Positions 1 to 64,000 of a DNA stretch of 64,000 nucleotides are shown here, piece by piece. Source of the stretch: Agromyces sp. LHK192 (GTDB lineage: Bacteria; Actinomycetota; Actinomycetes; Actinomycetales; Microbacteriaceae); assembly GCF_004006235.1 (NCBI RefSeq), contig NZ_CP034753.1, positions 1,426,001 through 1,490,000 on the forward strand. The letters run 5' to 3'. Numbering within the stretch: position 1 is the stretch's first letter; each line of letters begins with the position of its first letter. The notes under the pieces are model-generated. The model was not told the origin of the DNA. It made no database searches and saw only the letters and a program-made list of their open reading frames with translations. A program made the position numbers and the translations under genes.

Positions 1-1365
1 GGCGGCCGGATCGGTGTCGGGGCGTTCGTCGGCGAGTCGCGGGCGCGCCGTCGCGGCGGGCAGCGGCTCGTGCTCCCACTGCCGGCGTTTGGTCGCCCAG
101 GCGATCATGAGCAGCAGCGCGAATCCGCTCTCGACGAGCAGCCGGCTCTCGGCGAGGCTCTGCCCGATGAGGGCGACCATGATCAGCATGGGCACGAGCG
201 AGGCGGCGCTGGAGGGCAGCGCGTGGCCCGAGGCATCCCTCGGCAGGTCGACCGAGAGGAACCACGACCGCCACAGGGCGCCGATCACGACGGACGCGAA
301 CGCGAGGAGTCCGATGACGCCGAGTTGCGCCCAGACGTCGAGCCACGCGTTGTGGGCCTGCAGGTAGACGACGCCGTTGCGTTCGGCCAGGGAGCCGAAC
401 GGCTCGGCCCAGGGCTGCCAGTAGCCCAGCCATCCCCAACCCGCCCAGGGCCGCTCGAGCGCGAGGCCGGTGACCGACGCCCAGATGTCGAAGCGGCCCG
501 TGAGGTCCTCGCTCTTGCCGAAGAGCTGGAGCAGGCTGCTCCACAGCGCGATCAGCAGGGCCGCGGATGCGACGAGCACGAGCCCGGCGGTGACGTAGAC
601 GGGCCTGCGGCGCTCGGGACCGACCCGACGCGTCCAGAGTGCGAATCCGAGGGCGACGAGCACGAGCACCGCGACCAGGGTCACCGTCGCCGAGCGCGTC
701 AGCACGAGCACCGCGCCGGCGACGACGAGCCATGCGATACCGCGGCCCCTGCGGATGCCTCCCGACGCGGTCAACGCGCCGAAGACGATGGCTCCGAGGA
801 GGGCGACCATGCCGAGGAGGTTCCGGCTCGCGACGATGCCCTCCACGGGCCCGCCCTCGAACAGCAGCGCGCGCGACCAGTAGAAGGCCATCGGGAGCTG
901 CTCGCCCGACGGGTCGAAGTCGGGGAAGTTCGGCAGCAGCGGTTCGCGGACGAACACGGCGACCCACAGCTCGAAGGCGATCGACAGCGCGAGCACCCAC
1001 TTGATCGCCGCGGCCAGTCGGCCGACGAGGACCTGCCATTCGAGGCAGATCGCGAGCGCGACCGCGACGAATGCGGTGGCCAGCGTGATCGCGATGCCGA
1101 GCAGGGTCGACGCGGGATACGCCGACCAGGCGACCGACGCCACGGCGATGCCGAGGAACGCGAGCGTCGACTTCGGCACCCGGCGCCACACCCATCGGGG
1201 GCGGGTGGCGACGATGAGCCACACGGCTCCGACGACCACGACGGCGACGACCGCGCCGAAGCCCCACCAGCCGAGGAGGTTGCGCCAGAACTGCCCGGCG
1301 AGGAGCGTGAACACCGCGAACGTCGCGTACCCGCCGGTGAGCGCGCGGCGACGATCGGGGGTCAT
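1..1365 (-). CDS. O-antigen ligase-like membrane protein (3' end outside window)
   Basis: An uninterrupted reading frame starts at the ATG at 1365 and runs off the left edge after 455 codons without a stop, so the C-terminus is missing. The protein is a polytopic membrane protein with about ten hydrophobic segments; it begins MTPDRRRALTGGY and carries a large extracytoplasmic loop in the second half with the pattern W-x-G-x-G-x2-Y followed by AHNAWLDVWAQLG. Such a loop with a conserved His is typical of the Wzy_C/O-antigen ligase (WaaL) superfamily, which joins or polymerises undecaprenyl-linked glycans on the outer face of the membrane. The substrate cannot be told. Several GT and sugar genes lie nearby but not in the same operon. 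Family call is fairly secure; exact role (polymerase or ligase) is open. Confidence 0.8.
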   Translation of the reverse strand, partial: MTPDRRRALTGGYATFAVFTLLAGQFWRNLLGWWGFGAVVAVVVVGAVWLIVATRPRWVWRRVPKSTLAFLGIAVASVAWSAYPASTLLGIAITLATAFVAVALAICLEWQVLVGRLAAAIKWVLALSIAFELWVAVFVREPLLPNFPDFDPSGEQLPMAFYWSRALLFEGGPVEGIVASRNLLGMVALLGAIVFGALTASGGIRRGRGIAWLVVAGAVLVLTRSATVTLVAVLVLVALGFALWTRRVGPERRRPVYVTAGLVLVASAALLIALWSSLLQLFGKSEDLTGRFDIWASVTGLALERPWAGWGWLGYWQPWAEPFGSLAERNGVVYLQAHNAWLDVWAQLGVIGLLAFASVVIGALWRSWFLSVDLPRDASGHALPSSAASLVPMLIMVALIGQSLAESRLLVESGFALLLMIAWATKRRQWEHEPLPAATARPRLADERPDTDPAA

Positions 1366-1429
1366 GCGTCCAAGGGTATCGCGGGCGCGATCCCGGTGTC
1401 CGGGCTCGGCGCACCGCCCGTGGAACGGG

Positions 1430-2608
1430 TCAGACGAACGCCGCCTCGCCGGTGATCGCGCGACCGACGATGAGGGTGTTCATCTCGCGCGTTCCCTCGT
1501 AGGAGTAGAGCGCCTCCGCATCGGCGAAGAACCGGGCGACGTCGTACTCGAGCACGATGCCGTTGCCGCCGCAGGCCTCTCGGGCCCACGCGACGGTCTC
1601 ACGCATGCGCGAGGTGGCATACGCCTTCGCGAGCGCCGAATGCTCGTCGCGGAGCTCGCCCGCGTCCTGCAGTTGCGACGCGCGCACGACCATGCCGAGC
1701 GACGCCGTGATGTTGCCGAGCGAGTTGACGAGGTGCTCCTGGATGAGCTGGTGCGCGGCGATCGGCTGACCGAACTGCACCCGCTGCTTCGAGTACGCGA
1801 CGGCCGCCTCGTACGCGCCGACGGCCGTGCCGACGGCGGCCCAGGCCACCTCGGCGCGCGTCGCGCGGAGCACGGCGGCGGTGTCGCGGAACGAGTTCGC
1901 GTTCTGGAGCCGCAGCGACTCGGGCACGCGGACGTCGGTCAGGGTGATGTCCGCGTTCTGCACCGGGCGGAGGCTGATCTTGCCCTCGATCTTCGTGGCC
2001 TCGTATCCCGGTGTCGAGGTCGGCACGATGAAGCCCTTGACCTGGCCGTCGGCCTCGTCCTTGGCCCAGATGATCGTGATGTCGGAGAACGTGGCGTTGC
2101 CGATCCAGCGCTTCGCGCCGTTCAGCACCCACTCGTCGCCCTCGCGCCGGGCGGTGGTGCGCAGCCCGCGCGCCGAGTCGGAGCCCGAGAAGGGCTCCGT
2201 GAGGCCGAACGCCCCGATGACCTCGCCGGACGCGAGCTTGGGGATCCACTCGTCGCGCTGCGCCTTCGAGCCGGCGATCGAGATGGACCCGGTCGCCAGC
2301 CCGTTCTGCACGCCGACGAACGTCCCGACGGATGCGTCGACGCGTGCCAGTTCGAGGGCGACGAATCCGCGGAACACCGACGAGTTCTCGAACGGCTTCA
2401 CCTCGTCCCACGCGTACGAGAGCACGCCGAGCTCCGCGAGCGGTCGCACGACCTGCATGGGGAATTCGGCGCGTTCCCAATATCCGCCGATGATCGGCTT
2501 GACGTCGGCCTCGAGCCAGGCGCGGATCCCGGCGAGCGCCTCGCGCTCCCGATCGGTCAGCAGGCCCTGGTACGAGTAGAAGTCGCTCGCGAGCGGCTCG
2601 AAGGTCAT
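1430..2608 (-). CDS. Acyl-CoA dehydrogenase, glutaryl-CoA dehydrogenase-like
   Basis: This 392-residue protein has full acyl-CoA dehydrogenase length and motifs: FGLTEPFSGSD (FAD/substrate segment, about residue 134), the W-x-x-G-A-K-R-W-I-G-N block, an ACGGNG segment near residue 347, and a C-terminal YEGTREMNTLIVGRAITG. The Glu in YEGT aligns with the catalytic base of glutaryl-CoA dehydrogenases, and the final GRAITG is also typical of that branch. It would be a soluble flavoenzyme that oxidises an acyl-CoA, probably glutaryl-CoA in lysine or tryptophan breakdown; the substrate is inferred. A GAGGAGC ribosome-binding site precedes the ATG, and a TAGGCT -10 lies at 2639-2644. It is divergent from manA and has no pathway partner here. 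Confidence 0.87.
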   Translation of the reverse strand: MTFEPLASDFYSYQGLLTDREREALAGIRAWLEADVKPIIGGYWERAEFPMQVVRPLAELGVLSYAWDEVKPFENSSVFRGFVALELARVDASVGTFVGVQNGLATGSISIAGSKAQRDEWIPKLASGEVIGAFGLTEPFSGSDSARGLRTTARREGDEWVLNGAKRWIGNATFSDITIIWAKDEADGQVKGFIVPTSTPGYEATKIEGKISLRPVQNADITLTDVRVPESLRLQNANSFRDTAAVLRATRAEVAWAAVGTAVGAYEAAVAYSKQRVQFGQPIAAHQLIQEHLVNSLGNITASLGMVVRASQLQDAGELRDEHSALAKAYATSRMRETVAWAREACGGNGIVLEYDVARFFADAEALYSYEGTREMNTLIVGRAITGEAAFV

Positions 2609-2713
2609 TGGTGCTCCTCAGCGTCGACGGATGCCACGAGCCTAGGTCGGCCGTTCGGGCGGTGCCGAAGCCGTTGTAGGTTGGGGCGAATACGCCGAAA
2701 GGACCTCCCTCGC

Positions 2714-3970
2714 ATGTTTGTCGCGATCCGCAACGACCCCCGGGACTACGCGTGGGGTTCCCACGACGCCATCGCCGGCTTCCTGGGCACCGAGCCGCCG
2801 GGCGGCCCGCAGGCCGAGCTCTGGCTCGGCGCCCACCCCGGATCGCCCTCGCGGATCGTCGACCCGTCGCAGACCGGGGGAGCCCCGGACCTCGCCGCGT
2901 GGATCGCTGCGGACCCGGAGCAGGCCCTGGGCGCCGGACTCGCGGCATCCGGTGCCCGCCTGCCGTTCCTCCTGAAGCTGCTCGCGGCGGGCGGCCCCCT
3001 GTCGCTCCAGGCGCACCCGACACCCGAGCAGGCCCGGGCGGGCTTCGCCCGTGAGGAGGCCGACGGGGTCGCGATCGACGCGTTCGACCGCAACTACAAG
3101 GACGAGTTCCACAAGCCCGAGCTCATCGTCGCGGTCAGCGACGAGTTCGACGCCCTGTCGGGGTTCCGACCGCTCGACGAGGTGCGAGGCATCCTTTCCG
3201 TGCTGCGCGCGGCGGATGCCGCCGACGAGCAGCCCGAGCCCGCGGCGCTCGACCTGCTCGAGTCGCACCTGGCCGGCGGGCCGGGCGACGACGGACTGGC
3301 GGACACCGTCGAGTGGCTGCTGCGCGACGGGCGCGGCGGTGACACGGGCGAGGCATCGTGGGTCGTCGAGCGCGTCGTCCGGCTCGCGGCGAGCGCGACC
3401 GCGGAGGCATCCGAGTTCCGGATGTCGTTCGGGACGGTCGGCGATCTCGCCGACGCCTATCCCGGGGATCCGGGCATCGTCATCTCGCTGCTGCTGAACC
3501 GAGTGCGGCTGTCGCGCGGCGAGGCGTTGTACCTGCGGGCCGGCAACATCCACGCGTACCTGCGAGGACTCGGGATCGAGCTCATGGCCGCGAGCGACAA
3601 CGTGCTGCGCGGCGGACTCACGCCGAAGCACATCGACGTCTCGGAGCTGGTCGACGTGCTCGACTTCACGCCGATCGCACCGCCGCGGCTCGAGCCCGAA
3701 CGCTCGGCTCCCGGCGTCGAGACGTTCCGCCCCGACGTGCCCGACTTCGTCCTGCACCGCATCGAACCCGGTGGGGGCAGCGCCGGAGTCGCGCTCGACG
3801 GTCCGGCGATCGTGCTCGTCGAGGGCGCGCCGATCGCGCTTCGCGGAGCGTCGGGCCAGGTCGAGGTGCCGCGGGGCGGCGCCGTGTACGTGACGCCCGA
3901 GGAGGGCGAGCTGTCGGCGACCGGGCCGGGCGTCGCCTGGATCGCGACGACAGGGCGCGCGGCCGGCTGA
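2714..3970 (+). CDS. manA: Mannose-6-phosphate isomerase, class I
   Basis: ManA interconverts fructose-6-phosphate and mannose-6-phosphate in the cytosol, the entry to GDP-mannose. The 418-residue product starts FVAIRNDPRDYAWGS (the family has Y-x-W-G near the N-terminus) and contains the type I signatures SLQAHP (zinc ligands Gln and His, about residue 97), a KPEL segment (about residue 135) and a YLRAGNIHAYLRGLGIELMAASDN block (about residues 274-298) with the zinc His and active-site Asn. The ATG at 2714 has AAAGGA upstream and a TAGGTT -10 at 2677-2682. manB lies 8 kb downstream on the same strand, so the mannose-activation route is split around the whiB2 block. Confidence 0.93.
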   Translation: MFVAIRNDPRDYAWGSHDAIAGFLGTEPPGGPQAELWLGAHPGSPSRIVDPSQTGGAPDLAAWIAADPEQALGAGLAASGARLPFLLKLLAAGGPLSLQAHPTPEQARAGFAREEADGVAIDAFDRNYKDEFHKPELIVAVSDEFDALSGFRPLDEVRGILSVLRAADAADEQPEPAALDLLESHLAGGPGDDGLADTVEWLLRDGRGGDTGEASWVVERVVRLAASATAEASEFRMSFGTVGDLADAYPGDPGIVISLLLNRVRLSRGEALYLRAGNIHAYLRGLGIELMAASDNVLRGGLTPKHIDVSELVDVLDFTPIAPPRLEPERSAPGVETFRPDVPDFVLHRIEPGGGSAGVALDGPAIVLVEGAPIALRGASGQVEVPRGGAVYVTPEEGELSATGPGVAWIATTGRAAG

Positions 3971-4016
3971 CCCGCGCCGGGTCGCGGCCCTTGCTGAGCG
4001 TGGTCCCGCGGGCCGG

Positions 4017-4973
4017 TCAGCTCGCGGCGCGCAGCCCGAACAGCCGGCGGTACGCCGTGGGCGTGGTCTGGAGCACCTTCAGGAAGTGGTGCCGCATGAC
4101 CGCGGCCTGGCCGAACCCGGTCTCGCGGGCGATCTCCTCGAGCGTGTAGTCGCTCTCCTCGAGCAGTTGCTGCGCCCGGAGCAGGCGCTGGCGGTTGAGC
4201 CAGGCGTTCGGCGTGGTGCCGGTCTCGGCGCGGAACCGGCGCGCGAACGTGCGCGGCGACATCAGGGCGTGGCGGGCGAGCCGGTCGACGGTCAGGTCCT
4301 CGTCGAGGTGCTCGAGCATCCACTCGGTGATCGCCGCGAACGAGTCGCTGCGGCATTCGACGACCGGCGTTTGGATGAACTGCGACTGGCCGCCGTCGCG
4401 CTGCGGCGGCACCACCATGCGACGGGCCACGATGTTCGTCGCCGACTGGCCCAGTTCGGTCCGCACGATGTGGAGGGCGGCGTCGATCCCCGCGGCGGTG
4501 CCGGCGCCGGTGACCACCCTGCCGTCCTGCACGAACAGCACGTCCGGGTCGACCTCGGTCGCCGGGTACATCTCGGCGAGGCGGTCGGTGTACATCCAGT
4601 GCGTGGTCGCGCGCCGGCCGTCGAGGATGCCCGCCTCGGCGAGGGTGAACGCTCCCGAGCAGACCGAGAGCACCCACGCGCCGCGATCGACCGCGTCGCG
4701 GATGACCTCGAGCACGCGCGGGTCGCTCGGTTCGTCGATCAGGGAGGCCGGAACGGCGACGAGGTCCGCGGTGAAGGCCGCATCCAGACCCTCGTCGACG
4801 ACGATGTCGAACCCGAGCTTCGTGGGTACGGGGCCCGGCTCCGCGGCGACGACGTGGAAGTCGAACGTGGGGCCGCCCTGTTCGCTGCGGTCGATGCCGA
4901 ACACCTCGCAGATCACGCCGAACTCGAACGGTGCCATCTGGGGCAGGGCGATGCAGGCGACGGTTCGGAGCAT
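4017..4973 (-). CDS. GlxA/FtrA-type transcriptional regulator (DJ-1/PfpI plus AraC HTH)
   Basis: The 318-residue product has an N-terminal DJ-1/PfpI class I amidotransferase-like domain (residues 1-170; the nucleophile-elbow region reads SVCSGAFTLAEAG) and a C-terminal AraC DNA-binding domain with two helix-turn-helix units, the second containing IARETGFGQAAVMRHHFLK. This is the FtrA/GlxA architecture; such proteins usually regulate nearby amine, formaldehyde or redox genes, but no target is evident. I chose the ATG at 4973 because AAAGGA sits 6 bases upstream; another in-frame ATG at 4997 lacks a site. An 8-bp inverted repeat flanks the -10 (5003-5027), suggesting autoregulation. It is divergent from a 50-residue membrane peptide gene. 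Confidence 0.85.
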   Translation of the reverse strand: MLRTVACIALPQMAPFEFGVICEVFGIDRSEQGGPTFDFHVVAAEPGPVPTKLGFDIVVDEGLDAAFTADLVAVPASLIDEPSDPRVLEVIRDAVDRGAWVLSVCSGAFTLAEAGILDGRRATTHWMYTDRLAEMYPATEVDPDVLFVQDGRVVTGAGTAAGIDAALHIVRTELGQSATNIVARRMVVPPQRDGGQSQFIQTPVVECRSDSFAAITEWMLEHLDEDLTVDRLARHALMSPRTFARRFRAETGTTPNAWLNRQRLLRAQQLLEESDYTLEEIARETGFGQAAVMRHHFLKVLQTTPTAYRRLFGLRAAS

Positions 4974-5002
4974 GGTGGATCCTTTCGTGGCGACCATCCG
5001 GT

Positions 5003-5027
5003 CGGAATCCAGTATGGCAGGATTCCG
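5003..5027 (-). promoter_or_regulatory. Inverted repeat around the -10 of the GlxA-like gene
   Basis: CGGAATCC at 5003-5010 is matched by GGATTCCG at 5020-5027, a perfect 8-bp dyad with a 9-base spacer. The minus-strand hexamer CATACT (5011-5016), a good -10 for the regulator gene, lies between the arms. The position fits an operator that blocks polymerase, most simply autorepression by the AraC-type protein. Binding protein is inferred. Confidence 0.6.
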
Positions 5028-5068
5028 TGGTTCGGTGTCTACTCTGCCACTGGTGGCTGCAAATCACC

Positions 5069-5081
5069 AAACGTAACGTTT
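5069..5081 (+). promoter_or_regulatory. Palindrome on the -10 of the small membrane peptide gene
   Basis: AAACGT-A-ACGTTT is a perfect dyad at 5069-5081. The hexamer TAACGT (5074-5079) inside it is a possible -10 placed 7 bases before the ATG at 5087, so the transcript could be leaderless and the palindrome would cover the promoter. The dyad is AT-rich for this genome. Confidence 0.5.
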
Positions 5082-5086
5082 CTGCC

Positions 5087-5239
5087 ATGACTGAGATCCT
5101 GATCCTCGCATTCGTCATCGCCGTCGTCGTCACCGCCGCGATCGCCACCGCCAAGCTCGTCGCCGCGGACGGCGCAGGCCTCCCCGAAGTGCTCGAACGA
5201 CTCCGCCGAGCCGAGCGCCGCGCACCGCGTCGCATCTGA
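5087..5239 (+). CDS. Small single-pass membrane protein (hypothetical, 50 aa)
   Basis: I do not recognise this gene. From the ATG at 5087 it encodes 50 residues: MTEI, then a hydrophobic helix (residues 5-24, ILILAFVIAVVVTAAIATA), then a short basic, amphipathic tail rich in Arg (LERLRRAERRAPRR). It would insert with the N-terminus outside or periplasm-facing and the Arg-rich tail in the cytoplasm. The start is supported by a -10-like TAACGT 7 bases upstream; there is no clear Shine-Dalgarno. Codon choice looks normal for the genome, with GC-rich third positions. It lies between a divergent GlxA-like regulator and galE. Whether it is translated is not certain. Confidence 0.5.
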   Translation: MTEILILAFVIAVVVTAAIATAKLVAADGAGLPEVLERLRRAERRAPRRI

Positions 5240-5307
5240 TCGTCGGCTGCCCGGCCGATCGGTACGATCGGTGGGGCGCCGGACGGACCGGCGCCGGAGA
5301 GGCGGGT

Positions 5308-6276
5308 ATGAGCTGGCTGGTCACCGGGGGTGCCGGGTACATCGGCGCCCACGTCGTACGGGCGTTCCAGGCGAAGGGCATCGACACGGTCGTGCTCGAC
5401 GACCTCTCGAGCGGCCGCCAGTCGTTCGTGCCGACGGGCACCCCGTTCGTGCAGGGCTCCATCCTCGACGGCCGCCTGCTCGTCGACACGTTCGAGCGCT
5501 TCCCGGTCTCCGGCGTCGTGCACCTGGCCGGCTTCAAGTACGCGGGCGTCTCCGTGCAGCGGCCCCTGCACACGTACCAGCAGAACGTCACCGGCACGTC
5601 GACGCTGCTCGCCGCGATGGAGGATGCCGGCGTCGCGCGCCTCGTGTTCAGCTCCAGTGCCGCCGTCTACGGCACGCCCGACGTCGACCTCGTGACCGAG
5701 GCGACGCCGAAGCGCCCCGAGTCGCCCTACGGCGAGTCCAAGCTCATCGGCGAATGGCTCATCGCCGACCAGGCGAAGGCCGCGGGGCTCGCGCACACTT
5801 CGCTGCGGTACTTCAACGTCGTCGGTTCCGGCACTGACGACGTGTACGACGTCAGCCCTCACAACCTCTTCCCGCTCGTGTTCGACGCGCTGCTCGACGG
5901 GCGCACCCCCCGGATCAACGGCGACGACTACGCGACGCCCGACGGCACCTGCGTGCGCGACTACATCCACGTCGCCGACCTGGCCGACGCGCACGTCGTC
6001 GCGGCGCAGCGTCTCGAGGCGGGGGAGCCGCTCGAGCCCGTCTACAACCTCGGCTCCGGCGACGGGGTGTCCGTCGGCGAGATCATGCAGGCGGTCGCGA
6101 AGGGCACCGGCATCGAGTTCTCGCCTGAGATCGCCCCGCGCCGCGCCGGCGATCCCGCGCGGATCGTCGCCTCCGGCGACCTCGCCGCGCGCGACCTCGA
6201 CTGGCGGATGCGCCACACGCTCGACGAGATGGTCGCGAGCGCCTGGGCGGCACGCCAGGCCGCGGCATCCCGCTGA
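5308..6276 (+). CDS. galE: UDP-glucose 4-epimerase
   Basis: GalE interconverts UDP-glucose and UDP-galactose with bound NAD and supplies galactose for envelope glycans. The 322-residue extended short-chain dehydrogenase begins with the Rossmann motif GGAGYIGAHV (residues 7-16), has FSSSAAVYG around residue 115 and the catalytic Y-x3-K in SPYGESKLIGEW, then RYFNVVGS and VRDYIHVADLADAH, all family hallmarks. The ATG is preceded by GGAGAGGCGGGT. A TACGAT -10 lies about 40 bases upstream. It stands alone between a small ORF and whiB2. Related 4-epimerases acting on N-acetylated sugars cannot be excluded. Confidence 0.9.
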   Translation: MSWLVTGGAGYIGAHVVRAFQAKGIDTVVLDDLSSGRQSFVPTGTPFVQGSILDGRLLVDTFERFPVSGVVHLAGFKYAGVSVQRPLHTYQQNVTGTSTLLAAMEDAGVARLVFSSSAAVYGTPDVDLVTEATPKRPESPYGESKLIGEWLIADQAKAAGLAHTSLRYFNVVGSGTDDVYDVSPHNLFPLVFDALLDGRTPRINGDDYATPDGTCVRDYIHVADLADAHVVAAQRLEAGEPLEPVYNLGSGDGVSVGEIMQAVAKGTGIEFSPEIAPRRAGDPARIVASGDLAARDLDWRMRHTLDEMVASAWAARQAAASR

Positions 6277-6384
6277 CGTCGCGGATCGTCGAGCCGACGC
6301 GGCCGGCACGATTCGATATCGCCTCCGGCGTGTCGTGAGCGGTCGGAACGCTCCAGTCCTGCTCGAAGGTTTATGGTTCGCGAC

Positions 6385-6414
6385 TTGACTCTCCGGAATT
6401 ACACCGGTGTAATT
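6385..6414 (+). promoter_or_regulatory. whiB2 promoter with palindromic operator over the -10
   Basis: TTGACT (6385-6390), a 17-base spacer and TGTAAT (6408-6413) make a near-consensus housekeeping promoter. A perfect 18-bp palindrome, AATTACACCGGTGTAATT (6397-6414), covers the second half of the spacer and the whole -10. The start codon of whiB2 follows 49 bases later. The geometry predicts repression by a dimeric protein. whiB-type genes are BldD targets in Streptomyces, but the half-site spacing here is not an exact BldD box, so the binder is unknown. Confidence 0.7.
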
Positions 6415-6462
6415 GTCGTGACACGCCCCTGTGGCTGTCGGTACAACTGGGTGGGAGACGAT

Positions 6463-6780
6463 ATGAGCAATCCTGAATATCGTTCTGGGGTACCTGAGGA
6501 TTGGTTCGTCGATCCGGTACGCCTCGGCGTTCCGAGCGTTCGGGGGAACGTCGACGAAGATCCGCTGGCCTGGCAGAGCGACGCACTGTGTGCACAGACC
6601 GATCCGGAAGCCTTCTTCCCCGAGAAGGGCGGCTCGACCCGCGACGCGAAGAAGATCTGCACCGGCTGCGAGGTCCGGTCGAGGTGCCTCGAGTACGCCC
6701 TCGCCAACGACGAACGGTTCGGCATCTGGGGCGGACTCTCCGAACGCGAGCGCCGCAAGCTCCGCAAGCGCGCCGTCTGA
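6463..6780 (+). CDS. whiB2: WhiB-family [4Fe-4S] transcription regulator, WhiB2/WhmD type
   Basis: The 105-residue product carries the WhiB domain with four cluster-binding Cys at 43, 66, 69 and 75 (LCAQTDPE...ICTGCEVRSRCLEY) and the G-V/I-W-G-G turn (FGIWGGLSERERR) followed by a basic DNA-binding tail. The EKGGSTRDAKK insert and DERFGIWGG match WhiB/WhmD, which controls septation and sporulation-type division with sigma factors. I start at the ATG at 6463 (GGGAG 7 bases upstream) rather than an ATG 90 bases earlier, which lies inside the promoter palindrome region and encodes an unrelated extension. Its neighbours (zincin-like, DUF3499, manB) repeat the Rv3257c-Rv3260c neighbourhood of M. 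tuberculosis. Confidence 0.92.
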   Translation: MSNPEYRSGVPEDWFVDPVRLGVPSVRGNVDEDPLAWQSDALCAQTDPEAFFPEKGGSTRDAKKICTGCEVRSRCLEYALANDERFGIWGGLSERERRKLRKRAV

Positions 6781-6821
6781 CCACGCACGGACCACCGGCG
6801 CGATCGCGCGCCGAACGCGAC

Positions 6822-6851
6822 GCGTGCCGCGGACCTCGGTTCGCGGCACGC
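6822..6851 (+). terminator. Hairpin after whiB2
   Basis: GCGTGCCGCG (6822-6831) pairs with CGCGGCACGC (6842-6851), a perfect 10-bp stem with a 10-base loop, 41 bases after the whiB2 stop. There is no U-tract, which is usual in this genome. Probable terminator or mRNA end-stabilising hairpin. Confidence 0.5.
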
Positions 6852-6899
6852 CCGCGCTGAAAGCCGGCACTCGGTCCAGAGCGACCTAGGCTGGCGCCG

Positions 6900-9800
6900 A
6901 TGTCCCCTCGAGTCACCGCCATCCTCGTCGTTCAGCGCGGCGGCGACCGCCTCCGCGACACCATCGCCGCGCTCGCCTCGCAGGAGCGGCGCCCCGACGA
7001 CCTGATCGTGGTCCTCAACGACGCCCCCGGCGCAGTCGAAGACGAGGTGAGCGCCGCAGCGCCGGGGCACGTGGTGCGGCTCGGTGCCAGGGCCTCGTTC
7101 GGCGAGGCCGTCCGCGCCGCCGACCGGGTGCTGGAGGCGCCGGCCGGCGACGCGGACGCGCTCTGGCTGCTCGCGGAGGACTCGGCCCCCGAGCCGCGCG
7201 CGCTCGCCGAACTCATCGCCACGCTCGAGACCGAGCGCTCGGTCGCGGTCGCCGGGCCCAAGCTGCTGCGCTGGGACGCACCCGACCGGATCGCGCACCT
7301 CGGGCGTTCCGTGACCCGGTTCGGTCGTACCGTCGACCTCGTCGCCGATGAACTGGACCAGGGGCAGCACGACGACCTGAGCGACGTCCTCGGCGTCGAC
7401 CCCGCCGGCGTGCTCGTCCGGCACACCGTCTGGCGGCACCTCGGCGGATTCGATCCCGGCCTCCCGGTCGCCGACGACGCGCTGGACTTCTCGATCCGGT
7501 CGCGGCTCGCCGGGCACCGGGTCAGCGCGGTGCCGACGGCTCGCGTCCGCGTCGCCGAGGAGGGCGTCTCCGGACAGCGCATCGGCCGGGCCCGCGCCGC
7601 GCGGCGAGCGCGGCGGATCGCGCGCTCGGCCCACCTGCACCGTCGCCTCGTCTACGCACCCGCGGTCGTGGTGCCGGTGCACTGGCTGAGCCTGCTGCCG
7701 CTCGCGCTCGGTCGCTCCATCGGCCTGCTCCTCCTGAAGGCGCCCGGCGCGATCGGCGGCGAGTTCGCGGCAGCGCTCGGGGCGATGTTCGCCTTCGGGC
7801 GCGTCGCCCGCGCGCGCGGACGGCTCCGGCGCGGAAAGCAGGTGGGCTGGGCGGCCATCGCACCGCTTCGGGTCTCCGCCGATGAGATGCGTCGCCGTCG
7901 CCGTGCCGCCGCAGAGGCCCGACGTGCGCGCGCCCGCGGGCGCACCGACGAGGTGCAGTTCATCGGCACGGGCGGAGGGTGGGTGCTGCTCGCGGCGTTC
8001 GCCGGGTCGCTCGTCGTCTTCGGTCGCCTGCTCGGTGCCACGGGGATCGGCGGCGGCGCCCTCGCCCCGCTGTCGGGTGGACTCGGGGAGCTCTGGACCA
8101 ACGCCGCCTACGGCTGGAGGGACATGGGTGCCGGATTCGTCGGTGCCGCCGATCCGTTCGCAGGGCTCCTCGCGGTGCTCGGCTCGATCACCTTCTGGTC
8201 GCCGTCGTACGCGATGGTGCTGCTGTGGTTGCTTGCGATGCCGCTCGCGGCGCTCGGCGCCTGGTTCGCCGCCAGCCGGCTGACCGACCGCGCCGCCGTG
8301 CGCGCCTTCGCGGGGCTCGTCTGGATGCTGGCCCCGCCGTTCCTCGTCGCCCTCGGCGATGGACGACCCGGTGCGGTGCTCGCGCACGTGCTGCTCGGCT
8401 GGCTCGCGTTCGCCGCGCTGGGCGCGGCGACGAGCTGGGCGGCCGCCGCGTCGGCGAGCCTCCTGTTCGCCGCGACCGTCGCCGCGGCGCCCAGCCTCGC
8501 ACCGGCGCTCCTGCTCGGCTGGATCGTCGCGATGGCGGTCAGCGGCCGTGCCATGGTGCGCTACCTCCTGCTCCCGGTGCCGGCGATCGCGCTGGCCGCG
8601 CCGCTCGTGTGGGAGCAGGTCCAGCGGGGCGCGTGGCTCGGCCTGGTCGCGGACCCGGGCGTGCCGTCGCCGTCCGCGGTGCCTGAGCCGGGCTGGCTCG
8701 CGATCGGATTCCCCGGCGGCTCCGACGGCGGCTGGGACGAGGTGGTCGCTTCGCTCGGCACCGGCTGGGATCCGCTCTGGCCGGCGCTCACCCTGCTCGC
8801 ACCACTGGTGCTCGCGGCCGCGGCATCGGTCGCCGGTGGTCGCACGCGGATCCGCGGCGCACTCGTGGCCCTCGCGGCGGCCGCGGCAGGGTTCGCGACC
8901 GCCGTCGCCGCATCCCGCCTGTCGGTCGCGACGGTCGGGCCGGAGGCGGTCGAGGTCTGGACGGGGGCCGGCCAGAGCCTCGCGTTCGCCGGCCTCGTCT
9001 TCGGTGCGGTCATCGCGTTCGACGCCGTCCGTCGCGGTTCCGCCGGCCTTGCGGTGCTGGCAGGCGCCGCGGCCCTCGGCCTCGTCCTGCCGCTCGCGAT
9101 CGACCTGGTCTCGGGGCGCGTCGACGTCGGCCCGGCAGGCACGCGCGAGCTGCCGGCGTTCGTCGTCGCCGAGGCATCCGACGACCCGCGGGTGACGACC
9201 ATGCGGCTCGAACCGCTCGCCGACGGAAGCATCCACGCCTCGCTCGAGCACGGCGCCGGCACGACCCTCGACGACCAGTCGACGCTCGACGCCACCCGGC
9301 CGGAGCTCACCGCCGACGAGGAGGAGCTGGCGGAGCTCGCCGGCAACCTCGCGTCGCGAAGCGGATTCGATGCTGCGGCGGCGATCGAGCAGTTCGGCAC
9401 GACGTTCGTGCTGCTCGGCGAGGCCGGCGAGGACCGCGCCGCCGAGGCGACCGTCGAACGGGCGCGCGCCGCCCTCGACGGCAACGCCGCGCTGGTCCCG
9501 GTCGGCGAGACCGCGTTCGGCGTGCTGTGGCGCTTCGCCGACGCACCGTCTCCGGCGCCCGCCGCGGCGATCCCGGATGATCCAGGGGGCGAGACCGGAC
9601 TGCGCTGGACGGTCCTCCAACTCGTCGTGCTCGGCCTCGCGCTGCTCCTCTCCATCCCGACCGGCATCGGGCGGGAGACCGATCGACGTGCCCCCCGGGC
9701 GCCGCGATCGCGACGCCCGAAGCGGGTGCCCGCTGCGGCGCTGACCGGCACGGCCGCCGCGGCGGGCGTCGCGAGCCCGGACGACGCGGAGCCGGGGTCG

Positions 9801-10067
9801 GAGACCGCGGAGGCGCAGGAGACCGCGGACGCTGCGGAGGCCCCGGAGGTTCCGGATGCCCCGATCATCCCGGCGGGGGCGGGGACCGTCGAACCGGATG
9901 TGCCGGATGATCCGGGATCGGAGATCGCGGGCGTCGTCGTGAACGCGGATGCCTCGGCCGAAACGGAGCAGGTCGACGACGGGGAGCCGGCGGGGGGCGC
10001 GGAGCCGGCGGATGACGCGACGACGGATGCAGGTGGCGTGGACCCGGAGGACGAGGAACGTGGCTAG
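6900..10067 (+). CDS. Large membrane glycosyltransferase, family 2 N-domain
   Basis: The 1055-residue protein starts with a GT-A glycosyltransferase family 2 domain (residues 1-230): VTAILVVQRGGDRLRDTIAALASQ, then a D-A-L-W-L-L-A-E-D segment in place of the DxD loop and FDPGLPVADDALDFSIRSRLAG. Next come a basic linker, about twelve membrane helices (residues 350-760), an extracytoplasmic part, a last helix (about 910-930) and an acidic Ala/Glu/Asp-rich cytoplasmic tail. It probably moves sugar onto a lipid-linked envelope glycan; acceptor unknown. The ATG has a TAGGCT -10 seven bases upstream, so the mRNA is likely leaderless. It overlaps the DUF5719 gene by 8 bases, and that pair is conserved next to whiB2 in actinobacteria. 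Confidence 0.83.
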   Translation: MSPRVTAILVVQRGGDRLRDTIAALASQERRPDDLIVVLNDAPGAVEDEVSAAAPGHVVRLGARASFGEAVRAADRVLEAPAGDADALWLLAEDSAPEPRALAELIATLETERSVAVAGPKLLRWDAPDRIAHLGRSVTRFGRTVDLVADELDQGQHDDLSDVLGVDPAGVLVRHTVWRHLGGFDPGLPVADDALDFSIRSRLAGHRVSAVPTARVRVAEEGVSGQRIGRARAARRARRIARSAHLHRRLVYAPAVVVPVHWLSLLPLALGRSIGLLLLKAPGAIGGEFAAALGAMFAFGRVARARGRLRRGKQVGWAAIAPLRVSADEMRRRRRAAAEARRARARGRTDEVQFIGTGGGWVLLAAFAGSLVVFGRLLGATGIGGGALAPLSGGLGELWTNAAYGWRDMGAGFVGAADPFAGLLAVLGSITFWSPSYAMVLLWLLAMPLAALGAWFAASRLTDRAAVRAFAGLVWMLAPPFLVALGDGRPGAVLAHVLLGWLAFAALGAATSWAAAASASLLFAATVAAAPSLAPALLLGWIVAMAVSGRAMVRYLLLPVPAIALAAPLVWEQVQRGAWLGLVADPGVPSPSAVPEPGWLAIGFPGGSDGGWDEVVASLGTGWDPLWPALTLLAPLVLAAAASVAGGRTRIRGALVALAAAAAGFATAVAASRLSVATVGPEAVEVWTGAGQSLAFAGLVFGAVIAFDAVRRGSAGLAVLAGAAALGLVLPLAIDLVSGRVDVGPAGTRELPAFVVAEASDDPRVTTMRLEPLADGSIHASLEHGAGTTLDDQSTLDATRPELTADEEELAELAGNLASRSGFDAAAAIEQFGTTFVLLGEAGEDRAAEATVERARAALDGNAALVPVGETAFGVLWRFADAPSPAPAAAIPDDPGGETGLRWTVLQLVVLGLALLLSIPTGIGRETDRRAPRAPRSRRPKRVPAAALTGTAAAAGVASPDDAEPGSETAEAQETADAAEAPEVPDAPIIPAGAGTVEPDVPDDPGSEIAGVVVNADASAETEQVDDGEPAGGAEPADDATTDAGGVDPEDEERG

Positions 10068-11514
10068 GGGAATGCTCGTGAAGGCCGGACTGCGGACGCT
10101 CGCGGGCGTCGCCGCGCTCGCCGCGGGCGGTGTGCTGGTCATGGTGGGGCTGCAGTCGAACTGGCCCGGATATCGCGCCGAGCCCCAGTCGGTGGAGGTT
10201 CGGCCCGAGCCGAGCGGGCAGGTGCGGGTCTGCCCGGGACCGCTCCTCGAACTCGCCGACGACGCGGCCGCGGCGACGACCGCCAGTTCCTTCGACAGCC
10301 CCGACCTCGTGACCCAGGTCCAGCCGGCGAGCGCGACGGTCCAGGAGATCGACCTCACGGCGCCCGACAACCCCGAGGCGGATTCGGACGGCACGCCCAC
10401 GGCGCTCGTCGCCGAGCCGACCGAGGTCGACGCGGGGCTGCTGGCGGGCGTCCAATCGCAGGAGGCTTCGACGGAGACGATGGCCGGGCTCGCGGTGGCC
10501 GCGTGCCGCGACGCGCTGGCCGAGTCCTGGCTCGTGGGCGGATCGACGGCGCTCGGGAGGGTGACGCTCGTGCTGCTCGCGAATCCCACCGACGTCGCCG
10601 CGAGCGTCGATCTGCGGATATTCGGCACCGACGGCCCCGTCGATGCTCCGACGGCACGAGGCATCCAGGTGCCGCCGCAGGAGCAGCGGGTGATCTCGCT
10701 CGCGGGGTTGGCCCCGAACCTCGACTCGCCGGTCGTACAGGTGACGGCCACTGGAGGGCGGATCGCGGCGACGCTCCAGCAGGCGTCGATCGACGGTCTC
10801 GTGCCCGCGGGCGCGGACCTGGTCGGTGCGACCGCGGCTGCTTCGTCCGAGCAGGTGATCCCGGGCGTGGTCGTGGCGGAGGCAGGCGGGATCGCCGTCG
10901 ACGAGGACCACCTGACCGGGGACGGCTTCCCCGTGGTGCGACTGTTCGCCCCCGGTGCGGAGGAGGCCGACGTCGAACTCGAACTCGTGCCGGCAGGCGG
11001 CGACGAGGGCGAGCTCATCGAGGTGGAACTGCTGCCGGGCCAGGTGACCGACGTGCCGCTCGGCGACGTCCCGGCCGGCACCTACACGGTGCGCATCGCC
11101 TCGGACCAACCGCTCGTCGCCGCCGCGCGCTCGAACATCGCTCCGATCCCCGCGACGGGTGACACGCAGTCGGTGGGCGAGCCCGGGGACGTCGCCTGGT
11201 TCGCTGCGGCGTCGCCGCTCGTGGGCGACGCGGCGGTGGCGATCGCCGACGCACCGGCGCCGCGGCTGCACCTGGTGAACCCGACCGACGAGACGCTGTC
11301 GGTCGTCGTCGCGGAGTCGTCGGGGGAACGCGAGGTCGAGATCCCGTCTCGAGCCGCGGTGGGCGTCGACGTCGACCCCGGCAGCGGGTTCACGCTGCGC
11401 GACGCCGATGGCCTGTACGCCTCGGTCAGCTACGAGGACGACCGCCTCATCGCGGCGACGGTGGTCGAGCCGGCGGCGCCCGCGGATGCGCCGATCCGGG
11501 TCTACCCGCACTGA
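10060..11514 (+). CDS. DUF5719 family secreted/membrane-anchored protein
   Basis: The 484-residue product begins with a basic stretch and one hydrophobic helix (about residues 10-28, TLAGVAALAAGGVLVMVGL) and then a long acidic, beta-rich extracytoplasmic region with repeats of the type LVNPTDE..SV and a final EDDRLIAATVVEPA. This fits the DUF5719 family, which is paired with the large GT2 protein. Its role is unknown; partnership in envelope glycan assembly is inferred from the overlap. I prefer the GTG at 10060, which has GGAGG about 9 bases upstream, over the ATG at 10072 whose AGGGG touches the start codon. Confidence 0.75.
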   Translation: MARGMLVKAGLRTLAGVAALAAGGVLVMVGLQSNWPGYRAEPQSVEVRPEPSGQVRVCPGPLLELADDAAAATTASSFDSPDLVTQVQPASATVQEIDLTAPDNPEADSDGTPTALVAEPTEVDAGLLAGVQSQEASTETMAGLAVAACRDALAESWLVGGSTALGRVTLVLLANPTDVAASVDLRIFGTDGPVDAPTARGIQVPPQEQRVISLAGLAPNLDSPVVQVTATGGRIAATLQQASIDGLVPAGADLVGATAAASSEQVIPGVVVAEAGGIAVDEDHLTGDGFPVVRLFAPGAEEADVELELVPAGGDEGELIEVELLPGQVTDVPLGDVPAGTYTVRIASDQPLVAAARSNIAPIPATGDTQSVGEPGDVAWFAAASPLVGDAAVAIADAPAPRLHLVNPTDETLSVVVAESSGEREVEIPSRAAVGVDVDPGSGFTLRDADGLYASVSYEDDRLIAATVVEPAAPADAPIRVYPH

Positions 11515-11538
11515 TGCCTGCGGGCGGTCGCGGGCATC
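11513..11538. terminator. Hairpin between convergent DUF5719 and zincin-like genes
   Basis: GATGCCTGCG (11513-11522) pairs with CGCGGGCATC (11529-11538), ten pairs with one G-T wobble and a 6-base loop, overlapping the DUF5719 stop codon. It lies between two convergent genes and could serve both. Confidence 0.45.
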
Positions 11539-11575
11539 CTGCGACGTCGGCCTCGGCGGCGGACGGGCCCGAACC

Positions 11576-12028
11576 TCAGAAGTGGCGGTATCGCCCCGGC
11601 GCCAGCTCCCAGGGATCCTTGCCGAGCAGGTCGGCGACCGCTCGGTAGACGCACGATTCGACGAGGAGCTTCTCGTCGCGGTCCTCGCCCTCCTGGAGCC
11701 GGAGGAACCGCACGATGGGCAACCGGAAGAACAGGATGCGCCGCTCGTCGTGGTAGACCTTCCACCGGTCGACGTGGTCGTCGTGGATCGCTTCCGCAGG
11801 GCCCTGCGCGACCTCGATGACGACGCCCTCGAGCTCGGGCCACAGGCTGCGCAGGTAGGACGCCGTCGTCGCGACGATCAGGTCGAACTCGTCGAGTCGT
11901 GAACGCAGCATCGGCAGGTGCGGCCCCGTGACCGCGGAACGCATGCCGCGTCCGTGACGATCGCGGGCGAGCCGGCGAGGCGACCTCGGAGCGGACGCGA
12001 CACGGCGGGAACGGGGCATGCGATCCAT
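11576..12028 (-). CDS. Metallopeptidase-family (zincin_1) protein without HExxH
   Basis: The 150-residue protein matches the small actinobacterial zincin-like family found beside DUF3499 and phosphomannomutase (Rv3259 in M. tuberculosis): a basic N-terminus, RHGRGMRSAV, a FDLIVATTASYLRSLWPELEGVVIEVAQGP core, RRILFFRLPIVRFL and a C-terminal helix LLVESCVYRAVADLLGKDPWEL. In true zincins that helix has HExxH; here the equivalent segment is VESCVYR with no His, so zinc peptidase activity is unlikely. Function unknown. The ATG at 12028 has GGTGGA upstream; 12019 is the alternative. It is divergent from DUF3499 with only 36 bases between the starts. Confidence 0.72.
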   Translation of the reverse strand: MDRMPRSRRVASAPRSPRRLARDRHGRGMRSAVTGPHLPMLRSRLDEFDLIVATTASYLRSLWPELEGVVIEVAQGPAEAIHDDHVDRWKVYHDERRILFFRLPIVRFLRLQEGEDRDEKLLVESCVYRAVADLLGKDPWELAPGRYRHF

Positions 12029-12064
12029 CGTAATGTCCACCGCATCGCTAGTCTGAGTCCTGCC

Positions 12065-12280
12065 ATGAGACGTTGTTCGCGCACCGCATGCACCGCCGAG
12101 GCGGTCGCGACCCTCACGTACGACTACGCCGACTCGCTCGCCGTGCTCGGCCCCTTGGCACCTCGTCGCGAACCTCACGGCTACGACCTCTGCGCCCGCC
12201 ACGCCGAGCGCACCTCTGCACCGCGCGGATGGCAGGTCGTTCGCCACCTGCCGCTCGGTGAACTAGGTTCGAGGGCGTGA
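12065..12280 (+). CDS. DUF3499 family protein
   Basis: The 71-residue protein has the family pattern: CSRTAC near the N-terminus (Cys4 and Cys9), AVATLTYDYADSLAVLGPLA, YDLCARHAERTSAPRGW. The two pairs of Cys plus His suggest a small zinc-binding knuckle; this is inferred from spacing. It sits directly before manB, overlapping it by 4 bases (GTGA), an arrangement conserved in actinobacteria. A TAGTCT hexamer lies 10 bases before the ATG. Function is not known. Confidence 0.8.
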   Translation: MRRCSRTACTAEAVATLTYDYADSLAVLGPLAPRREPHGYDLCARHAERTSAPRGWQVVRHLPLGELGSRA

Positions 12281-13707
12281 ATTCCGCGCAGCCTGCACCG
12301 CCCAGCCCACTCGCCGCGGTCGTCAAGGCCTACGACGTCCGCGGCATCGTCGGGGAAGGGCTGACCGACGAGGTCGTCGCCGCCCTGGGCGCCGCGTTCG
12401 TCGACGAGGTGGGGGCGGCCGGCGCCCGGGTGGTGGTCGGCCACGACATGCGCGGCTCCTCGCCGGGCTTCGCGACGGCGTTCGCGCGTGGAGCCACGGC
12501 GCGGGGGGCCGACGTCGTCGCGATCGGGCTCTGCTCCACGGACGAGAGCTACTACGCGTCGGGTTCGCTCGATGCGCCGGCGGCGATGTTCACCGCCAGT
12601 CACAACCCTGCGGCCTACAACGGCATCAAGTTCTCCCGCGCGGGTGCGAAGGGGATCTCGCTCGACACCGGCCTCGCCGCGATCCGCGACCGCGCGGCCG
12701 TGTACCTCGAGCGCGGCATCGACGCGGTCGCCCAGCCCGGCAGTATCGCGACCGCCGATGTGCTCGTCGAGTACGCCGCGTACCTGCGGTCGCTCGTCGA
12801 CCTCTCCGGCATCCGCCCGCTCAAGGTCGTGGTCGATGCGGGCAACGGCATGGGCGGCCTCACCGTCCCCGCGGTGCTCGGCGAAGCCGCGGGCCTGCCG
12901 GCGCTGCCGCTCGAGATCGTGCCGCTCTACTTCGAGCTCGACGGCACGTTCCCGAACCACGAGGCGAACCCGCTCGAGCCGGCCAACCTCGTCGACCTCC
13001 AGCGCGCCGTCGTCGAGCACGGCGCCGACCTCGGCCTCGCCTTCGACGGCGACGCCGACCGCTGCTTCGTGGTCGACGGGTCCGGCGACGCGGTGAGCCC
13101 CTCGGCGGTGGCGGCGGTCGTGGCGCTCCGCGAGGTCGCCCGGGTCCGGGCTGCCGGCGAGGAGGACGTGAACGTCATCCACAACCTGATCACCTCGCTC
13201 GCCGTTCCCGAGACGATCGTCGCGGCGGGCGCGAACCCGGTCCGCACCCGCGTCGGCCACTCCCTCATCAAGGACCGCATGGCCGAGACGGCTGCGGTGT
13301 TCGGCGGCGAGCACTCCGCGCACTACTACTTCCGCGATTTCTGGGGCGCCGACAACGGCATGCTCGCGGCGATGCACGTGCTCGCCGAGTTCGGTGCGCA
13401 GGATGCCCCGCTCGCGGAGCTCGCCGCGCGGTTCACGCCGTACGCGATGTCCGGTGAGATCAACTCGACCGTCGACGACGTCCCGTCCGCCTACACGCGC
13501 GTGGTCGAGGCCTTCACCGGACGGGGCGACTTCGACGAGCTCGACGGGCTCACGGTCACCGGGCTCACGGCCGAGGACGAGCCCTTCTGGTGGTTCAACG
13601 TGCGACCGAGCAACACGGAGCCGCTGCTCCGACTGAACGTCGAGGGCGAGGACGAGCAGACCATGCGCGCGATCCGCGACGAAGTGCTCGCCCTCATCCG
13701 CGGCTGA
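12277..13707 (+). CDS. manB: Phosphomannomutase/phosphoglucomutase
   Basis: The 476-residue alpha-D-phosphohexomutase converts mannose-6-phosphate to mannose-1-phosphate for GDP-mannose synthesis. It shows the four-domain family signatures: [13 protein letters not shown] at the N-terminus, the phosphoserine loop [13 protein letters not shown] (about residues 107-119), the Mg2+ loop DGDADRCF (about residues 257-264), [20 protein letters not shown] for sugar specificity and [15 protein letters not shown] for phosphate binding. The GTG start overlaps the DUF3499 stop and also has a TAGGTT -10 seven bases upstream, so it can be made from its own leaderless transcript as well as by coupling. Confidence 0.93.
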
Positions 13708-13756
13708 CTCCGAACGGGTGCGGCGGCGTCGGCATCCGCCTGCGACAATGGAGCGC

Positions 13757-15235
13757 ATGACGCTCTCCGACACCACCGTCCTGCCGTTCAAGGTCGCCGA
13801 TCTCGCGCTCGCGGAGGCGGGCCGTCACCAGCTCCGCCTCGCCGAGAACGAGATGCCCGGCCTGATGGCGCTGCGCGAGGAGTTCGCCGGAGCGCAGCCC
13901 CTCGCCGGCGCGCGAATCGCGGGCAGCCTGCACATGACCGTGCAGACCGCGGTGCTCATCGAGACGCTCGTCGCGCTCGGCGCGCAGGTGCGCTGGGCGA
14001 GCTGCAACATCTTCTCCACGCAGGATGAAGCCGCTGCCGCGATCGTGGTGGGGCCGGATGGCACGGTCGACGAGCCAGCCGGGGTTCCGGTGTTCGCCTG
14101 GAAGGGCGAGTCGCTCGAGGAGTACTGGTGGTGCACCGACCGCATCTTCGACTGGTCGGCGGAAGCCGCCGAGGCCGGGGCCGACTGGAACGGGCCGAAC
14201 ATGATCCTCGACGACGGCGGTGACGCGACCCTGCTCGTGCACGAGGGTGCGCGGTTCGAGGCGGCCGGCGCGGTGCCGCCGGCATCCGACGGCGACAGCC
14301 ACGAGTACCGGGTGGTGCTCGACACGCTGCGCCGCTCGTTGGCGGTGAGCCCCGACCGGTGGACCCGCATCGCGGCGGAGATCCGCGGCGTGACCGAGGA
14401 GACCACGACGGGCGTGCACCGCCTGTACGAACTGCACGCCGAGGGCGGGCTCGCCTTCCCTGCGATCAACGTCAACGACTCCGTGACGAAGTCGAAGTTC
14501 GACAACAAGTACGGCATCCGCCACTCGCTGCCGGACGGCCTCAACCGCGCGACCGACGTGCTGATGGGCGGCAAGGTCGCGTTCGTGTGCGGCTACGGCG
14601 ACGTCGGCAAGGGCGCGGCCGAGGCGCTCCGCGGTCAGGGCGCGCGCGTCATCGTGTCCGAGGTCGACCCGATCTGCGCGCTGCAGGCAGCCATGGACGG
14701 ATACCAGGTCTCGCGCCTCGAGTCCGTGCTCGGCGAGGTCGACATCCTCGTCACGGGCACCGGCAACAAGGACGTCGTCCGCCTCGACCACCTGCTCGGG
14801 CTCAAGCACCTCGCGATCGTCGCCAACGTCGGCCACTTCGACAACGAGATCGACATGGCCGCGCTCGAGTCGCTCGAGGGCGCCGAACGCGTCGAGATCA
14901 AGCCGCAGGTGCACGAATGGCGACTGCCGACCGGCCGCAGCGTGCTGGTGCTCAGCGAGGGTCGCCTCATGAACCTCGGCAACGCGACCGGCCACCCGTC
15001 GTTCGTCATGTCGAACTCGTTCACCAACCAGGTGCTCGCGCAGATCGAGCTCTGGACCCGGCCCGAGGAGTACCCGGTCGGCGTGTACGTGCTGCCGAAG
15101 CACCTCGACGAGAAGGTCGCGCGCCTGCACCTCGACGCGCTCGGCGTCGAGCTGACCGAGCTGACGCCCTCGCAGGCGGCGTACATCGGCGTACCGGTCG
15201 AAGGGCCGTACAAGGTCGACCACTACCGGTACTGA
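13757..15235 (+). CDS. sahH: Adenosylhomocysteinase
   Basis: SahH hydrolyses S-adenosylhomocysteine to adenosine and homocysteine with tightly bound NAD, restoring methylation capacity. The 492-residue protein has [17 protein letters not shown], the substrate segments [15 protein letters not shown] and DNKYG, the NAD-binding [24 protein letters not shown] (about residues 277-300) and the C-terminal KVDHYRY, where Lys and Tyr contact NAD. Length is normal for the actinobacterial form with its 40-residue insertion. I choose the ATG at 13757 because GACAAT is 7 bases upstream (leaderless); the ATG at 13748 lies inside that -10. It follows manB by 50 bases. Confidence 0.95.
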
Positions 15236-15296
15236 GCGAACGAGGGCCCGCGTCGCGAAGGCCTCGGGTCGGGCGCGCGCCCGGGTTCCGCGCCGC

Positions 15297-16139
15297 TCAA
15301 CGGCGCGGGAACCCCACCGGCCGATCGTCGAGCACCGGTTCGAGTCGGGCCAGGCGCTCGGCCTCCCGGTTGAGCGCTGCCAGGTCGCGCTCGCGCCGGA
15401 GCGCGACCACCCCGGCGAGGAACAACTCGTCGGCGACCGCCGGAACCGGCTCGACGTACGGGGCGACCTCCGCGGCGAGCTCCGCGGCGATCCGGGCGCG
15501 GCTCGACGGCACGAGGTGGGGCGCGTTGCGGAAGAACGCGGCGACCCGGCGTTCGAGCGGGTCGGGCAGACGCCCGACGTCCGCGACGCGGGCCCACCCC
15601 AGCAGGGGCGCGGGCACGCCGAACGACTGCGCGACGACCTGCGGCGCGCGCTCCACCTGCCCATGCGTGCCGGCGAGGATGTCGCCCAGCCGCTTCGACG
15701 AGGGATCGAGGAACCCCACCAGTGCGGCGAGGCCGCCGAAGGTCATGTAGATCTCGAGGACGCCCGTCATCGCGCGCACGAACGCGTGCCGCACGCCGAT
15801 CGCGCCGCCGTCGTCGCGCACGACCCGCAGCCCGAGGGCGAGCTTGCCGAGCGACCTCCCGCGGGTGGCGGTCTCCACGGCCGTCGGCACCACGACGAGC
15901 ACGAACACGAGGCTCGAGATGCCGACCGCCCGCCATGCGGCCTCATCGGCGTCCAGCCCGGCGAGCGCCAGCACCACCGCGAGGAGGAGGACGACGCTCA
16001 CCAGCACGTCGATGGCCGTGCCGCCCGCTCGGATCACCGCGCTCGCGGGCCGGACGTCGAGGGCGACCGCCTCGCCGGTGACGAGCGGATCGTCGGCGCC
16101 GCCGACCGCTGATCGTTCGAGAGGCGCGGGCTGCGACAT
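15297..16139 (-). CDS. RDD family membrane protein
   Basis: The 280-residue protein has an RDD-type domain in its first 150 residues: an AGGTAIDVLVSVVLLLAVVLAL helix where the family shows R-x-x-A-x-x-I-D, then TRGRSLGKLALGLRVVRDDG between helices and a third helix ending near FLDPSSKRLGDILAGT. A soluble Ala/Arg-rich C-terminal half (residues 170-280) follows. RDD proteins are membrane proteins of unclear function, some linked to ion transport. It is divergent from the SpoIIM gene with 17 bases between the start codons, the same pair as Rv3695/Rv3694c. Confidence 0.82.
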   Translation of the reverse strand: MSQPAPLERSAVGGADDPLVTGEAVALDVRPASAVIRAGGTAIDVLVSVVLLLAVVLALAGLDADEAAWRAVGISSLVFVLVVVPTAVETATRGRSLGKLALGLRVVRDDGGAIGVRHAFVRAMTGVLEIYMTFGGLAALVGFLDPSSKRLGDILAGTHGQVERAPQVVAQSFGVPAPLLGWARVADVGRLPDPLERRVAAFFRNAPHLVPSSRARIAAELAAEVAPYVEPVPAVADELFLAGVVALRRERDLAALNREAERLARLEPVLDDRPVGFPRR

Positions 16140-16156
16140 GGCTAGTATTCAAGCAG

Positions 16157-17155
16157 ATGGACCTCGACGCCCTCGCCACCGCCCGCCACGCCGAATGGCA
16201 CCGCCTCGACGCGCTCGCGCGATCCTCCGGTCGATTGTCGGGGAGCGAGGCCGACGAGTTGATCGAGCGCTACCAGTCCGGGGCATCCGACCTCTCGATG
16301 ATCCAGACGACCGCGGGCTCGACCGCGCTCGGCGATCGGCTGTCGATCTCGCTCGCACGCGCCCGCCTGCGGTTCACCGGGGCGCCGGAGAACCCGCTGT
16401 CGCAGTTCACCGGATTCGCCGCGCGATCGCTGCCCGCGGCGCTGTATCGCGTGCGGTGGCTCACGCTGGCGTGTGCCCTCGCGACCTTCGCGATCGCAGC
16501 GCTGGTCGCCTGGTGGCTCGCGGCGGATCCTCGCGCGCTCGCGAACCTCGGCACCGAGGCGGAGCTGCGCCAGATCGCCGAGGAGGGATTCGTCGCGTAT
16601 TACTCCGAGCATCCGGCGGGCTCGTTCGCCGGGTCGGTGTGGACCAACAACGCCTGGATCGCCGCGCAGTGCATCGCGTTCGGGATCACGGGCGTGTGGG
16701 TGCCGTACGTGATCGTCCAGAACGCGATCAACCTCGGCTCCAACGCGGCGGTGATGTTCGTGTACGGCGAGGCCGACGACTTCTTCCTGTACATCGCCCC
16801 GCACGGCCTGCTCGAACTCACGTGCATCTTCGTCGCGGCCGGTGCGGGCCTGCGGATCTTCTGGGCCTGGGTCGCGCCGGGCGCGCGCACCCGCATGGAG
16901 GCGATCGGGCAGGAGGCGCGGGCCCTCTTCGGCGTCGCGATCGGCCTCGTGTTCTTCCTGCTGGTCGCCGGCCTCATCGAGGGGTTCGTGACGCCCGCTC
17001 CCTGGCCGTGGGTCGTCAAGATCGGCATCGGCGTGCTCGCGCTCGCCGGTCTCCTCGTCGTCATGCTCGTGGTCGGCCGTCGAGCCGCACTCGGCGGCGC
17101 GACGGGCGACCTCGACGAGGAGCGGGCGGGCGCCCGCCGCATCACGGCCGGCTGA
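16157..17155 (+). CDS. Stage II sporulation protein M (SpoIIM) family membrane protein
   Basis: The 332-residue protein starts with a soluble helical domain (LATARHAEWHRLDALARSSGRLSGSEADELIERYQSGASDLS), then a SpoIIM core with about five membrane helices; conserved features include NNAWIAAQCIAFGITGVW and PHGLLELTCIFVAAGAGL. In Bacillus SpoIIM works in septal wall degradation during engulfment; in non-sporulating actinobacteria it is part of the MoxR/DUF58 block and its role is unknown. TAGTAT lies 8 bases before the ATG, so the message is probably leaderless. Confidence 0.85.
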   Translation: MDLDALATARHAEWHRLDALARSSGRLSGSEADELIERYQSGASDLSMIQTTAGSTALGDRLSISLARARLRFTGAPENPLSQFTGFAARSLPAALYRVRWLTLACALATFAIAALVAWWLAADPRALANLGTEAELRQIAEEGFVAYYSEHPAGSFAGSVWTNNAWIAAQCIAFGITGVWVPYVIVQNAINLGSNAAVMFVYGEADDFFLYIAPHGLLELTCIFVAAGAGLRIFWAWVAPGARTRMEAIGQEARALFGVAIGLVFFLLVAGLIEGFVTPAPWPWVVKIGIGVLALAGLLVVMLVVGRRAALGGATGDLDEERAGARRITAG

Positions 17156-17181
17156 ATCCGCCCGCCCGTCGATCCGTTCGT

Positions 17182-17976
17182 TCAGGTCCGCGCCGGGTCG
17201 GTCAGGGGCCGGTCGAAGACGAACCGGTGGGCGAGACCGGCGAGCACGGCGCCCAGGATCGGCGCGGCGATCGAGAGCCAGACCTGGCCGATCGCCTCGG
17301 GTCCGCCGTAGATCGCGGTCGCGATCGACCGGGCGGGGTTGAAGGAGGCGTTCGAGACGGGGATGGCGACGAGCGCGAGGGCCGTGAGGCTCGAGCCGAT
17401 CGCCAGCGGAGCGAGCCGCTGGGGCCCCCTCGGTCCGGTGACGCCGAGGATGACGGCGACGAGCACCGCCGTGGCGATCGTCTCCGTGAGCATGGCCGCC
17501 CCGAGGTCGAAGCCGCCGGGCGACAGCGGGCCCCAGCCGGTCGAAACGCCCTGGAGTGCCGCCGGGTCGTACCCCGGACCGCCGGCCAGCACGCCCACGA
17601 GCGCGGTCGTCGCCAGCATCGCCCCGACGAGCTGGGCGAGCAGGTATCCGGTGACATCGCGCCATCCGGTGCGTCCGGCGGCCGCGAGGCCGATGGTGAC
17701 GGCCGGGTTGAAGTGACCTCCGGAAATGCCTCCGAACGCGGAGGCGGCGGCGACGACGCTCAGGCCGAGCGCGATCGAGACGCCGAGGAAGCCGACGCCC
17801 AGGCCGCCCTCGCCGCCGCCGAAGGCCGCGGCGAACAGGGCGGTGCCGATCACGCCGAAGACGAGGATGAAGGTGCCGATCGCCTCAGCGGCGAGCCGCT
17901 GGGCGGTGGAGGGAGTCGCGTCAGCACCGGATGCGGGGGTGGCGGTGGTGCTCGTGGTCGTGGTGGGTACGGACAA
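17182..17976 (-). CDS. aqpZ: Aquaporin Z-like MIP channel
   Basis: The protein has six hydrophobic helices and the two NPA half-helices of the MIP family, in SGGHFNPAVTIGL (first half) and SNASFNPARSIATA (second half, with the selectivity-filter Arg after NPA). HFNPAVT and FNPARS match water-selective AqpZ rather than glycerol facilitators, which have NPAR then D. No ATG or GTG precedes the first helix in frame; the best start is the TTG at 17976 (GGAG about 10 bases upstream), giving 264 residues with a Thr-rich N-terminus. The gene lies between spoIIM and the DUF58-moxR operon, which are usually adjacent. Confidence 0.85.
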   Translation of the reverse strand: MSVPTTTTSTTATPASGADATPSTAQRLAAEAIGTFILVFGVIGTALFAAAFGGGEGGLGVGFLGVSIALGLSVVAAASAFGGISGGHFNPAVTIGLAAAGRTGWRDVTGYLLAQLVGAMLATTALVGVLAGGPGYDPAALQGVSTGWGPLSPGGFDLGAAMLTETIATAVLVAVILGVTGPRGPQRLAPLAIGSSLTALALVAIPVSNASFNPARSIATAIYGGPEAIGQVWLSIAAPILGAVLAGLAHRFVFDRPLTDPART

Positions 17977-18107
17977 GGGTCGAACGCTCCGTTCGAGAAT
18001 GCGCAGCGTCGACCACCGTATCGGGCGCGGGTCCGGCCATCGGACTCGAAGACGTTCCGTGTCGTCGAGGGTCGCCGTGCCGCGCGTCGCAGTGCCGCGC
18101 GGCCACG

Positions 18108-19445
18108 TCAGAGCCGGCCGGCGGCCTTCAGCTCCAGGTAGCGGTCGGCGAGCGCTGGGGGCAGGTCCGCGGGCGAGGCGGTCACGACGTCGCCGCCGAG
18201 ACGGCGGATCGCCTCGGCGACGCGCGTCGTGTCGAGCAGCGCGCGTTCGGCCGCCGCCGCGCGGTACACGGCGTCGAGGTCCTCGCGATCGCGGGCGCGG
18301 TCGAGGACCTCGGGGTCGGCGACGGATGCCACGAGCACGAGGTGCTGCCGGGTCAACTGCGGCAGCATCGTCAGCAGCCCGCGGGCGGTGCCCGGCGAGT
18401 CCACGCCCGTGAGCAGCACCACGAGCGACCGCCGGCTCGTCAGGCGCCGGACCTGGGCGGGGACCGATGCCCAGTCGGCCTCGATGAGCTCGGCGTCGAT
18501 GGTCGACATCGTGTCGACCATGCGCGCGAGCAGGTCGCCCGCGCTCGCGCCGTGGACCCGGCCGCGCACCCGCCGGTCCCAGGCGAGGAAGTCGACGCGG
18601 TCGCCCGCGTGCGCCGCGAGGGCCGAGAGCAGCAGCGACGCCTCGAACGCCGTGTCGAGCCTGGGTTCGTCGGCGATGCGCGCGGCCGCGGTGCGCGACG
18701 TGTCGACGACGATCACGATCCGCCGGTCGCGCTCGGGCCGCCATGTGCGCACCATGAGCTTCGACGATCCGGGCGCCTCGGGATCGGGTCGCCGGGCGGT
18801 CGCGCGCCAGTCGATCGAGCGCACGTCGTCGCCGCGCACGTACTCGCGGATCGTGTCGAACTCGGTGCCCTGCCCGCGGAGGAGGATCGGGGTGCGGCCG
18901 TCGAGCTCCCGCAGCCTGGTCAGGCGCGACGGAAGGTGCACGCGCGACGCGAACGGCGGCAGGACGCACAGCCGACCGGGCGCCGCGAGGGTCGCCTGCC
19001 GCGCCCACAGCCCGAGCGGCCCGAACGACCGGATCGTCACGTCGTCGACGCGGCGGTCGCCGCGTCGCCACGGCGTCAGGCGGAGGGTCATCCGGCGTCG
19101 TTCCCCGGCGGGGATCGTCAGGACCGTGCGTCCCGTGCCCGCCAGGCCGGCGGACGGCTGCCAGGCGTCGCGGACGACCGCGCGCAACGTGCGCGACCCC
19201 AGGTTGTGGACGATCAGCGAGGCGTCGACCGTCTCACCGAGTCGCACCCGGTCGGGCAGGTCGCGCGCGAGGGCGACCAGCCGGGGGGAGGCCGCGAGCG
19301 AGACATCGAGCGCGCCGAGACCGAGTGCGACGAGCACCCAGGCGAGCAGCGTCGCCCACGCCGCCCACGCGCTCGCCATCCCGGCCGCGACGACGGGGAT
19401 CACGCCCGCCGCGACGAGCCACGCGAATCTGCCCGACCACGCCAT
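18108..19445 (-). CDS. DUF58 domain-containing membrane protein
   Basis: The 445-residue protein has two N-terminal membrane helices (about residues 8-50), a beta-rich middle, and the DUF58 segment GTEFDTIREYVRGDDVRSIDWRATARR (about residues 200-226) that begins a von Willebrand A-like fold; RIVIVVDTSRTA is the likely MIDAS-type strand (D-x-S). DUF58 proteins pair with MoxR AAA+ ATPases, which are thought to remodel or insert metal into the VWA partner. It is the third gene of a tight operon (DUF4129, DUF4350, MoxR, DUF58) and starts 1 base after the MoxR stop. Confidence 0.87.
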   Translation of the reverse strand: MAWSGRFAWLVAAGVIPVVAAGMASAWAAWATLLAWVLVALGLGALDVSLAASPRLVALARDLPDRVRLGETVDASLIVHNLGSRTLRAVVRDAWQPSAGLAGTGRTVLTIPAGERRRMTLRLTPWRRGDRRVDDVTIRSFGPLGLWARQATLAAPGRLCVLPPFASRVHLPSRLTRLRELDGRTPILLRGQGTEFDTIREYVRGDDVRSIDWRATARRPDPEAPGSSKLMVRTWRPERDRRIVIVVDTSRTAAARIADEPRLDTAFEASLLLSALAAHAGDRVDFLAWDRRVRGRVHGASAGDLLARMVDTMSTIDAELIEADWASVPAQVRRLTSRRSLVVLLTGVDSPGTARGLLTMLPQLTRQHLVLVASVADPEVLDRARDREDLDAVYRAAAAERALLDTTRVAEAIRRLGGDVVTASPADLPPALADRYLELKAAGRL

Positions 19446-19446
19446 G

Positions 19447-20418
19447 TCAGAGCGGCACCTGCACCTGCTGGACGATGCTGCGCAGCACCTGGTCGACCGA
19501 GACGCCCTCGAGCTCCGCCTCGGGCCGCAGTTGCACCCGGTGCCGCCAGACGGGCAGCAGCATGGCCTGCACGTGGTCGGGGGTCAGCGAGGCGTATCCG
19601 GTGAGCCAGCCCCACGCCTTCGCCGCCGCGAGGAGGCCGGCGACGCCTCGGGGACTCACGCCGAGCCGCAGCGACGGGCTCACCCGGGTCGCGCGGGCGA
19701 GGTCGACGAGGTACGCGAGCACGTCGTCGGAGACGCCCACGCGGGCGGCTGCGGCGCGCGCGAGCGCGAGTTCGTCCGCGCCGAGCGCGGGCTCGACTCC
19801 GGCCGCGGCCAGGTCGTGCGGATCGAATCCGTCGGCGTGCCGACGGAGCAGGGCGACCTCCGCCGCGCGCTCCGGGACGTCGAGGACGAGCTTCAGCAGG
19901 AACCGGTCGAGCTGCGCCTCCGGGAGCGAGTAGGTGCCTTCGTACTCGATCGGGTTCTGCGTCGCCGCGACGAGGAACGGCACGGGGAGCGGCCGGGTGA
20001 CGCCGTCGGCCGACACCTGTCGTTCCTCCATCGCCTCGAGCAGTGCGGACTGCGTCTTCGGCGGCGTCCGGTTGATCTCGTCGGCGAGCAGGATGTTCGT
20101 GAACACCGGGCCCTCGCGGAACTCGAACTCGCCGGTGCGCGGGTCGTACGCCAGCGACCCGGTGACATCGCCGGGCATCAGGTCGGGAGTGAACTGCACG
20201 CGTCGGGTCTCCAGCCGGAGGGTGCGGCTGAGCGTGCGCACGAGCAGCGTCTTCGCGACGCCCGGGACGCCTTCGAGCAGGACATGGCCGTTCGCGAGGA
20301 GGGCGATGATGAGGCCGGTCACCGCGCCGTCCTGGCCGACGACGGCCTTGCCGACCTCGGTGCGGACGCGGTCGAGCGCGCCCCTCAGCTCGTCGTCGTT
20401 CGGATGCTGGTCGGTCAT
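19447..20418 (-). CDS. MoxR-type AAA+ ATPase
   Basis: The 323-residue AAA+ protein has Walker A GVPGVAKT (about residues 50-57), Walker B ILLADEINR (about residues 111-119), the sensor ATQNPIEYEGTYSLPEAQLDRF block and a C-terminal helical lid (SPRGVAGLLAAAKAWGWLTG), all typical of the MoxR proper subfamily. It probably acts as a chaperone for the adjacent VWA/DUF58 protein. The ATG at 20418 is preceded by AGGAAGG. It overlaps the upstream DUF4350 gene by 4 bases, so the two are translationally coupled. Confidence 0.92.
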   Translation of the reverse strand: MTDQHPNDDELRGALDRVRTEVGKAVVGQDGAVTGLIIALLANGHVLLEGVPGVAKTLLVRTLSRTLRLETRRVQFTPDLMPGDVTGSLAYDPRTGEFEFREGPVFTNILLADEINRTPPKTQSALLEAMEERQVSADGVTRPLPVPFLVAATQNPIEYEGTYSLPEAQLDRFLLKLVLDVPERAAEVALLRRHADGFDPHDLAAAGVEPALGADELALARAAAARVGVSDDVLAYLVDLARATRVSPSLRLGVSPRGVAGLLAAAKAWGWLTGYASLTPDHVQAMLLPVWRHRVQLRPEAELEGVSVDQVLRSIVQQVQVPL

Positions 20419-21719
20419 GGACGCCTTCCTGTCTGGTCGGGGCGGGGAACGGCGGGCCCTGGCGCGTCGCGCCGTCCGGCCGCCGGGTCGTGGTCCGGCC
20501 GGATCGCGGCCCGCACGTCGTGCTCGAGCGCGTCGAGCTCGCGCGCGAGCTCGGTGAAGCGCGCGTCCCCGGCGGGGTGCTCGTCGGCGAGGAGCGAGCG
20601 GATCCGCGCCGGGTCGGCGTGCACCGCGGATGCCGCGGCGAACGCGACGTCGTCGACGCTCGCCGCGGCGGGCAGTCGCAGCGTCTTCGCGAGCCGGCGG
20701 ATGGCGGCGATGCGCAACTGGTCGAGGGCGTGACCGCGCGAGGCGGATGCCGCGTACAGGCGTGCCCGCCCCGCCGCGGTCTCGCCGGCGGGCACGTGCA
20801 CCGGCAGATCCTCCACGACGAGCCTGCCGAATCGCCGACCGGCGACGACGCCGGCGACCACGGTCAGGATGACGGCGAGCACGAGCACCGGGCTGACCCA
20901 TCCGGGGATGAGCTCGCCGAGGGTGGGTGCGCCGCCGCCGGCGGCATCGGTCGGGCCGGGCAGGTACCAGACCAGTCGCGGCGAGGCGCCCGTCGCGCCC
21001 AGGGCGAGCGCCGCATTGCCGGCCTCGTCGATGGCGGCGTTCTCGAACACCGTGGTGGCGCCGACGAGCACGAGTTCTCCGCCCTCGGGGCCGGGGCCGG
21101 TCACGAGGGCGAATCCGTCGTCGCCGTCGGGGAAGCAGCCCTCCCGACCGTCGTCGACCGCGTCATCGTCGACAGCCAGCAGCCGCTGCCCGTCCGACAG
21201 CGCCTCGGCGCGCTCGGCCGGTCCGAAGTCGCACGACGCGGCGTCGAGCCGGCCCCCGGGTACTCCGGCATGCCGGACGCCCGGGGCCAGGGTCTCGAGC
21301 GTCGTGAAATCGGGCGCTGCGACGACGAGTCGTTCCGCGGAGCCGGCGAGCCGCTCCAGGTCGTCCGAGCCGAGGAGTCCGTCGGCGTCGTGGAGGAACA
21401 CCGTCGCGTCGGATCCGGCCTCCGACACCGCCTGGTCGATCGTGCGGGCCTCGACGACTTCGACTCCCTGCCCGCGCAGCACCTGCACGAGCGCCTTCGA
21501 GCCGGCGGGGGAGGCATCCGATGCGCCGAGGGGGATCGCGCCCGCGGAACCGAACCCGCGGATCGCGATGGTCAGTGCGCCGCCGAGCAGGAGCACGACG
21601 CCGAGCACCAGCCAGGTGCGCTGCCGCCGCAGCCGCTCGCGCAGCGTGGGCGTACGCGCCGCAGCCGGAGCCGATGCGACGGGAGCGGCCGAGGGGTTCG
21701 CGCCGGCCGGCGCCGTCAT
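20415..21719 (-). CDS. DUF4350 domain-containing membrane protein
   Basis: The 434-residue protein has a helix near residues 36-54 (TWLVLGVVLLLGGALTIAI), an extracytoplasmic DUF4350 domain of GATase-like fold (starts PLGASDASPAGSKALVQVLRGQGVEV), a second helix near residues 275-293 (WVSPVLVLAVILTVVAGVV) and a cytoplasmic helical tail. It matches Rv3691 in the moxR2 block by domain and position. The gene overlaps the DUF4129 stop upstream (21716-21719) and moxR downstream (20415-20418), so the operon is tightly coupled. Function unknown. Confidence 0.82.
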   Translation of the reverse strand: MTAPAGANPSAAPVASAPAAARTPTLRERLRRQRTWLVLGVVLLLGGALTIAIRGFGSAGAIPLGASDASPAGSKALVQVLRGQGVEVVEARTIDQAVSEAGSDATVFLHDADGLLGSDDLERLAGSAERLVVAAPDFTTLETLAPGVRHAGVPGGRLDAASCDFGPAERAEALSDGQRLLAVDDDAVDDGREGCFPDGDDGFALVTGPGPEGGELVLVGATTVFENAAIDEAGNAALALGATGASPRLVWYLPGPTDAAGGGAPTLGELIPGWVSPVLVLAVILTVVAGVVAGRRFGRLVVEDLPVHVPAGETAAGRARLYAASASRGHALDQLRIAAIRRLAKTLRLPAAASVDDVAFAAASAVHADPARIRSLLADEHPAGDARFTELARELDALEHDVRAAIRPDHDPAAGRRDAPGPAVPRPDQTGRRP

Positions 21720-22384
21720 CTGACGGCCCCGGCGGTCGTCGCGGGCCCCGGCATCGTCGCGTGCATCGGCGTCGCCGTCTCGAGCGCGCGATCCAGGTCG
21801 GCGAGTGAGGTCGCCTCGCCGGCCGTGCCCGGCCGGCCCAGGTATCGCACGCCGTCGAAGGCGACGGCGGCGTCCTCGAGCCGCTCGGCGAATGCCGGGA
21901 ATCCGACGCCGCCGGCTCGGGCGAACGCATGGGCGGTCATGCCCGGTGCCGGATGCACCACCTCGCGGTCCGCGAGGGCGCGGACGACTGCGCGGAACCG
22001 CTCCTCGATCGCCAGGTCCAGCAGCCCCGCGGCCTCGGCGGCGTCGGCGGCCCGCCGGAGGGTCGCGAGGTCGCGCGTGTCGCCGTCGTCGAAGAGCGGC
22101 GCAGGGCCGCCGCGGTCGCGACGGCGGAGCCGCGGCACGCCGAAGACGAGGAGTCCGACGACGAGGAGGGCGACGACGAGCGCGACGACGATCGCACCGA
22201 GCGCAGCGGGAGGCAGCCCGGCGCTGCCGCCGATCAGACCCGCGATCCAGTCACCGACGGCCTGGGCCATCCGGTCGAACCACGTCGGCTCGGCCTCGCG
22301 GTACTCGGGCCTGGAGAGCTCGTCGAGCACCCAGCGCCGCGCGTCGTCGCGGTCTGGCTCGACGGGGATGTCGCCGGGGCGCAC
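21716..22384 (-). CDS. DUF4129 domain-containing membrane protein
   Basis: The product has one clear membrane helix (AALGAIVVALVVALLVVGLLVFGV) and a C-terminal cytoplasmic DUF4129 domain with RRAADAAEAAGLLDLAIEERFRAVVRALADREVVHPAPGMTAHAFA; the motif of a basic helix followed by P-G-x-T is common in transglutaminase-linked DUF4129 domains. No ATG is available; I use the GTG at 22384, five bases after the preceding gene's stop, giving 222 residues, but the ribosome-binding site is weak and coupling to the upstream gene is likely. It corresponds to Rv3690 by position. Confidence 0.75.
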   Translation of the reverse strand: MRPGDIPVEPDRDDARRWVLDELSRPEYREAEPTWFDRMAQAVGDWIAGLIGGSAGLPPAALGAIVVALVVALLVVGLLVFGVPRLRRRDRGGPAPLFDDGDTRDLATLRRAADAAEAAGLLDLAIEERFRAVVRALADREVVHPAPGMTAHAFARAGGVGFPAFAERLEDAAVAFDGVRYLGRPGTAGEATSLADLDRALETATPMHATMPGPATTAGAVR

Positions 22385-22388
22385 GCGG

Positions 22389-23765
22389 CTACCGGGTCGG
22401 CGCCGACGGCGTCGTGGGCGGGCCCGCGGGCGGGTACGGCTCGGCCTGGTACGGCTGGGCCGGGTACGGCTGGGCCTGGTGCGGCTGCGCAGCGTACGGC
22501 TGCGGCGGATACGACTGCGCGGGGTACGGCTGCGGGTACGGTGCGGCCGGATACCGCGGGCGCTCCGGAGCGGGCTCCGCATACGGGTCGGGAACCTCGT
22601 GCCCGGCGTCGCGGAGCTCGACGTAGCGCTGGAGGTCCAGGTCGAGGCCCTCCTTCCGCATCCGCTGATCGATGGCGATGACGGCGACGAGACCCGCCTG
22701 CACGACCATCGTGATCGCACCGACCACGATGGTCAGGAGCCCCGTGATCGCATACACCACGATCAGCGTGGTCGTCATGGCACCCGAGGTGCCCGTCGGA
22801 TCGAGGAGTCCCGCGAGGATGCCGCCGACGAGCGCGAGCGGCTGGGTGATCGCCTGCCCGGCGAAGTTGAGGATGACCGAGACCAGCAGGATCGTGCCGA
22901 AGATCCGCCAGAAGCCCCCGTCGGTCAACTGCCAGGAGCGTCGCACGGCCGCCCGGATCCCGAGCCGCTCGAGCACGATGACGCTCGGCACGAGCGCGAG
23001 CTTCGTGCCGAGCCACGCCCAGAGCACGGCGACGCCGAGCGCGACCACCAGGAGGATCGCGACGGCGCTCACCGCGCCGACCGGCCCGCCCAGGGCGGCG
23101 GCGGCGATCACGATCGCTGCAGCGGCGGCGAACAGCACGACGTATGCGCCCGTGAGCAGCGCCGTCCAGCCCGCCAGGGGGCCGAACCGCTTCGCAGCAC
23201 GGCGCCAGAGCTCGCCGAACCGCAGCTTCTCGCCCAGCGTGCCGGTCGCCACCTCGATCACCATCACGCCCTGCAGGAACGCGCCCAGCACCACCGAGAC
23301 GGCGACGGGGACGAGCATCGCGAGCAGCATGCCCGCGATCGAGCCCGCGAGGATCGCGTCCTGGTCCTCGATCGACGCCTGCGTCGTCCGGCTGGACGCG
23401 AACAGCACGAACGGGACGACGACCGCGGCGGTGAGCACGAGCACGACGAGCTGGACGATCAGCCCGCTGCCGAACGTCGGTGCCGGGTTGCGCCGCAGCG
23501 TGCGGAACGGCGCCCAGAGCAGCGTGCCGAAGGAGAGCGGCCGGAGCGGGATCAGCCCGGGCTTGGGCGGCGGCGTCCAGCCGTGGTGCGGCACGGGCGG
23601 CCTCGGGGCGGCTGGCGGGTGGGCGACCGGTGCCGGGAACACCGCGGTCGGGGCCGGCTGGGGCTGAACCTGCCAGGGCGGGGCCGCCTGCGGCGGAACG
23701 CGCTGCGGCGGGGCGGGCTCCGGGGGACCGGCGGCAGTGCGGCGCCGCCGTCGGGTGCCTGCCAC
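22389..23765 (-). CDS. Proline-rich polytopic membrane protein (GDPD membrane-domain-like)
   Basis: The protein has a Pro/Gln-rich cytoplasmic N-terminus (repeats of P-x-Q-P and A-P-P), about six membrane helices (residues 95-370) with TLGEKLRFGELWRRA and VPSVIVLERLGIRAAVRRSWQLTDGGFWRIFGTILL, and a C-terminal tail of about ten imperfect QPYPAQ/QPYAAQ repeats. The core resembles glycerophosphoryl diester phosphodiesterase membrane-domain proteins such as Rv3689, which occupies the same place in the moxR2 block. The start is uncertain: I use the GTG at 23765, which lacks a good ribosome-binding site; a well-placed ATG with AGGAG just upstream is in another frame. Function unknown. Confidence 0.72.
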   Translation of the reverse strand: MAGTRRRRRTAAGPPEPAPPQRVPPQAAPPWQVQPQPAPTAVFPAPVAHPPAAPRPPVPHHGWTPPPKPGLIPLRPLSFGTLLWAPFRTLRRNPAPTFGSGLIVQLVVLVLTAAVVVPFVLFASSRTTQASIEDQDAILAGSIAGMLLAMLVPVAVSVVLGAFLQGVMVIEVATGTLGEKLRFGELWRRAAKRFGPLAGWTALLTGAYVVLFAAAAAIVIAAAALGGPVGAVSAVAILLVVALGVAVLWAWLGTKLALVPSVIVLERLGIRAAVRRSWQLTDGGFWRIFGTILLVSVILNFAGQAITQPLALVGGILAGLLDPTGTSGAMTTTLIVVYAITGLLTIVVGAITMVVQAGLVAVIAIDQRMRKEGLDLDLQRYVELRDAGHEVPDPYAEPAPERPRYPAAPYPQPYPAQSYPPQPYAAQPHQAQPYPAQPYQAEPYPPAGPPTTPSAPTR

Positions 23766-23951
23766 GTTCGATCGGACACGTGCCGTCCATTCTCCTCGTC
23801 GACGTTCCCGTCCATGCTTCCACATCGTCCGCCGGGTGCACCTTCCGCGAGGCTCCGTGGGCCCGTCGGTCGTGTTCGGAGCACGACCGACTACGCTGGA
23901 CCCGATCAGCTCTCGCCGCGCTCGCCGCGGCCACGACCGGGAACGACACCG

Positions 23952-24632
23952 ATGACCGCACGCGTACTCGTCGTCGACGACGACACGGCACTCGCCGAGA
24001 TGATCGGCATCGTCCTGCGCACCGAGGGCTACGACCCGGTCTTCTGCGCCGACGGGGCATCCGCCGTCCAGGCGTTCCGCGACGCGAAGCCCGACCTGGT
24101 GCTCCTCGACCTCATGCTCCCCGGCGTGGACGGCATCGAGGTCTGCGGGCGGATCCGCGCCGAATCCGGCACGCCGATCATCATGCTCACGGCGAAGTCC
24201 GACACGGCCGACGTCGTCCGCGGGCTCGAATCCGGCGCCGACGACTACATGGTCAAGCCCTTCAACCCGAAGGAGCTCGTCGCCCGGATCCGCACGAGAT
24301 TGCGGCCCGCGCCCGAGTCGGCCGTCGAGACGATCCCCGTCGGCGATCTCACGATCGACGCGGCCGGGCACGAGGTGCGCCGGGGCGACGAGCGCATCAA
24401 CCTGACCCCGCTCGAGTTCGACCTGCTGCTGGCGCTCGCGTCGAAGCCGCAGCAGGTGTTCACCCGCGAGATGCTCCTCGAGCAGGTGTGGGGGTACCAC
24501 TACAAGGCGGACACGCGCCTCGTGAACGTCCACGTGCAGCGCCTGCGCGCCAAGGTCGAGCACGACCCCGACAACCCGCGCATCGTGCAGACGGTCCGCG
24601 GCGTCGGGTACCGCGCCGGCGCGACGACCTAG
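23952..24632 (+). CDS. mtrA: Response regulator MtrA
   Basis: MtrA is the OmpR-type regulator that controls cell-wall hydrolases, division and osmotic responses in actinobacteria. The 226-residue protein has a receiver domain with the acidic pair D9-D10, phosphoacceptor Asp53 in LLDLMLPG, T-A-K in MLTAKSDTAD and K in DDYMVKPFNPKEL, then a winged-helix domain with LTPLEFDLLLALA and RLVNVHVQRLRAKVEHDP. Sequence and context (mtrB, lpqB next) make the identity secure. A TACGCT -10 lies about 55 bases upstream. mtrB begins 8 bases after its stop. Confidence 0.95.
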   Translation: MTARVLVVDDDTALAEMIGIVLRTEGYDPVFCADGASAVQAFRDAKPDLVLLDLMLPGVDGIEVCGRIRAESGTPIIMLTAKSDTADVVRGLESGADDYMVKPFNPKELVARIRTRLRPAPESAVETIPVGDLTIDAAGHEVRRGDERINLTPLEFDLLLALASKPQQVFTREMLLEQVWGYHYKADTRLVNVHVQRLRAKVEHDPDNPRIVQTVRGVGYRAGATT

Positions 24633-24639
24633 GGCGATC

Positions 24640-26304
24640 GTGACCGGCGAGGCATCCGCAGCCCCCGTCGGCGCGGCCGGCGGGGGGATCGGGCCGCGGA
24701 TCCGGTCGATCGCAGCCCGCGTCGCGGCGACGTGGCGCCGCTCGCTGCAGATCCGGACCGTGCTGCTGACGATCGTGCTGTCGGGGCTGGCGATCCTCAT
24801 CATCGGCGTCTACATCACCTTCAGCATCGCGTCGAACCTGTTCCAGTCGGAACTCGACCGCGCGCTCACGGCCTCCGACGCCGCCGCGGCCGCCGCCCAG
24901 AACGTGCTGAATTCGTCGGATGCCGCCGACCGCGCGGCCATGGAGCTCGTCATGGACCAGGTCTTCCAGACCGCGGAGACGGTGTCGGGCAGCTCGGCGA
25001 TCGCCCTGTTCCGCGCGCCGGACCAGGCCAGCAGTTCGAACGCGCCGCAGGATCAGCTCTCGCCGCTGCTCGCGGGTCTCGTCACCCCCGAACTCCGGGA
25101 GAGCGTGCAGCAGCACCCCGGTGAGCAGTATTGGCAGTCCGTGACGATCGAGGGCGAGCCCGGCGTCGTGGTCGGCACGGACCTCGACGTACCCGGGGCG
25201 GGAACGTACGAGCTCTACATCGGGTACTCCTTCGCCGACGCGCAGGCCACGCTCGACTCGATGCAGACGACGGGCATCATCGGCGCGCTGGCCCTGCTGA
25301 TCCTGCTCGGCGTGATCACGCTGCTGGTCGTCCGCTGGGTCATCGAGCCCGTGCAGACGGTCGCGACCACGAGCCGCCGACTCGCTGCGGGAGACCTCGG
25401 CGTCCGGATCCCGGAGAAGGGCGAGGACGAGCTCGCGACGCTCGCGGCGAGCTTCAACGGGATGGCCGACACGCTCCAGGCCCGCATCCGCGAACTCGCC
25501 GAGCTCTCGGTCATGCAGCAACGGTTCGTGTCGGATGTCTCGCACGAATTGCGGACGCCGCTCACGACGATCCGGCTCGCCGGCGACGTCCTCTACGGGC
25601 AGCGGGAGGAGTTCGCCGGGCCCACCTCGCGCACCGTGGAGTTGCTGCACACGCAGACCGTCCGGTTCGAGAACCTGTTGGCCGACCTGCTCGAGATCAG
25701 TCGCTACGATGCCGGTTCCGTCGAACTCGCGACCGAGCCGACCAACCTCGTCCACCTCGCGGGCGATGCCATCGAGTCGATGCACGAGCTTGCTCGAGGG
25801 CGGGGCAGCGAGCTCCGGCTCGTCGCGCCCGGCGGGCATCTCGACGCGGCCGTCGATCCGCGGCGGGTCATGCGCATCGTCCGCAACCTCGTCGGCAACG
25901 CGATCGAGCACGGTGAAGGGCGCCCGATCCTCGTCGCCGTCGACAGCGATGCGCAGGCCGTGGCGCTCAGCGTGCGCGACTACGGCCTCGGCATGACCGA
26001 GGAGGAGACGGACCGGGTGTTCGACCGGTTCTGGCGCGCCGATCCGAGCCGCCAGCGCACCATCGGCGGCACCGGCCTCGGGCTCGCCATCTCGCTGGAG
26101 GACGCCGTCGCGCACGGGGGACGACTGGACGTGTGGTCGAAGCCCGGGGTCGGCACGGTCTTCCGACTGACGCTGCCGAGGGAGCGAGGCGGGACCGTCG
26201 ACGATTCGCCGCTGCCGCTCGAACCCGCCGATCCCGATGCCGTGGGGCCGGGAGAGCCGACGGGGTCGTTCGACACGCAGAGCCTGGAGGTGCACGATGC
26301 GTGA
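24640..26304 (+). CDS. mtrB: Sensor histidine kinase MtrB
   Basis: The 554-residue kinase starts at the GTG at 24640. It has a membrane helix near residues 40-63 (TVLLTIVLSGLAILIIGVYI), an extracytoplasmic sensor of about 150 residues, a second helix near residues 210-232, a HAMP domain (residues about 233-285), the dimerisation helix with phospho-His in VSDVSHELRTPLTTIRLAG, the N-box LVGNAIEHGEG, G1 DYGLGM and G2 GGTGLGLAI. It phosphorylates MtrA; LpqB, encoded next, modulates it in mycobacteria. The gene overlaps lpqB by 8 bases. Confidence 0.94.
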   Translation: MTGEASAAPVGAAGGGIGPRIRSIAARVAATWRRSLQIRTVLLTIVLSGLAILIIGVYITFSIASNLFQSELDRALTASDAAAAAAQNVLNSSDAADRAAMELVMDQVFQTAETVSGSSAIALFRAPDQASSSNAPQDQLSPLLAGLVTPELRESVQQHPGEQYWQSVTIEGEPGVVVGTDLDVPGAGTYELYIGYSFADAQATLDSMQTTGIIGALALLILLGVITLLVVRWVIEPVQTVATTSRRLAAGDLGVRIPEKGEDELATLAASFNGMADTLQARIRELAELSVMQQRFVSDVSHELRTPLTTIRLAGDVLYGQREEFAGPTSRTVELLHTQTVRFENLLADLLEISRYDAGSVELATEPTNLVHLAGDAIESMHELARGRGSELRLVAPGGHLDAAVDPRRVMRIVRNLVGNAIEHGEGRPILVAVDSDAQAVALSVRDYGLGMTEEETDRVFDRFWRADPSRQRTIGGTGLGLAISLEDAVAHGGRLDVWSKPGVGTVFRLTLPRERGGTVDDSPLPLEPADPDAVGPGEPTGSFDTQSLEVHDA

Positions 26305-27985
26305 TCCGAGACGGGGCGGCGTGCTCGTTGCGCTCGCCGCGCTGGTCGCCTTCACCGGATGCGCGAGCATCCCCGACTCCGGTGCCGTGCATCGCGGCGA
26401 GCCGCAGGCCCGCGCCGACTCGCCCGACCCCGAGCTCATCGCGGAGGGTCCGGAGGGCGGCGAGACGCAGGACCAGATCCTGCGGGGATTCCTCGACGCC
26501 GCGACCGATGCCCGCGACAACTACGCGGTCGCCCGCGAGTTCCTGACGCCCGCGTTCGGCGAGGAGTGGCGGGCGGATGACGGTGCGACGATCGACCAGT
26601 TCGCGAGCCGGGAGTTCGAGACGACGGGGGAGGCCGCGATGCGTCTCGAGGTGGTGCCGACCGCGGAGTTGAGCGCCAACGGGCAGTACCAGATCACCGG
26701 CTCGCCGGCGCCCATCGCGCTGGACTACGCGTTCGAGCAGGTCGACGAGGAGTGGCGGATCTCGTCGGCGCCGCCGGGCATCCTCATCGACACCTCGAAC
26801 TTCACGCGTGCCTTCAACTCGCATGCCCTGACCTTCATCGATCCGACCGAGCAGTATGCGGTGCCCGACATCCGGTGGTTCGCCGGACGCGAGGCCGTGC
26901 AGACGAAGATCGTCCGCGCCCTGCTCGCCGGGCCGGCCGAGTGGCTCGACCCCGGCGTGGCGACCGCGTTCCCCGAGGACGCGGCACTCGCCGCCGACGC
27001 GGTGCCCATCACGAGCGGGGTCGCGAGCGTCGAGCTGACCGGCGTCTCGACGGAGGACCAGCGAACCGTGCAGCTGATGCGGTTCCAGCTCGATCAGAGC
27101 CTCGACGGCGTTCGCGGCGTCGGCGACGTCGAACTCTCGCTCAACGGCGTCGTGCAGCGCGGCGAGGGCACCCGGCCGCTTCCGGTGGTGGACCCGGTCG
27201 TCCCGGCGCGCCCCGTCGTCTACGACGGAGAGTCGTTCGGGCACCTCAGCGCCGGCGGCGCGTCCATCACGCCGATCGAGGGGATCTCCGAGCAGCTGCC
27301 CGCGCTCGCTCCGACCGGCGCCGCGGTCGGCGCCGACGGACAGTCGGCGGCCGTGCGCGCGGCCGACGGGGTGTCGCTCGTGACGACGGACGAGGAGCCG
27401 ATCTCGCTCGACCCGCGCGCCGACCTGATCGTGCCGGCCATCGACGGATTCGGGGTCGTCTGGACGGTCCCGCGCGGCTCGCCCGATCAGCTCACCGCCT
27501 CCCGCCCCGACGGTTCGAGCGTGCAGGTCCCTGTGCCGTGGACCGGGACGGAGATCGCCGCGCTGGAGGTGTCGCGCGACGGCACGCGCGTCCTCGCGCT
27601 GCTCGGCGACGGCGCCACGACGCGGTTCGTCGCGGCATCGATCGTCCGCGACGCCGACGGCATGCCGGTCGAGCTCGGCAAGACCGTGCTCGACCTGGAG
27701 CACATCGACGGCAGCCCGCGCGACGTCGTCTGGCTCGACGACCGATCGGTCGCGTCGCTCACCGCCAGCGGGAGCGGCACGCGCGTGATCGTCCAGGTGC
27801 TCGGCGGCGTCCCGGAGGCGGTGCGGGCCGGGCCCGACGGCGGCGTGGAACTCTCCGGCGGCAATACGGTCGGCGACCTCCGAGTGCGCACCGAGACGGG
27901 CGACTTCGACGTCCGGTCGGGTCAGGGCTGGCAGGCGCAGGCGACCGGCATCGTGCTGGTCGCGACGCAGCTGCCCCTGCGCTGA
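26297..27985 (+). CDS. lpqB: Lipoprotein LpqB
   Basis: The 562-residue protein has a lipoprotein signal: MRDPRRGG, a hydrophobic stretch and the lipobox AFTGCASI with Cys22 (approximately) as the lipidated residue. A GerMN domain follows (about residues 190-300, with FAGREAVQTKIVRALLAGP and GVASVELTGVS) and then a beta-propeller-like C-terminal region. LpqB binds the MtrB sensor domain outside the membrane and tunes MtrA phosphorylation in mycobacteria. The ATG lies inside the end of mtrB with GGAGGTGCACG upstream, so translation is coupled. Confidence 0.92.
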   Translation: MRDPRRGGVLVALAALVAFTGCASIPDSGAVHRGEPQARADSPDPELIAEGPEGGETQDQILRGFLDAATDARDNYAVAREFLTPAFGEEWRADDGATIDQFASREFETTGEAAMRLEVVPTAELSANGQYQITGSPAPIALDYAFEQVDEEWRISSAPPGILIDTSNFTRAFNSHALTFIDPTEQYAVPDIRWFAGREAVQTKIVRALLAGPAEWLDPGVATAFPEDAALAADAVPITSGVASVELTGVSTEDQRTVQLMRFQLDQSLDGVRGVGDVELSLNGVVQRGEGTRPLPVVDPVVPARPVVYDGESFGHLSAGGASITPIEGISEQLPALAPTGAAVGADGQSAAVRAADGVSLVTTDEEPISLDPRADLIVPAIDGFGVVWTVPRGSPDQLTASRPDGSSVQVPVPWTGTEIAALEVSRDGTRVLALLGDGATTRFVAASIVRDADGMPVELGKTVLDLEHIDGSPRDVVWLDDRSVASLTASGSGTRVIVQVLGGVPEAVRAGPDGGVELSGGNTVGDLRVRTETGDFDVRSGQGWQAQATGIVLVATQLPLR

Positions 27986-28084
27986 CCGTGCGGGACGGCC
28001 CCTGCACGGCGCCCGGGCGTCGACGATGTACCCGGCCACCCGATCGGCCGCCGACGGCGATGGTCCCGCTGCGATGATCGGCGC

Positions 28085-28840
28085 GTGACGCCACCGCATC
28101 CCGGGTCCAGATCGCACGCCGTGCGTCGCGCCGTCGGCGCCGCCGCGGCGCTCCTGCTGCCGGTGACGTGCGTCGGATGCTCCGCACCCGACCTCGCGCT
28201 CTGCGACGGATGCCGACTGCTGCTCACGCCCCGTCCGCACCCCGTCGAGCGATCCGGAGTCCGGGTGTGGGCCGCGCTCGAGTACGGCGGCGTGGTCGCG
28301 CGGGTGATCGGCGCGGCGAAGGACGGCGGTCGCACCGATGCGATCGAGCCGCTGGGCCGTGCGCTGGCGGCCGCGATGGGGGCCGCGCTCGCCGAGGCCG
28401 CGCCGACCCCCGGGTGCGCTCCCGGCGTCCGGAGCGGGCGCGGTGCGATGCACGGGACGGTCGAGCTCTGCACGATTCCGTCGACCGCCGAAGCCCTGCG
28501 GGCGAGGGGCTATCGTCCCGTGCCGCGGATGCTCGCCGCGGCGGGGTTGCGCTCGGCACCCGTGCTCCGGCAGGTCGGGGTCCGGCTCGACCAGGCTGCG
28601 CTCGGCGCGACCGAGCGCAGGGCGAACGCGGCCGGGGGCCTCGCGGCGAGGCATCCGCTCGACGGTCGCCGGTTCCTCGTGGTCGACGACGTGCTCACCA
28701 CCGGGTCGACGGTCGCGGAGGCCGTGCGGGCGCTCCGCCGGGCCGGCGCCGAGGTCGTCGGCGCCGCGGTCGCCGCGCAGACCCCCCGTCGTTCCGGTGC
28801 ACCGGACACACTCAGCGAATACCCCGGAAACACTTCGTGA
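28085..28840 (+). CDS. ComF family phosphoribosyltransferase-like protein
   Basis: The 251-residue protein has the ComF layout: an N-terminal zinc knuckle C-V-G-C ... C-D-G-C (residues about 29-46), a variable middle and a C-terminal type I phosphoribosyltransferase PRPP loop, FLVVDDVLTTGSTVAEAVRAL. ComF/GntX proteins serve DNA uptake in competent bacteria, but in actinobacteria the gene is conserved after mtrAB-lpqB without a proven role. The GTG at 28085 has GATGAT six bases upstream, possibly a leaderless start. The enriched CGGATGCC 8-mer occurs inside the gene. Confidence 0.85.
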   Translation: MTPPHPGSRSHAVRRAVGAAAALLLPVTCVGCSAPDLALCDGCRLLLTPRPHPVERSGVRVWAALEYGGVVARVIGAAKDGGRTDAIEPLGRALAAAMGAALAEAAPTPGCAPGVRSGRGAMHGTVELCTIPSTAEALRARGYRPVPRMLAAAGLRSAPVLRQVGVRLDQAALGATERRANAAGGLAARHPLDGRRFLVVDDVLTTGSTVAEAVRALRRAGAEVVGAAVAAQTPRRSGAPDTLSEYPGNTS

Positions 28841-28866
28841 CAAGCCGGGGGCATCCGGCGTACCGT
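28837..28866 (+). promoter_or_regulatory. Promoter upstream of hpf
   Basis: GTGACA (28837-28842), 18 bases, then TACCGT (28861-28866) form a plausible housekeeping promoter immediately after the comF stop. The hpf start follows 66 bases later, leaving a 5' leader of about 60 bases. Confidence 0.5.
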
Positions 28867-28931
28867 GACAGGACAGGCGTGGTCGAACCACCCTTCAGAT
28901 CCGGGTGACACGCCGGTGGATGGAGGTCGTC

Positions 28932-29627
28932 ATGGAACTGAACATCGTCGGACGCAACATCGGGGTGACCGATCGCTTCCGCGCCTACGTCGCTGAGAAG
29001 GCAGAGAAAGTGAGCCATCTCAACGATCGCGCGATCTCCTTCGACGTGAAGCTGTCGAGGCACAACGAGAAGAACGGCAACCCCGGACCTGACCGCGTCG
29101 AGCTCACGCTCGTCGGTCGTGGTCCCGTCGTCAGGGCCGAAGCAGACGGCTCCGACAAGTACGCCGCGTTCGACGTCGCGCTCGGGCGCCTGCTCGAGCG
29201 CATCCGCCGCGCGAAGGACCGCCGCAAGGTCCACCGCGGCAGCGCGCGACGCCCCACCTCGCTCCGCGAGGCCGCGGACGACGGCTTCAGCGGCGTCGGT
29301 GTGCAGGCCGCAGGCGTCGAGGTGCTCGAGGCCGTGCGCACGGGCAGCATCCCGGTGGTCCAGGAGGAGGCGCACGAGGAGGAGGACGTCTACTGCCCCG
29401 TCGTGATCCGGCGGAAGGTCTTCGCCTCGACACCGATGACCGTCGACGACGCGCTCTACTTCATGGAACTGGTCGGACACGACTTCTACCTCTTCGTCGA
29501 CCAGGAGACCGGCCGCCCCAGCGTGGTCTACCGGCGCAAGGGCTGGGACTACGGATTGATCGGGCTCGACGAGAACGGCGAGTCCGTGGGGGAGCCCTCC
29601 GGCGCCAGGGAACGCCTGACGGCCTGA
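28932..29627 (+). CDS. hpf: Ribosome hibernation-promoting factor, long form
   Basis: Long HPF joins two 70S ribosomes into inactive 100S dimers in stationary phase. The 231-residue protein has the N-terminal S30AE/YfiA domain (MELNIVGRNIGVTDRFRAYVAEKAEKV, later ADGSDKYAAFDVALGRLLERIRRAKDR), a linker, and the C-terminal dimerisation domain (VIRRKVFASTPMTVDDALYFMELVGHDFYLFVDQETG ... VVYRRKGWDYGLIG). The ATG at 28932 has GGATGGAGG at the right distance; an ATG at 28920 contains part of that site. secA follows, the usual actinobacterial order. Confidence 0.95.
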   Translation: MELNIVGRNIGVTDRFRAYVAEKAEKVSHLNDRAISFDVKLSRHNEKNGNPGPDRVELTLVGRGPVVRAEADGSDKYAAFDVALGRLLERIRRAKDRRKVHRGSARRPTSLREAADDGFSGVGVQAAGVEVLEAVRTGSIPVVQEEAHEEEDVYCPVVIRRKVFASTPMTVDDALYFMELVGHDFYLFVDQETGRPSVVYRRKGWDYGLIGLDENGESVGEPSGARERLTA

Positions 29628-29700
29628 GTTCCGGCGCCTGACCGGCGCCTGACGGGCGGCGGTCGGGCCAGCGCGCCGAGCCGCGCGAACCGATGCCGGG

Positions 29701-29741
29701 AGCCCCGGCGGGAGGCATCCACCGATGTCCCCGCCGGGGCT
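29701..29741 (+). terminator. Rho-independent-like terminator after hpf
   Basis: AGCCCCGGCGGG (29701-29712) pairs with CCCGCCGGGGCT (29730-29741), a perfect 12-bp stem with a 17-base loop, followed by TTCTG. It lies 74 bases after hpf and before the secA promoter. The loop holds a GGCATCC copy of the enriched motif. Confidence 0.75.
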
Positions 29742-29770
29742 TCTGCCAGCCTGCCTCCCGCTAGCATGGC

Positions 29771-29776
29771 TACTAT
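29771..29776 (+). promoter_or_regulatory. Likely -10 element of secA
   Basis: TACTAT at 29771-29776 is the best -10 between the hpf terminator and secA; TAGCAT at 29763-29768 is a second. The secA leader would be about 75 bases long. No clear -35 was seen. Confidence 0.4.
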
Positions 29777-29855
29777 GTCCGTCTGCACCCAGGCGGCTTG
29801 CGGTGCGCCCGGCTGATCCGAGGCCCGGGCGCCCGACGATGACAGGAGAGCATTC

Positions 29856-32651
<2,796 letters not shown>

Positions 32652-32676
32652 TCGCGCGCGCAGGCGCACGCTGCAA

Positions 32677-32714
32677 CGAGAGACGGCCCGGGCGGATGCC
32701 CGGGCCGTCTCTCG
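32677..32714. terminator. Strong bidirectional hairpin after secA
   Basis: A 17-bp perfect stem (32677-32693 with 32698-32714, starting CGAGAGACGGCC) closes a GGAT tetraloop 25 bases after secA and 21 bases after the minus-strand gene on the other side. The loop and neighbouring bases form GCGGATGCCCG, a copy of the enriched motif. It should end transcription from both convergent genes. Confidence 0.85.
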
Positions 32715-32735
32715 TGCCGGTGGACGCTCCGGTGG

Positions 32736-33179
32736 TCAGAGCACGGTGATCGCGCTCGCGCGCCAGCGACCGTCGAGCCCCTCCAGGCGGATCGCGACCG
32801 CTCGCGAACGGTGACGCTGGTGGACCATGATGACGGCCTCGACGACGCCGTCTGCGGGTTCGCTGCGGTGGATCCGGCCGATCGTGAACACGGGGCGCTG
32901 TGCGCTCGCACCACGTGCGCGACGTGCGCGCGACGCGAGCACCGCGCGCTTCTGCAGGCCACGGTAGACGTCGTCGGTCACCCAGCGGGCGAGCTGCTCC
33001 AGGTCGCGAGCGCCCGCGAGCGCCTCGAGCGCGCAGTGCGTGAGGCTGCTGAGCACGGCCTCCGGATCGGGCAGTTCGCTGCGCGCGGAGCGCTGCCGTG
33101 CGAAGTACTCGTCGGCGTCGAAGCGGGAACGGGGGGCGGAAGCGACGCGCGCGGCGAGCGCGGTGGACACAGCGGTCAT
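32736..33179 (-). CDS. Rv3235-like conserved protein (DUF6459-type)
   Basis: The 147-residue protein begins with an Ala-rich stretch, then SRFDADEYFARQRSARSELPDPEAVLSSLTHCALEALAGARDLEQLARWVTDDVYRGLQKRAVLASRAR, and ends with a beta-rich unit VFTIGRIHRSEPADGVVEAVIMVHQRHRSRAVAIRLEGLDGRWRASAITVL. This pattern, with Arg-W in the last strand, matches the actinobacterial Rv3235 family found near secA1. Function unknown; the C-terminal half resembles small SnoaL/NTF2-like strands only vaguely. The ATG has AGGAGA 8 bases upstream. It is convergent with secA and ends in the shared terminator. Confidence 0.7.
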   Translation of the reverse strand: MTAVSTALAARVASAPRSRFDADEYFARQRSARSELPDPEAVLSSLTHCALEALAGARDLEQLARWVTDDVYRGLQKRAVLASRARRARGASAQRPVFTIGRIHRSEPADGVVEAVIMVHQRHRSRAVAIRLEGLDGRWRASAITVL

Positions 33180-33356
33180 CGGTCGATCTCCTGTAGGGGG
33201 ACACGGGGTTCGGGCCCGCGAGGATCGTCCCGTGAACGGGGGGTGCCGGGGATCCTGAGGGAACGGTATTTGCCGGTCCGTTTCGCTGTCAAGGGGTACT
33301 CCTCCCCTGTGGAGAACCCGAGCGCGCCCGAGGCTCGCCGAAGCTACGGTCGCTCC

Positions 33357-33950
33357 ATGCGGTGGGACCGGCTCTTCGACGATCTCGGCTCGCAGCTCGA
33401 CCGCGAGCACGAGGCCGAGGAGCGGTCCCTCGCGCTCGAGGAGGAGCGGCTCCGCCTCAGCCGGCTGACGCTCCGCGACCGCCTCGTGGCGATGTCGCTC
33501 GGGTCGGGTCGTCCTGCCCGAGCGATCCGGGTGCAGCTGCGAGGGGGAGAGATCCTCCAGGTGCGCCCGATCTCGTTCGGGGCGGACTGGATGACCGCGG
33601 AGCTGGTCGACTCGCGTCAGCCCGGCGGATGCGTGCTCCCGGTCGGGTCGATCGCGGCGATCCTGCCCGAGCGGGAGCAGGTGGAGTCCAGCCTCGGCCG
33701 CGGCACGGAGCCGTCGCCCGCGATCTCCGACCGGATTCCCTTGCCGTTCGTGCTTCGCGACCTCGCACGGCGTCGGGCGGCTGTCACGGTGTCGACCGAC
33801 GACGGGCGCTTCCACGGGACCCTCGACCGGGTCGCCAGGGATCACGTCGACCTCGCCCTGCACGAGGAGGGCCTGCCGCGGCGTGCGGGCAACGTGCAGG
33901 GCTACCGGATCCTCCCGATGCACGCGATCCGGTTGGTCACCCACGATTGA
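33357..33950 (+). CDS. Conserved hypothetical protein (197 aa)
   Basis: I cannot assign a function. The product starts RWDRLFDDLGSQLDREHEAEERSLALEEERLRLSRLTLRDRL, a charged coiled-coil-like helix, then a beta-rich domain with two similar halves: IRVQLRGGEILQVRPISFGADWMTAELVD and VTVSTDDGRFHGTLDRVARDHVDLALHE, each looking like a small SH3/Sm-like barrel with a turn G-x-L/H. It ends YRILPMHAIRLVTHD. No signal or membrane segment. The ATG at 33357 has TACGGT six bases upstream, so the message is probably leaderless. Similar genes lie beside the Rv3235-like gene in related actinobacteria as I recall. Confidence 0.7.
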   Translation: MRWDRLFDDLGSQLDREHEAEERSLALEEERLRLSRLTLRDRLVAMSLGSGRPARAIRVQLRGGEILQVRPISFGADWMTAELVDSRQPGGCVLPVGSIAAILPEREQVESSLGRGTEPSPAISDRIPLPFVLRDLARRRAAVTVSTDDGRFHGTLDRVARDHVDLALHEEGLPRRAGNVQGYRILPMHAIRLVTHD

Positions 33951-33989
33951 GGCGGGCGTCGCACCCGCGCGGCGACGTTCGGTCGCCGA

Positions 33990-34283
33990 TCAGTCGACGG
34001 GCCGCAGCCGCGTCACGCTGCCGGCGGGGGAGAGGTCGAGCAGCGCCGAGAACTCGCCCTCGTCCCAGATCGATCCACGACGGGCATCCTCGTAGCGGTC
34101 CTGGATCCACAACTCGAGCTGCGTGCGCTCGATCCGCCACGGGCCGGACTGCCCGACGCGGATGGCCGGCAGCTCGCCCGAACGGATCAGGCCGTCGACG
34201 ACGGGCACGTCGACCGCCAGCAGGTCCGCGGCATCGGCGACGGACAGGAAGCGTCCCACCTCGCGCGCAGCTCGACCCGTCAT
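33990..34283 (-). CDS. Helix-turn-helix protein of the excisionase/MerR-like type
   Basis: The 97-residue protein contains FLSVADAADLLAVDVPVVDGLIRSGELPAIRVGQSGPWRIERTQLELWIQDRYEDAR, the winged HTH of the excisionase family (SV-x-E-A-A-x-L-L...G-x-L-P-A-x-R-V-G...W-R-I-x-R-x-x-L-x-x-W). Such small proteins often regulate genes rather than act in excision; BldC belongs to this fold. It diverges from the SAF/CpaE-like pair, which it may control. CATAAT lies 6 bases before the ATG at 34283, giving a leaderless mRNA; an ORF extension to 34403 has no start signal. Confidence 0.78.
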   Translation of the reverse strand: MTGRAAREVGRFLSVADAADLLAVDVPVVDGLIRSGELPAIRVGQSGPWRIERTQLELWIQDRYEDARRGSIWDEGEFSALLDLSPAGSVTRLRPVD

Positions 34284-34397
34284 CCCTCGATTATGCGTCG
34301 TCCGCCGCGACGGGCCGGTCGATGTGGATAACTTCACGGGAGCCTCCCGGGTTCGCACCACCATGGACCCGTCGGACGACCCGACGGAAGGAGCACC

Positions 34398-35030
34398 ATG
34401 CAACGTGCAGGCCGGCGCGACCGCGGCGCACTCCGGATCGACCCGAGGCTCGCGCTCGGGCTGCTACTCGTGGCCGGTTCGTCGGTGGGCGTGTGGGCGC
34501 TCGTCGACGGCCTCGACACCACGACGCGGGTGTACGCCGTGGCCGAGTCCGTGCCGACCGGTACCCGGCTCGAGGCATCCGACCTCGTCGAGGTCTCCGT
34601 CCGCCTCGGCGCGGCCGCGGAGCGGTACGTCGTCCCGGGTGACCTGCCCGAGTCGGGCGCGTTCACGACGCGGACGATCGAGGCCGGAGAGCTCCTACCG
34701 CGGTCGGCCGTCGCCGAACGGGAGGCATCCGACCTCGCGACCCTCGTCGTGCCCGTCCGAGGGGCCGTCCCGGGAGATGCCGGCCCGGGCGACCGGGTGG
34801 ACGTGTGGACGGCCAAGCGGGTCGACCAGCAGACCTTCGAGCCGCCGAGCGTCCTCGTGCCCGACGCGGAGATCTCCGCCGTCCTCGAGCCGGAGGGCGC
34901 GGTGGCCGGCGGCGACCTCTCGATCGAGCTCCTCGTACCGCGCGCGAAGGTCGCCGCAGTCCTCCAGGCGCTCGCCGCAGGCGATGCCGTCGACGTCGTC
35001 GGCGCCCAGCCGGGCCGCGCCGACCGATGA
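34398..35030 (+). CDS. SAF-domain membrane protein, CpaB/RcpC-like
   Basis: The 210-residue protein has a basic N-terminus, one membrane helix (residues about 15-37, LALGLLLVAGSSVGVWALVDGL), a SAF domain (VYAVAESVPTGTRLEASDLVEVSVRLG ... TTRTIEAGELLPRSAVAE) and a further beta domain like RcpC/CpaB (LVVPVRGAVPGDAGPGDRVDVWTA). In Flp/Tad pili CpaB sits in the envelope, but no prepilin, TadA or secretin is nearby. GGAAGGAGCACC precedes the ATG. The next gene overlaps by 4 bases. Confidence 0.8.
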   Translation: MQRAGRRDRGALRIDPRLALGLLLVAGSSVGVWALVDGLDTTTRVYAVAESVPTGTRLEASDLVEVSVRLGAAAERYVVPGDLPESGAFTTRTIEAGELLPRSAVAEREASDLATLVVPVRGAVPGDAGPGDRVDVWTAKRVDQQTFEPPSVLVPDAEISAVLEPEGAVAGGDLSIELLVPRAKVAAVLQALAAGDAVDVVGAQPGRADR

Positions 35031-36310
35031 CGCGGCTCGCCCTCGCGCTCGACGCGGCGGTCGAGGATCGACTACTCGCCGACCTCGTCGAGGCGGGCCA
35101 CGTGATCACCGCGCGCCTGATCGGATGGCGCGACGTGGTCGATTGCCTCGATCGTGTCTCGCCGGAGGTCGTGCTCGTCGGCGCGGGACGGGGTACGCTC
35201 AGCGCCGAGCTGCTGTCCGCCTGCGACGAGCGCGGCGTGCGGTTGATCGCGCTGGCCGCCGACGATCGCGATCGGGCGGCGGCCGCGGGCCTGGGACTCC
35301 ACGAGATCCTCGACGACCGGACGCCGTGGCACGAGATCGAGCGTCTGGTGTCGGGTGGCGTCCAGGTGCCGTCGCGGATCGCCGAACGGCCGGCGCCGGC
35401 CGACGACGGCCGACCCGCGGTCGTCGCGGTCTGGGGGCCGGCCGGAGCACCGGGGCGCACGCTCGTCTCGATCAACCTCGCCGCGGAACTCGCCGCGGCC
35501 GGTCATCGGGTCGTGCTCGTCGACGGCGATCCGTACGGCGGCACCGTCGCCGCAGCGCTCGGACTGCTCGACGAGGCGCCGGGATTCGCCGCGGCTTGCC
35601 GTCTCGCGGGCGCGGGCGCGTTCGACCGCACGGAGTTCGAGCGGCTCGTGCAACGCCACACCGCGCCGCGCGCGTCGTTCGACGTGTTGACCGGTCTCGT
35701 CGGGCCGAGCCGATGGCCCGAGCTCACGGAGCAGCGGGTGGAGGCCACGCTCGCGGCCCTGCGTGCGTGGGCGGAGTACGTCGTCGTCGACACCGGGTTC
35801 AGCCTCGAGCGCGACGAAGAACTCACCAGCGATGAGTTCGCCCCGCGCCGGAACGCGGCGACCTTCGCGGCGCTCGCCGCGGCCGATCGCGTCGTGGCGG
35901 TCGGGATCGCCGACCCGGTCGGGCTCTCGCGTCTCCTCCGCGGCCATGCCGAGCTGCTCGAGCACGTTCCGCCGGACGGCGTGGACGTCATCGTGAACCG
36001 GGTGCGCAGCAGTGCGCTCGGCATCGACGCGCACGGGCAGATCCGGCAGACCATGCGACGGTTCGCGGGCATCTCGGAGGTCACGATGCTGCCCCACGAC
36101 GGACGAGCGGCGGACTCGGCCATCCTGACGGCGCGCACCCTCCGCGAGGCGGCCTCCCGCTCGCCGCTGCGAACGTCGATCCGCGACTACGCGCTCGAAC
36201 GACTCGCACCCGTGCCCGATCGGCGGGCGAGGGGCTTCGGGCCATGGCGTCGCGGCGACGAGCAGGTGCATGCCCGGCACTACGCTGGAGGTCGTGTCGA
36301 CGCTCAGTGA
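35027..36310 (+). CDS. CpaE/TadZ-like MinD-family ATPase
   Basis: The 427-residue protein has an N-terminal atypical receiver-like domain (residues 1-105, RLALALDAAVEDRLL ... EVVLVGAG), then a SIMIBI-class ATPase: AVVAVWGPAGAPGRTLVSINLAAELAAAGHRVVLVDGDPYGG. The P-loop reads GAPGRT where MinD/ParA have GGxGKT, so the usual Lys is Arg; the Mg2+-coordinating D-G-D-P is kept. CpaE/TadZ position Tad pili, but with no pilus genes here its role may differ. The ATG overlaps the SAF gene stop (ATGA), and its 3' end overlaps pdtaS by 17 bases. Confidence 0.78.
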   Translation: MTRLALALDAAVEDRLLADLVEAGHVITARLIGWRDVVDCLDRVSPEVVLVGAGRGTLSAELLSACDERGVRLIALAADDRDRAAAAGLGLHEILDDRTPWHEIERLVSGGVQVPSRIAERPAPADDGRPAVVAVWGPAGAPGRTLVSINLAAELAAAGHRVVLVDGDPYGGTVAAALGLLDEAPGFAAACRLAGAGAFDRTEFERLVQRHTAPRASFDVLTGLVGPSRWPELTEQRVEATLAALRAWAEYVVVDTGFSLERDEELTSDEFAPRRNAATFAALAAADRVVAVGIADPVGLSRLLRGHAELLEHVPPDGVDVIVNRVRSSALGIDAHGQIRQTMRRFAGISEVTMLPHDGRAADSAILTARTLREAASRSPLRTSIRDYALERLAPVPDRRARGFGPWRRGDEQVHARHYAGGRVDAQ

Positions 36311-37787
36311 ACTCGTCCTGGCCCAGGGCCGCAGCGGCCAAGCCGATGTCGAATGGCTCCACATGCTGGTCGGCGACCTGCAATTGCTCGCCGACCTCGC
36401 GTTCGCCGACATCGTGCTGTGGGTGCCGTCGGCCGACGACGACTTCGTCGCGGTCGCGCACGCCCGGCCCTCGAGCGCAGCGACGCTGTTCTACCGGGAC
36501 TTCATCGGGCAGTCGATCCGGCCGCAGTGGCGCGACCTCGTCGACGAGGCCTTCGCGACGGCCCGCATCGTCGACTCGACGTCGCCCGACTGGTACGAGG
36601 AGATGCCGACGCGCATGCGCGCCGTCCCGGTGATGCGGCGAGCCAACGCCACGGGCACCGGCCTCGTCCCTGAGCCCGTCGCGGTCATCACCCGGCACAC
36701 GAACCTCAGCGCGACCCGCACGCCCAGCCGTCAGGAGTTGACCTTCAACGACTGCGCGAGCGAACTGTTCCAGATGATCGCGTCGGGCGACTTCCCCGAC
36801 CTCGGTTCGCCGACCGGCCCGAGGCGTGGAGCGCCGCGAGCGAACGACGGGCTCATCCGGCTCGACGTCGACGGGACGACCACGTTCGCGAGCCCGAACG
36901 CGTTGTCGGCGTTCAACCGGATGGGCTTCGACGACGAGCTCGAGGGCCAGTCGCTGGCCGAGGTGTCCACGACGCTGCTGGCCGGCAGGCTCGTGGTCGA
37001 CGAGTCGCTGCCGTTGGTGGTGACCGGCCGGGCGCCCTGGCGCACCGAGGTCGACGCGCGGGGGGTCACGGTCTCGCTGCGCGCCATCCCGATCCGTCAC
37101 CACGGCGAACGCATCGGTGCGATCGTGCTCATCCGCGACGTGACCGAGCTCCGGCACCAGGAGCAGGAGCTCATCACCAAGGACGCGACGATCCGCGAGA
37201 TCCACCACCGGGTGAAGAACAACCTGCAGACGGTCGCGTCCCTGCTCCGGATCCAGGCGCGTCGCACGCACTCGGACGAGGCGCGCGACGCGCTGACGCA
37301 GGCGATGCGCCGCGTCGGGGCGATCGCGGTCGTGCACGACACGCTCTCGACGGGCGTGGCGCAGAACGTCGACTTCGACGAGGTCTTCGATCGCGTGCTG
37401 CTGCTCGTCGCCGAGGTCGCCGCCGCGCACAACACGACCGCGCACCCCAAGAAGACGGGCACGTTCGGCGTGCTGCCGAGCGCCTACGCGACGCCGCTCG
37501 CCCTCGCGCTGACCGAGCTCGTCACCAACGCCGTCGAGCACGGGCTCGCGGGCCAGGAAGGCGACGTCGAGGTCAACGCCTCGCGCACCGATGAGACGCT
37601 GACCGTCCGGGTCCGCGACACCGGTTCGGGGCTGCCGGAGGGGAAGGTCGGCGAGGGGCTCGGCACCCAGATCGTGCGGACGCTCATCCAGGGCGAGCTC
37701 AGTGGCACCATCGACTGGCACACGCTCGTCGGCCGCGGCACCGAGGTCACCGTCGAGATCCCGCTGCGCTGGATCGCCGACGCCTGA
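36294..37787 (+). CDS. pdtaS: PdtaS-type sensor histidine kinase (HisKA_2 family)
   Basis: The 497-residue soluble kinase has an N-terminal GAF-like domain (LSELVLAQG...WLHMLVGDLQLLADLAFADIVLWV), a PAS domain (about residues 185-295), a HisKA_2 segment with phospho-His in IREIHHRVKNNLQTVASLLRIQARR, and an ATPase domain with ELVTNAVEHG, DTGSGLP and EGLGTQIV. In M. tuberculosis PdtaS (Rv3220c) lies next to WhiB1, as here, and signals to the antiterminator PdtaR; no pdtaR is in this window. I start at the GTG at 36294, where the protein aligns with family N-termini; TACGCT is 7 bases upstream, giving a leaderless mRNA. Confidence 0.88.
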   Translation: MSTLSELVLAQGRSGQADVEWLHMLVGDLQLLADLAFADIVLWVPSADDDFVAVAHARPSSAATLFYRDFIGQSIRPQWRDLVDEAFATARIVDSTSPDWYEEMPTRMRAVPVMRRANATGTGLVPEPVAVITRHTNLSATRTPSRQELTFNDCASELFQMIASGDFPDLGSPTGPRRGAPRANDGLIRLDVDGTTTFASPNALSAFNRMGFDDELEGQSLAEVSTTLLAGRLVVDESLPLVVTGRAPWRTEVDARGVTVSLRAIPIRHHGERIGAIVLIRDVTELRHQEQELITKDATIREIHHRVKNNLQTVASLLRIQARRTHSDEARDALTQAMRRVGAIAVVHDTLSTGVAQNVDFDEVFDRVLLLVAEVAAAHNTTAHPKKTGTFGVLPSAYATPLALALTELVTNAVEHGLAGQEGDVEVNASRTDETLTVRVRDTGSGLPEGKVGEGLGTQIVRTLIQGELSGTIDWHTLVGRGTEVTVEIPLRWIADA

Positions 37788-37850
37788 CGTCCGATCGGAT
37801 GCCGCACGGCGGCGGTCATGACGGGCGGGCGAGTCCTGTGCCCCGACATG

Positions 37851-37887
37851 CAGCGACGGATGCCCCGAGGCGGGGCATCCGTCGCTG
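37851..37887. terminator. Bidirectional hairpin between pdtaS and whiB1
   Basis: CAGCGACGGATGCCCCG (37851-37867) and CGGGGCATCCGTCGCTG (37871-37887) form a perfect 17-bp stem with a 3-base loop between the convergent pdtaS and whiB1. The stem is an inverted pair of the enriched CGGATGCC 8-mer. Confidence 0.85.
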
Positions 37888-37905
37888 GAACGTGGTGGTT
37901 CTCCG

Positions 37906-38154
37906 TCAGCCGGCGCGGCGGGCGCGGGCGGCGCGGCGCTTGAGCGCGCGGCGCTCGTCCTCGCTGAGGCCACCCCAGACGCCCGAGTCCTGACCGGTCT
38001 CGAGGGCGTACTGCAGGCAGATCTCGGTCACGGTGCAGCGCGCGCAGACCGTCTTGGCCTTCTCGATCTGGTCCACGGCGGGACCGGTGTTGCCGACCGG
38101 GAAGAAGAGTTCCGGGTCAGCGGTGAGGCAGGCGGCCTTGTCGCGCCAATCCAT
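37906..38154 (-). CDS. whiB1: WhiB-family [4Fe-4S] regulator WhiB1
   Basis: The 82-residue protein has the four cluster Cys at 9, 37, 40 and 46, exactly the spacing of M. tuberculosis WhiB1, and then SGVWGGLSEDERRALKRRAARARR, the G-V-W-G-G turn and basic DNA-binding tail. WhiB1 is an essential, NO-sensitive partner of the primary sigma factor. The ATG at 38154 has AAGGAGC 8 bases upstream. The leader and promoter region is long (over 150 bases) and holds two inverted repeats at 38260-38293. Convergent neighbour pdtaS is the same as in M. tuberculosis. Confidence 0.95.
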   Translation of the reverse strand: MDWRDKAACLTADPELFFPVGNTGPAVDQIEKAKTVCARCTVTEICLQYALETGQDSGVWGGLSEDERRALKRRAARARRAG

Positions 38155-38259
38155 GTGAGATGCTCCTTGCTGTTTTCGGGTCGCAACCCCGGCGCACGCA
38201 TGCGAACGCCGCCGTCTGCACGGCCGGTTGCGGGGGGAAAGCCGAATCTCGGGAAGTAG

Positions 38260-38293
38260 GATCAGAACCTGATCGGCTCACGTCCCTGTGAGC
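38260..38293 (-). promoter_or_regulatory. Two adjacent inverted repeats upstream of whiB1
   Basis: GATCAG-AAC-CTGATC (38260-38274) and GCTCAC-GTCCCT-GTGAGC (38276-38293) are perfect dyads one base apart, 106-139 bases before the whiB1 start. On the minus strand TTGATG precedes the second dyad. They are likely operators or a structured leader. The second is not a Crp site, whose arms have the opposite order. Confidence 0.5.
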
Positions 38294-38314
38294 ATCAATT
38301 CGGCCTCATAAATG

Positions 38315-38344
38315 TTGTCATAGGGCGGAAGGTGAATCAATAGT
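38315..38344 (+). promoter_or_regulatory. Promoter of the small membrane protein gene at 38363
   Basis: TTGTCA (38315-38320), an 18-base spacer and AATAGT (38339-38344) precede the GTG start at 38363 by 19 bases. The intergenic region 38155-38362 is otherwise filled by the whiB1 control region on the other strand. Confidence 0.5.
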
Positions 38345-38362
38345 CGTGCATGGGATATCGCT

Positions 38363-38803
38363 GTGAATCAGTTGGCTGACGAACCGGGATCGGCGCACTC
38401 GCCGGCATCCGCGACGCCTCGTGCGGCGCTCGCCGCAGTGACCGCCCTCCTCTTCCTGGAGGCGGCCGTGATGATCGCCGTGGTCGTCTGGCTGGTGATC
38501 GACCTGCTCGCGCTCGAACCGTCGTCGTACGCGACGGCGATCGCGCTCACGGTGCTCGCCGCGGTCGGCGCCGTCTGGACGACGTCGGTGGCGGTCGCGT
38601 CACTGCGTCGGGCCCACTGGTCGCGATCGGCGGCGATCGTGTGGCAGTTCCTGCAGATCTCGGTGGCGGTCGGGGCCTTTCAGGGCCTCTTCGCGCGGCC
38701 CGACCTGGGCTGGGCCCTGCTGCTGCCCTCGGCGGCGGTCATCGTGCTGCTGCTGTGGCCGTCGGTCCGAACCGCGTACGCGCCGGATCGCGCCGCGGAC
38801 TGA
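38363..38803 (+). CDS. Conserved four-helix membrane protein (Rv3217c-like)
   Basis: The 146-residue protein has four hydrophobic helices (about residues 20-46, 53-75, 89-105 and 112-130): AALAAVTALLFLEAAVMIAVVVWLVIDL, ATAIALTVLAAVGAVWTT, AIVWQFLQISVAVGAF and WALLLPSAAVIVLLLWP. The R-x3-W-S-R-S-A-A-I-V-W-Q-x-L-Q segment between helices 2 and 3 is typical of small actinobacterial membrane proteins near whiB1 such as Rv3217c. Function unknown. It starts at a GTG with a weak GGGA upstream. Confidence 0.7.
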   Translation: MNQLADEPGSAHSPASATPRAALAAVTALLFLEAAVMIAVVVWLVIDLLALEPSSYATAIALTVLAAVGAVWTTSVAVASLRRAHWSRSAAIVWQFLQISVAVGAFQGLFARPDLGWALLLPSAAVIVLLLWPSVRTAYAPDRAAD

Positions 38804-38852
38804 ACGGCGGCAGTCACGACCCGGCCGGTGGAATCGGACTCGACGACCCGAC

Positions 38853-39326
38853 TCAGTCGAGGCCGAGTTCGCGCCGCAGGCGAGCGACGTGTCCCGTGGC
38901 CTTGACGTTGTAGAGCGCCTTCTCGATCCGGCCGTCCTCGCCGATGATGAACGTCGAGCGGATCGCGCCGACGACGATCTTGCCGTAGAGCGACTTCTCG
39001 CCCCACGTCCCGTACGCCTGCTGCACCGTGAGGTCGGCGTCGGAGAGCAGGGTGAAGTTCAACCGGTCGCGCTCGGCGAATCGCTTGAGGGTGTCGACGT
39101 CGTCCTTCGAGACGCCGAGGACGCGTACGCCGGCACCCGCGAAGGAGTTCAGGTTGTCGCGGAAGTCGCACGCCTCGGTGGTGCACCCGGGGGTCATCGC
39201 CGCGGGGTAGAAGTAGAGCACGACCTTCGAGCCGCGCAGGCCGGAGAGCGAGACGGGGGTTCCGTCCTGGTCGGTCAGCGTGAAGTCGGGGGCGAGGTCG
39301 CCGGGGGCGAGTCGTGCGTCGGTCAT
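38853..39326 (-). CDS. bcp: Thioredoxin-dependent thiol peroxidase (Bcp/PrxQ)
   Basis: The 157-residue atypical 2-Cys peroxiredoxin reduces organic hydroperoxides and H2O2 using thioredoxin. The active site is YPAAMTPGCTTEACDFRD with peroxidatic Cys48 and resolving Cys53, five residues apart as in alpha-type PrxQ. VLGVSKDDVDTLKRFAERDRLNFTLLSD and RSTFIIGEDGRIEKAL complete the thioredoxin fold. GGAGGT precedes the ATG closely, with TACGAT upstream. Its closeness to sigH-rsrA fits redox defence, though no SigH promoter was found in front of it. Confidence 0.93.
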   Translation of the reverse strand: MTDARLAPGDLAPDFTLTDQDGTPVSLSGLRGSKVVLYFYPAAMTPGCTTEACDFRDNLNSFAGAGVRVLGVSKDDVDTLKRFAERDRLNFTLLSDADLTVQQAYGTWGEKSLYGKIVVGAIRSTFIIGEDGRIEKALYNVKATGHVARLRRELGLD

Positions 39327-39364
39327 ACCTCCATCGTAGGCAGGCGGAGGATCAGCAACGCGCC

Positions 39365-40444
39365 TCAGCCGCCCTCGTCGGTCCGACCGGCGGCTCCGGC
39401 GACGCCCGGGGCGAATGTCGCCAGCAGTCGTTGGAGTGAATCGAGCCTGGCCCGGCCGATCGCACCGAGCTCACCGGCCTCGACGGCCTCCTCGATCGCG
39501 CAGTCGGGTGCGTCGGGCAGGTGGGTGCAGCCGCGGGGGCAGCGCTCGGCGACGGCGGCGAGGTCGGTGAAGGCACGCAGGATGTTCGCCGGGTCGATGT
39601 GGCCGAGCCCGAACGACCGGACGCCGGGGGTGTCGATCACCCAGCCGCGTCGGTCGCCCGCCTCGAGGCGCAACGACACCGTCGACGACGAGGTGTGCCT
39701 GCCGCGGCCCGTGACCGCGTTGACGTGGCCGGTGGCGCGGTCGGCGCCCGGCACGAGGGCATTGACGAGCGTCGACTTGCCGACGCCGGAGTGGCCGACG
39801 AAGACCGTGCGATGGCCGACCAGTGCGTCGGTGACGGCATCCAGCGGCATCCGGCTGGATCCGCTGAGGAACACCGGGATCTCGAGCCCGGCGAAGTTCT
39901 CGAGGAACGGCGCCGGGTCGGCGAGGTCGGTCTTGGTGACGCACAGCAGCGGCTCGATGCCGGCGTCGTAGGCGGCGACGAGGTAGCGGTCGACGAGTCG
40001 CGTGCGCGGTTCGGGGTTCGCTGCCGCGATGACGATCAGCATGCGATCGGCGTTCGCCACGATGACGCGCTCGACCTCGTCGGTGTCGTCGGCGCTGCGC
40101 CGAAGGAGCGTCGTCCGGTCGCCGACCCGGACGATCCGCGACAGGGTGCCGGGCTCACCGCTCGTGTCGCCGACGAGATCGACCCGGTCGCCGGTGACGA
40201 CGGACTTGCGTCGCAGCTCGCTGGCCCGGGCGGCGACGACTTCGCGCTCCTCGTCACCGCCCTCGTCGAGCAGCACGGCGTAGCGGCCCCGGTCGACGCC
40301 GAGCACGGTGCCGGTCACGGCGTCGGCGTGCTCGGGGCGCACCTTGGTCCGCGGTCGGCTGCCGCGGCGGTTCGGACGGATCCGGACGTCGGCCTCGTCG
40401 TACTCGGGCTCGTCCTCGTCGTCGTCCGTGTCCCACCAGCTCAT
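39365..40444 (-). CDS. rsgA: Ribosome small-subunit-dependent GTPase RsgA
   Basis: RsgA is a circularly permuted GTPase that checks late 30S maturation. The 359-residue protein has an acidic N-terminus ([15 protein letters not shown]), an OB-fold domain, then G4 [10 protein letters not shown] before G1 [15 protein letters not shown]3 [14 protein letters not shown], and a C-terminal zinc motif C-P-R-G-C-T-H-L-x6-C. The motif order G4-G1-G3 is diagnostic. The ATG at 40444 overlaps the aroA stop (ATGA), so the two form a coupled operon, an arrangement common in actinobacteria near sigH-rsrA. Confidence 0.95.
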
Positions 40445-41799
40445 GCCAGCAGCCGCTCCCAGAGCTGCGGGAACTGGGGGAGGGTCTTCGACGTGGTGCC
40501 GATGTCGTCGACGACGACGCCCGGCACGGCGAGGCCGAGGATCGCGCCGGACGTCGCCATGCGGTGGTCGGCATAGGCGCGCCAGGCGCCGCCGCGCAGC
40601 GGTGCGGGTTCGACGAGCAGGCCGTCTTCGAGCTCGGTGACGTGTCCGCCGAGGCCGTTGATCTCGGTCGCGAGCGCCGCGAGGCGGTCCGTCTCGTGGT
40701 GGCGGATGTGGCCGATCCCCGTGATTCGGCTCGGGGTGTTCGCGAGGGCGGCCAGCGCGACGAGGTTGGGCGCCAGTTCGCCGGCCTCGGAGAGATCGAG
40801 GTCGACGCCCCGGATGCCTCCGTCGACGCCGCCGCCGCGCACCGTGAGCCGGTCGCCGTCGAGCTCGACCTCGGCGCCGAACCTCGGCAGGAGGTCGATC
40901 AGTTGCGCGCCGACCTGCGTGGTCACGGCGGGCCAGCCGGTGACGGCGACCGTGCCGCCCGCGACGAGGGCGGCGATGAGGAAGGGTGCTGCGTTCGAGA
41001 GGTCCGGTTCGATGTCGACGTCGATCGCCCGGATCGGGCCGGCCTCGACGATCCAGCGTCCGGCCTCCGGGGTGCGCACCTCGACCCCGCGCGCGGCGAG
41101 CGTCGCGATCGTCATCTCGATGTGCGGGGCGCTGGGCACGCGATCGCCGACATGGCGGAGGTCGAGTCCGGCGTCGAAGCGCGCGGCCGACAGCAGCAGC
41201 GCCGACACGAACTGGCTCGACGCCGAGGCGTCGATCTCGAGTGCGCCACCCGCGACGCGGCCCGTGCCGTGCACGGTGAACGGCAGGGTCCTGCGGCCGT
41301 CGTCGTCGAGGTCGACGGCGAGTCCGTGCAGCCCCTCGACGACGCCGGACATCGGCCGCTTGCGTGCGTACTCGTCGCCGTCGAACGTCGTGGGTCCGAG
41401 GGCGAGCGCGGCGACGGGAGGCAGGAAGCGCATGACCGTGCCGGCGAGGCCGCAGTCGATCGTGGTCGACCCGGTGAGCTCGGCGGCAGGCGTGATCCGG
41501 AGGTCGGGGCCGTACTCGCCGTCGCCGGAGACCGGTTCGATGCCGGTGCCGAGCGCCCGGAGCGCCTCGATCATGAGCTCGCTGTCGCGCGACCAGAGCG
41601 GGGCGCGCAGCACCGACGGGCCGTCGGCCAGCGCGGCGAGCACGAGCTCGCGGTTCGTGAGCGATTTCGATCCCGGCAGCGAGAGGGATGCCTCGAGTGG
41701 CGCCGTCGCGACGGGCGCGAGCCATCCGTCGTCGGTGTCCGTTTGGCGCTGGTCGCCGTACGGATCGAACTCTGGCGCGGAATACCTCGAAATCTGCAT
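40441..41799 (-). CDS. aroA: 3-phosphoshikimate 1-carboxyvinyltransferase (EPSP synthase)
   Basis: AroA joins shikimate-3-phosphate and phosphoenolpyruvate in aromatic amino acid synthesis. The 452-residue protein has [22 protein letters not shown] (about residues 41-62), [19 protein letters not shown] in the PEP loop, [30 protein letters not shown], and the C-terminal [19 protein letters not shown] and [22 protein letters not shown]. The ATG at 41799 has TACTGT nine bases upstream (41809-41814), close to leaderless. Its 5' end overlaps the SigH-type promoter on the other strand, so the two may interfere. Confidence 0.95.
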
Positions 41800-41804
41800 C
41801 GGTT
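41779..41804 (+). promoter_or_regulatory. SigH/SigR-type promoter driving sigH
   Basis: GGAAT (41779-41783), exactly 18 bases, then GTT (41802-41804) is a perfect match to the SigR/SigH consensus (GGAAT-N18/19-GTT). It points at sigH, with the long-form ATG at 41839 about 30 bases past the expected start site and AGGAGA just before it. Its -35 lies inside the first codons of aroA on the other strand. This predicts positive autoregulation. Confidence 0.85.
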
Positions 41805-41838
41805 ATCAACAGTAGCGCTCGGCGAGTGGAAGGAGACG

Positions 41839-42558
41839 ATGCGCATGACGCACGCGGTCTTGGAACGTCCGGCGACGGTCGGGGAGGGTGCGGTCGACGA
41901 CCGCCTAGTATGGCCGGTGATGACTGCCGATCAGATCGATGCATCCGGGGACGAGGCCGAGGCGCAGCGCCCCCTCGACGAACTGTTCGAGGAGCAGGCC
42001 CTGCCGTACCTCGACCAGCTGTACGCCGCCGCGCTCCGCATGACCAAGAACCCCGCGGATGCGCAGGACCTCGTGCAGGAGACGTTCGTGAAGGCGTTCG
42101 CCGCGTTCGGGCAGTTCACGCAGGGCACGAACCTCAAGGCGTGGCTGTACCGCATCCTCACGAACGCCTTCATCAACACCTACCGCAAGAAGCAGCGCGA
42201 GCCGTACCAGAGCGCGATCGACGAGCTCGAGGACTGGCAGCTGGGCGGGGCCCAGTCGACGACCGCGATGTCGAGTCGTTCGGCCGAGGCGGAGGCGATC
42301 GACCACCTCCCCGACAGCGCGGTGAAGGATGCGCTGCAGGCGCTGCCCGAGGACTTCCGACTGGCCGTGTACCTCGCGGACGTCGAGGGCTTCTCCTACC
42401 AGGAGATCGCCGACATGATGAACACCCCCATCGGGACCGTGATGAGCCGCCTGCACCGTGGCCGGCGGCTGCTTCGCGAATCCCTCGCCGACTACGCACG
42501 CGAACAGGGCTTCGCCGTCGCGGAGCGGGCGACCCGAACCGCGAGGAGCGCGAAATGA
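41839..42558 (+). CDS. sigH: Redox-stress ECF sigma factor SigH/SigR
   Basis: The protein has sigma region 2 ([68 protein letters not shown]) and region 4 ([55 protein letters not shown]), closely matching SigR/SigH. Two starts are credible: the ATG at 41839 (239 aa, AGGAGA two bases upstream, transcribed from the SigH-type promoter) and the ATG at 41920 (212 aa, TAGTAT 8 bases upstream, leaderless). S. coelicolor SigR has the same two-form design, with a longer unstable form. The stop overlaps the rsrA start. It directs thioredoxin and proteolysis genes under disulfide stress. Confidence 0.93.
41906..41911 (+). promoter_or_regulatory. Internal -10 for the short SigH form
   Basis: TAGTAT at 41906-41911 lies inside the 5' part of the long reading frame and 8 bases before the ATG at 41920. 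It would give a leaderless mRNA for a 212-residue SigH, independent of the SigH-dependent promoter upstream. Confidence 0.6.
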
Positions 42559-42815
42559 AGGACTGCGGCTGCGAGAAGGCGCGCGCCGAACTCGAGGAGT
42601 ACCTGCACAACGAACTGTGCAGCGAGGACGCGGCGGACATCCGCATGCACGTCGACAACTGCGCCGACTGCTCGAGCGAACTGCGGGTCGGCATCACCAT
42701 CACCGAGGTGGTGCAGCGGGCCTGCCGCGAGAACGCCCCCGAGGAACTGCGCGCGATCGTGCTCACGCGCATCCGCGAGGTGCAGTCGCACCGGGTGATC
42801 GCCGAAGGGCTCTGA
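42555..42815 (+). CDS. rsrA: Zinc-binding anti-sigma factor RsrA/RshA
   Basis: The 86-residue protein has the ZAS motif H32-x3-C36-x2-C39 (MHVDNCADC) and extra Cys at 4, 6 and 22, plus one near residue 71. In RsrA the zinc-bound thiols form disulfides on oxidation and release the sigma factor. The start codon overlaps the sigH stop (ATGA), so sigma and anti-sigma are made in proportion. C4-x-C6 near the N-terminus is closer than the C3/C11 pair of Streptomyces RsrA, a small difference. Length is slightly short for the family. Confidence 0.9.
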
Positions 42816-42856
42816 ACTCGTCGGCCCGCCGGTCGGCGTGGATTGGCGACACGATC

Positions 42857-42873
42857 GCTAACTCGGTTAGCAT
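42857..42873 (+). promoter_or_regulatory. Operator-like palindrome on the MMPL gene -10
   Basis: GCTAAC-TCG-GTTAGC is a perfect dyad at 42857-42871. Its right arm overlaps the -10 hexamer TAGCAT (42868-42873), which stands 6 bases before the GTG start. A TetR- or MarR-type repressor is the natural guess for an MMPL exporter; none is encoded next door. Confidence 0.6.
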
Positions 42874-42879
42874 TCGGAC

Positions 42880-45072
42880 GTGACCGATCGATCGACCGCA
42901 GCGGGCGCTGCGCCCCGCTGGCTCCGCGCCGCCATCCCCGCCGTCCTGATCCTCGTCTGGCTCGCCGTCTTCGGACTCGGCGGAGCGTCGTTCGGACGGC
43001 TGTCCGACGTCGTCGTGAACGACCAGGCGCAGTTCCTGCCGGCGTCGGCCGAGGCCACCGAGGTCAACGAGCTCCAGGCCGAGTTCCGCGACGCCGACCT
43101 CATTCCCGCGATCGTGGTGGTCGCGTCGGATTCGACGCTCGACGACGCGCAGACCACCGCGATCGACGACCTGCGCGAATCCGTGCTCGCCGTCGACGGC
43201 GTGGTTGCCGACGAGAGCTCGCCGGTGATCCCGAGCGAGGACGGCGAGGCGGCCCAGTTCGTGGCGTCCATCGCCACCGGCGACGACGCGACCCCGTCGA
43301 ACGAGGTCGTCGCCGAGATCCGCGACGTGCTCGAGGAGCACCCGATCGAGGGCGCCGAATCCGCAGTCACGGGACCCGCGGGCTTCACCGCGGACCTCGC
43401 CGGCGCGTTCAGCGGCATCGACGGACTCCTTCTCGCCGTCGCGCTCCTCGCCGTCTTCCTGATCCTGATCGTCGTCTACCGCTCGCCGCTGCTGCCGATC
43501 CTCGTGCTCCTCACGAGCCTCACCGCCCTGTGCGCGTCGGTGCTCATCGTCGTCTCGCTCGCGGCGGCCGACATCCTGCCGATCTCCGGCCAGACCCAGG
43601 GCATCCTGTTCATCCTCGTCATCGGCGCGGCCACCGACTACGCCCTGCTGTACCTCGCGCGCTACCAGGAGGCGCTCACCGTCCACGAACGACGATGGGA
43701 TGCCACCTGGGCCGCGCTCAAGGGCGCATGGGAACCCATCGTCGCCTCTGGCGGCACGGTGATCGTGGGCCTGCTGATCCTCCTCGCGAGCGAGCTGACC
43801 AGCAACAAGATCCTCGGACCCGTCGCCGCGATCGGCATCGCCTGCTCGCTCCTCGCCGCGCTCACCCTGCTGCCGGCCCTGCTGCTGTGGGCCGGACGCG
43901 TCGCGTTCTGGCCGCGGCGCATCCGCGTCGGCGAGACGCGCACCGGCGCCGCGGCGATCGGCGACGACCCGACGCAGGGTCGCGGGCTGTGGGCCGCCGT
44001 CGGCCGACTCGTCGCGCGACGGCCGCGCACCGTCTGGATCGCCGCGACCCTCGTGCTCGCGGCGATGTGCCTCGGCCTGCCGCAGCTCAAGGCGGACGGC
44101 GTGCCGACCAGCGAGTTCGTGCTGGGCACGTCGCAGGCGCGCGACGGCCAGGAACTGCTGGGCGAGCACTTCCCGGCCGGATCCGGTACGCCCGCAGTGA
44201 TCGTCGGCCCGGAGGCGGACCTGCAGGCGATGGCCGACATCGCGCTCGCGACCGACGGCGTCGACACGGTCACGGTGCTCGCCGAGGACTCGCCGGCCGG
44301 CCAGGCCGCGGTCACCGAGGACGGCATCCAGGCGTTCGGCCCGCCCGGCACGCCGGCACCCGAACCGACCGTGGTCGACGGTGAGGTGCTGCTGCAGGCG
44401 ACGCTCGACGACCCGGCCGATTCCCTCGAGGCCGAGGCGACCGTCGAGCAGCTCAGAGTCGCGCTCGACGAGGTCGGCGAGGACGTGCTCGTCGGCGGAT
44501 CCACCGCCGTCGCACTCGACACGATCGACGCATCCCTCGCCGACCGCGCGCTCATCATCCCGCTGGTGCTCGCCGCGATCCTGGTGATCCTCATGCTGCT
44601 GCTGCGCAGCATCGTCGCTCCGCTGCTGCTCATCGCGAGCGTCGTGCTGAGCTTCGCAGCAGCGCTCGGCGTCTCCGCATGGGTCTTCAACGGGATCTTC
44701 GGCTTCCCCGGGGCCGATCCGTCGGTGCCGTTGTTCGCCTTCGTGTTCCTCGTCGCGCTCGGGGTGGACTACAACATCTTCCTCATGACGCGCGTGCGCG
44801 AGGAGTCCGTCGCCCACGGCACGCGGGCGGGCATCGTCCGAGGCCTTCGGCTGACCGGCGGCGTGATCACGTCGGCCGGGCTGGTGCTCGCCGCGACCTT
44901 CGCCGCGCTCGGCGTGCTGCCCATCCTCTTCCTCGTGCAGATCTCGTTCATCGTCGCGTTCGGCGTGCTGCTCGACACGTTCCTCGTGCGCACGCTGCTG
45001 GTGCCGGCGCTGTCGTACGACCTCGGCCGGGTGATCTGGCAGCCGTCCAAGCTCGCGCGCGGCGCGCGCTGA
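42880..45072 (+). CDS. MMPL family RND-type membrane transporter
   Basis: The 730-residue protein has two repeats of one helix, an extracytoplasmic domain of about 150 residues and five helices. The proton-relay regions read GAATDYALLYLARYQEAL in the first half and ALGVDYNIFLMTRVREE in the second, the Asp-Tyr pairs of MMPL/MmpL proteins. It lacks the long C-terminal extension of mycolate-type MmpL3. MMPL proteins export lipids or drugs; substrate unknown. The GTG at 42880 is probably leaderless and under repression. It is not in an operon. Confidence 0.87.
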   Translation: MTDRSTAAGAAPRWLRAAIPAVLILVWLAVFGLGGASFGRLSDVVVNDQAQFLPASAEATEVNELQAEFRDADLIPAIVVVASDSTLDDAQTTAIDDLRESVLAVDGVVADESSPVIPSEDGEAAQFVASIATGDDATPSNEVVAEIRDVLEEHPIEGAESAVTGPAGFTADLAGAFSGIDGLLLAVALLAVFLILIVVYRSPLLPILVLLTSLTALCASVLIVVSLAAADILPISGQTQGILFILVIGAATDYALLYLARYQEALTVHERRWDATWAALKGAWEPIVASGGTVIVGLLILLASELTSNKILGPVAAIGIACSLLAALTLLPALLLWAGRVAFWPRRIRVGETRTGAAAIGDDPTQGRGLWAAVGRLVARRPRTVWIAATLVLAAMCLGLPQLKADGVPTSEFVLGTSQARDGQELLGEHFPAGSGTPAVIVGPEADLQAMADIALATDGVDTVTVLAEDSPAGQAAVTEDGIQAFGPPGTPAPEPTVVDGEVLLQATLDDPADSLEAEATVEQLRVALDEVGEDVLVGGSTAVALDTIDASLADRALIIPLVLAAILVILMLLLRSIVAPLLLIASVVLSFAAALGVSAWVFNGIFGFPGADPSVPLFAFVFLVALGVDYNIFLMTRVREESVAHGTRAGIVRGLRLTGGVITSAGLVLAATFAALGVLPILFLVQISFIVAFGVLLDTFLVRTLLVPALSYDLGRVIWQPSKLARGAR

Positions 45073-45130
45073 GCGTGCCGTCGTATCGGCGAGCCGGCCA
45101 CGCGACCGACTCGCCGCAACGCGAAACGAC

Positions 45131-45164
45131 GAGAGCGGATGCCCCGACCGGGGCATCCGCTCTC
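45131..45164. terminator. Bidirectional hairpin between MMPL gene and kgd
   Basis: GAGAGCGGATGCCCC (45131-45145) pairs with GGGGCATCCGCTCTC (45150-45164), a 15-bp perfect stem with a 4-base loop; ACGAC/GTCGT extends it past a one-base bulge. It lies between convergent genes. The stem is again an inverted pair of CGGATGCC. Confidence 0.85.
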
Positions 45165-45183
45165 TGTCGTCAGGAGGCGAGGG

Positions 45184-48100
45184 TCAGAGCGTCAGTGCGC
45201 GCTGGACCAGGTCCTGCTGCTCGGCGGCGTGGCGCTTCGACGAACCCGTCGCAGGCGACGCCGAGGCCGGACGCGAGAACACCTTGACCTCGCGCGGACC
45301 GAGCTTGTTGGTCTCGAAGATGAAGAACGGCCACGCGCCCTGGTTCTCGGGCTCGTCCTGCGCCCAGGTGAACTCGGCGTTCGGGTAGGAGTCCGCGATC
45401 GCCTTCAGCTCGACCTCGGGCAGCGGGTACAGCTGCTCGAGCCGGACCAGGGCGATCTCGGGGTTCGGGTGCTTCTCGAGCTCGGCGAGGAGGTCGTAGT
45501 AGAGCTTGCCCGAGAGGAAGACCACGCGCTTCACCGCGGCCTTGTCGGTGATCCGCGAGTCGTCGAGGATCGGCTCGAACCGGCCGTTCGTGAAGTCCTC
45601 GACCTCGCTGGTCGCGCCGCGCAGGCGCAGCATCGCCTTCGGCGTGAACACCACCAGCGGACGGCGCGGGCGCGCATAAGCCTGGCGGCGGAGCAGGTGG
45701 AAGTACGACGCCGGTGTCGACGGCCGGGCCACGGTCATGTTGCTCTCGGCCGACAGCTGGAGGAACCGCTCGATGCGCGCGCTCGAGTGGTCGGGCCCCT
45801 GGCCTTCGTACCCGTGGGGGAGCAGGAGCACCACGCTCGAGCGCTGGCCCCACTTCATCTCGGCCGAGGCGATGAACTCGTCGATGATGGTCTGCGCGCC
45901 GTTCGTGAAGTCGCCGAACTGCGCCTCCCACGCGACGAGCGCGTCGGCCCGCTCGACCGAGTAGCCGTACTCGAAGCCCATCGCGGCATACTCGCTGAGG
46001 AGCGAGTCGTAGATCCAGAACCGGGCCTGGTTCTCCGACAGGTTCTGCAGCGGCAGCCACTCCTGGCCGTTCACGCGGTCGTGCAGCACCGCGTGGCGCT
46101 GGACGAAGGTGCCGCGGCGGGCATCCTGCCCGGCGAAGCGCACCGGAGTGCCCTCGATGAGGAGCGAACCGAGGGCCAGCAACTCGCCGAAGCCCCAGTC
46201 GATCTTGCCGTTGCGGCTCATGTCGACGCGCTTGTTCAGCAGCTGCTGGATCTTCGGGTGCACCGTGAACCCGGCCGGCTTGTTGTCGAAGGCGTCGCCG
46301 ATCGCGTGCACGACCTCGAGCGAGACGCCGGTCGTCTCGAGCTCGCCGGTCGCCGGCTGCTCGCCGCCGTCGGTCTCGCCGCCGGCCGCGGTTGCGCCGA
46401 CCACGGGGATGGAGCCGGTCTGCGCGGCGTGCGTCTCGGCGAAGGCGCGCTCCATGCGGTCCTGGAAGTCGCGGTGCGCCTCCTCGTACTCGGCCTCGGT
46501 GATGTCGCCGCGGCCGACGAGCGCCTCGGTGTAGAGCTTGCGCACCGACCGCTTCGCCTCGATCAGGTTGTACATGAGCGGCTGCGTCATCGACGGGTCA
46601 TCGCCCTCGTTGTGCCCGCGGCGGCGGTAGCAGACGAGGTCGATCACCACGTCGCGGTTGAACTCCTGGCGGTAGCGGAACGCGAGCTCCGCGACGCGGA
46701 CGACGGCCTCGGGGTCGTCGCCGTTGACGTGGAAGATCGGGGCCTGGATCGTCTTCGCCACGTCGGTCGAGTAGATCGACGAGCGGGCGTCGCCGGGAAC
46801 CGTCGTGAATCCGACCTGGTTGTTGATGTTCACGTGGATGGTGCCGCCGGTGCGGTACCCGCGCAGCTGCGACATCTGCATGGTCTCGACGACCACGCCC
46901 TGTCCGGCCATCGCCGCGTCGCCGTGGATGATGATCGGCAGGGTCGAGAACGTGCCGATGGGCTTGCGGTCCTGCTTGGCGCGGACGATGCCCTCGAGTA
47001 CGCCGTCGACGGCCTCGAGGTGCGACGGGTTGGCGGCGAGCGAGACCGGCACCTGCGCGCCGTCGTCGGCGGTGAAGGTGCCGCGGGTGCCGAGGTGGTA
47101 CTTCACGTCGCCCGAGCCGTGGCCCGACGCGGTGCCCTCGAACTCGCGGAACACCTGTCCGTAGGTCTTGCCCGCGATGTTGGTCAGGACGTTGAGTCGA
47201 CCACGGTGGGCCATGCCGATGGCGACCTCGTCGAGGCCCTCCTTGGCGGCGCCCTGGAGGATCTCGTCGAGCAGCGCGATGACGGACTCGCCGCCCTCGA
47301 GACTGAACCGCTTCTGCCCGACGTACTTCGTCTGCAGGAAGGTCTCGAACGCCTCGGCCTCGTTGAGCTTGCCGAGGATGCGCATCTGCTCGTCGTGGGT
47401 CGGCTTCTCGTACTTGCGCTCGACCTGCTGCTGGATCCACTGGCGCTGCACCGGGTCCTGGATGTGCATGTACTCGATGCCGATCGTGCGGCAGTACGAG
47501 TCGCGCAGGATGCCGAGGATGTCGCGCAGCAGCGCGGTGCGGGTCTCGCCGAACCCGCCGGTGACGAACTCGCGGTCGAGGTCCCAGAACGTGAGGCCGT
47601 GGCTCGAGATGTCGAGGTCGGGGTGCGAGCGCTGGACGTACTCGAGCGGGTCGATGTCGGCCATCATGTGGCCGCGGACGCGGAACGAGTTGATGAGCTC
47701 CTGCACGCGCGCCGTCTTGTCGATCGCGCTGGCGATGTCGACCGAGATGTCGGGTGCCCACCGGATCGGCTCGTACGGCAGGCGCAGCGCGGCGAAGATG
47801 TCCTCGTAGAAGTCGCGCTGCCCGATGAGCAGCTCGTGCACCTTCTTCAGGAACTCTCCCGAACCGGCGCCCTGGATCACGCGGTGGTCGTAGGTCGAGG
47901 TGAGCGTGATGGTCTTGCCGATGGCGAGGTTCGCGAGCGTCTTCTCGCTCGAGCCCTGGAACTCGGCCGGGTACTCGAGGGCGCCGGCGCCGATGATGCA
48001 GCCCTGCCCCTTCATGAGGCGCGGGACCGAGTGGACGGTGCCGATGCCGCCCGGGTTGGTGAGCGAGATGGTGGCGCCCTGGAAGTCGTCGGCCTTGAGC

Positions 48101-48957
48101 TTGTTCTGGCGTGCACGCGACACCAGGTCCTCGTAGGCGGCGAGGTACTCGTTGAAGGTCATCGTCTCGGCGCGCTTGATCGCGGGCACGAGGAGGGCGC
48201 GCGTGCCGTCGGGCTTCGGGATGTCGATCGCGATCCCGAGGCCGATGTGCGCGGGCTTGACGAGGCTCGGCTTGCCGTCGACCTCGGAGTAGAAGACGTT
48301 CTGGCTGGGGAACTCCTTGAGGGCCTGGATGAGCGCCCAGCCGATGAGGTGCGTGAAGCTGATCTTGCCGCCGCGCGTGCGGCGGAGGTGGTTGTTGATC
48401 ACGATCCGGTTGTCGATCATGAGCTTCGCGGGAACCGTGCGCACGCTCGTCGCAGTCGGGACGGTGAGCGAGGCGTCCATGTTCGCGGCGAGGGCCTTCG
48501 GCATGCCCTTGAGCGTGACGACCTCGTCGGCGTCGGGTTCCTCGACGACGGAGTTCGGGCTGGTGACCGGGACGTCGGCGGGGACCGGGGCCGTGCGGGG
48601 CGCGACCGAGGTGGTGCGCGCCGCGGGAGCCTGGCCGAGGACGGGCACCGGGGCCGTGATCGGTGCGGACACCGGAGCGGAGGGTGCCGGCGCCGCCTCG
48701 GCTGCGGGCGCCGAAGCGGTCTCGGTGTCCGGAGCTGCTTCGGTCGCAGCGGCGGGCTGCGGGGCCGTGCCGTCGGACTCGGTGGGCGTGCCGGCCTTCT
48801 GCGCGCGGTACCGCTCGAGCACCGGCCACCAGGTCCGGTCGACGGAGGCGGGGTCGACGAGGAACTTCTCGTACATCTCGTCCACGAGCCATTCATTGGC
48901 TCCGAACTCCGCGGCCGTCTTCTCTTCGGAACCCGACCCGGTCAATTGGCTCGACAC
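45184..48957 (-). CDS. kgd: Multifunctional 2-oxoglutarate dehydrogenase/decarboxylase (KGD type)
   Basis: This 1257-residue enzyme of the TCA cycle fuses an N-terminal E1-type flexible segment ([25 protein letters not shown]), an Ala/Pro linker, an E2-like succinyltransferase domain (about residues 125-360, ending [23 protein letters not shown] with the catalytic His) and a ThDP-dependent E1o domain ([90 protein letters not shown]). This fusion is typical of actinobacteria. No lipoyl domain is present, as known for KGD. I use the GTG at 48957; an ATG at 49002 adds 15 residues. TAGGCT at 49047-49052 is the likely -10. Confidence 0.94.
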
Positions 48958-49110
48958 AGCCTTCCGCCCACTCTCTCCATCGATGTCTGGATGTGCTCTC
49001 ATCCGGGCGGTCGTCCCTGCCTGAGCACGGCGCGATCGCCCCCACCAGCCTAAACCCCGTCGAGGGCCGCCTCGACCGCGCCGACGGGCGGCGCGGGTAG
49101 CGTTGGGGGC

Positions 49111-50550
49111 ATGGAGTTCTACCGGACGACGCCCACGCACGACCTGACCTACTCCGACGTGTTCCTCGTGCCCAGCCGCTCGGGGGTCGCGAGCCGGCTC
49201 GACGTCGCGCTCGACTCCGGCGACGGGTCGGGTGCCACCGTGCCGCTGGTCGCCTCGAACATGAACTCCGTGACGGGCCCGAGACTGGCGGCATCACTGG
49301 CCAGGAGGGGTGGAATCGCGGTGCTCCCGCAGGACATGCACCTGCAGGACCTCGACGCGGCGATCCGGTCGGTGAAGGCCCAGTCGGCCGTGTTCGACTC
49401 GCCCGTCGCGCTGCATCCGGACCAGACGGCCGCCGACGCGCTCGAACTGCTGCCGCCCTCGCCCGGACACGGGATCGTGCTCGAGGACGAAGGCAATGCG
49501 TACGCGGGTTGCATCGCCGCCGAGCGGCTCGCGAGCGCGTTGCCGGACGCACGGCTCGGGGATCTCGTCCATGCGGGCATCCCGGCGCTCGAGGCGGAGG
49601 ACGTCGAGGACTCGCGCCGCGCGTTCGACCTGATGGTCGACGCCGGGCTCGAGTTCGCCCCCGTGCTGCGGCACGGGAAGGTCGTAGGCACCCTCAGCCG
49701 TCGCAGCGCACTGCGCGGCACGATCTACCGCCCGAACGTGGACGCGGCGGGCCGGCTCCGCGTCGCGGCGGCGGTGGGCATCAACGGCGACGTCGCGGCC
49801 AAGGCCCGTGCGCTCGCCGACGCCGGCGTCGACCTCCTCGTCGTCGACACGGCGCACGGACACCAGGAGGGGATGGTGCGCGCGATCCGCACCGTGCGGG
49901 ACCTCGACCTGGGGCTGCGCATCGCGGCGGGCAACATCGTCACCGCGGCTGCGGTCGCCGACCTCGTCGACGCGGGAGCGGACATCCTCAAGGTCGGCGT
50001 CGGTCCTGGGGCGATGTGCACCACCCGCATGATGACGGCCGTCGGCCGGCCGCAGTTCTCGGCCGTGCTCGAGACGGCCGACGCGGCGCGGGAGCTCGGC
50101 GCGCACGTCTGGGCCGACGGCGGGGTCCGGTATCCGCGCGACGTCGCGCTCGCGCTGGCGGCGGGGGCATCCGCCGTCATGATCGGATCGTGGTTCGCCG
50201 GAACGATCGAGGCCCCGGGGAGACTGCGCCGCGACGAGTCCGGCCGGCTCTTCAAGGAGAGCTGGGGCATGGCGTCGACCAAGGCCGTCCGCGAGCGCTT
50301 CGACCGCCTCTCGCCCTACGAGCTCGCCCGCCGCGAACTGTTCGCCGAGGGCATCTCGAGCTCCTCGATCTACCTCGACCCGCTCCGGCCCTCGATCGAG
50401 GACCTGCTCGACATGATCCTGTCGGGGGTGCGCAGCTCGGCGACGTATGCCGGGGCCCGCACGCTCGCCGAGTTCCGGGAGCGCGCGCTGGTCGGCATCC
50501 AGTCCGCGGCCGGATACGAGGAGGGCAAGGCGCTGCCGGTCAGCTGGTGA
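49111..50550 (+). CDS. guaB1: GuaB1-type GMP reductase (IMP dehydrogenase family)
   Basis: The 479-residue TIM-barrel enzyme starts [17 protein letters not shown], has two CBS motifs in the middle (about residues 95-210) and the catalytic loop [23 protein letters not shown] with the nucleophilic Cys. In actinobacteria GuaB1 is separate from the true GuaB2, and the mycobacterial enzyme acts as a GMP reductase (GMP to IMP, NADPH); I follow that. The next genes are two CNNM-type proteins, as in Rv1843c-Rv1842c-Rv1841c. The ATG has TAGCGT 7 bases upstream, so the mRNA is likely leaderless. Confidence 0.88.
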
Positions 50551-50614
50551 GCGCGGTCCGTGCGGGGCCGGCCCGTCGTCGCGCACACGCGGCGATCGCA
50601 CGGAACGCCTCCGA

Positions 50615-50620
50615 TATACT
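50615..50620 (+). promoter_or_regulatory. -10 element of the leader ORF/CNNM operon
   Basis: TATACT (50615-50620) is a near-perfect -10, 9 bases before the ATG of a 25-codon leader ORF and 80 bases before the first CNNM gene. The -35 position is weak. The transcript would begin at or just before the leader start codon. Confidence 0.7.
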
Positions 50621-50629
50621 GACGCGACC

Positions 50630-50707
50630 ATGGATGATCCTCCCTCTGCGAGTCCGACTGCCCATAGACCCTCGCCCGTGATCGATCGGGGAGGTCCGGA
50701 TGTCTGA
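50630..50707 (+). CDS. Proline-rich leader peptide (putative Mg2+-responsive uORF)
   Basis: The ORF encodes 25 residues starting MDDPPSASP and has six prolines. It sits at the 5' end of the mRNA and ends 8 bases inside the next gene (TGA 50705-50707; next ATG 50700). Codons are unlike the genome's: GAT GAT, CCT, TCT, AGT, ACT, CAT, AGA, GGA, GGT. The pair CCT-CCC (50639-50644) can base-pair with the downstream ribosome-binding site GGGAGG (50689-50694). Enterobacterial MgtL begins with acidic residues and prolines and senses Mg2+ by ribosome destabilisation; the downstream genes here are Mg2+/Co2+ transporter-like. The role is inferred by analogy. Confidence 0.55.
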   Translation: MDDPPSASPTAHRPSPVIDRGGPDV

Positions 50708-52052
50708 GTGGATCCTGCTCGCCATCGGCCTCCTGCTCACGATCGGCACGGGCTTGTTCGTCGCCAGTGAGTTCGCGCTGGTCAATCTCGATCGCGCCGA
50801 CCTCGAGGCGCGTCGCGCGCGAGGCGAGACCCGGCTCGGGATGACCATCGCCGCGCTGAAGATCACCTCGACGCACCTCTCGAGCGCGCAGCTGGGCATC
50901 ACGCTCACCACGCTCCTCACGGGCTACACGATGGAACCGGCGATCTCGTCGCTGCTGCGCGGTCCGCTCGCCTCGATCGGCATCCCGGAGGCGGTCGTCC
51001 CCGTCGTCGGGACGACGGTCGCCGTCGTCGTCGCCACCCTGCTCTCGATGGTGATCGGCGAGCTGGTGCCGAAGAACTTCGCACTCGCGCTGCCCCGGCA
51101 GACCGCGATCGTCGTCGTGCCCTTCCAGACCGCCTTCACGTGGGTGTTCCGGCCCGCGATCGCCGTGCTCAACGGCAGCGCGAACGCCATCATCCGGTCG
51201 CTCGGCATCGAGCCGAAGGAGGAGCTGTCGGGTGCCCGGTCCGCCGAGGAGCTGTCGTCGCTCGTCCGGCGGTCGGCCAGCGCAGGCGTGCTCGAACAGG
51301 ACACCGCGACCCTGCTCGGGCGGACCCTCCGGTTCGCCGACCACGACGCGACCGACGTGATGACGCCCCGGCCGCGCCTGGCCGCCGTCCAGCGCGAGGA
51401 GTCGGCCGAGGCCGTGCTCGAGCTCGCGCGCCAGACCGGCTACTCGAGGTTCCCGGTGTACGACGAGAACCTCGACGACATCGTCGGCGTCGTGCACGTC
51501 AAGCAGGCGATCGCCGTGCCCCGCGACCGGCGCGCGGAGGTGCCGGCGTCGGCGCTGCAGTCCGCGGTCGTCCGGGTGCCTGAGACGGTGCCGCTCGACA
51601 CCCTGCTCGAGGAGCTCCGCGGACGCGGCTTCCAGATGGCCGTCGTGCTGGACGAGTACGGCGGGACCGCCGGCGTCGCGACCCTCGAGGACCTGGTCGA
51701 GGAACTCGTCGGCGAGGTCGCGGACGAACACGACCGCACCCGCGCCGGCATCGTCCGGCGCGGCGACCACGTGAGCTTTCCCGGCATCCTCCGTCCCGAC
51801 GAACTGCTCGATCGCACGGCGATCCGGGTGCCGGAGGACGGCGACTACGAGACCGTCGCCGGCTTCGTCACCAGCTCGCTCGGCCGGCTCGCCGAGATCG
51901 ATGACGAGGTGCCGATCGAGGGCGGGCGCCTGGTCGTGCAGCGACTCGACGGACGCCGCATCGACCGGCTCCGGTTCATCCCGGATCCGCTCCCCGAGGG
52001 TGCCGAGGATGCCCGGACCGACGCGGCCGACCGGAACGGAGGCGACCGATGA
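50700..52052 (+). CDS. CNNM/CorC (HlyC) family membrane protein 1
   Basis: The 450-residue protein has a DUF21/CNNM membrane domain (residues 1-190: ILLAIGLLLTIGTGLFVASEFALVNLDRADLE, HLSSAQLGITLTTLLTGYTMEPAI, SMVIGELVPKNFALALP), a CBS pair (VMTPRPRLAAVQREESAEAVLELARQTGYSRFPVYDENLDDIVGVVHVKQ ... AVVLDEYGGTAGVATLEDLVEELVGEVADEHD) and a CorC_HlyC domain. Such proteins act in Mg2+ export or Co2+ resistance and bind Mg-ATP through the CBS pair. GGGGAGG lies 6 bases upstream of the ATG and may be masked by pairing with the leader ORF. The next gene overlaps by 4 bases. Confidence 0.88.
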   Translation: MSEWILLAIGLLLTIGTGLFVASEFALVNLDRADLEARRARGETRLGMTIAALKITSTHLSSAQLGITLTTLLTGYTMEPAISSLLRGPLASIGIPEAVVPVVGTTVAVVVATLLSMVIGELVPKNFALALPRQTAIVVVPFQTAFTWVFRPAIAVLNGSANAIIRSLGIEPKEELSGARSAEELSSLVRRSASAGVLEQDTATLLGRTLRFADHDATDVMTPRPRLAAVQREESAEAVLELARQTGYSRFPVYDENLDDIVGVVHVKQAIAVPRDRRAEVPASALQSAVVRVPETVPLDTLLEELRGRGFQMAVVLDEYGGTAGVATLEDLVEELVGEVADEHDRTRAGIVRRGDHVSFPGILRPDELLDRTAIRVPEDGDYETVAGFVTSSLGRLAEIDDEVPIEGGRLVVQRLDGRRIDRLRFIPDPLPEGAEDARTDAADRNGGDR

Positions 52053-53086
52053 GCGACTGGATGGGCATCGTCTGGCTCGTGGTGCTGCTGATCGTCAACG
52101 CGTTCTTCGTCGGCGCCGAGTTCGCCGTCATCTCGGCGCGCCGCTCGCAGATCGAGCCCCTCGCCGAGCGCGGCAGCCGACGGGCGAAGACCGCGCTCTG
52201 GGCCATGGAGCACGCCACGCTGATGCTGGCGATGAGCCAGCTCGGCATCACGATCTGCTCGCTGCTGATCCTGAACGTGTCGGAGCCGGCGATCCACCAC
52301 CTGCTGGAGATCCCGCTGCACCTCACCGGCTGGTCGGAGGAGGTCATCGGCACGATCGCGTTCATCATCGCGCTGGTGCTCGTGAGCTACCTGCACGTCG
52401 TGTTCGGCGAGATGATCCCGAAGAACCTGTCGTTCTCGCTCCCTGACAAGGCCGTGCTGCTGCTCGCGCCCCCGCTCGTGTGGGTCGCGCGCGTGTTCCG
52501 CTTCGCGATCGTGGCGCTGAACGCGACCGCGAACGGCATCCTGCGGCTGTTCGGCGTCGAGCCCAAGAACGAGGCCTCGTCGACGTTCACGCTCGAGGAG
52601 GTGCAGACCATCGTCGACCAGTCGCGCCGCGAGGGCGTGCTCGAGGACTCGAGCGGCACCCTGTCGGCCGCGTTCGAGTTCACGACGAAGCGGGTCGACG
52701 ACGTCGCTGTGCCGATGTCGGAGCTCGTCAGCCTGCCGCCCGGCGCCACGCCCGCGGACGTCGAACGCGCGGTGGCGCGGCACGGCTTCTCGCGCTACGT
52801 GCTCGTCGGCGCCGACGGCGAACCCGACGGATACGTGCACCTCAAGGACGTCATCGACCTCGACGACGACGAGTTCGACGACCCGCTGCCCGCGAAGCGC
52901 GTGCGCCGGCTCGTCTCGATCTTCGCGCACACCGAGCTGGAGGACGCGCTCGCCACGATGCGTCGACTCGGCACCCACGTCGCCAGGGCGTTCGACGAGG
53001 ACGGCGGCACCACGGGCGTGATCTTCCTCGAGGACATCATCGAAGAGCTCGTCGGCGAAGTGCAGGACGCCACCAGGCGGGTCTGA
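52049..53086 (+). CDS. CNNM/CorC (HlyC) family membrane protein 2
   Basis: The 345-residue paralogue shares the CNNM domain (VVLLIVNAFFVGAEFAVISARRSQIEPLAERGSRRAKT, LAMSQLGITICSLLILNVSEPAI, FGEMIPKNLSFSLP) and CBS pair (RVDDVAVPMSELVSLPPGATPADVERAVARHGFSRYVLVGADGEPDGYVHLKDVID ... RAFDEDGGTTGVIFLEDIIEELVGEVQD) but lacks the C-terminal CorC_HlyC domain. The M-T-P-R of the first CBS motif is changed to P-M-S-E. The ATGA overlap with the first gene suggests a heteromeric complex. The pair matches Rv1842c-Rv1841c. Confidence 0.87.
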   Translation: MSDWMGIVWLVVLLIVNAFFVGAEFAVISARRSQIEPLAERGSRRAKTALWAMEHATLMLAMSQLGITICSLLILNVSEPAIHHLLEIPLHLTGWSEEVIGTIAFIIALVLVSYLHVVFGEMIPKNLSFSLPDKAVLLLAPPLVWVARVFRFAIVALNATANGILRLFGVEPKNEASSTFTLEEVQTIVDQSRREGVLEDSSGTLSAAFEFTTKRVDDVAVPMSELVSLPPGATPADVERAVARHGFSRYVLVGADGEPDGYVHLKDVIDLDDDEFDDPLPAKRVRRLVSIFAHTELEDALATMRRLGTHVARAFDEDGGTTGVIFLEDIIEELVGEVQDATRRV

Positions 53087-53108
53087 GCCGGCTCGACCAC
53101 GGTCAGCG

Positions 53109-53140
53109 CCGCGGGCGCCGGAGTCGTCCGGCGCCCGCGG
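53109..53140. terminator. Bidirectional hairpin after the CNNM operon
   Basis: CCGCGGGCGCCGGA (53109-53122) pairs with TCCGGCGCCCGCGG (53127-53140), a perfect 14-bp stem with a GTCG loop, between convergent genes and followed by TTCACC. A strong terminator for the CNNM operon and usable by the minus-strand gene. Confidence 0.8.
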
Positions 53141-53141
53141 T

Positions 53142-54254
53142 TCACCACTCGCCGTCGTTGAGGTCCGGGCGGGCGCGGCGGTACTGCGGCGGCCAGAGCG
53201 ACCGGTCGGCGCCGAGTTCGAACGCCGCGCGCAGCGCGAAGTGCGGGTCGCGCATCATCGCCTTGCCGAGCATCACGGCGTCGGCATCGCCCGAGGCCAC
53301 GATGCGTTCGGCGTGCTCGGGGGTCGTGATGCGGCCGACCGCGGAGACCTCGACCTCGCCGAGCTCACCGACCGCGATCGCGTGCGGCACCTGGTAGCCG
53401 GGGCCGACCGGGATCGGCGCGTTCGCCACGAGCCCGCCGGTCGAGATGTCGAAGAAGTCCGCTCCAGCCGCCTGGGCCCACCGGGCCACGACGGCGGTCT
53501 GCACCTCGTCCCACCCGCCGTCGACCCAGTCGGTCGCCGAGAACCGGACGAAGACGGGCATCCGCTCGCCGACCTCGTCGCGGACGGCGCGGATGACCTC
53601 GAGCAGCAGCCGCGCCCGGTTCTCGAGCGACCCGCCCCACTCGTCGTCCCGCCGGTTCGACAGCGGCGAGAGGAACTGGTGGATCAGGTAGCCGTGGGCG
53701 GCGTGGACCTCGACGACGTCGAACCCGGCCTCGACCGCACGCCGCCCGGCAGCGCGGAAGTCCTCGACGACCCCGAGGATGCCCGCCTCGTCGAGCGCGA
53801 CCGGTTCGCGCAGGCCCTCGAAGGCCACGGCCGACGCGGAGACCGTGCGCCAGCCGCCCTCCTCGACGGGCTGCGAGCCCGGCAGCCTGAGGTGCTCCTG
53901 CCAGACCGACGCCTTGCGGCCGGCATGTGCGAGCTGGATGCCCGAGGCCGCGCCCTGCGAGCGGATGAACGCGGTGATGCGCGACCAGGCGCGGACCTGG
54001 TCGTCGTTCCAGATCCCGGTGTCGTGGTCGGAGATGCGCCCGACCGGATTCACGGCGGTCGCCTCGGCCATGACCAGCCCGGCACCGCCCGCGGCCATCG
54101 AGCCGAGGTGCACGAGGTGCCAGTCGGTCGGCACGCCGTCGAGGGCGGTCACCGAGTACTGGCACAGCGGCGGCACCCACACGCGATTGCGGATCTCGAG
54201 CCCGCGGATGGTGATGGGCCGGAACAGCGCCGGACCGGCGGCGGGCGCGTTCAT
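53142..54254 (-). CDS. NADH:flavin oxidoreductase (old yellow enzyme, YqjM class)
   Basis: The 370-residue TIM-barrel flavoprotein starts LFRPITIRGLEIRNRVWVPPLCQYSV, with the Cys before Q-Y-S that marks the YqjM (class III) branch, then HAGRKASVW (H-x-x-R), VEVHAAHGYLIHQFLSPLSNRRDDEWGGSLENRARLLLEVI, GRITTPEHAERIVASGDADAVMLGKAMMRDP for FMN phosphate binding. It reduces activated C=C bonds of unsaturated carbonyl compounds with NAD(P)H; the natural substrate is unknown. The ATG at 54254 overlaps the stop of the HAD gene upstream (ATGA), so the two are co-translated. Confidence 0.92.
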   Translation of the reverse strand: MNAPAAGPALFRPITIRGLEIRNRVWVPPLCQYSVTALDGVPTDWHLVHLGSMAAGGAGLVMAEATAVNPVGRISDHDTGIWNDDQVRAWSRITAFIRSQGAASGIQLAHAGRKASVWQEHLRLPGSQPVEEGGWRTVSASAVAFEGLREPVALDEAGILGVVEDFRAAGRRAVEAGFDVVEVHAAHGYLIHQFLSPLSNRRDDEWGGSLENRARLLLEVIRAVRDEVGERMPVFVRFSATDWVDGGWDEVQTAVVARWAQAAGADFFDISTGGLVANAPIPVGPGYQVPHAIAVGELGEVEVSAVGRITTPEHAERIVASGDADAVMLGKAMMRDPHFALRAAFELGADRSLWPPQYRRARPDLNDGEW

Positions 54255-54886
54255 GCGGCGAGCTCCCGAAGCCACGCCTCGAGCGCGTCGGCGTCGGTGA
54301 ACACGTGCCCCGTGCCCCCGACCGCGATCGCCCCCTCCACGTTCTCGGCCTTGTTGTCGACGAACACGAACCGATCCGGCGTGATGCCGAGGTCGGCGAT
54401 GACCCGCTCGTAGATCGGGGCGTCGGGCTTCACCAGTCCGAGCTCTCCGCTGACGAACACCTGCTCGAAGAGCGGGGCGAACGAGCCGTGCCGCAGCCAC
54501 CCGCCGAAGTCGGCGCCGGCGTTCGAGAGCAGGGCGAGGCGGGTGCCGCCGTCGCGCAGGGCGTGCAGCACGGCGAGGGTGCCCGGGTCGACGCTCAGCC
54601 AGCTGCGGTGGTCGAGCGCCCAGAGCTCGTGGACGTCGACCTCCGACCACTGGGCGCCGACCTCCGAGCCGACCCGGCGCCAGTACTCGGCGATCGAGGC
54701 CGTGCCCTGGTCGAGATCCTGACGGTGCCGCCAGTAGGCGGGCCAGAACCGGTCGGAGTCGACCGCCGCTCGATCGACGAGCGCATCGCGGTCGGCCTCG
54801 GACGGCGACCGGGAGATGACCTCGCCGTAGTCGAAGACGACGACGCACGGGGCGAGGCTGATGGGTGAGGGTGCTGTGGGAGACAT
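54251..54886 (-). CDS. HAD superfamily hydrolase (subfamily IA)
   Basis: The 211-residue protein has motif I VVVFDYGEVISR (D-Y-G-E in place of D-x-D, as in epoxide hydrolase-N/YihX-like HADs), motif II LALLSNAGADF, motif III lysine in GLVKPDAPIYERVIADLG and motif IV FVFVDNKAENVEGA. It could be a small phosphatase; substrate unknown. The ATG at 54886 is chosen because TAGCCT lies seven bases upstream (54894-54899), so the mRNA is leaderless; an ORF extension to 54925 reads through that promoter. It is divergent from nnrD with two leaderless promoters 42 bases apart. Confidence 0.85.
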   Translation of the reverse strand: MSPTAPSPISLAPCVVVFDYGEVISRSPSEADRDALVDRAAVDSDRFWPAYWRHRQDLDQGTASIAEYWRRVGSEVGAQWSEVDVHELWALDHRSWLSVDPGTLAVLHALRDGGTRLALLSNAGADFGGWLRHGSFAPLFEQVFVSGELGLVKPDAPIYERVIADLGITPDRFVFVDNKAENVEGAIAVGGTGHVFTDADALEAWLRELAA

Positions 54887-54953
54887 CCGGTTCAGGCTAA
54901 CGCCGGCGGACACGACCGGCGTCATCCGCGGGGTTGGGGCCTATCGTTGAGCT

Positions 54954-55823
54954 ATGGAGCAACCTGGCTGGGGGGCGTGGGGCGCGGCCGAGGCGACGGA
55001 GTGGATCCGTCGGCCCGATGCGGACGACGACAAGTACCGTCGTGGGGTGGTCGGGTTCATGACCGGGTCGGTCGAGTATCCGGGAGCCGCCGTGCTCGGC
55101 GTCGAGGCCGCGTACCGCACCGGCGTCGGCATGGTGCGGTACATCGGGCCCAAGGCGGTCGCAGCCGCGGTGCTGCAGCGGCGCCCGGAGGTTGTCGTGC
55201 AACCCGGTCGGGTGCAGGCCTGGGTGCTCGGCTCGGGCCTCGACTCGTCGCATCGCACGTTCCTGCGGTCGGGCGACCTCCAGCACGAGCTCTCGTCGGG
55301 TCTGCCGATCGTGCTCGACGCCGGAGCCCTCGACCTGGTCGGCACGCACTCGGGGCCGACCGCGATCACGCCGCACGCCGGTGAGCTCGCACGGCTGCTC
55401 GTGCAGCGCGAGGTCGAGGTGGACCTCGACGTCGCCGACGTCCGCGCGGATCCGGCGACCTGGGCCGAGCGCGCCGCGCACGAGTTCGGCGTCGCAGTGG
55501 TGCTCAAGGGCTCGACGACCCACGTCTGCGACCCCGAGGGCGCCCGGTTCGCGATCGCCGCCGCGACGCACCAGCTCGCGACCGCGGGAACCGGCGACGT
55601 GCTCGCCGGGATCCTGGGGGCGCTCGCTGCGACGCACCACGAGACCCTCGCGACGGATGCCTCGGCCCTCACCCGGCTCGCCGCGACCGCGGTGTACGTC
55701 CACGGTGCCGCCGCGCGGCTCGCGAGCGACGACGTCGAGGGCGGTCCGATCACGGCGCTCGACCTCGCGCAGGAGGTTCCGCGGGTCATCGGCGCGATGC
55801 TTCCCGACCTCGACGGCGAGTAG
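54954..55823 (+). CDS. nnrD: ADP/ATP-dependent NAD(P)H-hydrate dehydratase
   Basis: NnrD repairs damaged NAD(P)H hydrates with ADP or ATP. The 289-residue protein has the ribokinase-like fold: DDDKYRRGVVGFMTGSVEYPGAAVLGVEAAYRTGVGMVRYIG, LPIVLDAGALDLVG, TAITPHAGELARLL, VVLKGSTTHVCDPEG and the catalytic loop HQLATAGTGDVLAGILGAL. The epimerase (NnrE) domain is absent, so it is monofunctional. TATCGT lies 6 bases before the ATG, giving a leaderless message. Its stop codon TAG is the first part of the -10 for the next gene. Confidence 0.93.
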   Translation: MEQPGWGAWGAAEATEWIRRPDADDDKYRRGVVGFMTGSVEYPGAAVLGVEAAYRTGVGMVRYIGPKAVAAAVLQRRPEVVVQPGRVQAWVLGSGLDSSHRTFLRSGDLQHELSSGLPIVLDAGALDLVGTHSGPTAITPHAGELARLLVQREVEVDLDVADVRADPATWAERAAHEFGVAVVLKGSTTHVCDPEGARFAIAAATHQLATAGTGDVLAGILGALAATHHETLATDASALTRLAATAVYVHGAAARLASDDVEGGPITALDLAQEVPRVIGAMLPDLDGE

Positions 55824-55833
55824 GCTCGCCTGC

Positions 55834-57138
55834 ATGACGGTCGGGCCTGACGGAGCGGCATCCGCCCGGCCGCGGCCCTCGATGGCACGCCGAATCGTCG
55901 GGGGCCGACTCGCGCTGTGGGTGGCGTTCCTCGCCGTGCACGCGACGCTGGTCCTGCTCAACCTGCACGGCCAGGGGTGGCCGTTGGGCGACGTCGAGGC
56001 CGTCTACCTGCAGTGGGCGCAGCAGGCGGCGAACGGCTGGCTGCGCATGGGCATCGACAGTGCCTGGGTCTACCCGATCCTCGCGTTCGCGCCGATGGCC
56101 GTGGCGCTCGCGTTCGGTCCGGCGTGGTACCCGGAGACCTGGCTCGGACTCGTCTCGGTGCTCGACGCGGTCGCGTTCGCCATCCTGCTCGGCGGCGCGG
56201 CGCTCTCCCGGACCCGCCGCATCGCGGCCTGGTGGTGGCTCGCGTTCCTGCTGCTGCTCGGCCCGATCGCGCTCGGCCGGATCGACGCGGTGACGGTGCC
56301 GATCGCGCTGGTCGGGATGCTGTTCGCGTTCGGGCGACCGCGGGTCGCTGCGGCCCTCTTGACGATCGCGACGTGGATCAAGGTGTGGCCGGCGGCACTG
56401 CTCGCGGCGCTCGTCGTCGCGCACCGTCGCCGGATGGAGGCGGTCATGGTCGCCGTGGCCCTCAGCACGGGGATCGTGGGCGTCAGCCTGGTCGCCGGGT
56501 CGGGGCTCAACGTCTTCGGCTTCATCGGCGAGCAGACGGGGCGGGGCCTGCAGGTCGAGGCGCCGATCGGCGTCTTCTGGCTGTGGTCGATCGTCGCCGG
56601 TTCGGGGGAGTCGTCGATCGGGTACGACCGTGACATCCTGACGTACCAGATCTCCGGGCCGGGGGTCGAGGTGGTGTCGTCGCTGACGACGCCGGTGATG
56701 GCGCTGGCGGCGATCGGGGCGGTGCTCGTCGGCGTGCGCGCGGTCCGCCGCGGCGCTGCCGTGCTGCGGGTGCTCGCCCCGCTCGCGCTGACCCTCGTCG
56801 TCGTGCTGATGCTGGCGAACAAGGTCGGCTCGCCGCAGTTCGCGACCTGGCTCGCGGCTCCGGTCGTGCTGGGTCTCGCGACGGATCGGCGCCGGTTCCT
56901 GCTGCCCGCCCTGCTCGCCGCGCTGGTCGCCGCGACCACCCAGGTGATCTACCCCTACTGGTACGGCTGGCTGCTGGCCGCGGATCCCGCGTTCGTACTC
57001 GTGCTCACGCTCAAGGCGGCCCTGCTCGCGGTGATCGCGGCCTGGGGCGTCCGCACGCTGTGGCAGGCTGGATCGCGGCGCACCGGACCTCCGGCGATCG
57101 ACTCGCCGATCGCGACGGCACGCGCCGAGGAGGCATGA
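55834..57138 (+). CDS. GT87-type membrane mannosyltransferase (DUF2029)
   Basis: The 434-residue polytopic protein has about ten membrane helices and a GT-C-type first loop: HGQGWPLGDVEAVYLQWAQQAANG carries the Asp-Val-Glu acidic pair, followed by P-I-L-A-F-A-P-M. Later A-T-W-I-K-V-W-P-A-A-L-L matches the DUF2029/GT87 pattern of polyprenyl-phosphomannose-dependent alpha-mannosyltransferases of actinobacteria. It likely adds mannose outside the membrane; acceptor unknown. The ATG has TAGGCT 7 bases upstream, overlapping the nnrD stop. The next gene overlaps its stop. Confidence 0.8.
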   Translation: MTVGPDGAASARPRPSMARRIVGGRLALWVAFLAVHATLVLLNLHGQGWPLGDVEAVYLQWAQQAANGWLRMGIDSAWVYPILAFAPMAVALAFGPAWYPETWLGLVSVLDAVAFAILLGGAALSRTRRIAAWWWLAFLLLLGPIALGRIDAVTVPIALVGMLFAFGRPRVAAALLTIATWIKVWPAALLAALVVAHRRRMEAVMVAVALSTGIVGVSLVAGSGLNVFGFIGEQTGRGLQVEAPIGVFWLWSIVAGSGESSIGYDRDILTYQISGPGVEVVSSLTTPVMALAAIGAVLVGVRAVRRGAAVLRVLAPLALTLVVVLMLANKVGSPQFATWLAAPVVLGLATDRRRFLLPALLAALVAATTQVIYPYWYGWLLAADPAFVLVLTLKAALLAVIAAWGVRTLWQAGSRRTGPPAIDSPIATARAEEA

Positions 57139-57479
57139 TGCTCGTCGCATTCTCCGTCGCCCCGAGCGGCAACGGCCGGGCGGACGGCTCCGTCCACGAC
57201 GCCGTCGCCGCGGCCGTGCAGATCGTGCGCGACTCGGGCCTGCCGAACCGGACGACGTCGATGTTCACCGAGATCGAGGGCGAGTGGGACGAGGTGTTCG
57301 ACGTCGTCCGCCGGGCGACCGAGGCCGTCGGGGAGTACGGGTCGCGGGTGTCGCTCGTGCTTAAGGCCGACATCCGGCCCGGGTACGCCGGCGAGATCGA
57401 TGCGAAGGTCGAACGCCTCGAGGCGGCGATCGACGGTGCGGCGACCGGCGAGACTGGGGTCGAGGCATCCGACGCCTGA
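57135..57479 (+). CDS. MTH1187/YkoF-type thiamine-binding-fold protein
   Basis: The 114-residue protein MMLVAFSVAPSGNGRADGSVHDAVAAAVQIVRDSG... matches the MTH1187/YkoF family: V-A-F-S-V-x-P-x-G at strand 1, SMFTEIEGEWDEVFDVVRRATEAV in the middle and a beta strand RVSLVLKADIRPGY at the end. Family members bind thiamine or a related ligand at a tetramer interface; a transport or salvage role is inferred. The ATG at 57135 overlaps the stop of the mannosyltransferase gene and has GAGGAGG upstream, so it is coupled. Confidence 0.82.
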   Translation: MMLVAFSVAPSGNGRADGSVHDAVAAAVQIVRDSGLPNRTTSMFTEIEGEWDEVFDVVRRATEAVGEYGSRVSLVLKADIRPGYAGEIDAKVERLEAAIDGAATGETGVEASDA

Positions 57480-57512
57480 CCGATCCCGCCCCGGCGCGGC
57501 ATCCGTCGACTG

Positions 57513-57539
57513 TCGAATCGATTCGATCCGTGGCATGAT
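57513..57539 (+). promoter_or_regulatory. Palindromic operator in the MFS gene promoter
   Basis: TCGAATCGATTCGA (57513-57526) is a perfect 14-bp palindrome. The -10 CATGAT (57534-57539) follows 7 bases later and the GTG start 6 bases after that. The palindrome therefore fills the spacer of the promoter, a typical repressor position. No regulator gene is adjacent. Confidence 0.6.
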
Positions 57540-57545
57540 CGACGG

Positions 57546-58817
57546 GTGACCCTCAGTGCAGACGGGCCGGCGACACTGTCGCCGGCCCGCATCCGTTTCG
57601 CGCTCCTCGCGCTCGCCCTCGGCGGCTTCGGCATCGGAGCCACCGAGTTCGTCGCGATGGGCCTGCTGCCGAACATCGCCGCCGACCTGCTGCCCGGCCT
57701 CTACGCGGCGAGCCCGGAGGACGCCAACGCGAAGGCCGGATGGATCATCACCGCCTATGCGGCGGGCGTCGTGGTCGGCGCCCCCACGATCGCCGCGGCG
57801 GCGGCCCGCTGGCCGCGCAAGCGGCTCCTGCTCGCCCTGCTGACGGCCTTCGCGCTCGGCACCGTCGCCTCGGCGCTGCTGCCGACGTTCGAACTCGTGC
57901 TCGTCGCGCGGTTCGTGGCCGCAGTGCCGCACGGGGCCTACTTCGGCATCGCCTCGCTGGTCGCGGCCGGGCTCATGGGGCCGGGCAAGCGCGCCCGCGG
58001 GGTCGCACTCGTGCTCTCGGGCCTCACGATCGCGAACGTGGTCGGCGTCCCTGCCATCACCTGGCTCGGGCAACTCTCGGGCTGGCGGATCGCGTACCTC
58101 GCGGTCGCGATGATCTTCGTCGTCACGTTCGTCGCCGTGGCGATCGCCGTGCCCTGGCAGCCGGGCGATCCGGCAGCGACGATGGGCCGGGAGCTGCGCG
58201 CATTCACCCGCGCGCAGGTGTCGTTCGCCCTCGCGATCGGCGCGATCGGATTCGGCGGGCTCTTCGCCGTGTACACCTACGTCGCGCCGCTCGCGACCGA
58301 CGTCACCGGCCTCGCACCCGGACTCGTGCCCGTCGCGCTCATCGTCGTCGGCCTCGGCATGACGATCGGCAACCTCGTCGGCGGCCGCCTGGCGGACTGG
58401 AGCGTCCGCCGATCGATGTACCTGTTCTTCGCCGTGCTCGCCGCCGCGCTCGTGCTCCTCGGATGCACCGCCTCGAACCCGGTCGGCCTGTTCACGGGGC
58501 TCTTCCTCGTCGGCGGGGCGTCGTCGGCGCTCTCTCCCACGATCCAGGCACGGCTCATGGACGTCGCCCGCGACAGCCAGTCGATCGCCGCTGCGCTCAA
58601 CCACTCGGCCCTCAATGTCGGCAACAGCCTCGGTGCGCTGCTCGGCGGCATGGTGATCGCCGCCGGACTCGGCTACGTGGCCCCCGTGTGGGTCGGCCTG
58701 CTGATGACCGTCGCCGGCATCGCGCTCGCCCTCGCCAGCTTCGGGCTGCAGCGAGCCCAGGCGAAGCGCGGCGCCGCGCTGCCGTACGCGACGGGGGCGA
58801 CGCCGGCGATCGACTGA
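57546..58817 (+). CDS. MFS transporter, DHA1 drug-efflux type
   Basis: The 423-residue protein has twelve hydrophobic helices. Helix 1 reads LLALALGGFGIGATEFVAMGLLPNIAADL, the G-x-x-x-x-T-E-F-x-x-x-G-L-L-P motif of the AraJ/Cmr/chloramphenicol-type DHA1 exporters; the loop 2-3 motif A AAAAARWPRKRLLL is degenerate but present, and motif C-like GAVPHGAYFGIASLVAAGLM follows. It likely exports a drug, sugar or metabolite. The GTG start has CATGAT 6 bases upstream with a palindrome just before it, so it is probably leaderless and repressed. Confidence 0.87.
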   Translation: MTLSADGPATLSPARIRFALLALALGGFGIGATEFVAMGLLPNIAADLLPGLYAASPEDANAKAGWIITAYAAGVVVGAPTIAAAAARWPRKRLLLALLTAFALGTVASALLPTFELVLVARFVAAVPHGAYFGIASLVAAGLMGPGKRARGVALVLSGLTIANVVGVPAITWLGQLSGWRIAYLAVAMIFVVTFVAVAIAVPWQPGDPAATMGRELRAFTRAQVSFALAIGAIGFGGLFAVYTYVAPLATDVTGLAPGLVPVALIVVGLGMTIGNLVGGRLADWSVRRSMYLFFAVLAAALVLLGCTASNPVGLFTGLFLVGGASSALSPTIQARLMDVARDSQSIAAALNHSALNVGNSLGALLGGMVIAAGLGYVAPVWVGLLMTVAGIALALASFGLQRAQAKRGAALPYATGATPAID

Positions 58818-58857
58818 TCGGGCCGGATCCGCTGCCGGGTCGCGTGACGCGGTGCGG

Positions 58858-58875
58858 TGCAGCGGCCGCGCTGCA
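58858..58875. terminator. Short hairpin between MFS gene and response regulator
   Basis: TGCAGCG (58858-58864) and CGCTGCA (58869-58875) pair across a 4-base loop between the two convergent genes. Weak, but the only structure in this gap. Confidence 0.35.
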
Positions 58876-58887
58876 TCCCCATGCCGC

Positions 58888-59538
58888 TCAGTCGCTCTGC
58901 AGCAGGATGCCGTCCGCGATCGCGCGCTTGCGCAGTGCGACCTTCGTGCCGACGTCGTACCCCGCGACGCGGTACTTCTCGCGGATGCGCTTGAGGTAGC
59001 TCTTCGCCGTCTCCTCGGAGATGCCGAGCTGGAACGCGACGGCCTTCACCGGCTGGCCCGCGCCGTACAACGCCATCACGCGTCGCTCCTGCGCCGAGAG
59101 CTTCGGCATCCCGCCGTCCTCGTCGAGCGTCGCCTCGAGTTCGGACGTCAGGAACGTGTCGCCGACGCTCGCGGCGCGGATCGCCTCGACGATCGTCTCC
59201 ACGGGCTCCGACTTCGGCAGGTAGCCGAGTGCGCCGGCCGACAGCGCCTCGCGGACCACCGCCGGCTCGGAGTAGGTGCTGATGAGCATGGTCTGCACGT
59301 CCGCCGACTTCAGCATCGAGAGCTTGAGCGAGACCGGGATGTTGTCCTTGAGGTCGAGGTCCAGGAGCACGACGTCGACCGGGAACTCGCGGTGCGCGAG
59401 GAGTTCGGACCACGAGGGGACCGCCGCGACGACCTCGATGTCGGGTGCGGCGGTGCGCAGCCACTCGCTCAGCGCGCCGAGGAGCATGCGGTGGTCGTCG
59501 ACGATCGCGAGGCGGATCGACGTTGTTGGGTCAGGCAT
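58888..59538 (-). CDS. LuxR/NarL-type response regulator
   Basis: The 216-residue protein has a receiver domain with D14-D15, phosphoacceptor Asp60 in VVLLDLDLKDN, S-T at LISTYSEP and K in GYLPKSEPVE, and a C-terminal GerE-type HTH: LSAQERRVMALYGAGQPVKAVAFQLGISEETAKSYLKRIREKYRVAG. The K-S-Y-L recognition helix and absence of the typical T-V-K-x-H-x differ slightly from NarL. It overlaps the preceding membrane gene by 8 bases and is the output of the three-gene operon with the kinase at 60811-61971. Confidence 0.9.
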   Translation of the reverse strand: MPDPTTSIRLAIVDDHRMLLGALSEWLRTAAPDIEVVAAVPSWSELLAHREFPVDVVLLDLDLKDNIPVSLKLSMLKSADVQTMLISTYSEPAVVREALSAGALGYLPKSEPVETIVEAIRAASVGDTFLTSELEATLDEDGGMPKLSAQERRVMALYGAGQPVKAVAFQLGISEETAKSYLKRIREKYRVAGYDVGTKVALRKRAIADGILLQSD

Positions 59539-60814
59539 TCTGCGCTCCCCTGGTTCTGATGCCCGGATCGGGCAGGACGGCGGCGGTCGGGCGGGTCGGG
59601 CTCTCGGGGCGGCACGTGATGTCGATGCGGAATCGATTCATGCCCGTCGTGGCGTGGTGCGTTCCGACACTACCGACTGCTTCCCACGCCGCCGTGTCGA
59701 CCTGCCGCGCGGCGACACCGGACACGTCGATCCGGACCCGCAGGTCGTCGAAGGTGTCCTCGTCGAAGTCGAGGTCGTCGTGCGCCTCGACCGTCACGAC
59801 CGCATGCGCGAGCTGGCGACGCGACTGCTCGCCGACGATGAGCCAGAGCGCGAAGAGGAGGCCCTCGCGCTGTCCGGCCGACAGCTTGCCGGCCAGGCCC
59901 GTCGGGTCCACGACCTCGACGCGCCCCGAGAGGTACGCCGATTCGATCACCGCATGGCGGAGCCAGGTGTCGGTTCGGCCCTCGATGAGCCGGATCCGGA
60001 GTCGGGCGGCCAGCGCCCCGGCGAGTTCGGCCTTGTCGGGCGGCAGCGGGATGGCGATACGTCCCGTGCCGACGTCCTCGAGTAGGGACTCCGCGTCGAA
60101 GTCGAGCTGCGCCAGTTCCTCCGACGCGCGCATGCCGACCGCCGAACGCGGCGTCGAGACCGTCGACTGCACCAGGGAGAGGTCGACCTCGCGTCGGACG
60201 AGCCGTCGGAACCCGCGCACCGCGACGGTGACGAGCGCGACGGGCAGCACCGCAGCGGCGGCGACGGCGAGGCCCTGCACGGTTCCGCGACCGGCCGCAG
60301 GAAGCTGCACGAGCGCCTCGGCGGCGAGCACGACGCCGATCGCGATCGCGGCGATCAACGGCGGGTTCGTGCTGCGCAATGCGACGATCGGCATCAGGGC
60401 CGCCGCGGCCGCGACGGCCGCCGTGGGAGTCACCCCGGCCGACAGGGAACCGGCGGTCGCGATCACGTCGAGCGTGACCGGCACCGCGAGGCCGGCGACC
60501 ATCGCCGCGAGCAGCCAGTCCGGGACGCGTCGCGACATGGCGAAGACGGATGCCGCGCCGGCGGCCACGACGACGGCCAACGCGATCCACGCCGGCCACG
60601 GACCGAGGCCCGGCGGGAAGTAGGGCACGAGGACGACCGCGTGCACCAGATGCGCGGCCACGAGCACACCGGCCGCGACGGTGACGCCGGCTGCGAGCCG
60701 CGTGCCGCCGTGCGCGCCGTGCACGTCGCCGGCGACCCGCGCCGACCTCGTCGGACGCCGGAAGTTGCGCTCCCGGCCGCTGGTCACCGTCGATTCGTCG
60801 AACCCTCCGGTCAT
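59531..60814 (-). CDS. Membrane partner protein of a two-component system (kinase-like, catalytically bare)
   Basis: I do not recognise a named family. The 427-residue protein has about six membrane helices in its first half (from GVTVAAGVLVAAHLVHAVVL to VLPVALVTVAVRGF) and a cytoplasmic half starting RRLVRREVDLSLVQSTVSTPRSA. The layout copies that of the adjacent kinase, with the same size and a membrane part followed by a C-terminal domain, but I see no phospho-His box, N-box or glycine box. The region SAGQREGLLFALWLIVGEQSRRQLAHAVVTVEA sits where an ATPase N-box helix would be. It overlaps both neighbours by 4 and 8 bases, so all three are co-translated. A modulatory pseudokinase is an inference. 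Confidence 0.7.
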   Translation of the reverse strand: MTGGFDESTVTSGRERNFRRPTRSARVAGDVHGAHGGTRLAAGVTVAAGVLVAAHLVHAVVLVPYFPPGLGPWPAWIALAVVVAAGAASVFAMSRRVPDWLLAAMVAGLAVPVTLDVIATAGSLSAGVTPTAAVAAAAALMPIVALRSTNPPLIAAIAIGVVLAAEALVQLPAAGRGTVQGLAVAAAAVLPVALVTVAVRGFRRLVRREVDLSLVQSTVSTPRSAVGMRASEELAQLDFDAESLLEDVGTGRIAIPLPPDKAELAGALAARLRIRLIEGRTDTWLRHAVIESAYLSGRVEVVDPTGLAGKLSAGQREGLLFALWLIVGEQSRRQLAHAVVTVEAHDDLDFDEDTFDDLRVRIDVSGVAARQVDTAAWEAVGSVGTHHATTGMNRFRIDITCRPESPTRPTAAVLPDPGIRTRGAQNA

Positions 60815-61971
60815 GGCTTCGGCACCTCCAGCATGACCGTCGTGCCGGCGCCCGGCGACGAGAAGACCCGGGCCCGCCCTCCGACGGCGTGGAGCCGCCC
60901 GACCACCGACTCCGCGAACCCGAGCCTGGCCGGGTCCACCGAGTCGGGCGCGAACCCGGCACCGGCGTCGGAGACCATCGCGCGCACGGTCTGCTCGTCG
61001 TCGGTCACGGTCACATCGGCCTCGTTCACCCCGGAGTGCCTGCGGACGTTCTCGAGGCATTCGCCGAGCGCCCCGAGCAGGGCGTCGAGCGTGTCGCGCG
61101 GCAGGGCGAGCTGGCCGGCACCGTGCCAGTTGACGTCGAGTCCCATGCGGGAGAACCGCTGGCGCACGGATTCGAACGTGGTTCCGAGTTCGTCGTCGCC
61201 GTTGTCGGGGGAGAAGAGCGCGTCGGCGCCGGAGTCGAGCGGGGCACCGAGGCGCAGCAGGCGCAGCAGGCGCGCGTCGTCGCCCGCCTGATGCCGCAGG
61301 GCGGCGGGGCCGACGCCCACGCCGGAGTGGGCCAGCAGGCTGAGCGTCGCGAGGACCGTGTCGTGCAGCACCCGCGCGTCCTGCCGCTGCTGCGCTTCGC
61401 GTTCGCTCGCGAGCCGCTCGGCCTCGTGGGCCCGACCGACCTCCGCGATGCGCTCACCCGTTCGCGTGATCGCACGGTCGAGCCAGACCCCGAGCGATGC
61501 GGCGACGAGCCAGCCGGCGCACACCGAGAGCGTCGCGACCGGGCCCGGTTCGCCGAAGACGGTGCTCATCGCCACCACCACTCCGAGCATGGCCACCGCG
61601 AGGCCTGTAACGAGCAGGCGGCCGTTGCGTCGCACGACCAGCGGGATGGCCACGGACGCCGAGGTGATCCCGGTCGACGTGGCGATCGCGACGAGGGCGA
61701 TCGGGTCGCTGCCCGGAGCGGCGGCGACCACGACCGCGGCGATGGCGCTCGCCGGAACGACGCCGAGTTGCAGCGCGACCGAGTCGCGGTCCGTGGCGAA
61801 CCAGACCAGCGACCCGGCGGCCGCGGTGAGAGCCAGTGCGATCAGGTGCGGCCATCCGGCCATCGTGCCGGGGACCGACAGGCAGGCGAGTGTCGCGACG
61901 GTTCCGGTGAGCCCGGCGACGCGGGCGACCCGCCGGAGCAGGCGGTCGCGTTCCTTGCGGATGCGCTTCAC
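60811..61971 (-). CDS. Sensor histidine kinase (HisKA_3-like, five-helix membrane sensor)
   Basis: The 386-residue kinase starts at a GTG (61971) with GAGGGGG upstream. It has about six membrane helices (residues 18-165), a coiled linker (EVGRAHEAERLASEREAQQRQ), a phospho-His segment ARVLHDTVLATLSLLAHSG and an ATPase domain with N-box ECLENVRRHSG, G1 DAGAGF and G2-like SPGAGTTVMLEV. This is the pattern of NarL-partner kinases. The histidine is followed by D-T as in DesK/LiaS types. A TACGCT -10 lies near 62030. It heads the operon with the membrane partner and regulator. Confidence 0.87.
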   Translation of the reverse strand: MKRIRKERDRLLRRVARVAGLTGTVATLACLSVPGTMAGWPHLIALALTAAAGSLVWFATDRDSVALQLGVVPASAIAAVVVAAAPGSDPIALVAIATSTGITSASVAIPLVVRRNGRLLVTGLAVAMLGVVVAMSTVFGEPGPVATLSVCAGWLVAASLGVWLDRAITRTGERIAEVGRAHEAERLASEREAQQRQDARVLHDTVLATLSLLAHSGVGVGPAALRHQAGDDARLLRLLRLGAPLDSGADALFSPDNGDDELGTTFESVRQRFSRMGLDVNWHGAGQLALPRDTLDALLGALGECLENVRRHSGVNEADVTVTDDEQTVRAMVSDAGAGFAPDSVDPARLGFAESVVGRLHAVGGRARVFSSPGAGTTVMLEVPKP

Positions 61972-62094
61972 TCCGACCCCCTCACGGCGCGCGGCAGGTG
62001 CCCGACGGCCCCGTCCTGGGTCGAGCGTACCGCGTCGCGCCCGCCGAACCGGGGGAGTGCGTCCGGAGCGACTGCGTGGTCGGACCCGGTGCGG

Positions 62095-63330
62095 TCACGC
62101 GTCGAGCAGGTCGCGCAGCGCGCGCCCGACCGCGTCCACCTCCACGAGGAAGGCGTCGTGCCCGAACTCGGACGACACGATCACGGGTTCCGGGCCGTGG
62201 ATGCTCCGGGGCATGCCCGCGGCGATCTCGCGCTGTCCCTCGAGGGGGAAGTAGCGGTCGGTGTCGATGCCGAGCACGAGGCTCGTCGCCTCGATGGCGG
62301 CTAGCGCGTCGGCGACGCCGCCCCGCCCCCGGCCGACGTCGTGCGAGTTCATCGCCTCGGTGAGCACAAGGTAGCTGTTCGCGTCGAACCGCCGGGTGAA
62401 CCGGTTGCCGTGGAAGTCGAGGTAGGACTCGACCGCGAACCGTCCGCCGCCGCCGAGCGGGTCGAGGTCGGACTGCCAGCTCCGCGCGAACCGGGCGTCG
62501 AACTCGGTCGACGTGCGGTAGTTGAGCATCGCGAGGCGACGCGCGAGGGCGAGTCCTCGGGTCGGTCCCTCGCCGTCCTCGGCGTCGTAGTAGGCGCCGC
62601 CGCGGAACGCCGTGTCCGCGCGAACCGCCTCGAGCTGCATGGAGTTGTGCGCGATCTGGTCGGCGGTGGTGGCGGCCGGCGCGGCGAGCACGGCGATGCG
62701 GGCGACGCGGTCCGGCACCGTGATCGCCCATTCGAGCACGTGCATCGCGCCCATGGAGCCGCCGATCACCGCGGCGAACCGTTCGATGCCGAGCGCGTCG
62801 GCGAACGCGATCTGGGCGGCGACCTGGTCGCGGATGGTGACGAAGGGGAACCTCGGCCCCCATTCGGCGAGGTCCGGTGCGAGGGATGCGGGGCCGGTCG
62901 TGCCCTGGCAGCCGCCGAGCACGTTGGGTGCGACGACGAACCAGCGGTCGGTGTCGATCGCGAGCCCGGGACCGACGACGCCGGGCCACCATCCGGCGGT
63001 CGCGTGCCCGTCGCCCGCTGCGCCGACGACGTGGCTGTCGCCGGTGAGCGCGTGCAGCACGAGCACGGCGTTGTCGCCGGCGGGGGAGAGTTCGCCCCAG
63101 GTCTCGTACGCGACGCGCACGTCGGGGAGCATGCCGCCGTCTTCGAGCCGGAGGTCGCCGACTCGCACGAACCTGCGGTCGCCGGCCGGGTCGCCCTCGC
63201 GCCACGCTCCGGTCACCGGCGCCCGGTTGGGCGCGAGCGTCGGCGGCGGGCCCGCCACGACGGGGGTGGGCGCCGTCTCCGCTCGCTGCTGCCAATCCAC
63301 CCTCCGATTCTCCCGGAGCGGCGGTGGCAT
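62095..63330 (-). CDS. metX: Homoserine O-acetyltransferase
   Basis: MetX activates homoserine with acetyl-CoA for methionine synthesis. The 411-residue alpha/beta hydrolase has RVAYETWGELSPAGDNAVLVLHALTGDSHV, the nucleophile elbow VIGGSMGAMHVLEW, NYRTSTEFDARFAR, the acid in LGIDTDRYFPLEGQ and the His in SSEFGHDAFLVE. The ATG at 63330 has AACAAT six bases upstream (63337-63342) and is probably leaderless; the GTG at 63300 is an alternative with GGAGG too close. metY lies just upstream with its own terminator, so the pair is transcribed separately here. Confidence 0.92.
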   Translation of the reverse strand: MPPPLRENRRVDWQQRAETAPTPVVAGPPPTLAPNRAPVTGAWREGDPAGDRRFVRVGDLRLEDGGMLPDVRVAYETWGELSPAGDNAVLVLHALTGDSHVVGAAGDGHATAGWWPGVVGPGLAIDTDRWFVVAPNVLGGCQGTTGPASLAPDLAEWGPRFPFVTIRDQVAAQIAFADALGIERFAAVIGGSMGAMHVLEWAITVPDRVARIAVLAAPAATTADQIAHNSMQLEAVRADTAFRGGAYYDAEDGEGPTRGLALARRLAMLNYRTSTEFDARFARSWQSDLDPLGGGGRFAVESYLDFHGNRFTRRFDANSYLVLTEAMNSHDVGRGRGGVADALAAIEATSLVLGIDTDRYFPLEGQREIAAGMPRSIHGPEPVIVSSEFGHDAFLVEVDAVGRALRDLLDA

Positions 63331-63350
63331 CCGCGCATTGTTACGACGGG

Positions 63351-63387
63351 CCGCGGCTCCGACGGACCGCGGCTCCGACGGACCGCG
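63351..63387. repeat. Tandem 16-bp repeat upstream of metX
   Basis: CCGCGGCTCCGACGGA is repeated exactly at 63351-63366 and 63367-63382, followed by a partial third copy, CCGCG. It lies just before the -10 of metX, where the -35 would be. It may be a slippage product or a regulatory array; two copies are too few to decide. Confidence 0.7.
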
Positions 63388-63427
63388 CGCGGGTGCACCG
63401 GGATGCTCGCGGATGCCGTCGGACACG

Positions 63428-63462
63428 ACGGATGCCGCGGGCCAGCGGCTCGCGGCATCCGT
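63428..63462 (-). terminator. Hairpin downstream of metY
   Basis: ACGGATGCCGCG (63428-63439) pairs with CGCGGCATCCGT (63451-63462), a perfect 12-bp stem with an 11-base loop, 29 bases past the metY stop. It separates metY from metX and is another inverted pair of CGGATGCC. Confidence 0.75.
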
Positions 63463-63490
63463 TCGTCTCCGTGACGTCGGCAGGGGCGCC

Positions 63491-64000
63491 CTAGACGCGA
63501 GCCGCCTCGGTCGCCGCACGTGCGGCCGCGAAACCGGCCTCGAGGTCGGCCTTCAGGTCGTCGACGTGCTCGATGCCGATCGAGAGGCGCACGAGGCCGG
63601 GCGTGACGCCCGTCGTGAGCTGCTGCTCGGGCGTCAGCTGCGAGTGGGTCGTGGACGCCGGGTGGATGACGAGCGAGCGAACGTCGCCGATGTTCGCGAG
63701 GTGCGAGAACAGCGACAGGTTGTCGACGAGCGCACGGCCGGCGTCGACGCCGCCCTTGAGCTCGAACGAGAGCACCGCTCCGACGCCCTTCGGCGCGTAC
63801 CGGTTGGCGGCCGCGTACCACGGGCTCGAGGGGAGGCCCGAGTAGTTGACGTGCGCGACATCGGGGTGGTCGTCGAGCCACTCCGCGATCTCCTGCGCGT
63901 TCTGCACGTGACGCTCGATGCGCAGCGACAGCGTCTCGATGCCCTGGATGAGCTGCCACGCGTTCGCGGGCGCGATCGCGGCGCCGAGGTCGCGAAGCAA
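63491..64000 (-). CDS. metY: O-acetylhomoserine sulfhydrylase, C-terminal part
   Basis: This is the C-terminal 169 residues of a gene whose start lies beyond 64000. The segments LGAAIAPANAWQLIQGIETLSLRIERHVQNAQEIAEWL, VAHVNYSGLPSSPWYAAANRYAPKGVGAVLSFELKGG, SLFSHLANIGDVRSLVIHPASTTHSQLTPEQQL and GVTPGLVRLSIGIEHVDDL are the C-terminal domain of the Cys/Met PLP enzymes, and the HPASTTHSQL block with long insertions is typical of MetY. It makes homocysteine from O-acetylhomoserine and sulfide. metX next door supplies its substrate. Confidence 0.92.
   Translation of the reverse strand: MLRDLGAAIAPANAWQLIQGIETLSLRIERHVQNAQEIAEWLDDHPDVAHVNYSGLPSSPWYAAANRYAPKGVGAVLSFELKGGVDAGRALVDNLSLFSHLANIGDVRSLVIHPASTTHSQLTPEQQLTTGVTPGLVRLSIGIEHVDDLKADLEAGFAAARAATEAARV

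Follow-up and report, generated by a model that had tools for sequence, protein, structure and literature searches.

The question raised by this locus is what a reading frame of only 25 codons does when it begins next to a promoter element and ends inside a gene of the CNNM/CorC transporter type. The locus was analyzed within a 64,000-nucleotide stretch of Agromyces sp. LHK192 (contig NZ_CP034753.1, positions 1,426,001 to 1,490,000), called the window here; positions are those of the window, and all features lie on its forward strand. The genome is 4.09 Mb in size and is placed in the family Microbacteriaceae, order Micrococcales. Upstream is guaB1 (49111..50550), assigned to GMP reductase by the NCBIfam model GMPRedGuaB1 (743 bits; cut-off, 675), which lies outside the proposed switch. 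A -10 promoter element, TATACT (50615-50620), is followed after a gap of 9 nt by the ATG (50630) of the leader ORF, MDDPPSASPTAHRPSPVIDRGGPDV (50630..50707), which has six prolines among its 25 sense codons. Its TGA (50705-50707) lies 8 nt into the first CNNM gene, which starts at 50700, and the overlap ATGTCTGA (50700..50707) joins the leader stop to the CNNM start at a spacing of -8. Codons 2 to 5 (50633..50644), Asp-Asp-Pro-Pro, form the core motif and the putative ribosome-destabilizing stretch. Within them, CCT-CCC (50639-50644) is exactly complementary to GGGAGG (50689..50694), the likely CNNM ribosome-binding site in Agromyces sp. LHK192. A first-pass annotation had described the box, the gap, the ORF and its prolines, the overlap, and the complementary hexamers, and all coordinates were right on rereading. 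It had also called the leader codons atypical of the genome, and this is borne out by four neighboring reading frames (the start of one being set approximately), in which CCT makes up 4 of 133 proline codons and AGA 3 of 2,552 codons.

The presumed target of the leader is the first CNNM/CorC-type transporter gene (50700..52052). Its product matches the Pfam CNNM, CBS, and CorC_HlyC models above cut-off, and every NCBIfam match was below its cut-off. The best solved-structure matches are 7m1t and 7m1u, which we take to be archaeal CorB, and CorC 4hg0. The second CNNM gene (52049..53086) overlaps the first at an ATGA and has no leader of its own. No Pfam match was found for the leader peptide, and the region 50400-50900 gave no Rfam match at E values up to 10. 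A scan found no site resembling an intrinsic terminator at the leader, and a covariance-model search found no M-box riboswitch in the genome. When CorA, MgtE, and the M-box were searched for in this genome, one CorA was found, and no MgtE or M-box. Among the titles and abstracts listed by searches of an open-access library, none concerned this leader.

A scan did not find a full sigma-70 consensus promoter, with a -35 box, at the leader; the promoter is called because of the -10 box and its conserved spacing. In all 59 same-genus genomes compared, a TANNNT ends 8 to 10 nt before the leader ATG. From the -10 spacing we infer a start at A50627 and hence a predicted 5' untranslated region of three nucleotides, ACC (50627..50629). 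The leader mRNA thus probably begins about 3 nt before the ATG, because the -10 box ends 9 nt upstream of it and because A occupies position -3 in 61 of the 79 strict leaders of the family described below. The first-pass annotation had called the ORF leaderless; near-leaderless is what the spacing suggests, and strictly leaderless was given up. The arrangement argues for a transcription start just upstream of the ATG and not downstream of 50632.

The region 50450-50850 was compared with 100 relatives by blastn. In many same-genus genomes the match starts at about 50606-50613, immediately ahead of TATACT, the remainder of the intergenic region having diverged or guaB1 being located elsewhere. 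Each of the 59 same-genus genomes, own genome included, has a single ATGGA within 110 nt before the CNNM gene. Across these genomes, codons 2 to 5 offer 472 first and second positions, of which 1 is changed (giving His3), while every one of the four third positions varies; the two acidic residues are conserved to about the same degree as the prolines. The leaders are 24, 25, 27, or 29 residues long, and despite these differing lengths the frame is constant and the CNNM overlap is 8 nt in 59 of 59. Judged from these sequence comparisons, selection acts on the encoded leader peptide and on its junction with the CNNM gene, because first and second codon positions are nearly fixed, third positions vary, and both frame and overlap are constant.

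These same data bear on two other explanations. One is that the conserved letters are a nucleotide element for leaderless initiation and not a peptide signal, as might be suspected from the location of the motif at the 5' end of the predicted mRNA. Such an element does not account for codons whose third positions vary while the first and second are fixed, and the DPP motif is internal (MSSDARVDSDPPST) in one other family of the order; we regard this explanation as very improbable. The other is a small protein, encoded by the ORF, that works in trans. The substitution pattern is indeed that of a protein-coding sequence, but the length ranges from 11 to 63 residues, most of the tail is unconserved, there is no Pfam match, and the ORF runs into the CNNM gene in the loci studied, all of which makes a trans-acting protein barely credible.

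A search of relatives for a conserved short ORF with an acidic and proline-rich beginning was a check proposed with the first-pass annotation. For the family, the CNNM N-terminus was searched in 110 genomes, which gave 109 matches at E values up to 1e-30 and covered 84 of 85 genera. The family set consists of L078 and L082-L191, 111 loci, of which L108 was dropped for having too little upstream sequence, so that 110 were used. It omits the second copy of G535; G533, G469, G502, G534, G453, G488, G506, and G465; and also G060 (L060), which has a strict leader. Several of the omitted genomes are small, so the family fractions may lean toward larger genomes, and the loci are not independent, as some genomes contribute a second copy and two of the genomes belong to the same genus as the window. 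Another set consists of 80 named loci, the best 80 of 499 found, which are close kin and come partly from genomes that also appear here under G handles; they represent Agromyces, Cryobacterium, Leifsonia, Plantibacter, Mycetocola, Glaciibacter, Rathayibacter, and other genera.

The check had a positive outcome. The ORF is present in 59 of 59 same-genus genomes, and a strict leader, defined as M[DE][DE]PP in a frame ending at or near the CNNM start, occurs at 77 of these best 80 named loci and at 79 of the 110 family loci. The three named loci without it have MDHPP (twice) or MDDPHP (once). The 79 strict family leaders are 79 distinct peptides of 11 to 63 residues with tails of differing sequence and length; Asp is found at position 2 in 78 of them and at position 3 in 75. 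A TANNNT ends 7 to 11 nt before the ATG in 78, the exception being L107. Of the 31 family loci that lack the strict motif, 24 keep a near-leaderless ORF that ends near the CNNM start, and 23 of these 24 leaders have an acidic residue within residues 2 to 5, for example MDDPHHKP, MDDGHSPG, and MDGHRPAP. An acidic/proline run at the N-terminus of the peptide, one of the features by which MgtL leaders are recognized, is thus found in the Agromyces leader and in its relatives.

The layout was also scored without regard to the motif, as a TANNNT ending 6 to 11 nt upstream of an ATG, GTG, or TTG that opens an ORF of fewer than 75 residues, with its start within 220 nt upstream of the tested start and its end within 60 nt of it. 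This architecture was found at 80 of 80 named loci and 102 of 110 family loci, leaving 8 family loci without it. In controls with the named loci, it was found at 7 of 2,681 random positions, 0 of 80 reverse strands, and 0 of 80 second-CNNM starts. With an acidic residue in residues 2 to 5 required in addition, the counts were 80 of 80 named loci, 101 of 110 family loci, and 0 of 2,681 random positions. Eleven genomes with two CNNM copies were examined; the leader is on both copies in nine and on one in two. These results point to the conserved peptide start and the placement of the stop as the working parts of the leader, because both are kept while the tails vary. At L149 and L168, two loci of one genus (G463 and G539), CNNM copies have no leader, and the CNNM gene itself seems to begin roughly 10 nt downstream of a -10-like box; loss of the leader may have left CNNM leaderless at these loci.

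Outside the family, the layout persists more widely than the motif. Elsewhere in the order, an overlapping near-leaderless ORF was found at 31 of 40 loci, three of them MDDP-type copies, compared with 70 of 2,144 control positions; L213 was dropped as too short and L228 for want of a match, and for short loci the reverse strand served as control. Acidic-proline neighbors occur in 20 of these 31 ORFs, hardly more than the 16.1 expected from composition. Among class members outside the order, 6 of 26 loci have the architecture (control, 3 of 1,238). The strict motif is, by these surveys, chiefly a trait of the Microbacteriaceae, and the architecture is wider. The architecture may be older than the DDPP motif, which would then not be essential to it.

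This breadth speaks for a rival reading in which the leader is a coupling device or throttle without sensing, a ribosome entry point at which DDPP keeps CNNM expression constitutively low, since the overlapping near-leaderless ORF is found across the order even without MDDPP. A mere entry point, however, needs no near-constant DDPP in 79 otherwise different leaders, and many sequences could serve as a throttle. We therefore consider a leader without sensing unlikely, and less so than the other alternatives treated here.

The three MDDP-type copies belong to one other family of the order (G065, G083, and G157; loci L196, L197, and L199). Their CNNM copies are 74 to 76% identical to the Agromyces CNNM and carry the leaders MDDPPSHMPWPL, MDDPPSHMPWPL, and MDDPSHKPMP, respectively; among the additional CNNM copies in the same genomes, the next best reach 50 to 53% identity. 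This may reflect horizontal transfer of a CNNM gene together with its leader. In another family of the order (L208-L211), overlapping leaders carry an internal acidic-proline motif, MSSDARVDSDPPST and similar, with an overlap of 4 nt. In a further family (L221, L234, and L240), long acidic open frames precede CNNM (METMAATGDYDST...EGHRPWP); they share an HRPxP motif and lack a -10 element in the tested position.

Whether the motif also precedes genes of other types was addressed by pattern searches. The DNA motif ATGGANGANCCNCC occurs three times in the Agromyces sp. LHK192 genome, and only the occurrence at CNNM is a leader; judged by eye, one of the others falls within a frame resembling ATP synthase and the remaining one within an open frame of 165 codons. 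A TATAYT-N9-MDDPP-like pattern was found in 8 of 396 genomes of the order, at seven same-genus CNNM starts and at L078, which is also before CNNM. A TANNNT-N9 pattern was found in 5 of 246 genomes of the phylum, at two same-genus CNNM sites and at three others, and a reversed control pattern likewise matched three phylum genomes. None of the three non-CNNM matches resembles a leader preceding a gene: one is the start of a 201-codon frame, and the others, ORFs of 14 and 19 codons, have no frame of more than 80 codons starting nearby. Exact patterns of promoter plus motif catch only part of the true leaders, and within the 396 order and 246 phylum genomes these searches found no second gene type behind the motif.

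The exact complementarity of CCT-CCC and GGGAGG in the window had led the first-pass annotation to propose that the CNNM ribosome-binding site is masked by pairing with the leader and that the position of the ribosome decides whether it is. This was examined in an alignment of 58 of the 59 same-genus sequences (A1; one duplicate removed). The pairing is formed in 89.1% of cells, compared with 89.3% when partners are shuffled, and 18 of 58 sequences lack its third pair. The lowest-energy fold of the leader does bury the ribosome-binding site, though by pairing it with codons 13 to 17 and not with codons 4 and 5. That helix is formed in 82.9% of cells, compared with 82.5% in shuffles (61 of 500 were as high), and has four cells changed on both sides, compared with 1.4 in shuffles (14 of 500 reach this number). 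Both pairings also exceed their slid versions (89.1% compared with at most 79.0%, and 82.9% compared with at most 64.5%), an excess that is expected for structures read from these same sequences. Against masking, covariation scores in the 58 sequences were not above shuffles for either pairing, RNAalifold found a compensatory change in 0 of 12 pairs, and the leader RNA was not more stable than its shuffles (z = +0.99; 171 of 200 shuffles equaled or exceeded its stability). Nor is the ribosome-binding site kept across the family, where a 4-base Shine-Dalgarno-like match precedes CNNM in only 30 of the 79 loci with strict leaders. Neither the proposed hexamer pairing nor the suggested fold thus gained support, and masking is in our judgment highly unlikely. 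RNA structure, as far as these alignments go, is not what evolution visibly keeps at the leader. Ribosomes passing through the leader may nevertheless open local structure.

The limited occurrence of Shine-Dalgarno-like sequences has a further implication. Because only 30 of 79 CNNM genes with strict leaders have such a match, CNNM translation probably depends on ribosomes that arrive by way of the leader. The leader overlaps CNNM by 8 nt in 33, 11 nt in 21, 4 nt in 13, and 1 nt in 3 of the 79 strict family leaders; the division between 8 and 11 depends on which CNNM start codon is taken, here the nearest, and the class of overlap is uncertain at loci with an ambiguous CNNM start. In overlapping gene pairs, spacings of -4, -1, and -8 are enriched, -4 most of all (PMC12548453). 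One of these three spacings was found at 49 of the 79 family loci, and a further 21 are at 11. The same source reports that coupling weakens as the overlap grows, and overlaps of 8 or 11 would for this reason be less favorable than one of 4.

Proline codon 4 is CCT in 54 of the 79 strict family leaders, though CCT is rare in neighboring genes. Slow decoding of CCT at codon 4 by an undermodified proline tRNA is one idea, by analogy with MgtL, where undermodified proline tRNA reportedly leads to slow decoding. The tail contains a second motif, HxPxP, represented in Agromyces sp. LHK192 by codons 12 to 17, His-Arg-Pro-Ser-Pro-Val (50663..50680), which include rare codons. It occurs in 27 of 79 family leaders (shuffle mean, 1.8; maximum, 8) and in 45 of 77 named leaders (shuffle mean, 2.2; maximum, 7), with kinship left in both counts. 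The usual form is His-Arg/Lys/Ser-Pro-x-Pro-Val/Leu, and its first two positions mostly use codons ending in A or T (CAT in 49 of 72; AGA in 41 and AAA in 16 of 72). Most of these codons are rare, CAT for the first residue and AGA, AAA, or AGT for the second, and in these 72 HxPxP leader rows CAT before AGA, AAA, or AGT puts a TAG or TAA in another frame. HxPxP might serve as a further stall site, as a stretch of slow codons, or as a signal in the RNA.

Adjacent prolines with an unusual CCT (54 of 79 at codon 4, compared with 4 of 133 in the window genes) would also suit a leader that responds to a signal other than Mg2+: the supply of prolyl-tRNA or EF-P, methylation of tRNA-Pro, polyamines, or general ribosome stress. 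A CorC-domain protein, PaeA, exports polyamines according to PMC12421838, and a tuberculosis case described in PMC9973355 also counts in favor of such a signal. The two acidic residues, however, vary about as little as the prolines do, which fits destabilization of the ribosome better than proline starvation, and the target is a CNNM gene. We hold another signal to be distinctly unlikely.

The reading that we prefer is a leader peptide that controls in cis whether the CNNM operon is translated, by Mg2+-dependent drop-off of ribosomes at DDPP, with CNNM on at high Mg2+. We consider it about evenly balanced between right and wrong. Transcription would start about 3 nt before the leader ATG, so that ribosomes load on the leader. 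With MDDPP at the very N-terminus of the nascent chain, the young elongation complex would be prone to drop-off by intrinsic ribosome destabilization. At high Mg2+, or a high total of ribosome-stabilizing cations, ribosomes would survive to the TGA that overlaps the CNNM start, and completion of the leader would allow CNNM to be translated through termination-reinitiation or local unfolding. At low Mg2+, ribosomes would fall off, and CNNM, predicted from knowledge of its family to be a Mg2+ exporter, would stay low. The peptide-level motif, the position of the -10 box, the overlap, and the lack of a second gene type behind the motif in the pattern searches are observed; from them we infer the drop-off at DDPP, its dependence on Mg2+, the coupling, the sign of the response, the export role, and the transcription start.

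The destabilizing step has precedents. A nascent chain that carries acidic residues with proline among its first 30 residues can destabilize the ribosome (PMC11282234), and codons 2 to 5 of the leader place both kinds of residue within those 30. The cases reported in the literature consulted are EPDP, repeated acidic residues, and Asp2/Glu5; the Agromyces motif is DDPP, and its role would be an extension of these. PMC11282234 describes MgtL, the leader of the enterobacterial mgtA gene, as very short, with acidic residues and prolines alternating at its N-terminus; shortness and an acidic-proline start are shared by the Agromyces leader. Ribosomes drop off at its EPDP at low Mg2+, and by analogy a Mg2+ dependence of translation is proposed for the Agromyces leader. 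The two differ in what follows. Drop-off on MgtL turns on an importer, the product of the downstream mgtA gene, through a Rho-dependent transcription terminator and an RNA switch, whereas the Agromyces leader overlaps a gene of the CNNM/CorC type, its proposed output is reversed, and neither an intrinsic-terminator-like site nor a supported covarying structure was found at it. The comparison is apt as a way of working and not as membership, as target and expected sign differ, and homology is not claimed.

MgtQ is the closest translational case. According to PMC8092293, its Asp2 and Glu5 reduce translation of their own upstream ORF and control translation of mgtB in Salmonella. Like the Agromyces leader, MgtQ has early acidic codons (positions 2 and 5) before a gene of the Mg2+ transporter type. 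It lies in a 219-nt intergenic region and acts through alternative stem-loops, abortion of translation raising MgtB; the Agromyces leader, in contrast, runs into the start of its target, and a search for conserved structure found none there. That destabilization raises the downstream gene in this case (PMC8092293) counts against the mechanism proposed here.

The sign of the proposed response comes from Salmonella. Leader completion is taken to turn CNNM on because corC and mgpA are induced by high Mg2+ in that organism, where CorC and MgpA protect against excess Mg2+, as set out in PMC12421838. The same paper describes YoaL of Escherichia coli and Salmonella, an ORF that, like the Agromyces leader, runs into a CorC-domain gene, in this case mgpA (yoaE), which is induced by high Mg2+. 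When the start codon of YoaL is replaced, the level of the downstream protein falls. The YoaL-mgpA overlap is 13 nt in E. coli K-12. YoaL starts with MDRHRRHFSIRP, has 52 residues, and lacks an acidic-proline run, unlike the Agromyces leader, and kinship is not claimed. For CorC (YbeX), an early N-terminal destabilizing sequence has been proposed to raise expression at high Mg2+ (PMC12421838); that motif is within the CorC protein itself, whereas the Agromyces motif is in a separate upstream ORF. In Mycobacterium tuberculosis, the Mbox links Mg2+ to control of a small upstream ORF (PMC12810186). There the sensor is a riboswitch RNA; the Agromyces leader has no Rfam match nearby and its genome no M-box.

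In the literature consulted, every ribosome-destabilization leader in print is enterobacterial: MgtL and MgtQ, together with YoaL and CorC, which have been suggested to belong here. Drop-off on MgtL and MgtQ, the pair that has been tested, turns importers on through RNA structures. The leader described here may represent a second, independently evolved class of Mg2+-sensing leader, in the Actinomycetes, wired in reverse so that ribosome survival leads to an exporter without an RNA switch, nearly universal in one family and built on an overlapping near-leaderless ORF as an older, order-wide platform; we advance this broader view tentatively and with somewhat less than even confidence. If it is true, one physical principle has been exploited twice, in the actinobacterial family with the sign reversed and with a simpler read-out. 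The 79 distinct natural leaders are in themselves a resource for measuring what makes a nascent chain destabilize the ribosome. Regulation of CNNM/CorC genes is called unclear for Salmonella in PMC12421838, and the leader, if it works as proposed, would be a directly testable control element for such genes. In Agromyces and its family, the ribosome itself would then report whether the Mg2+ of the cell calls for an exporter.
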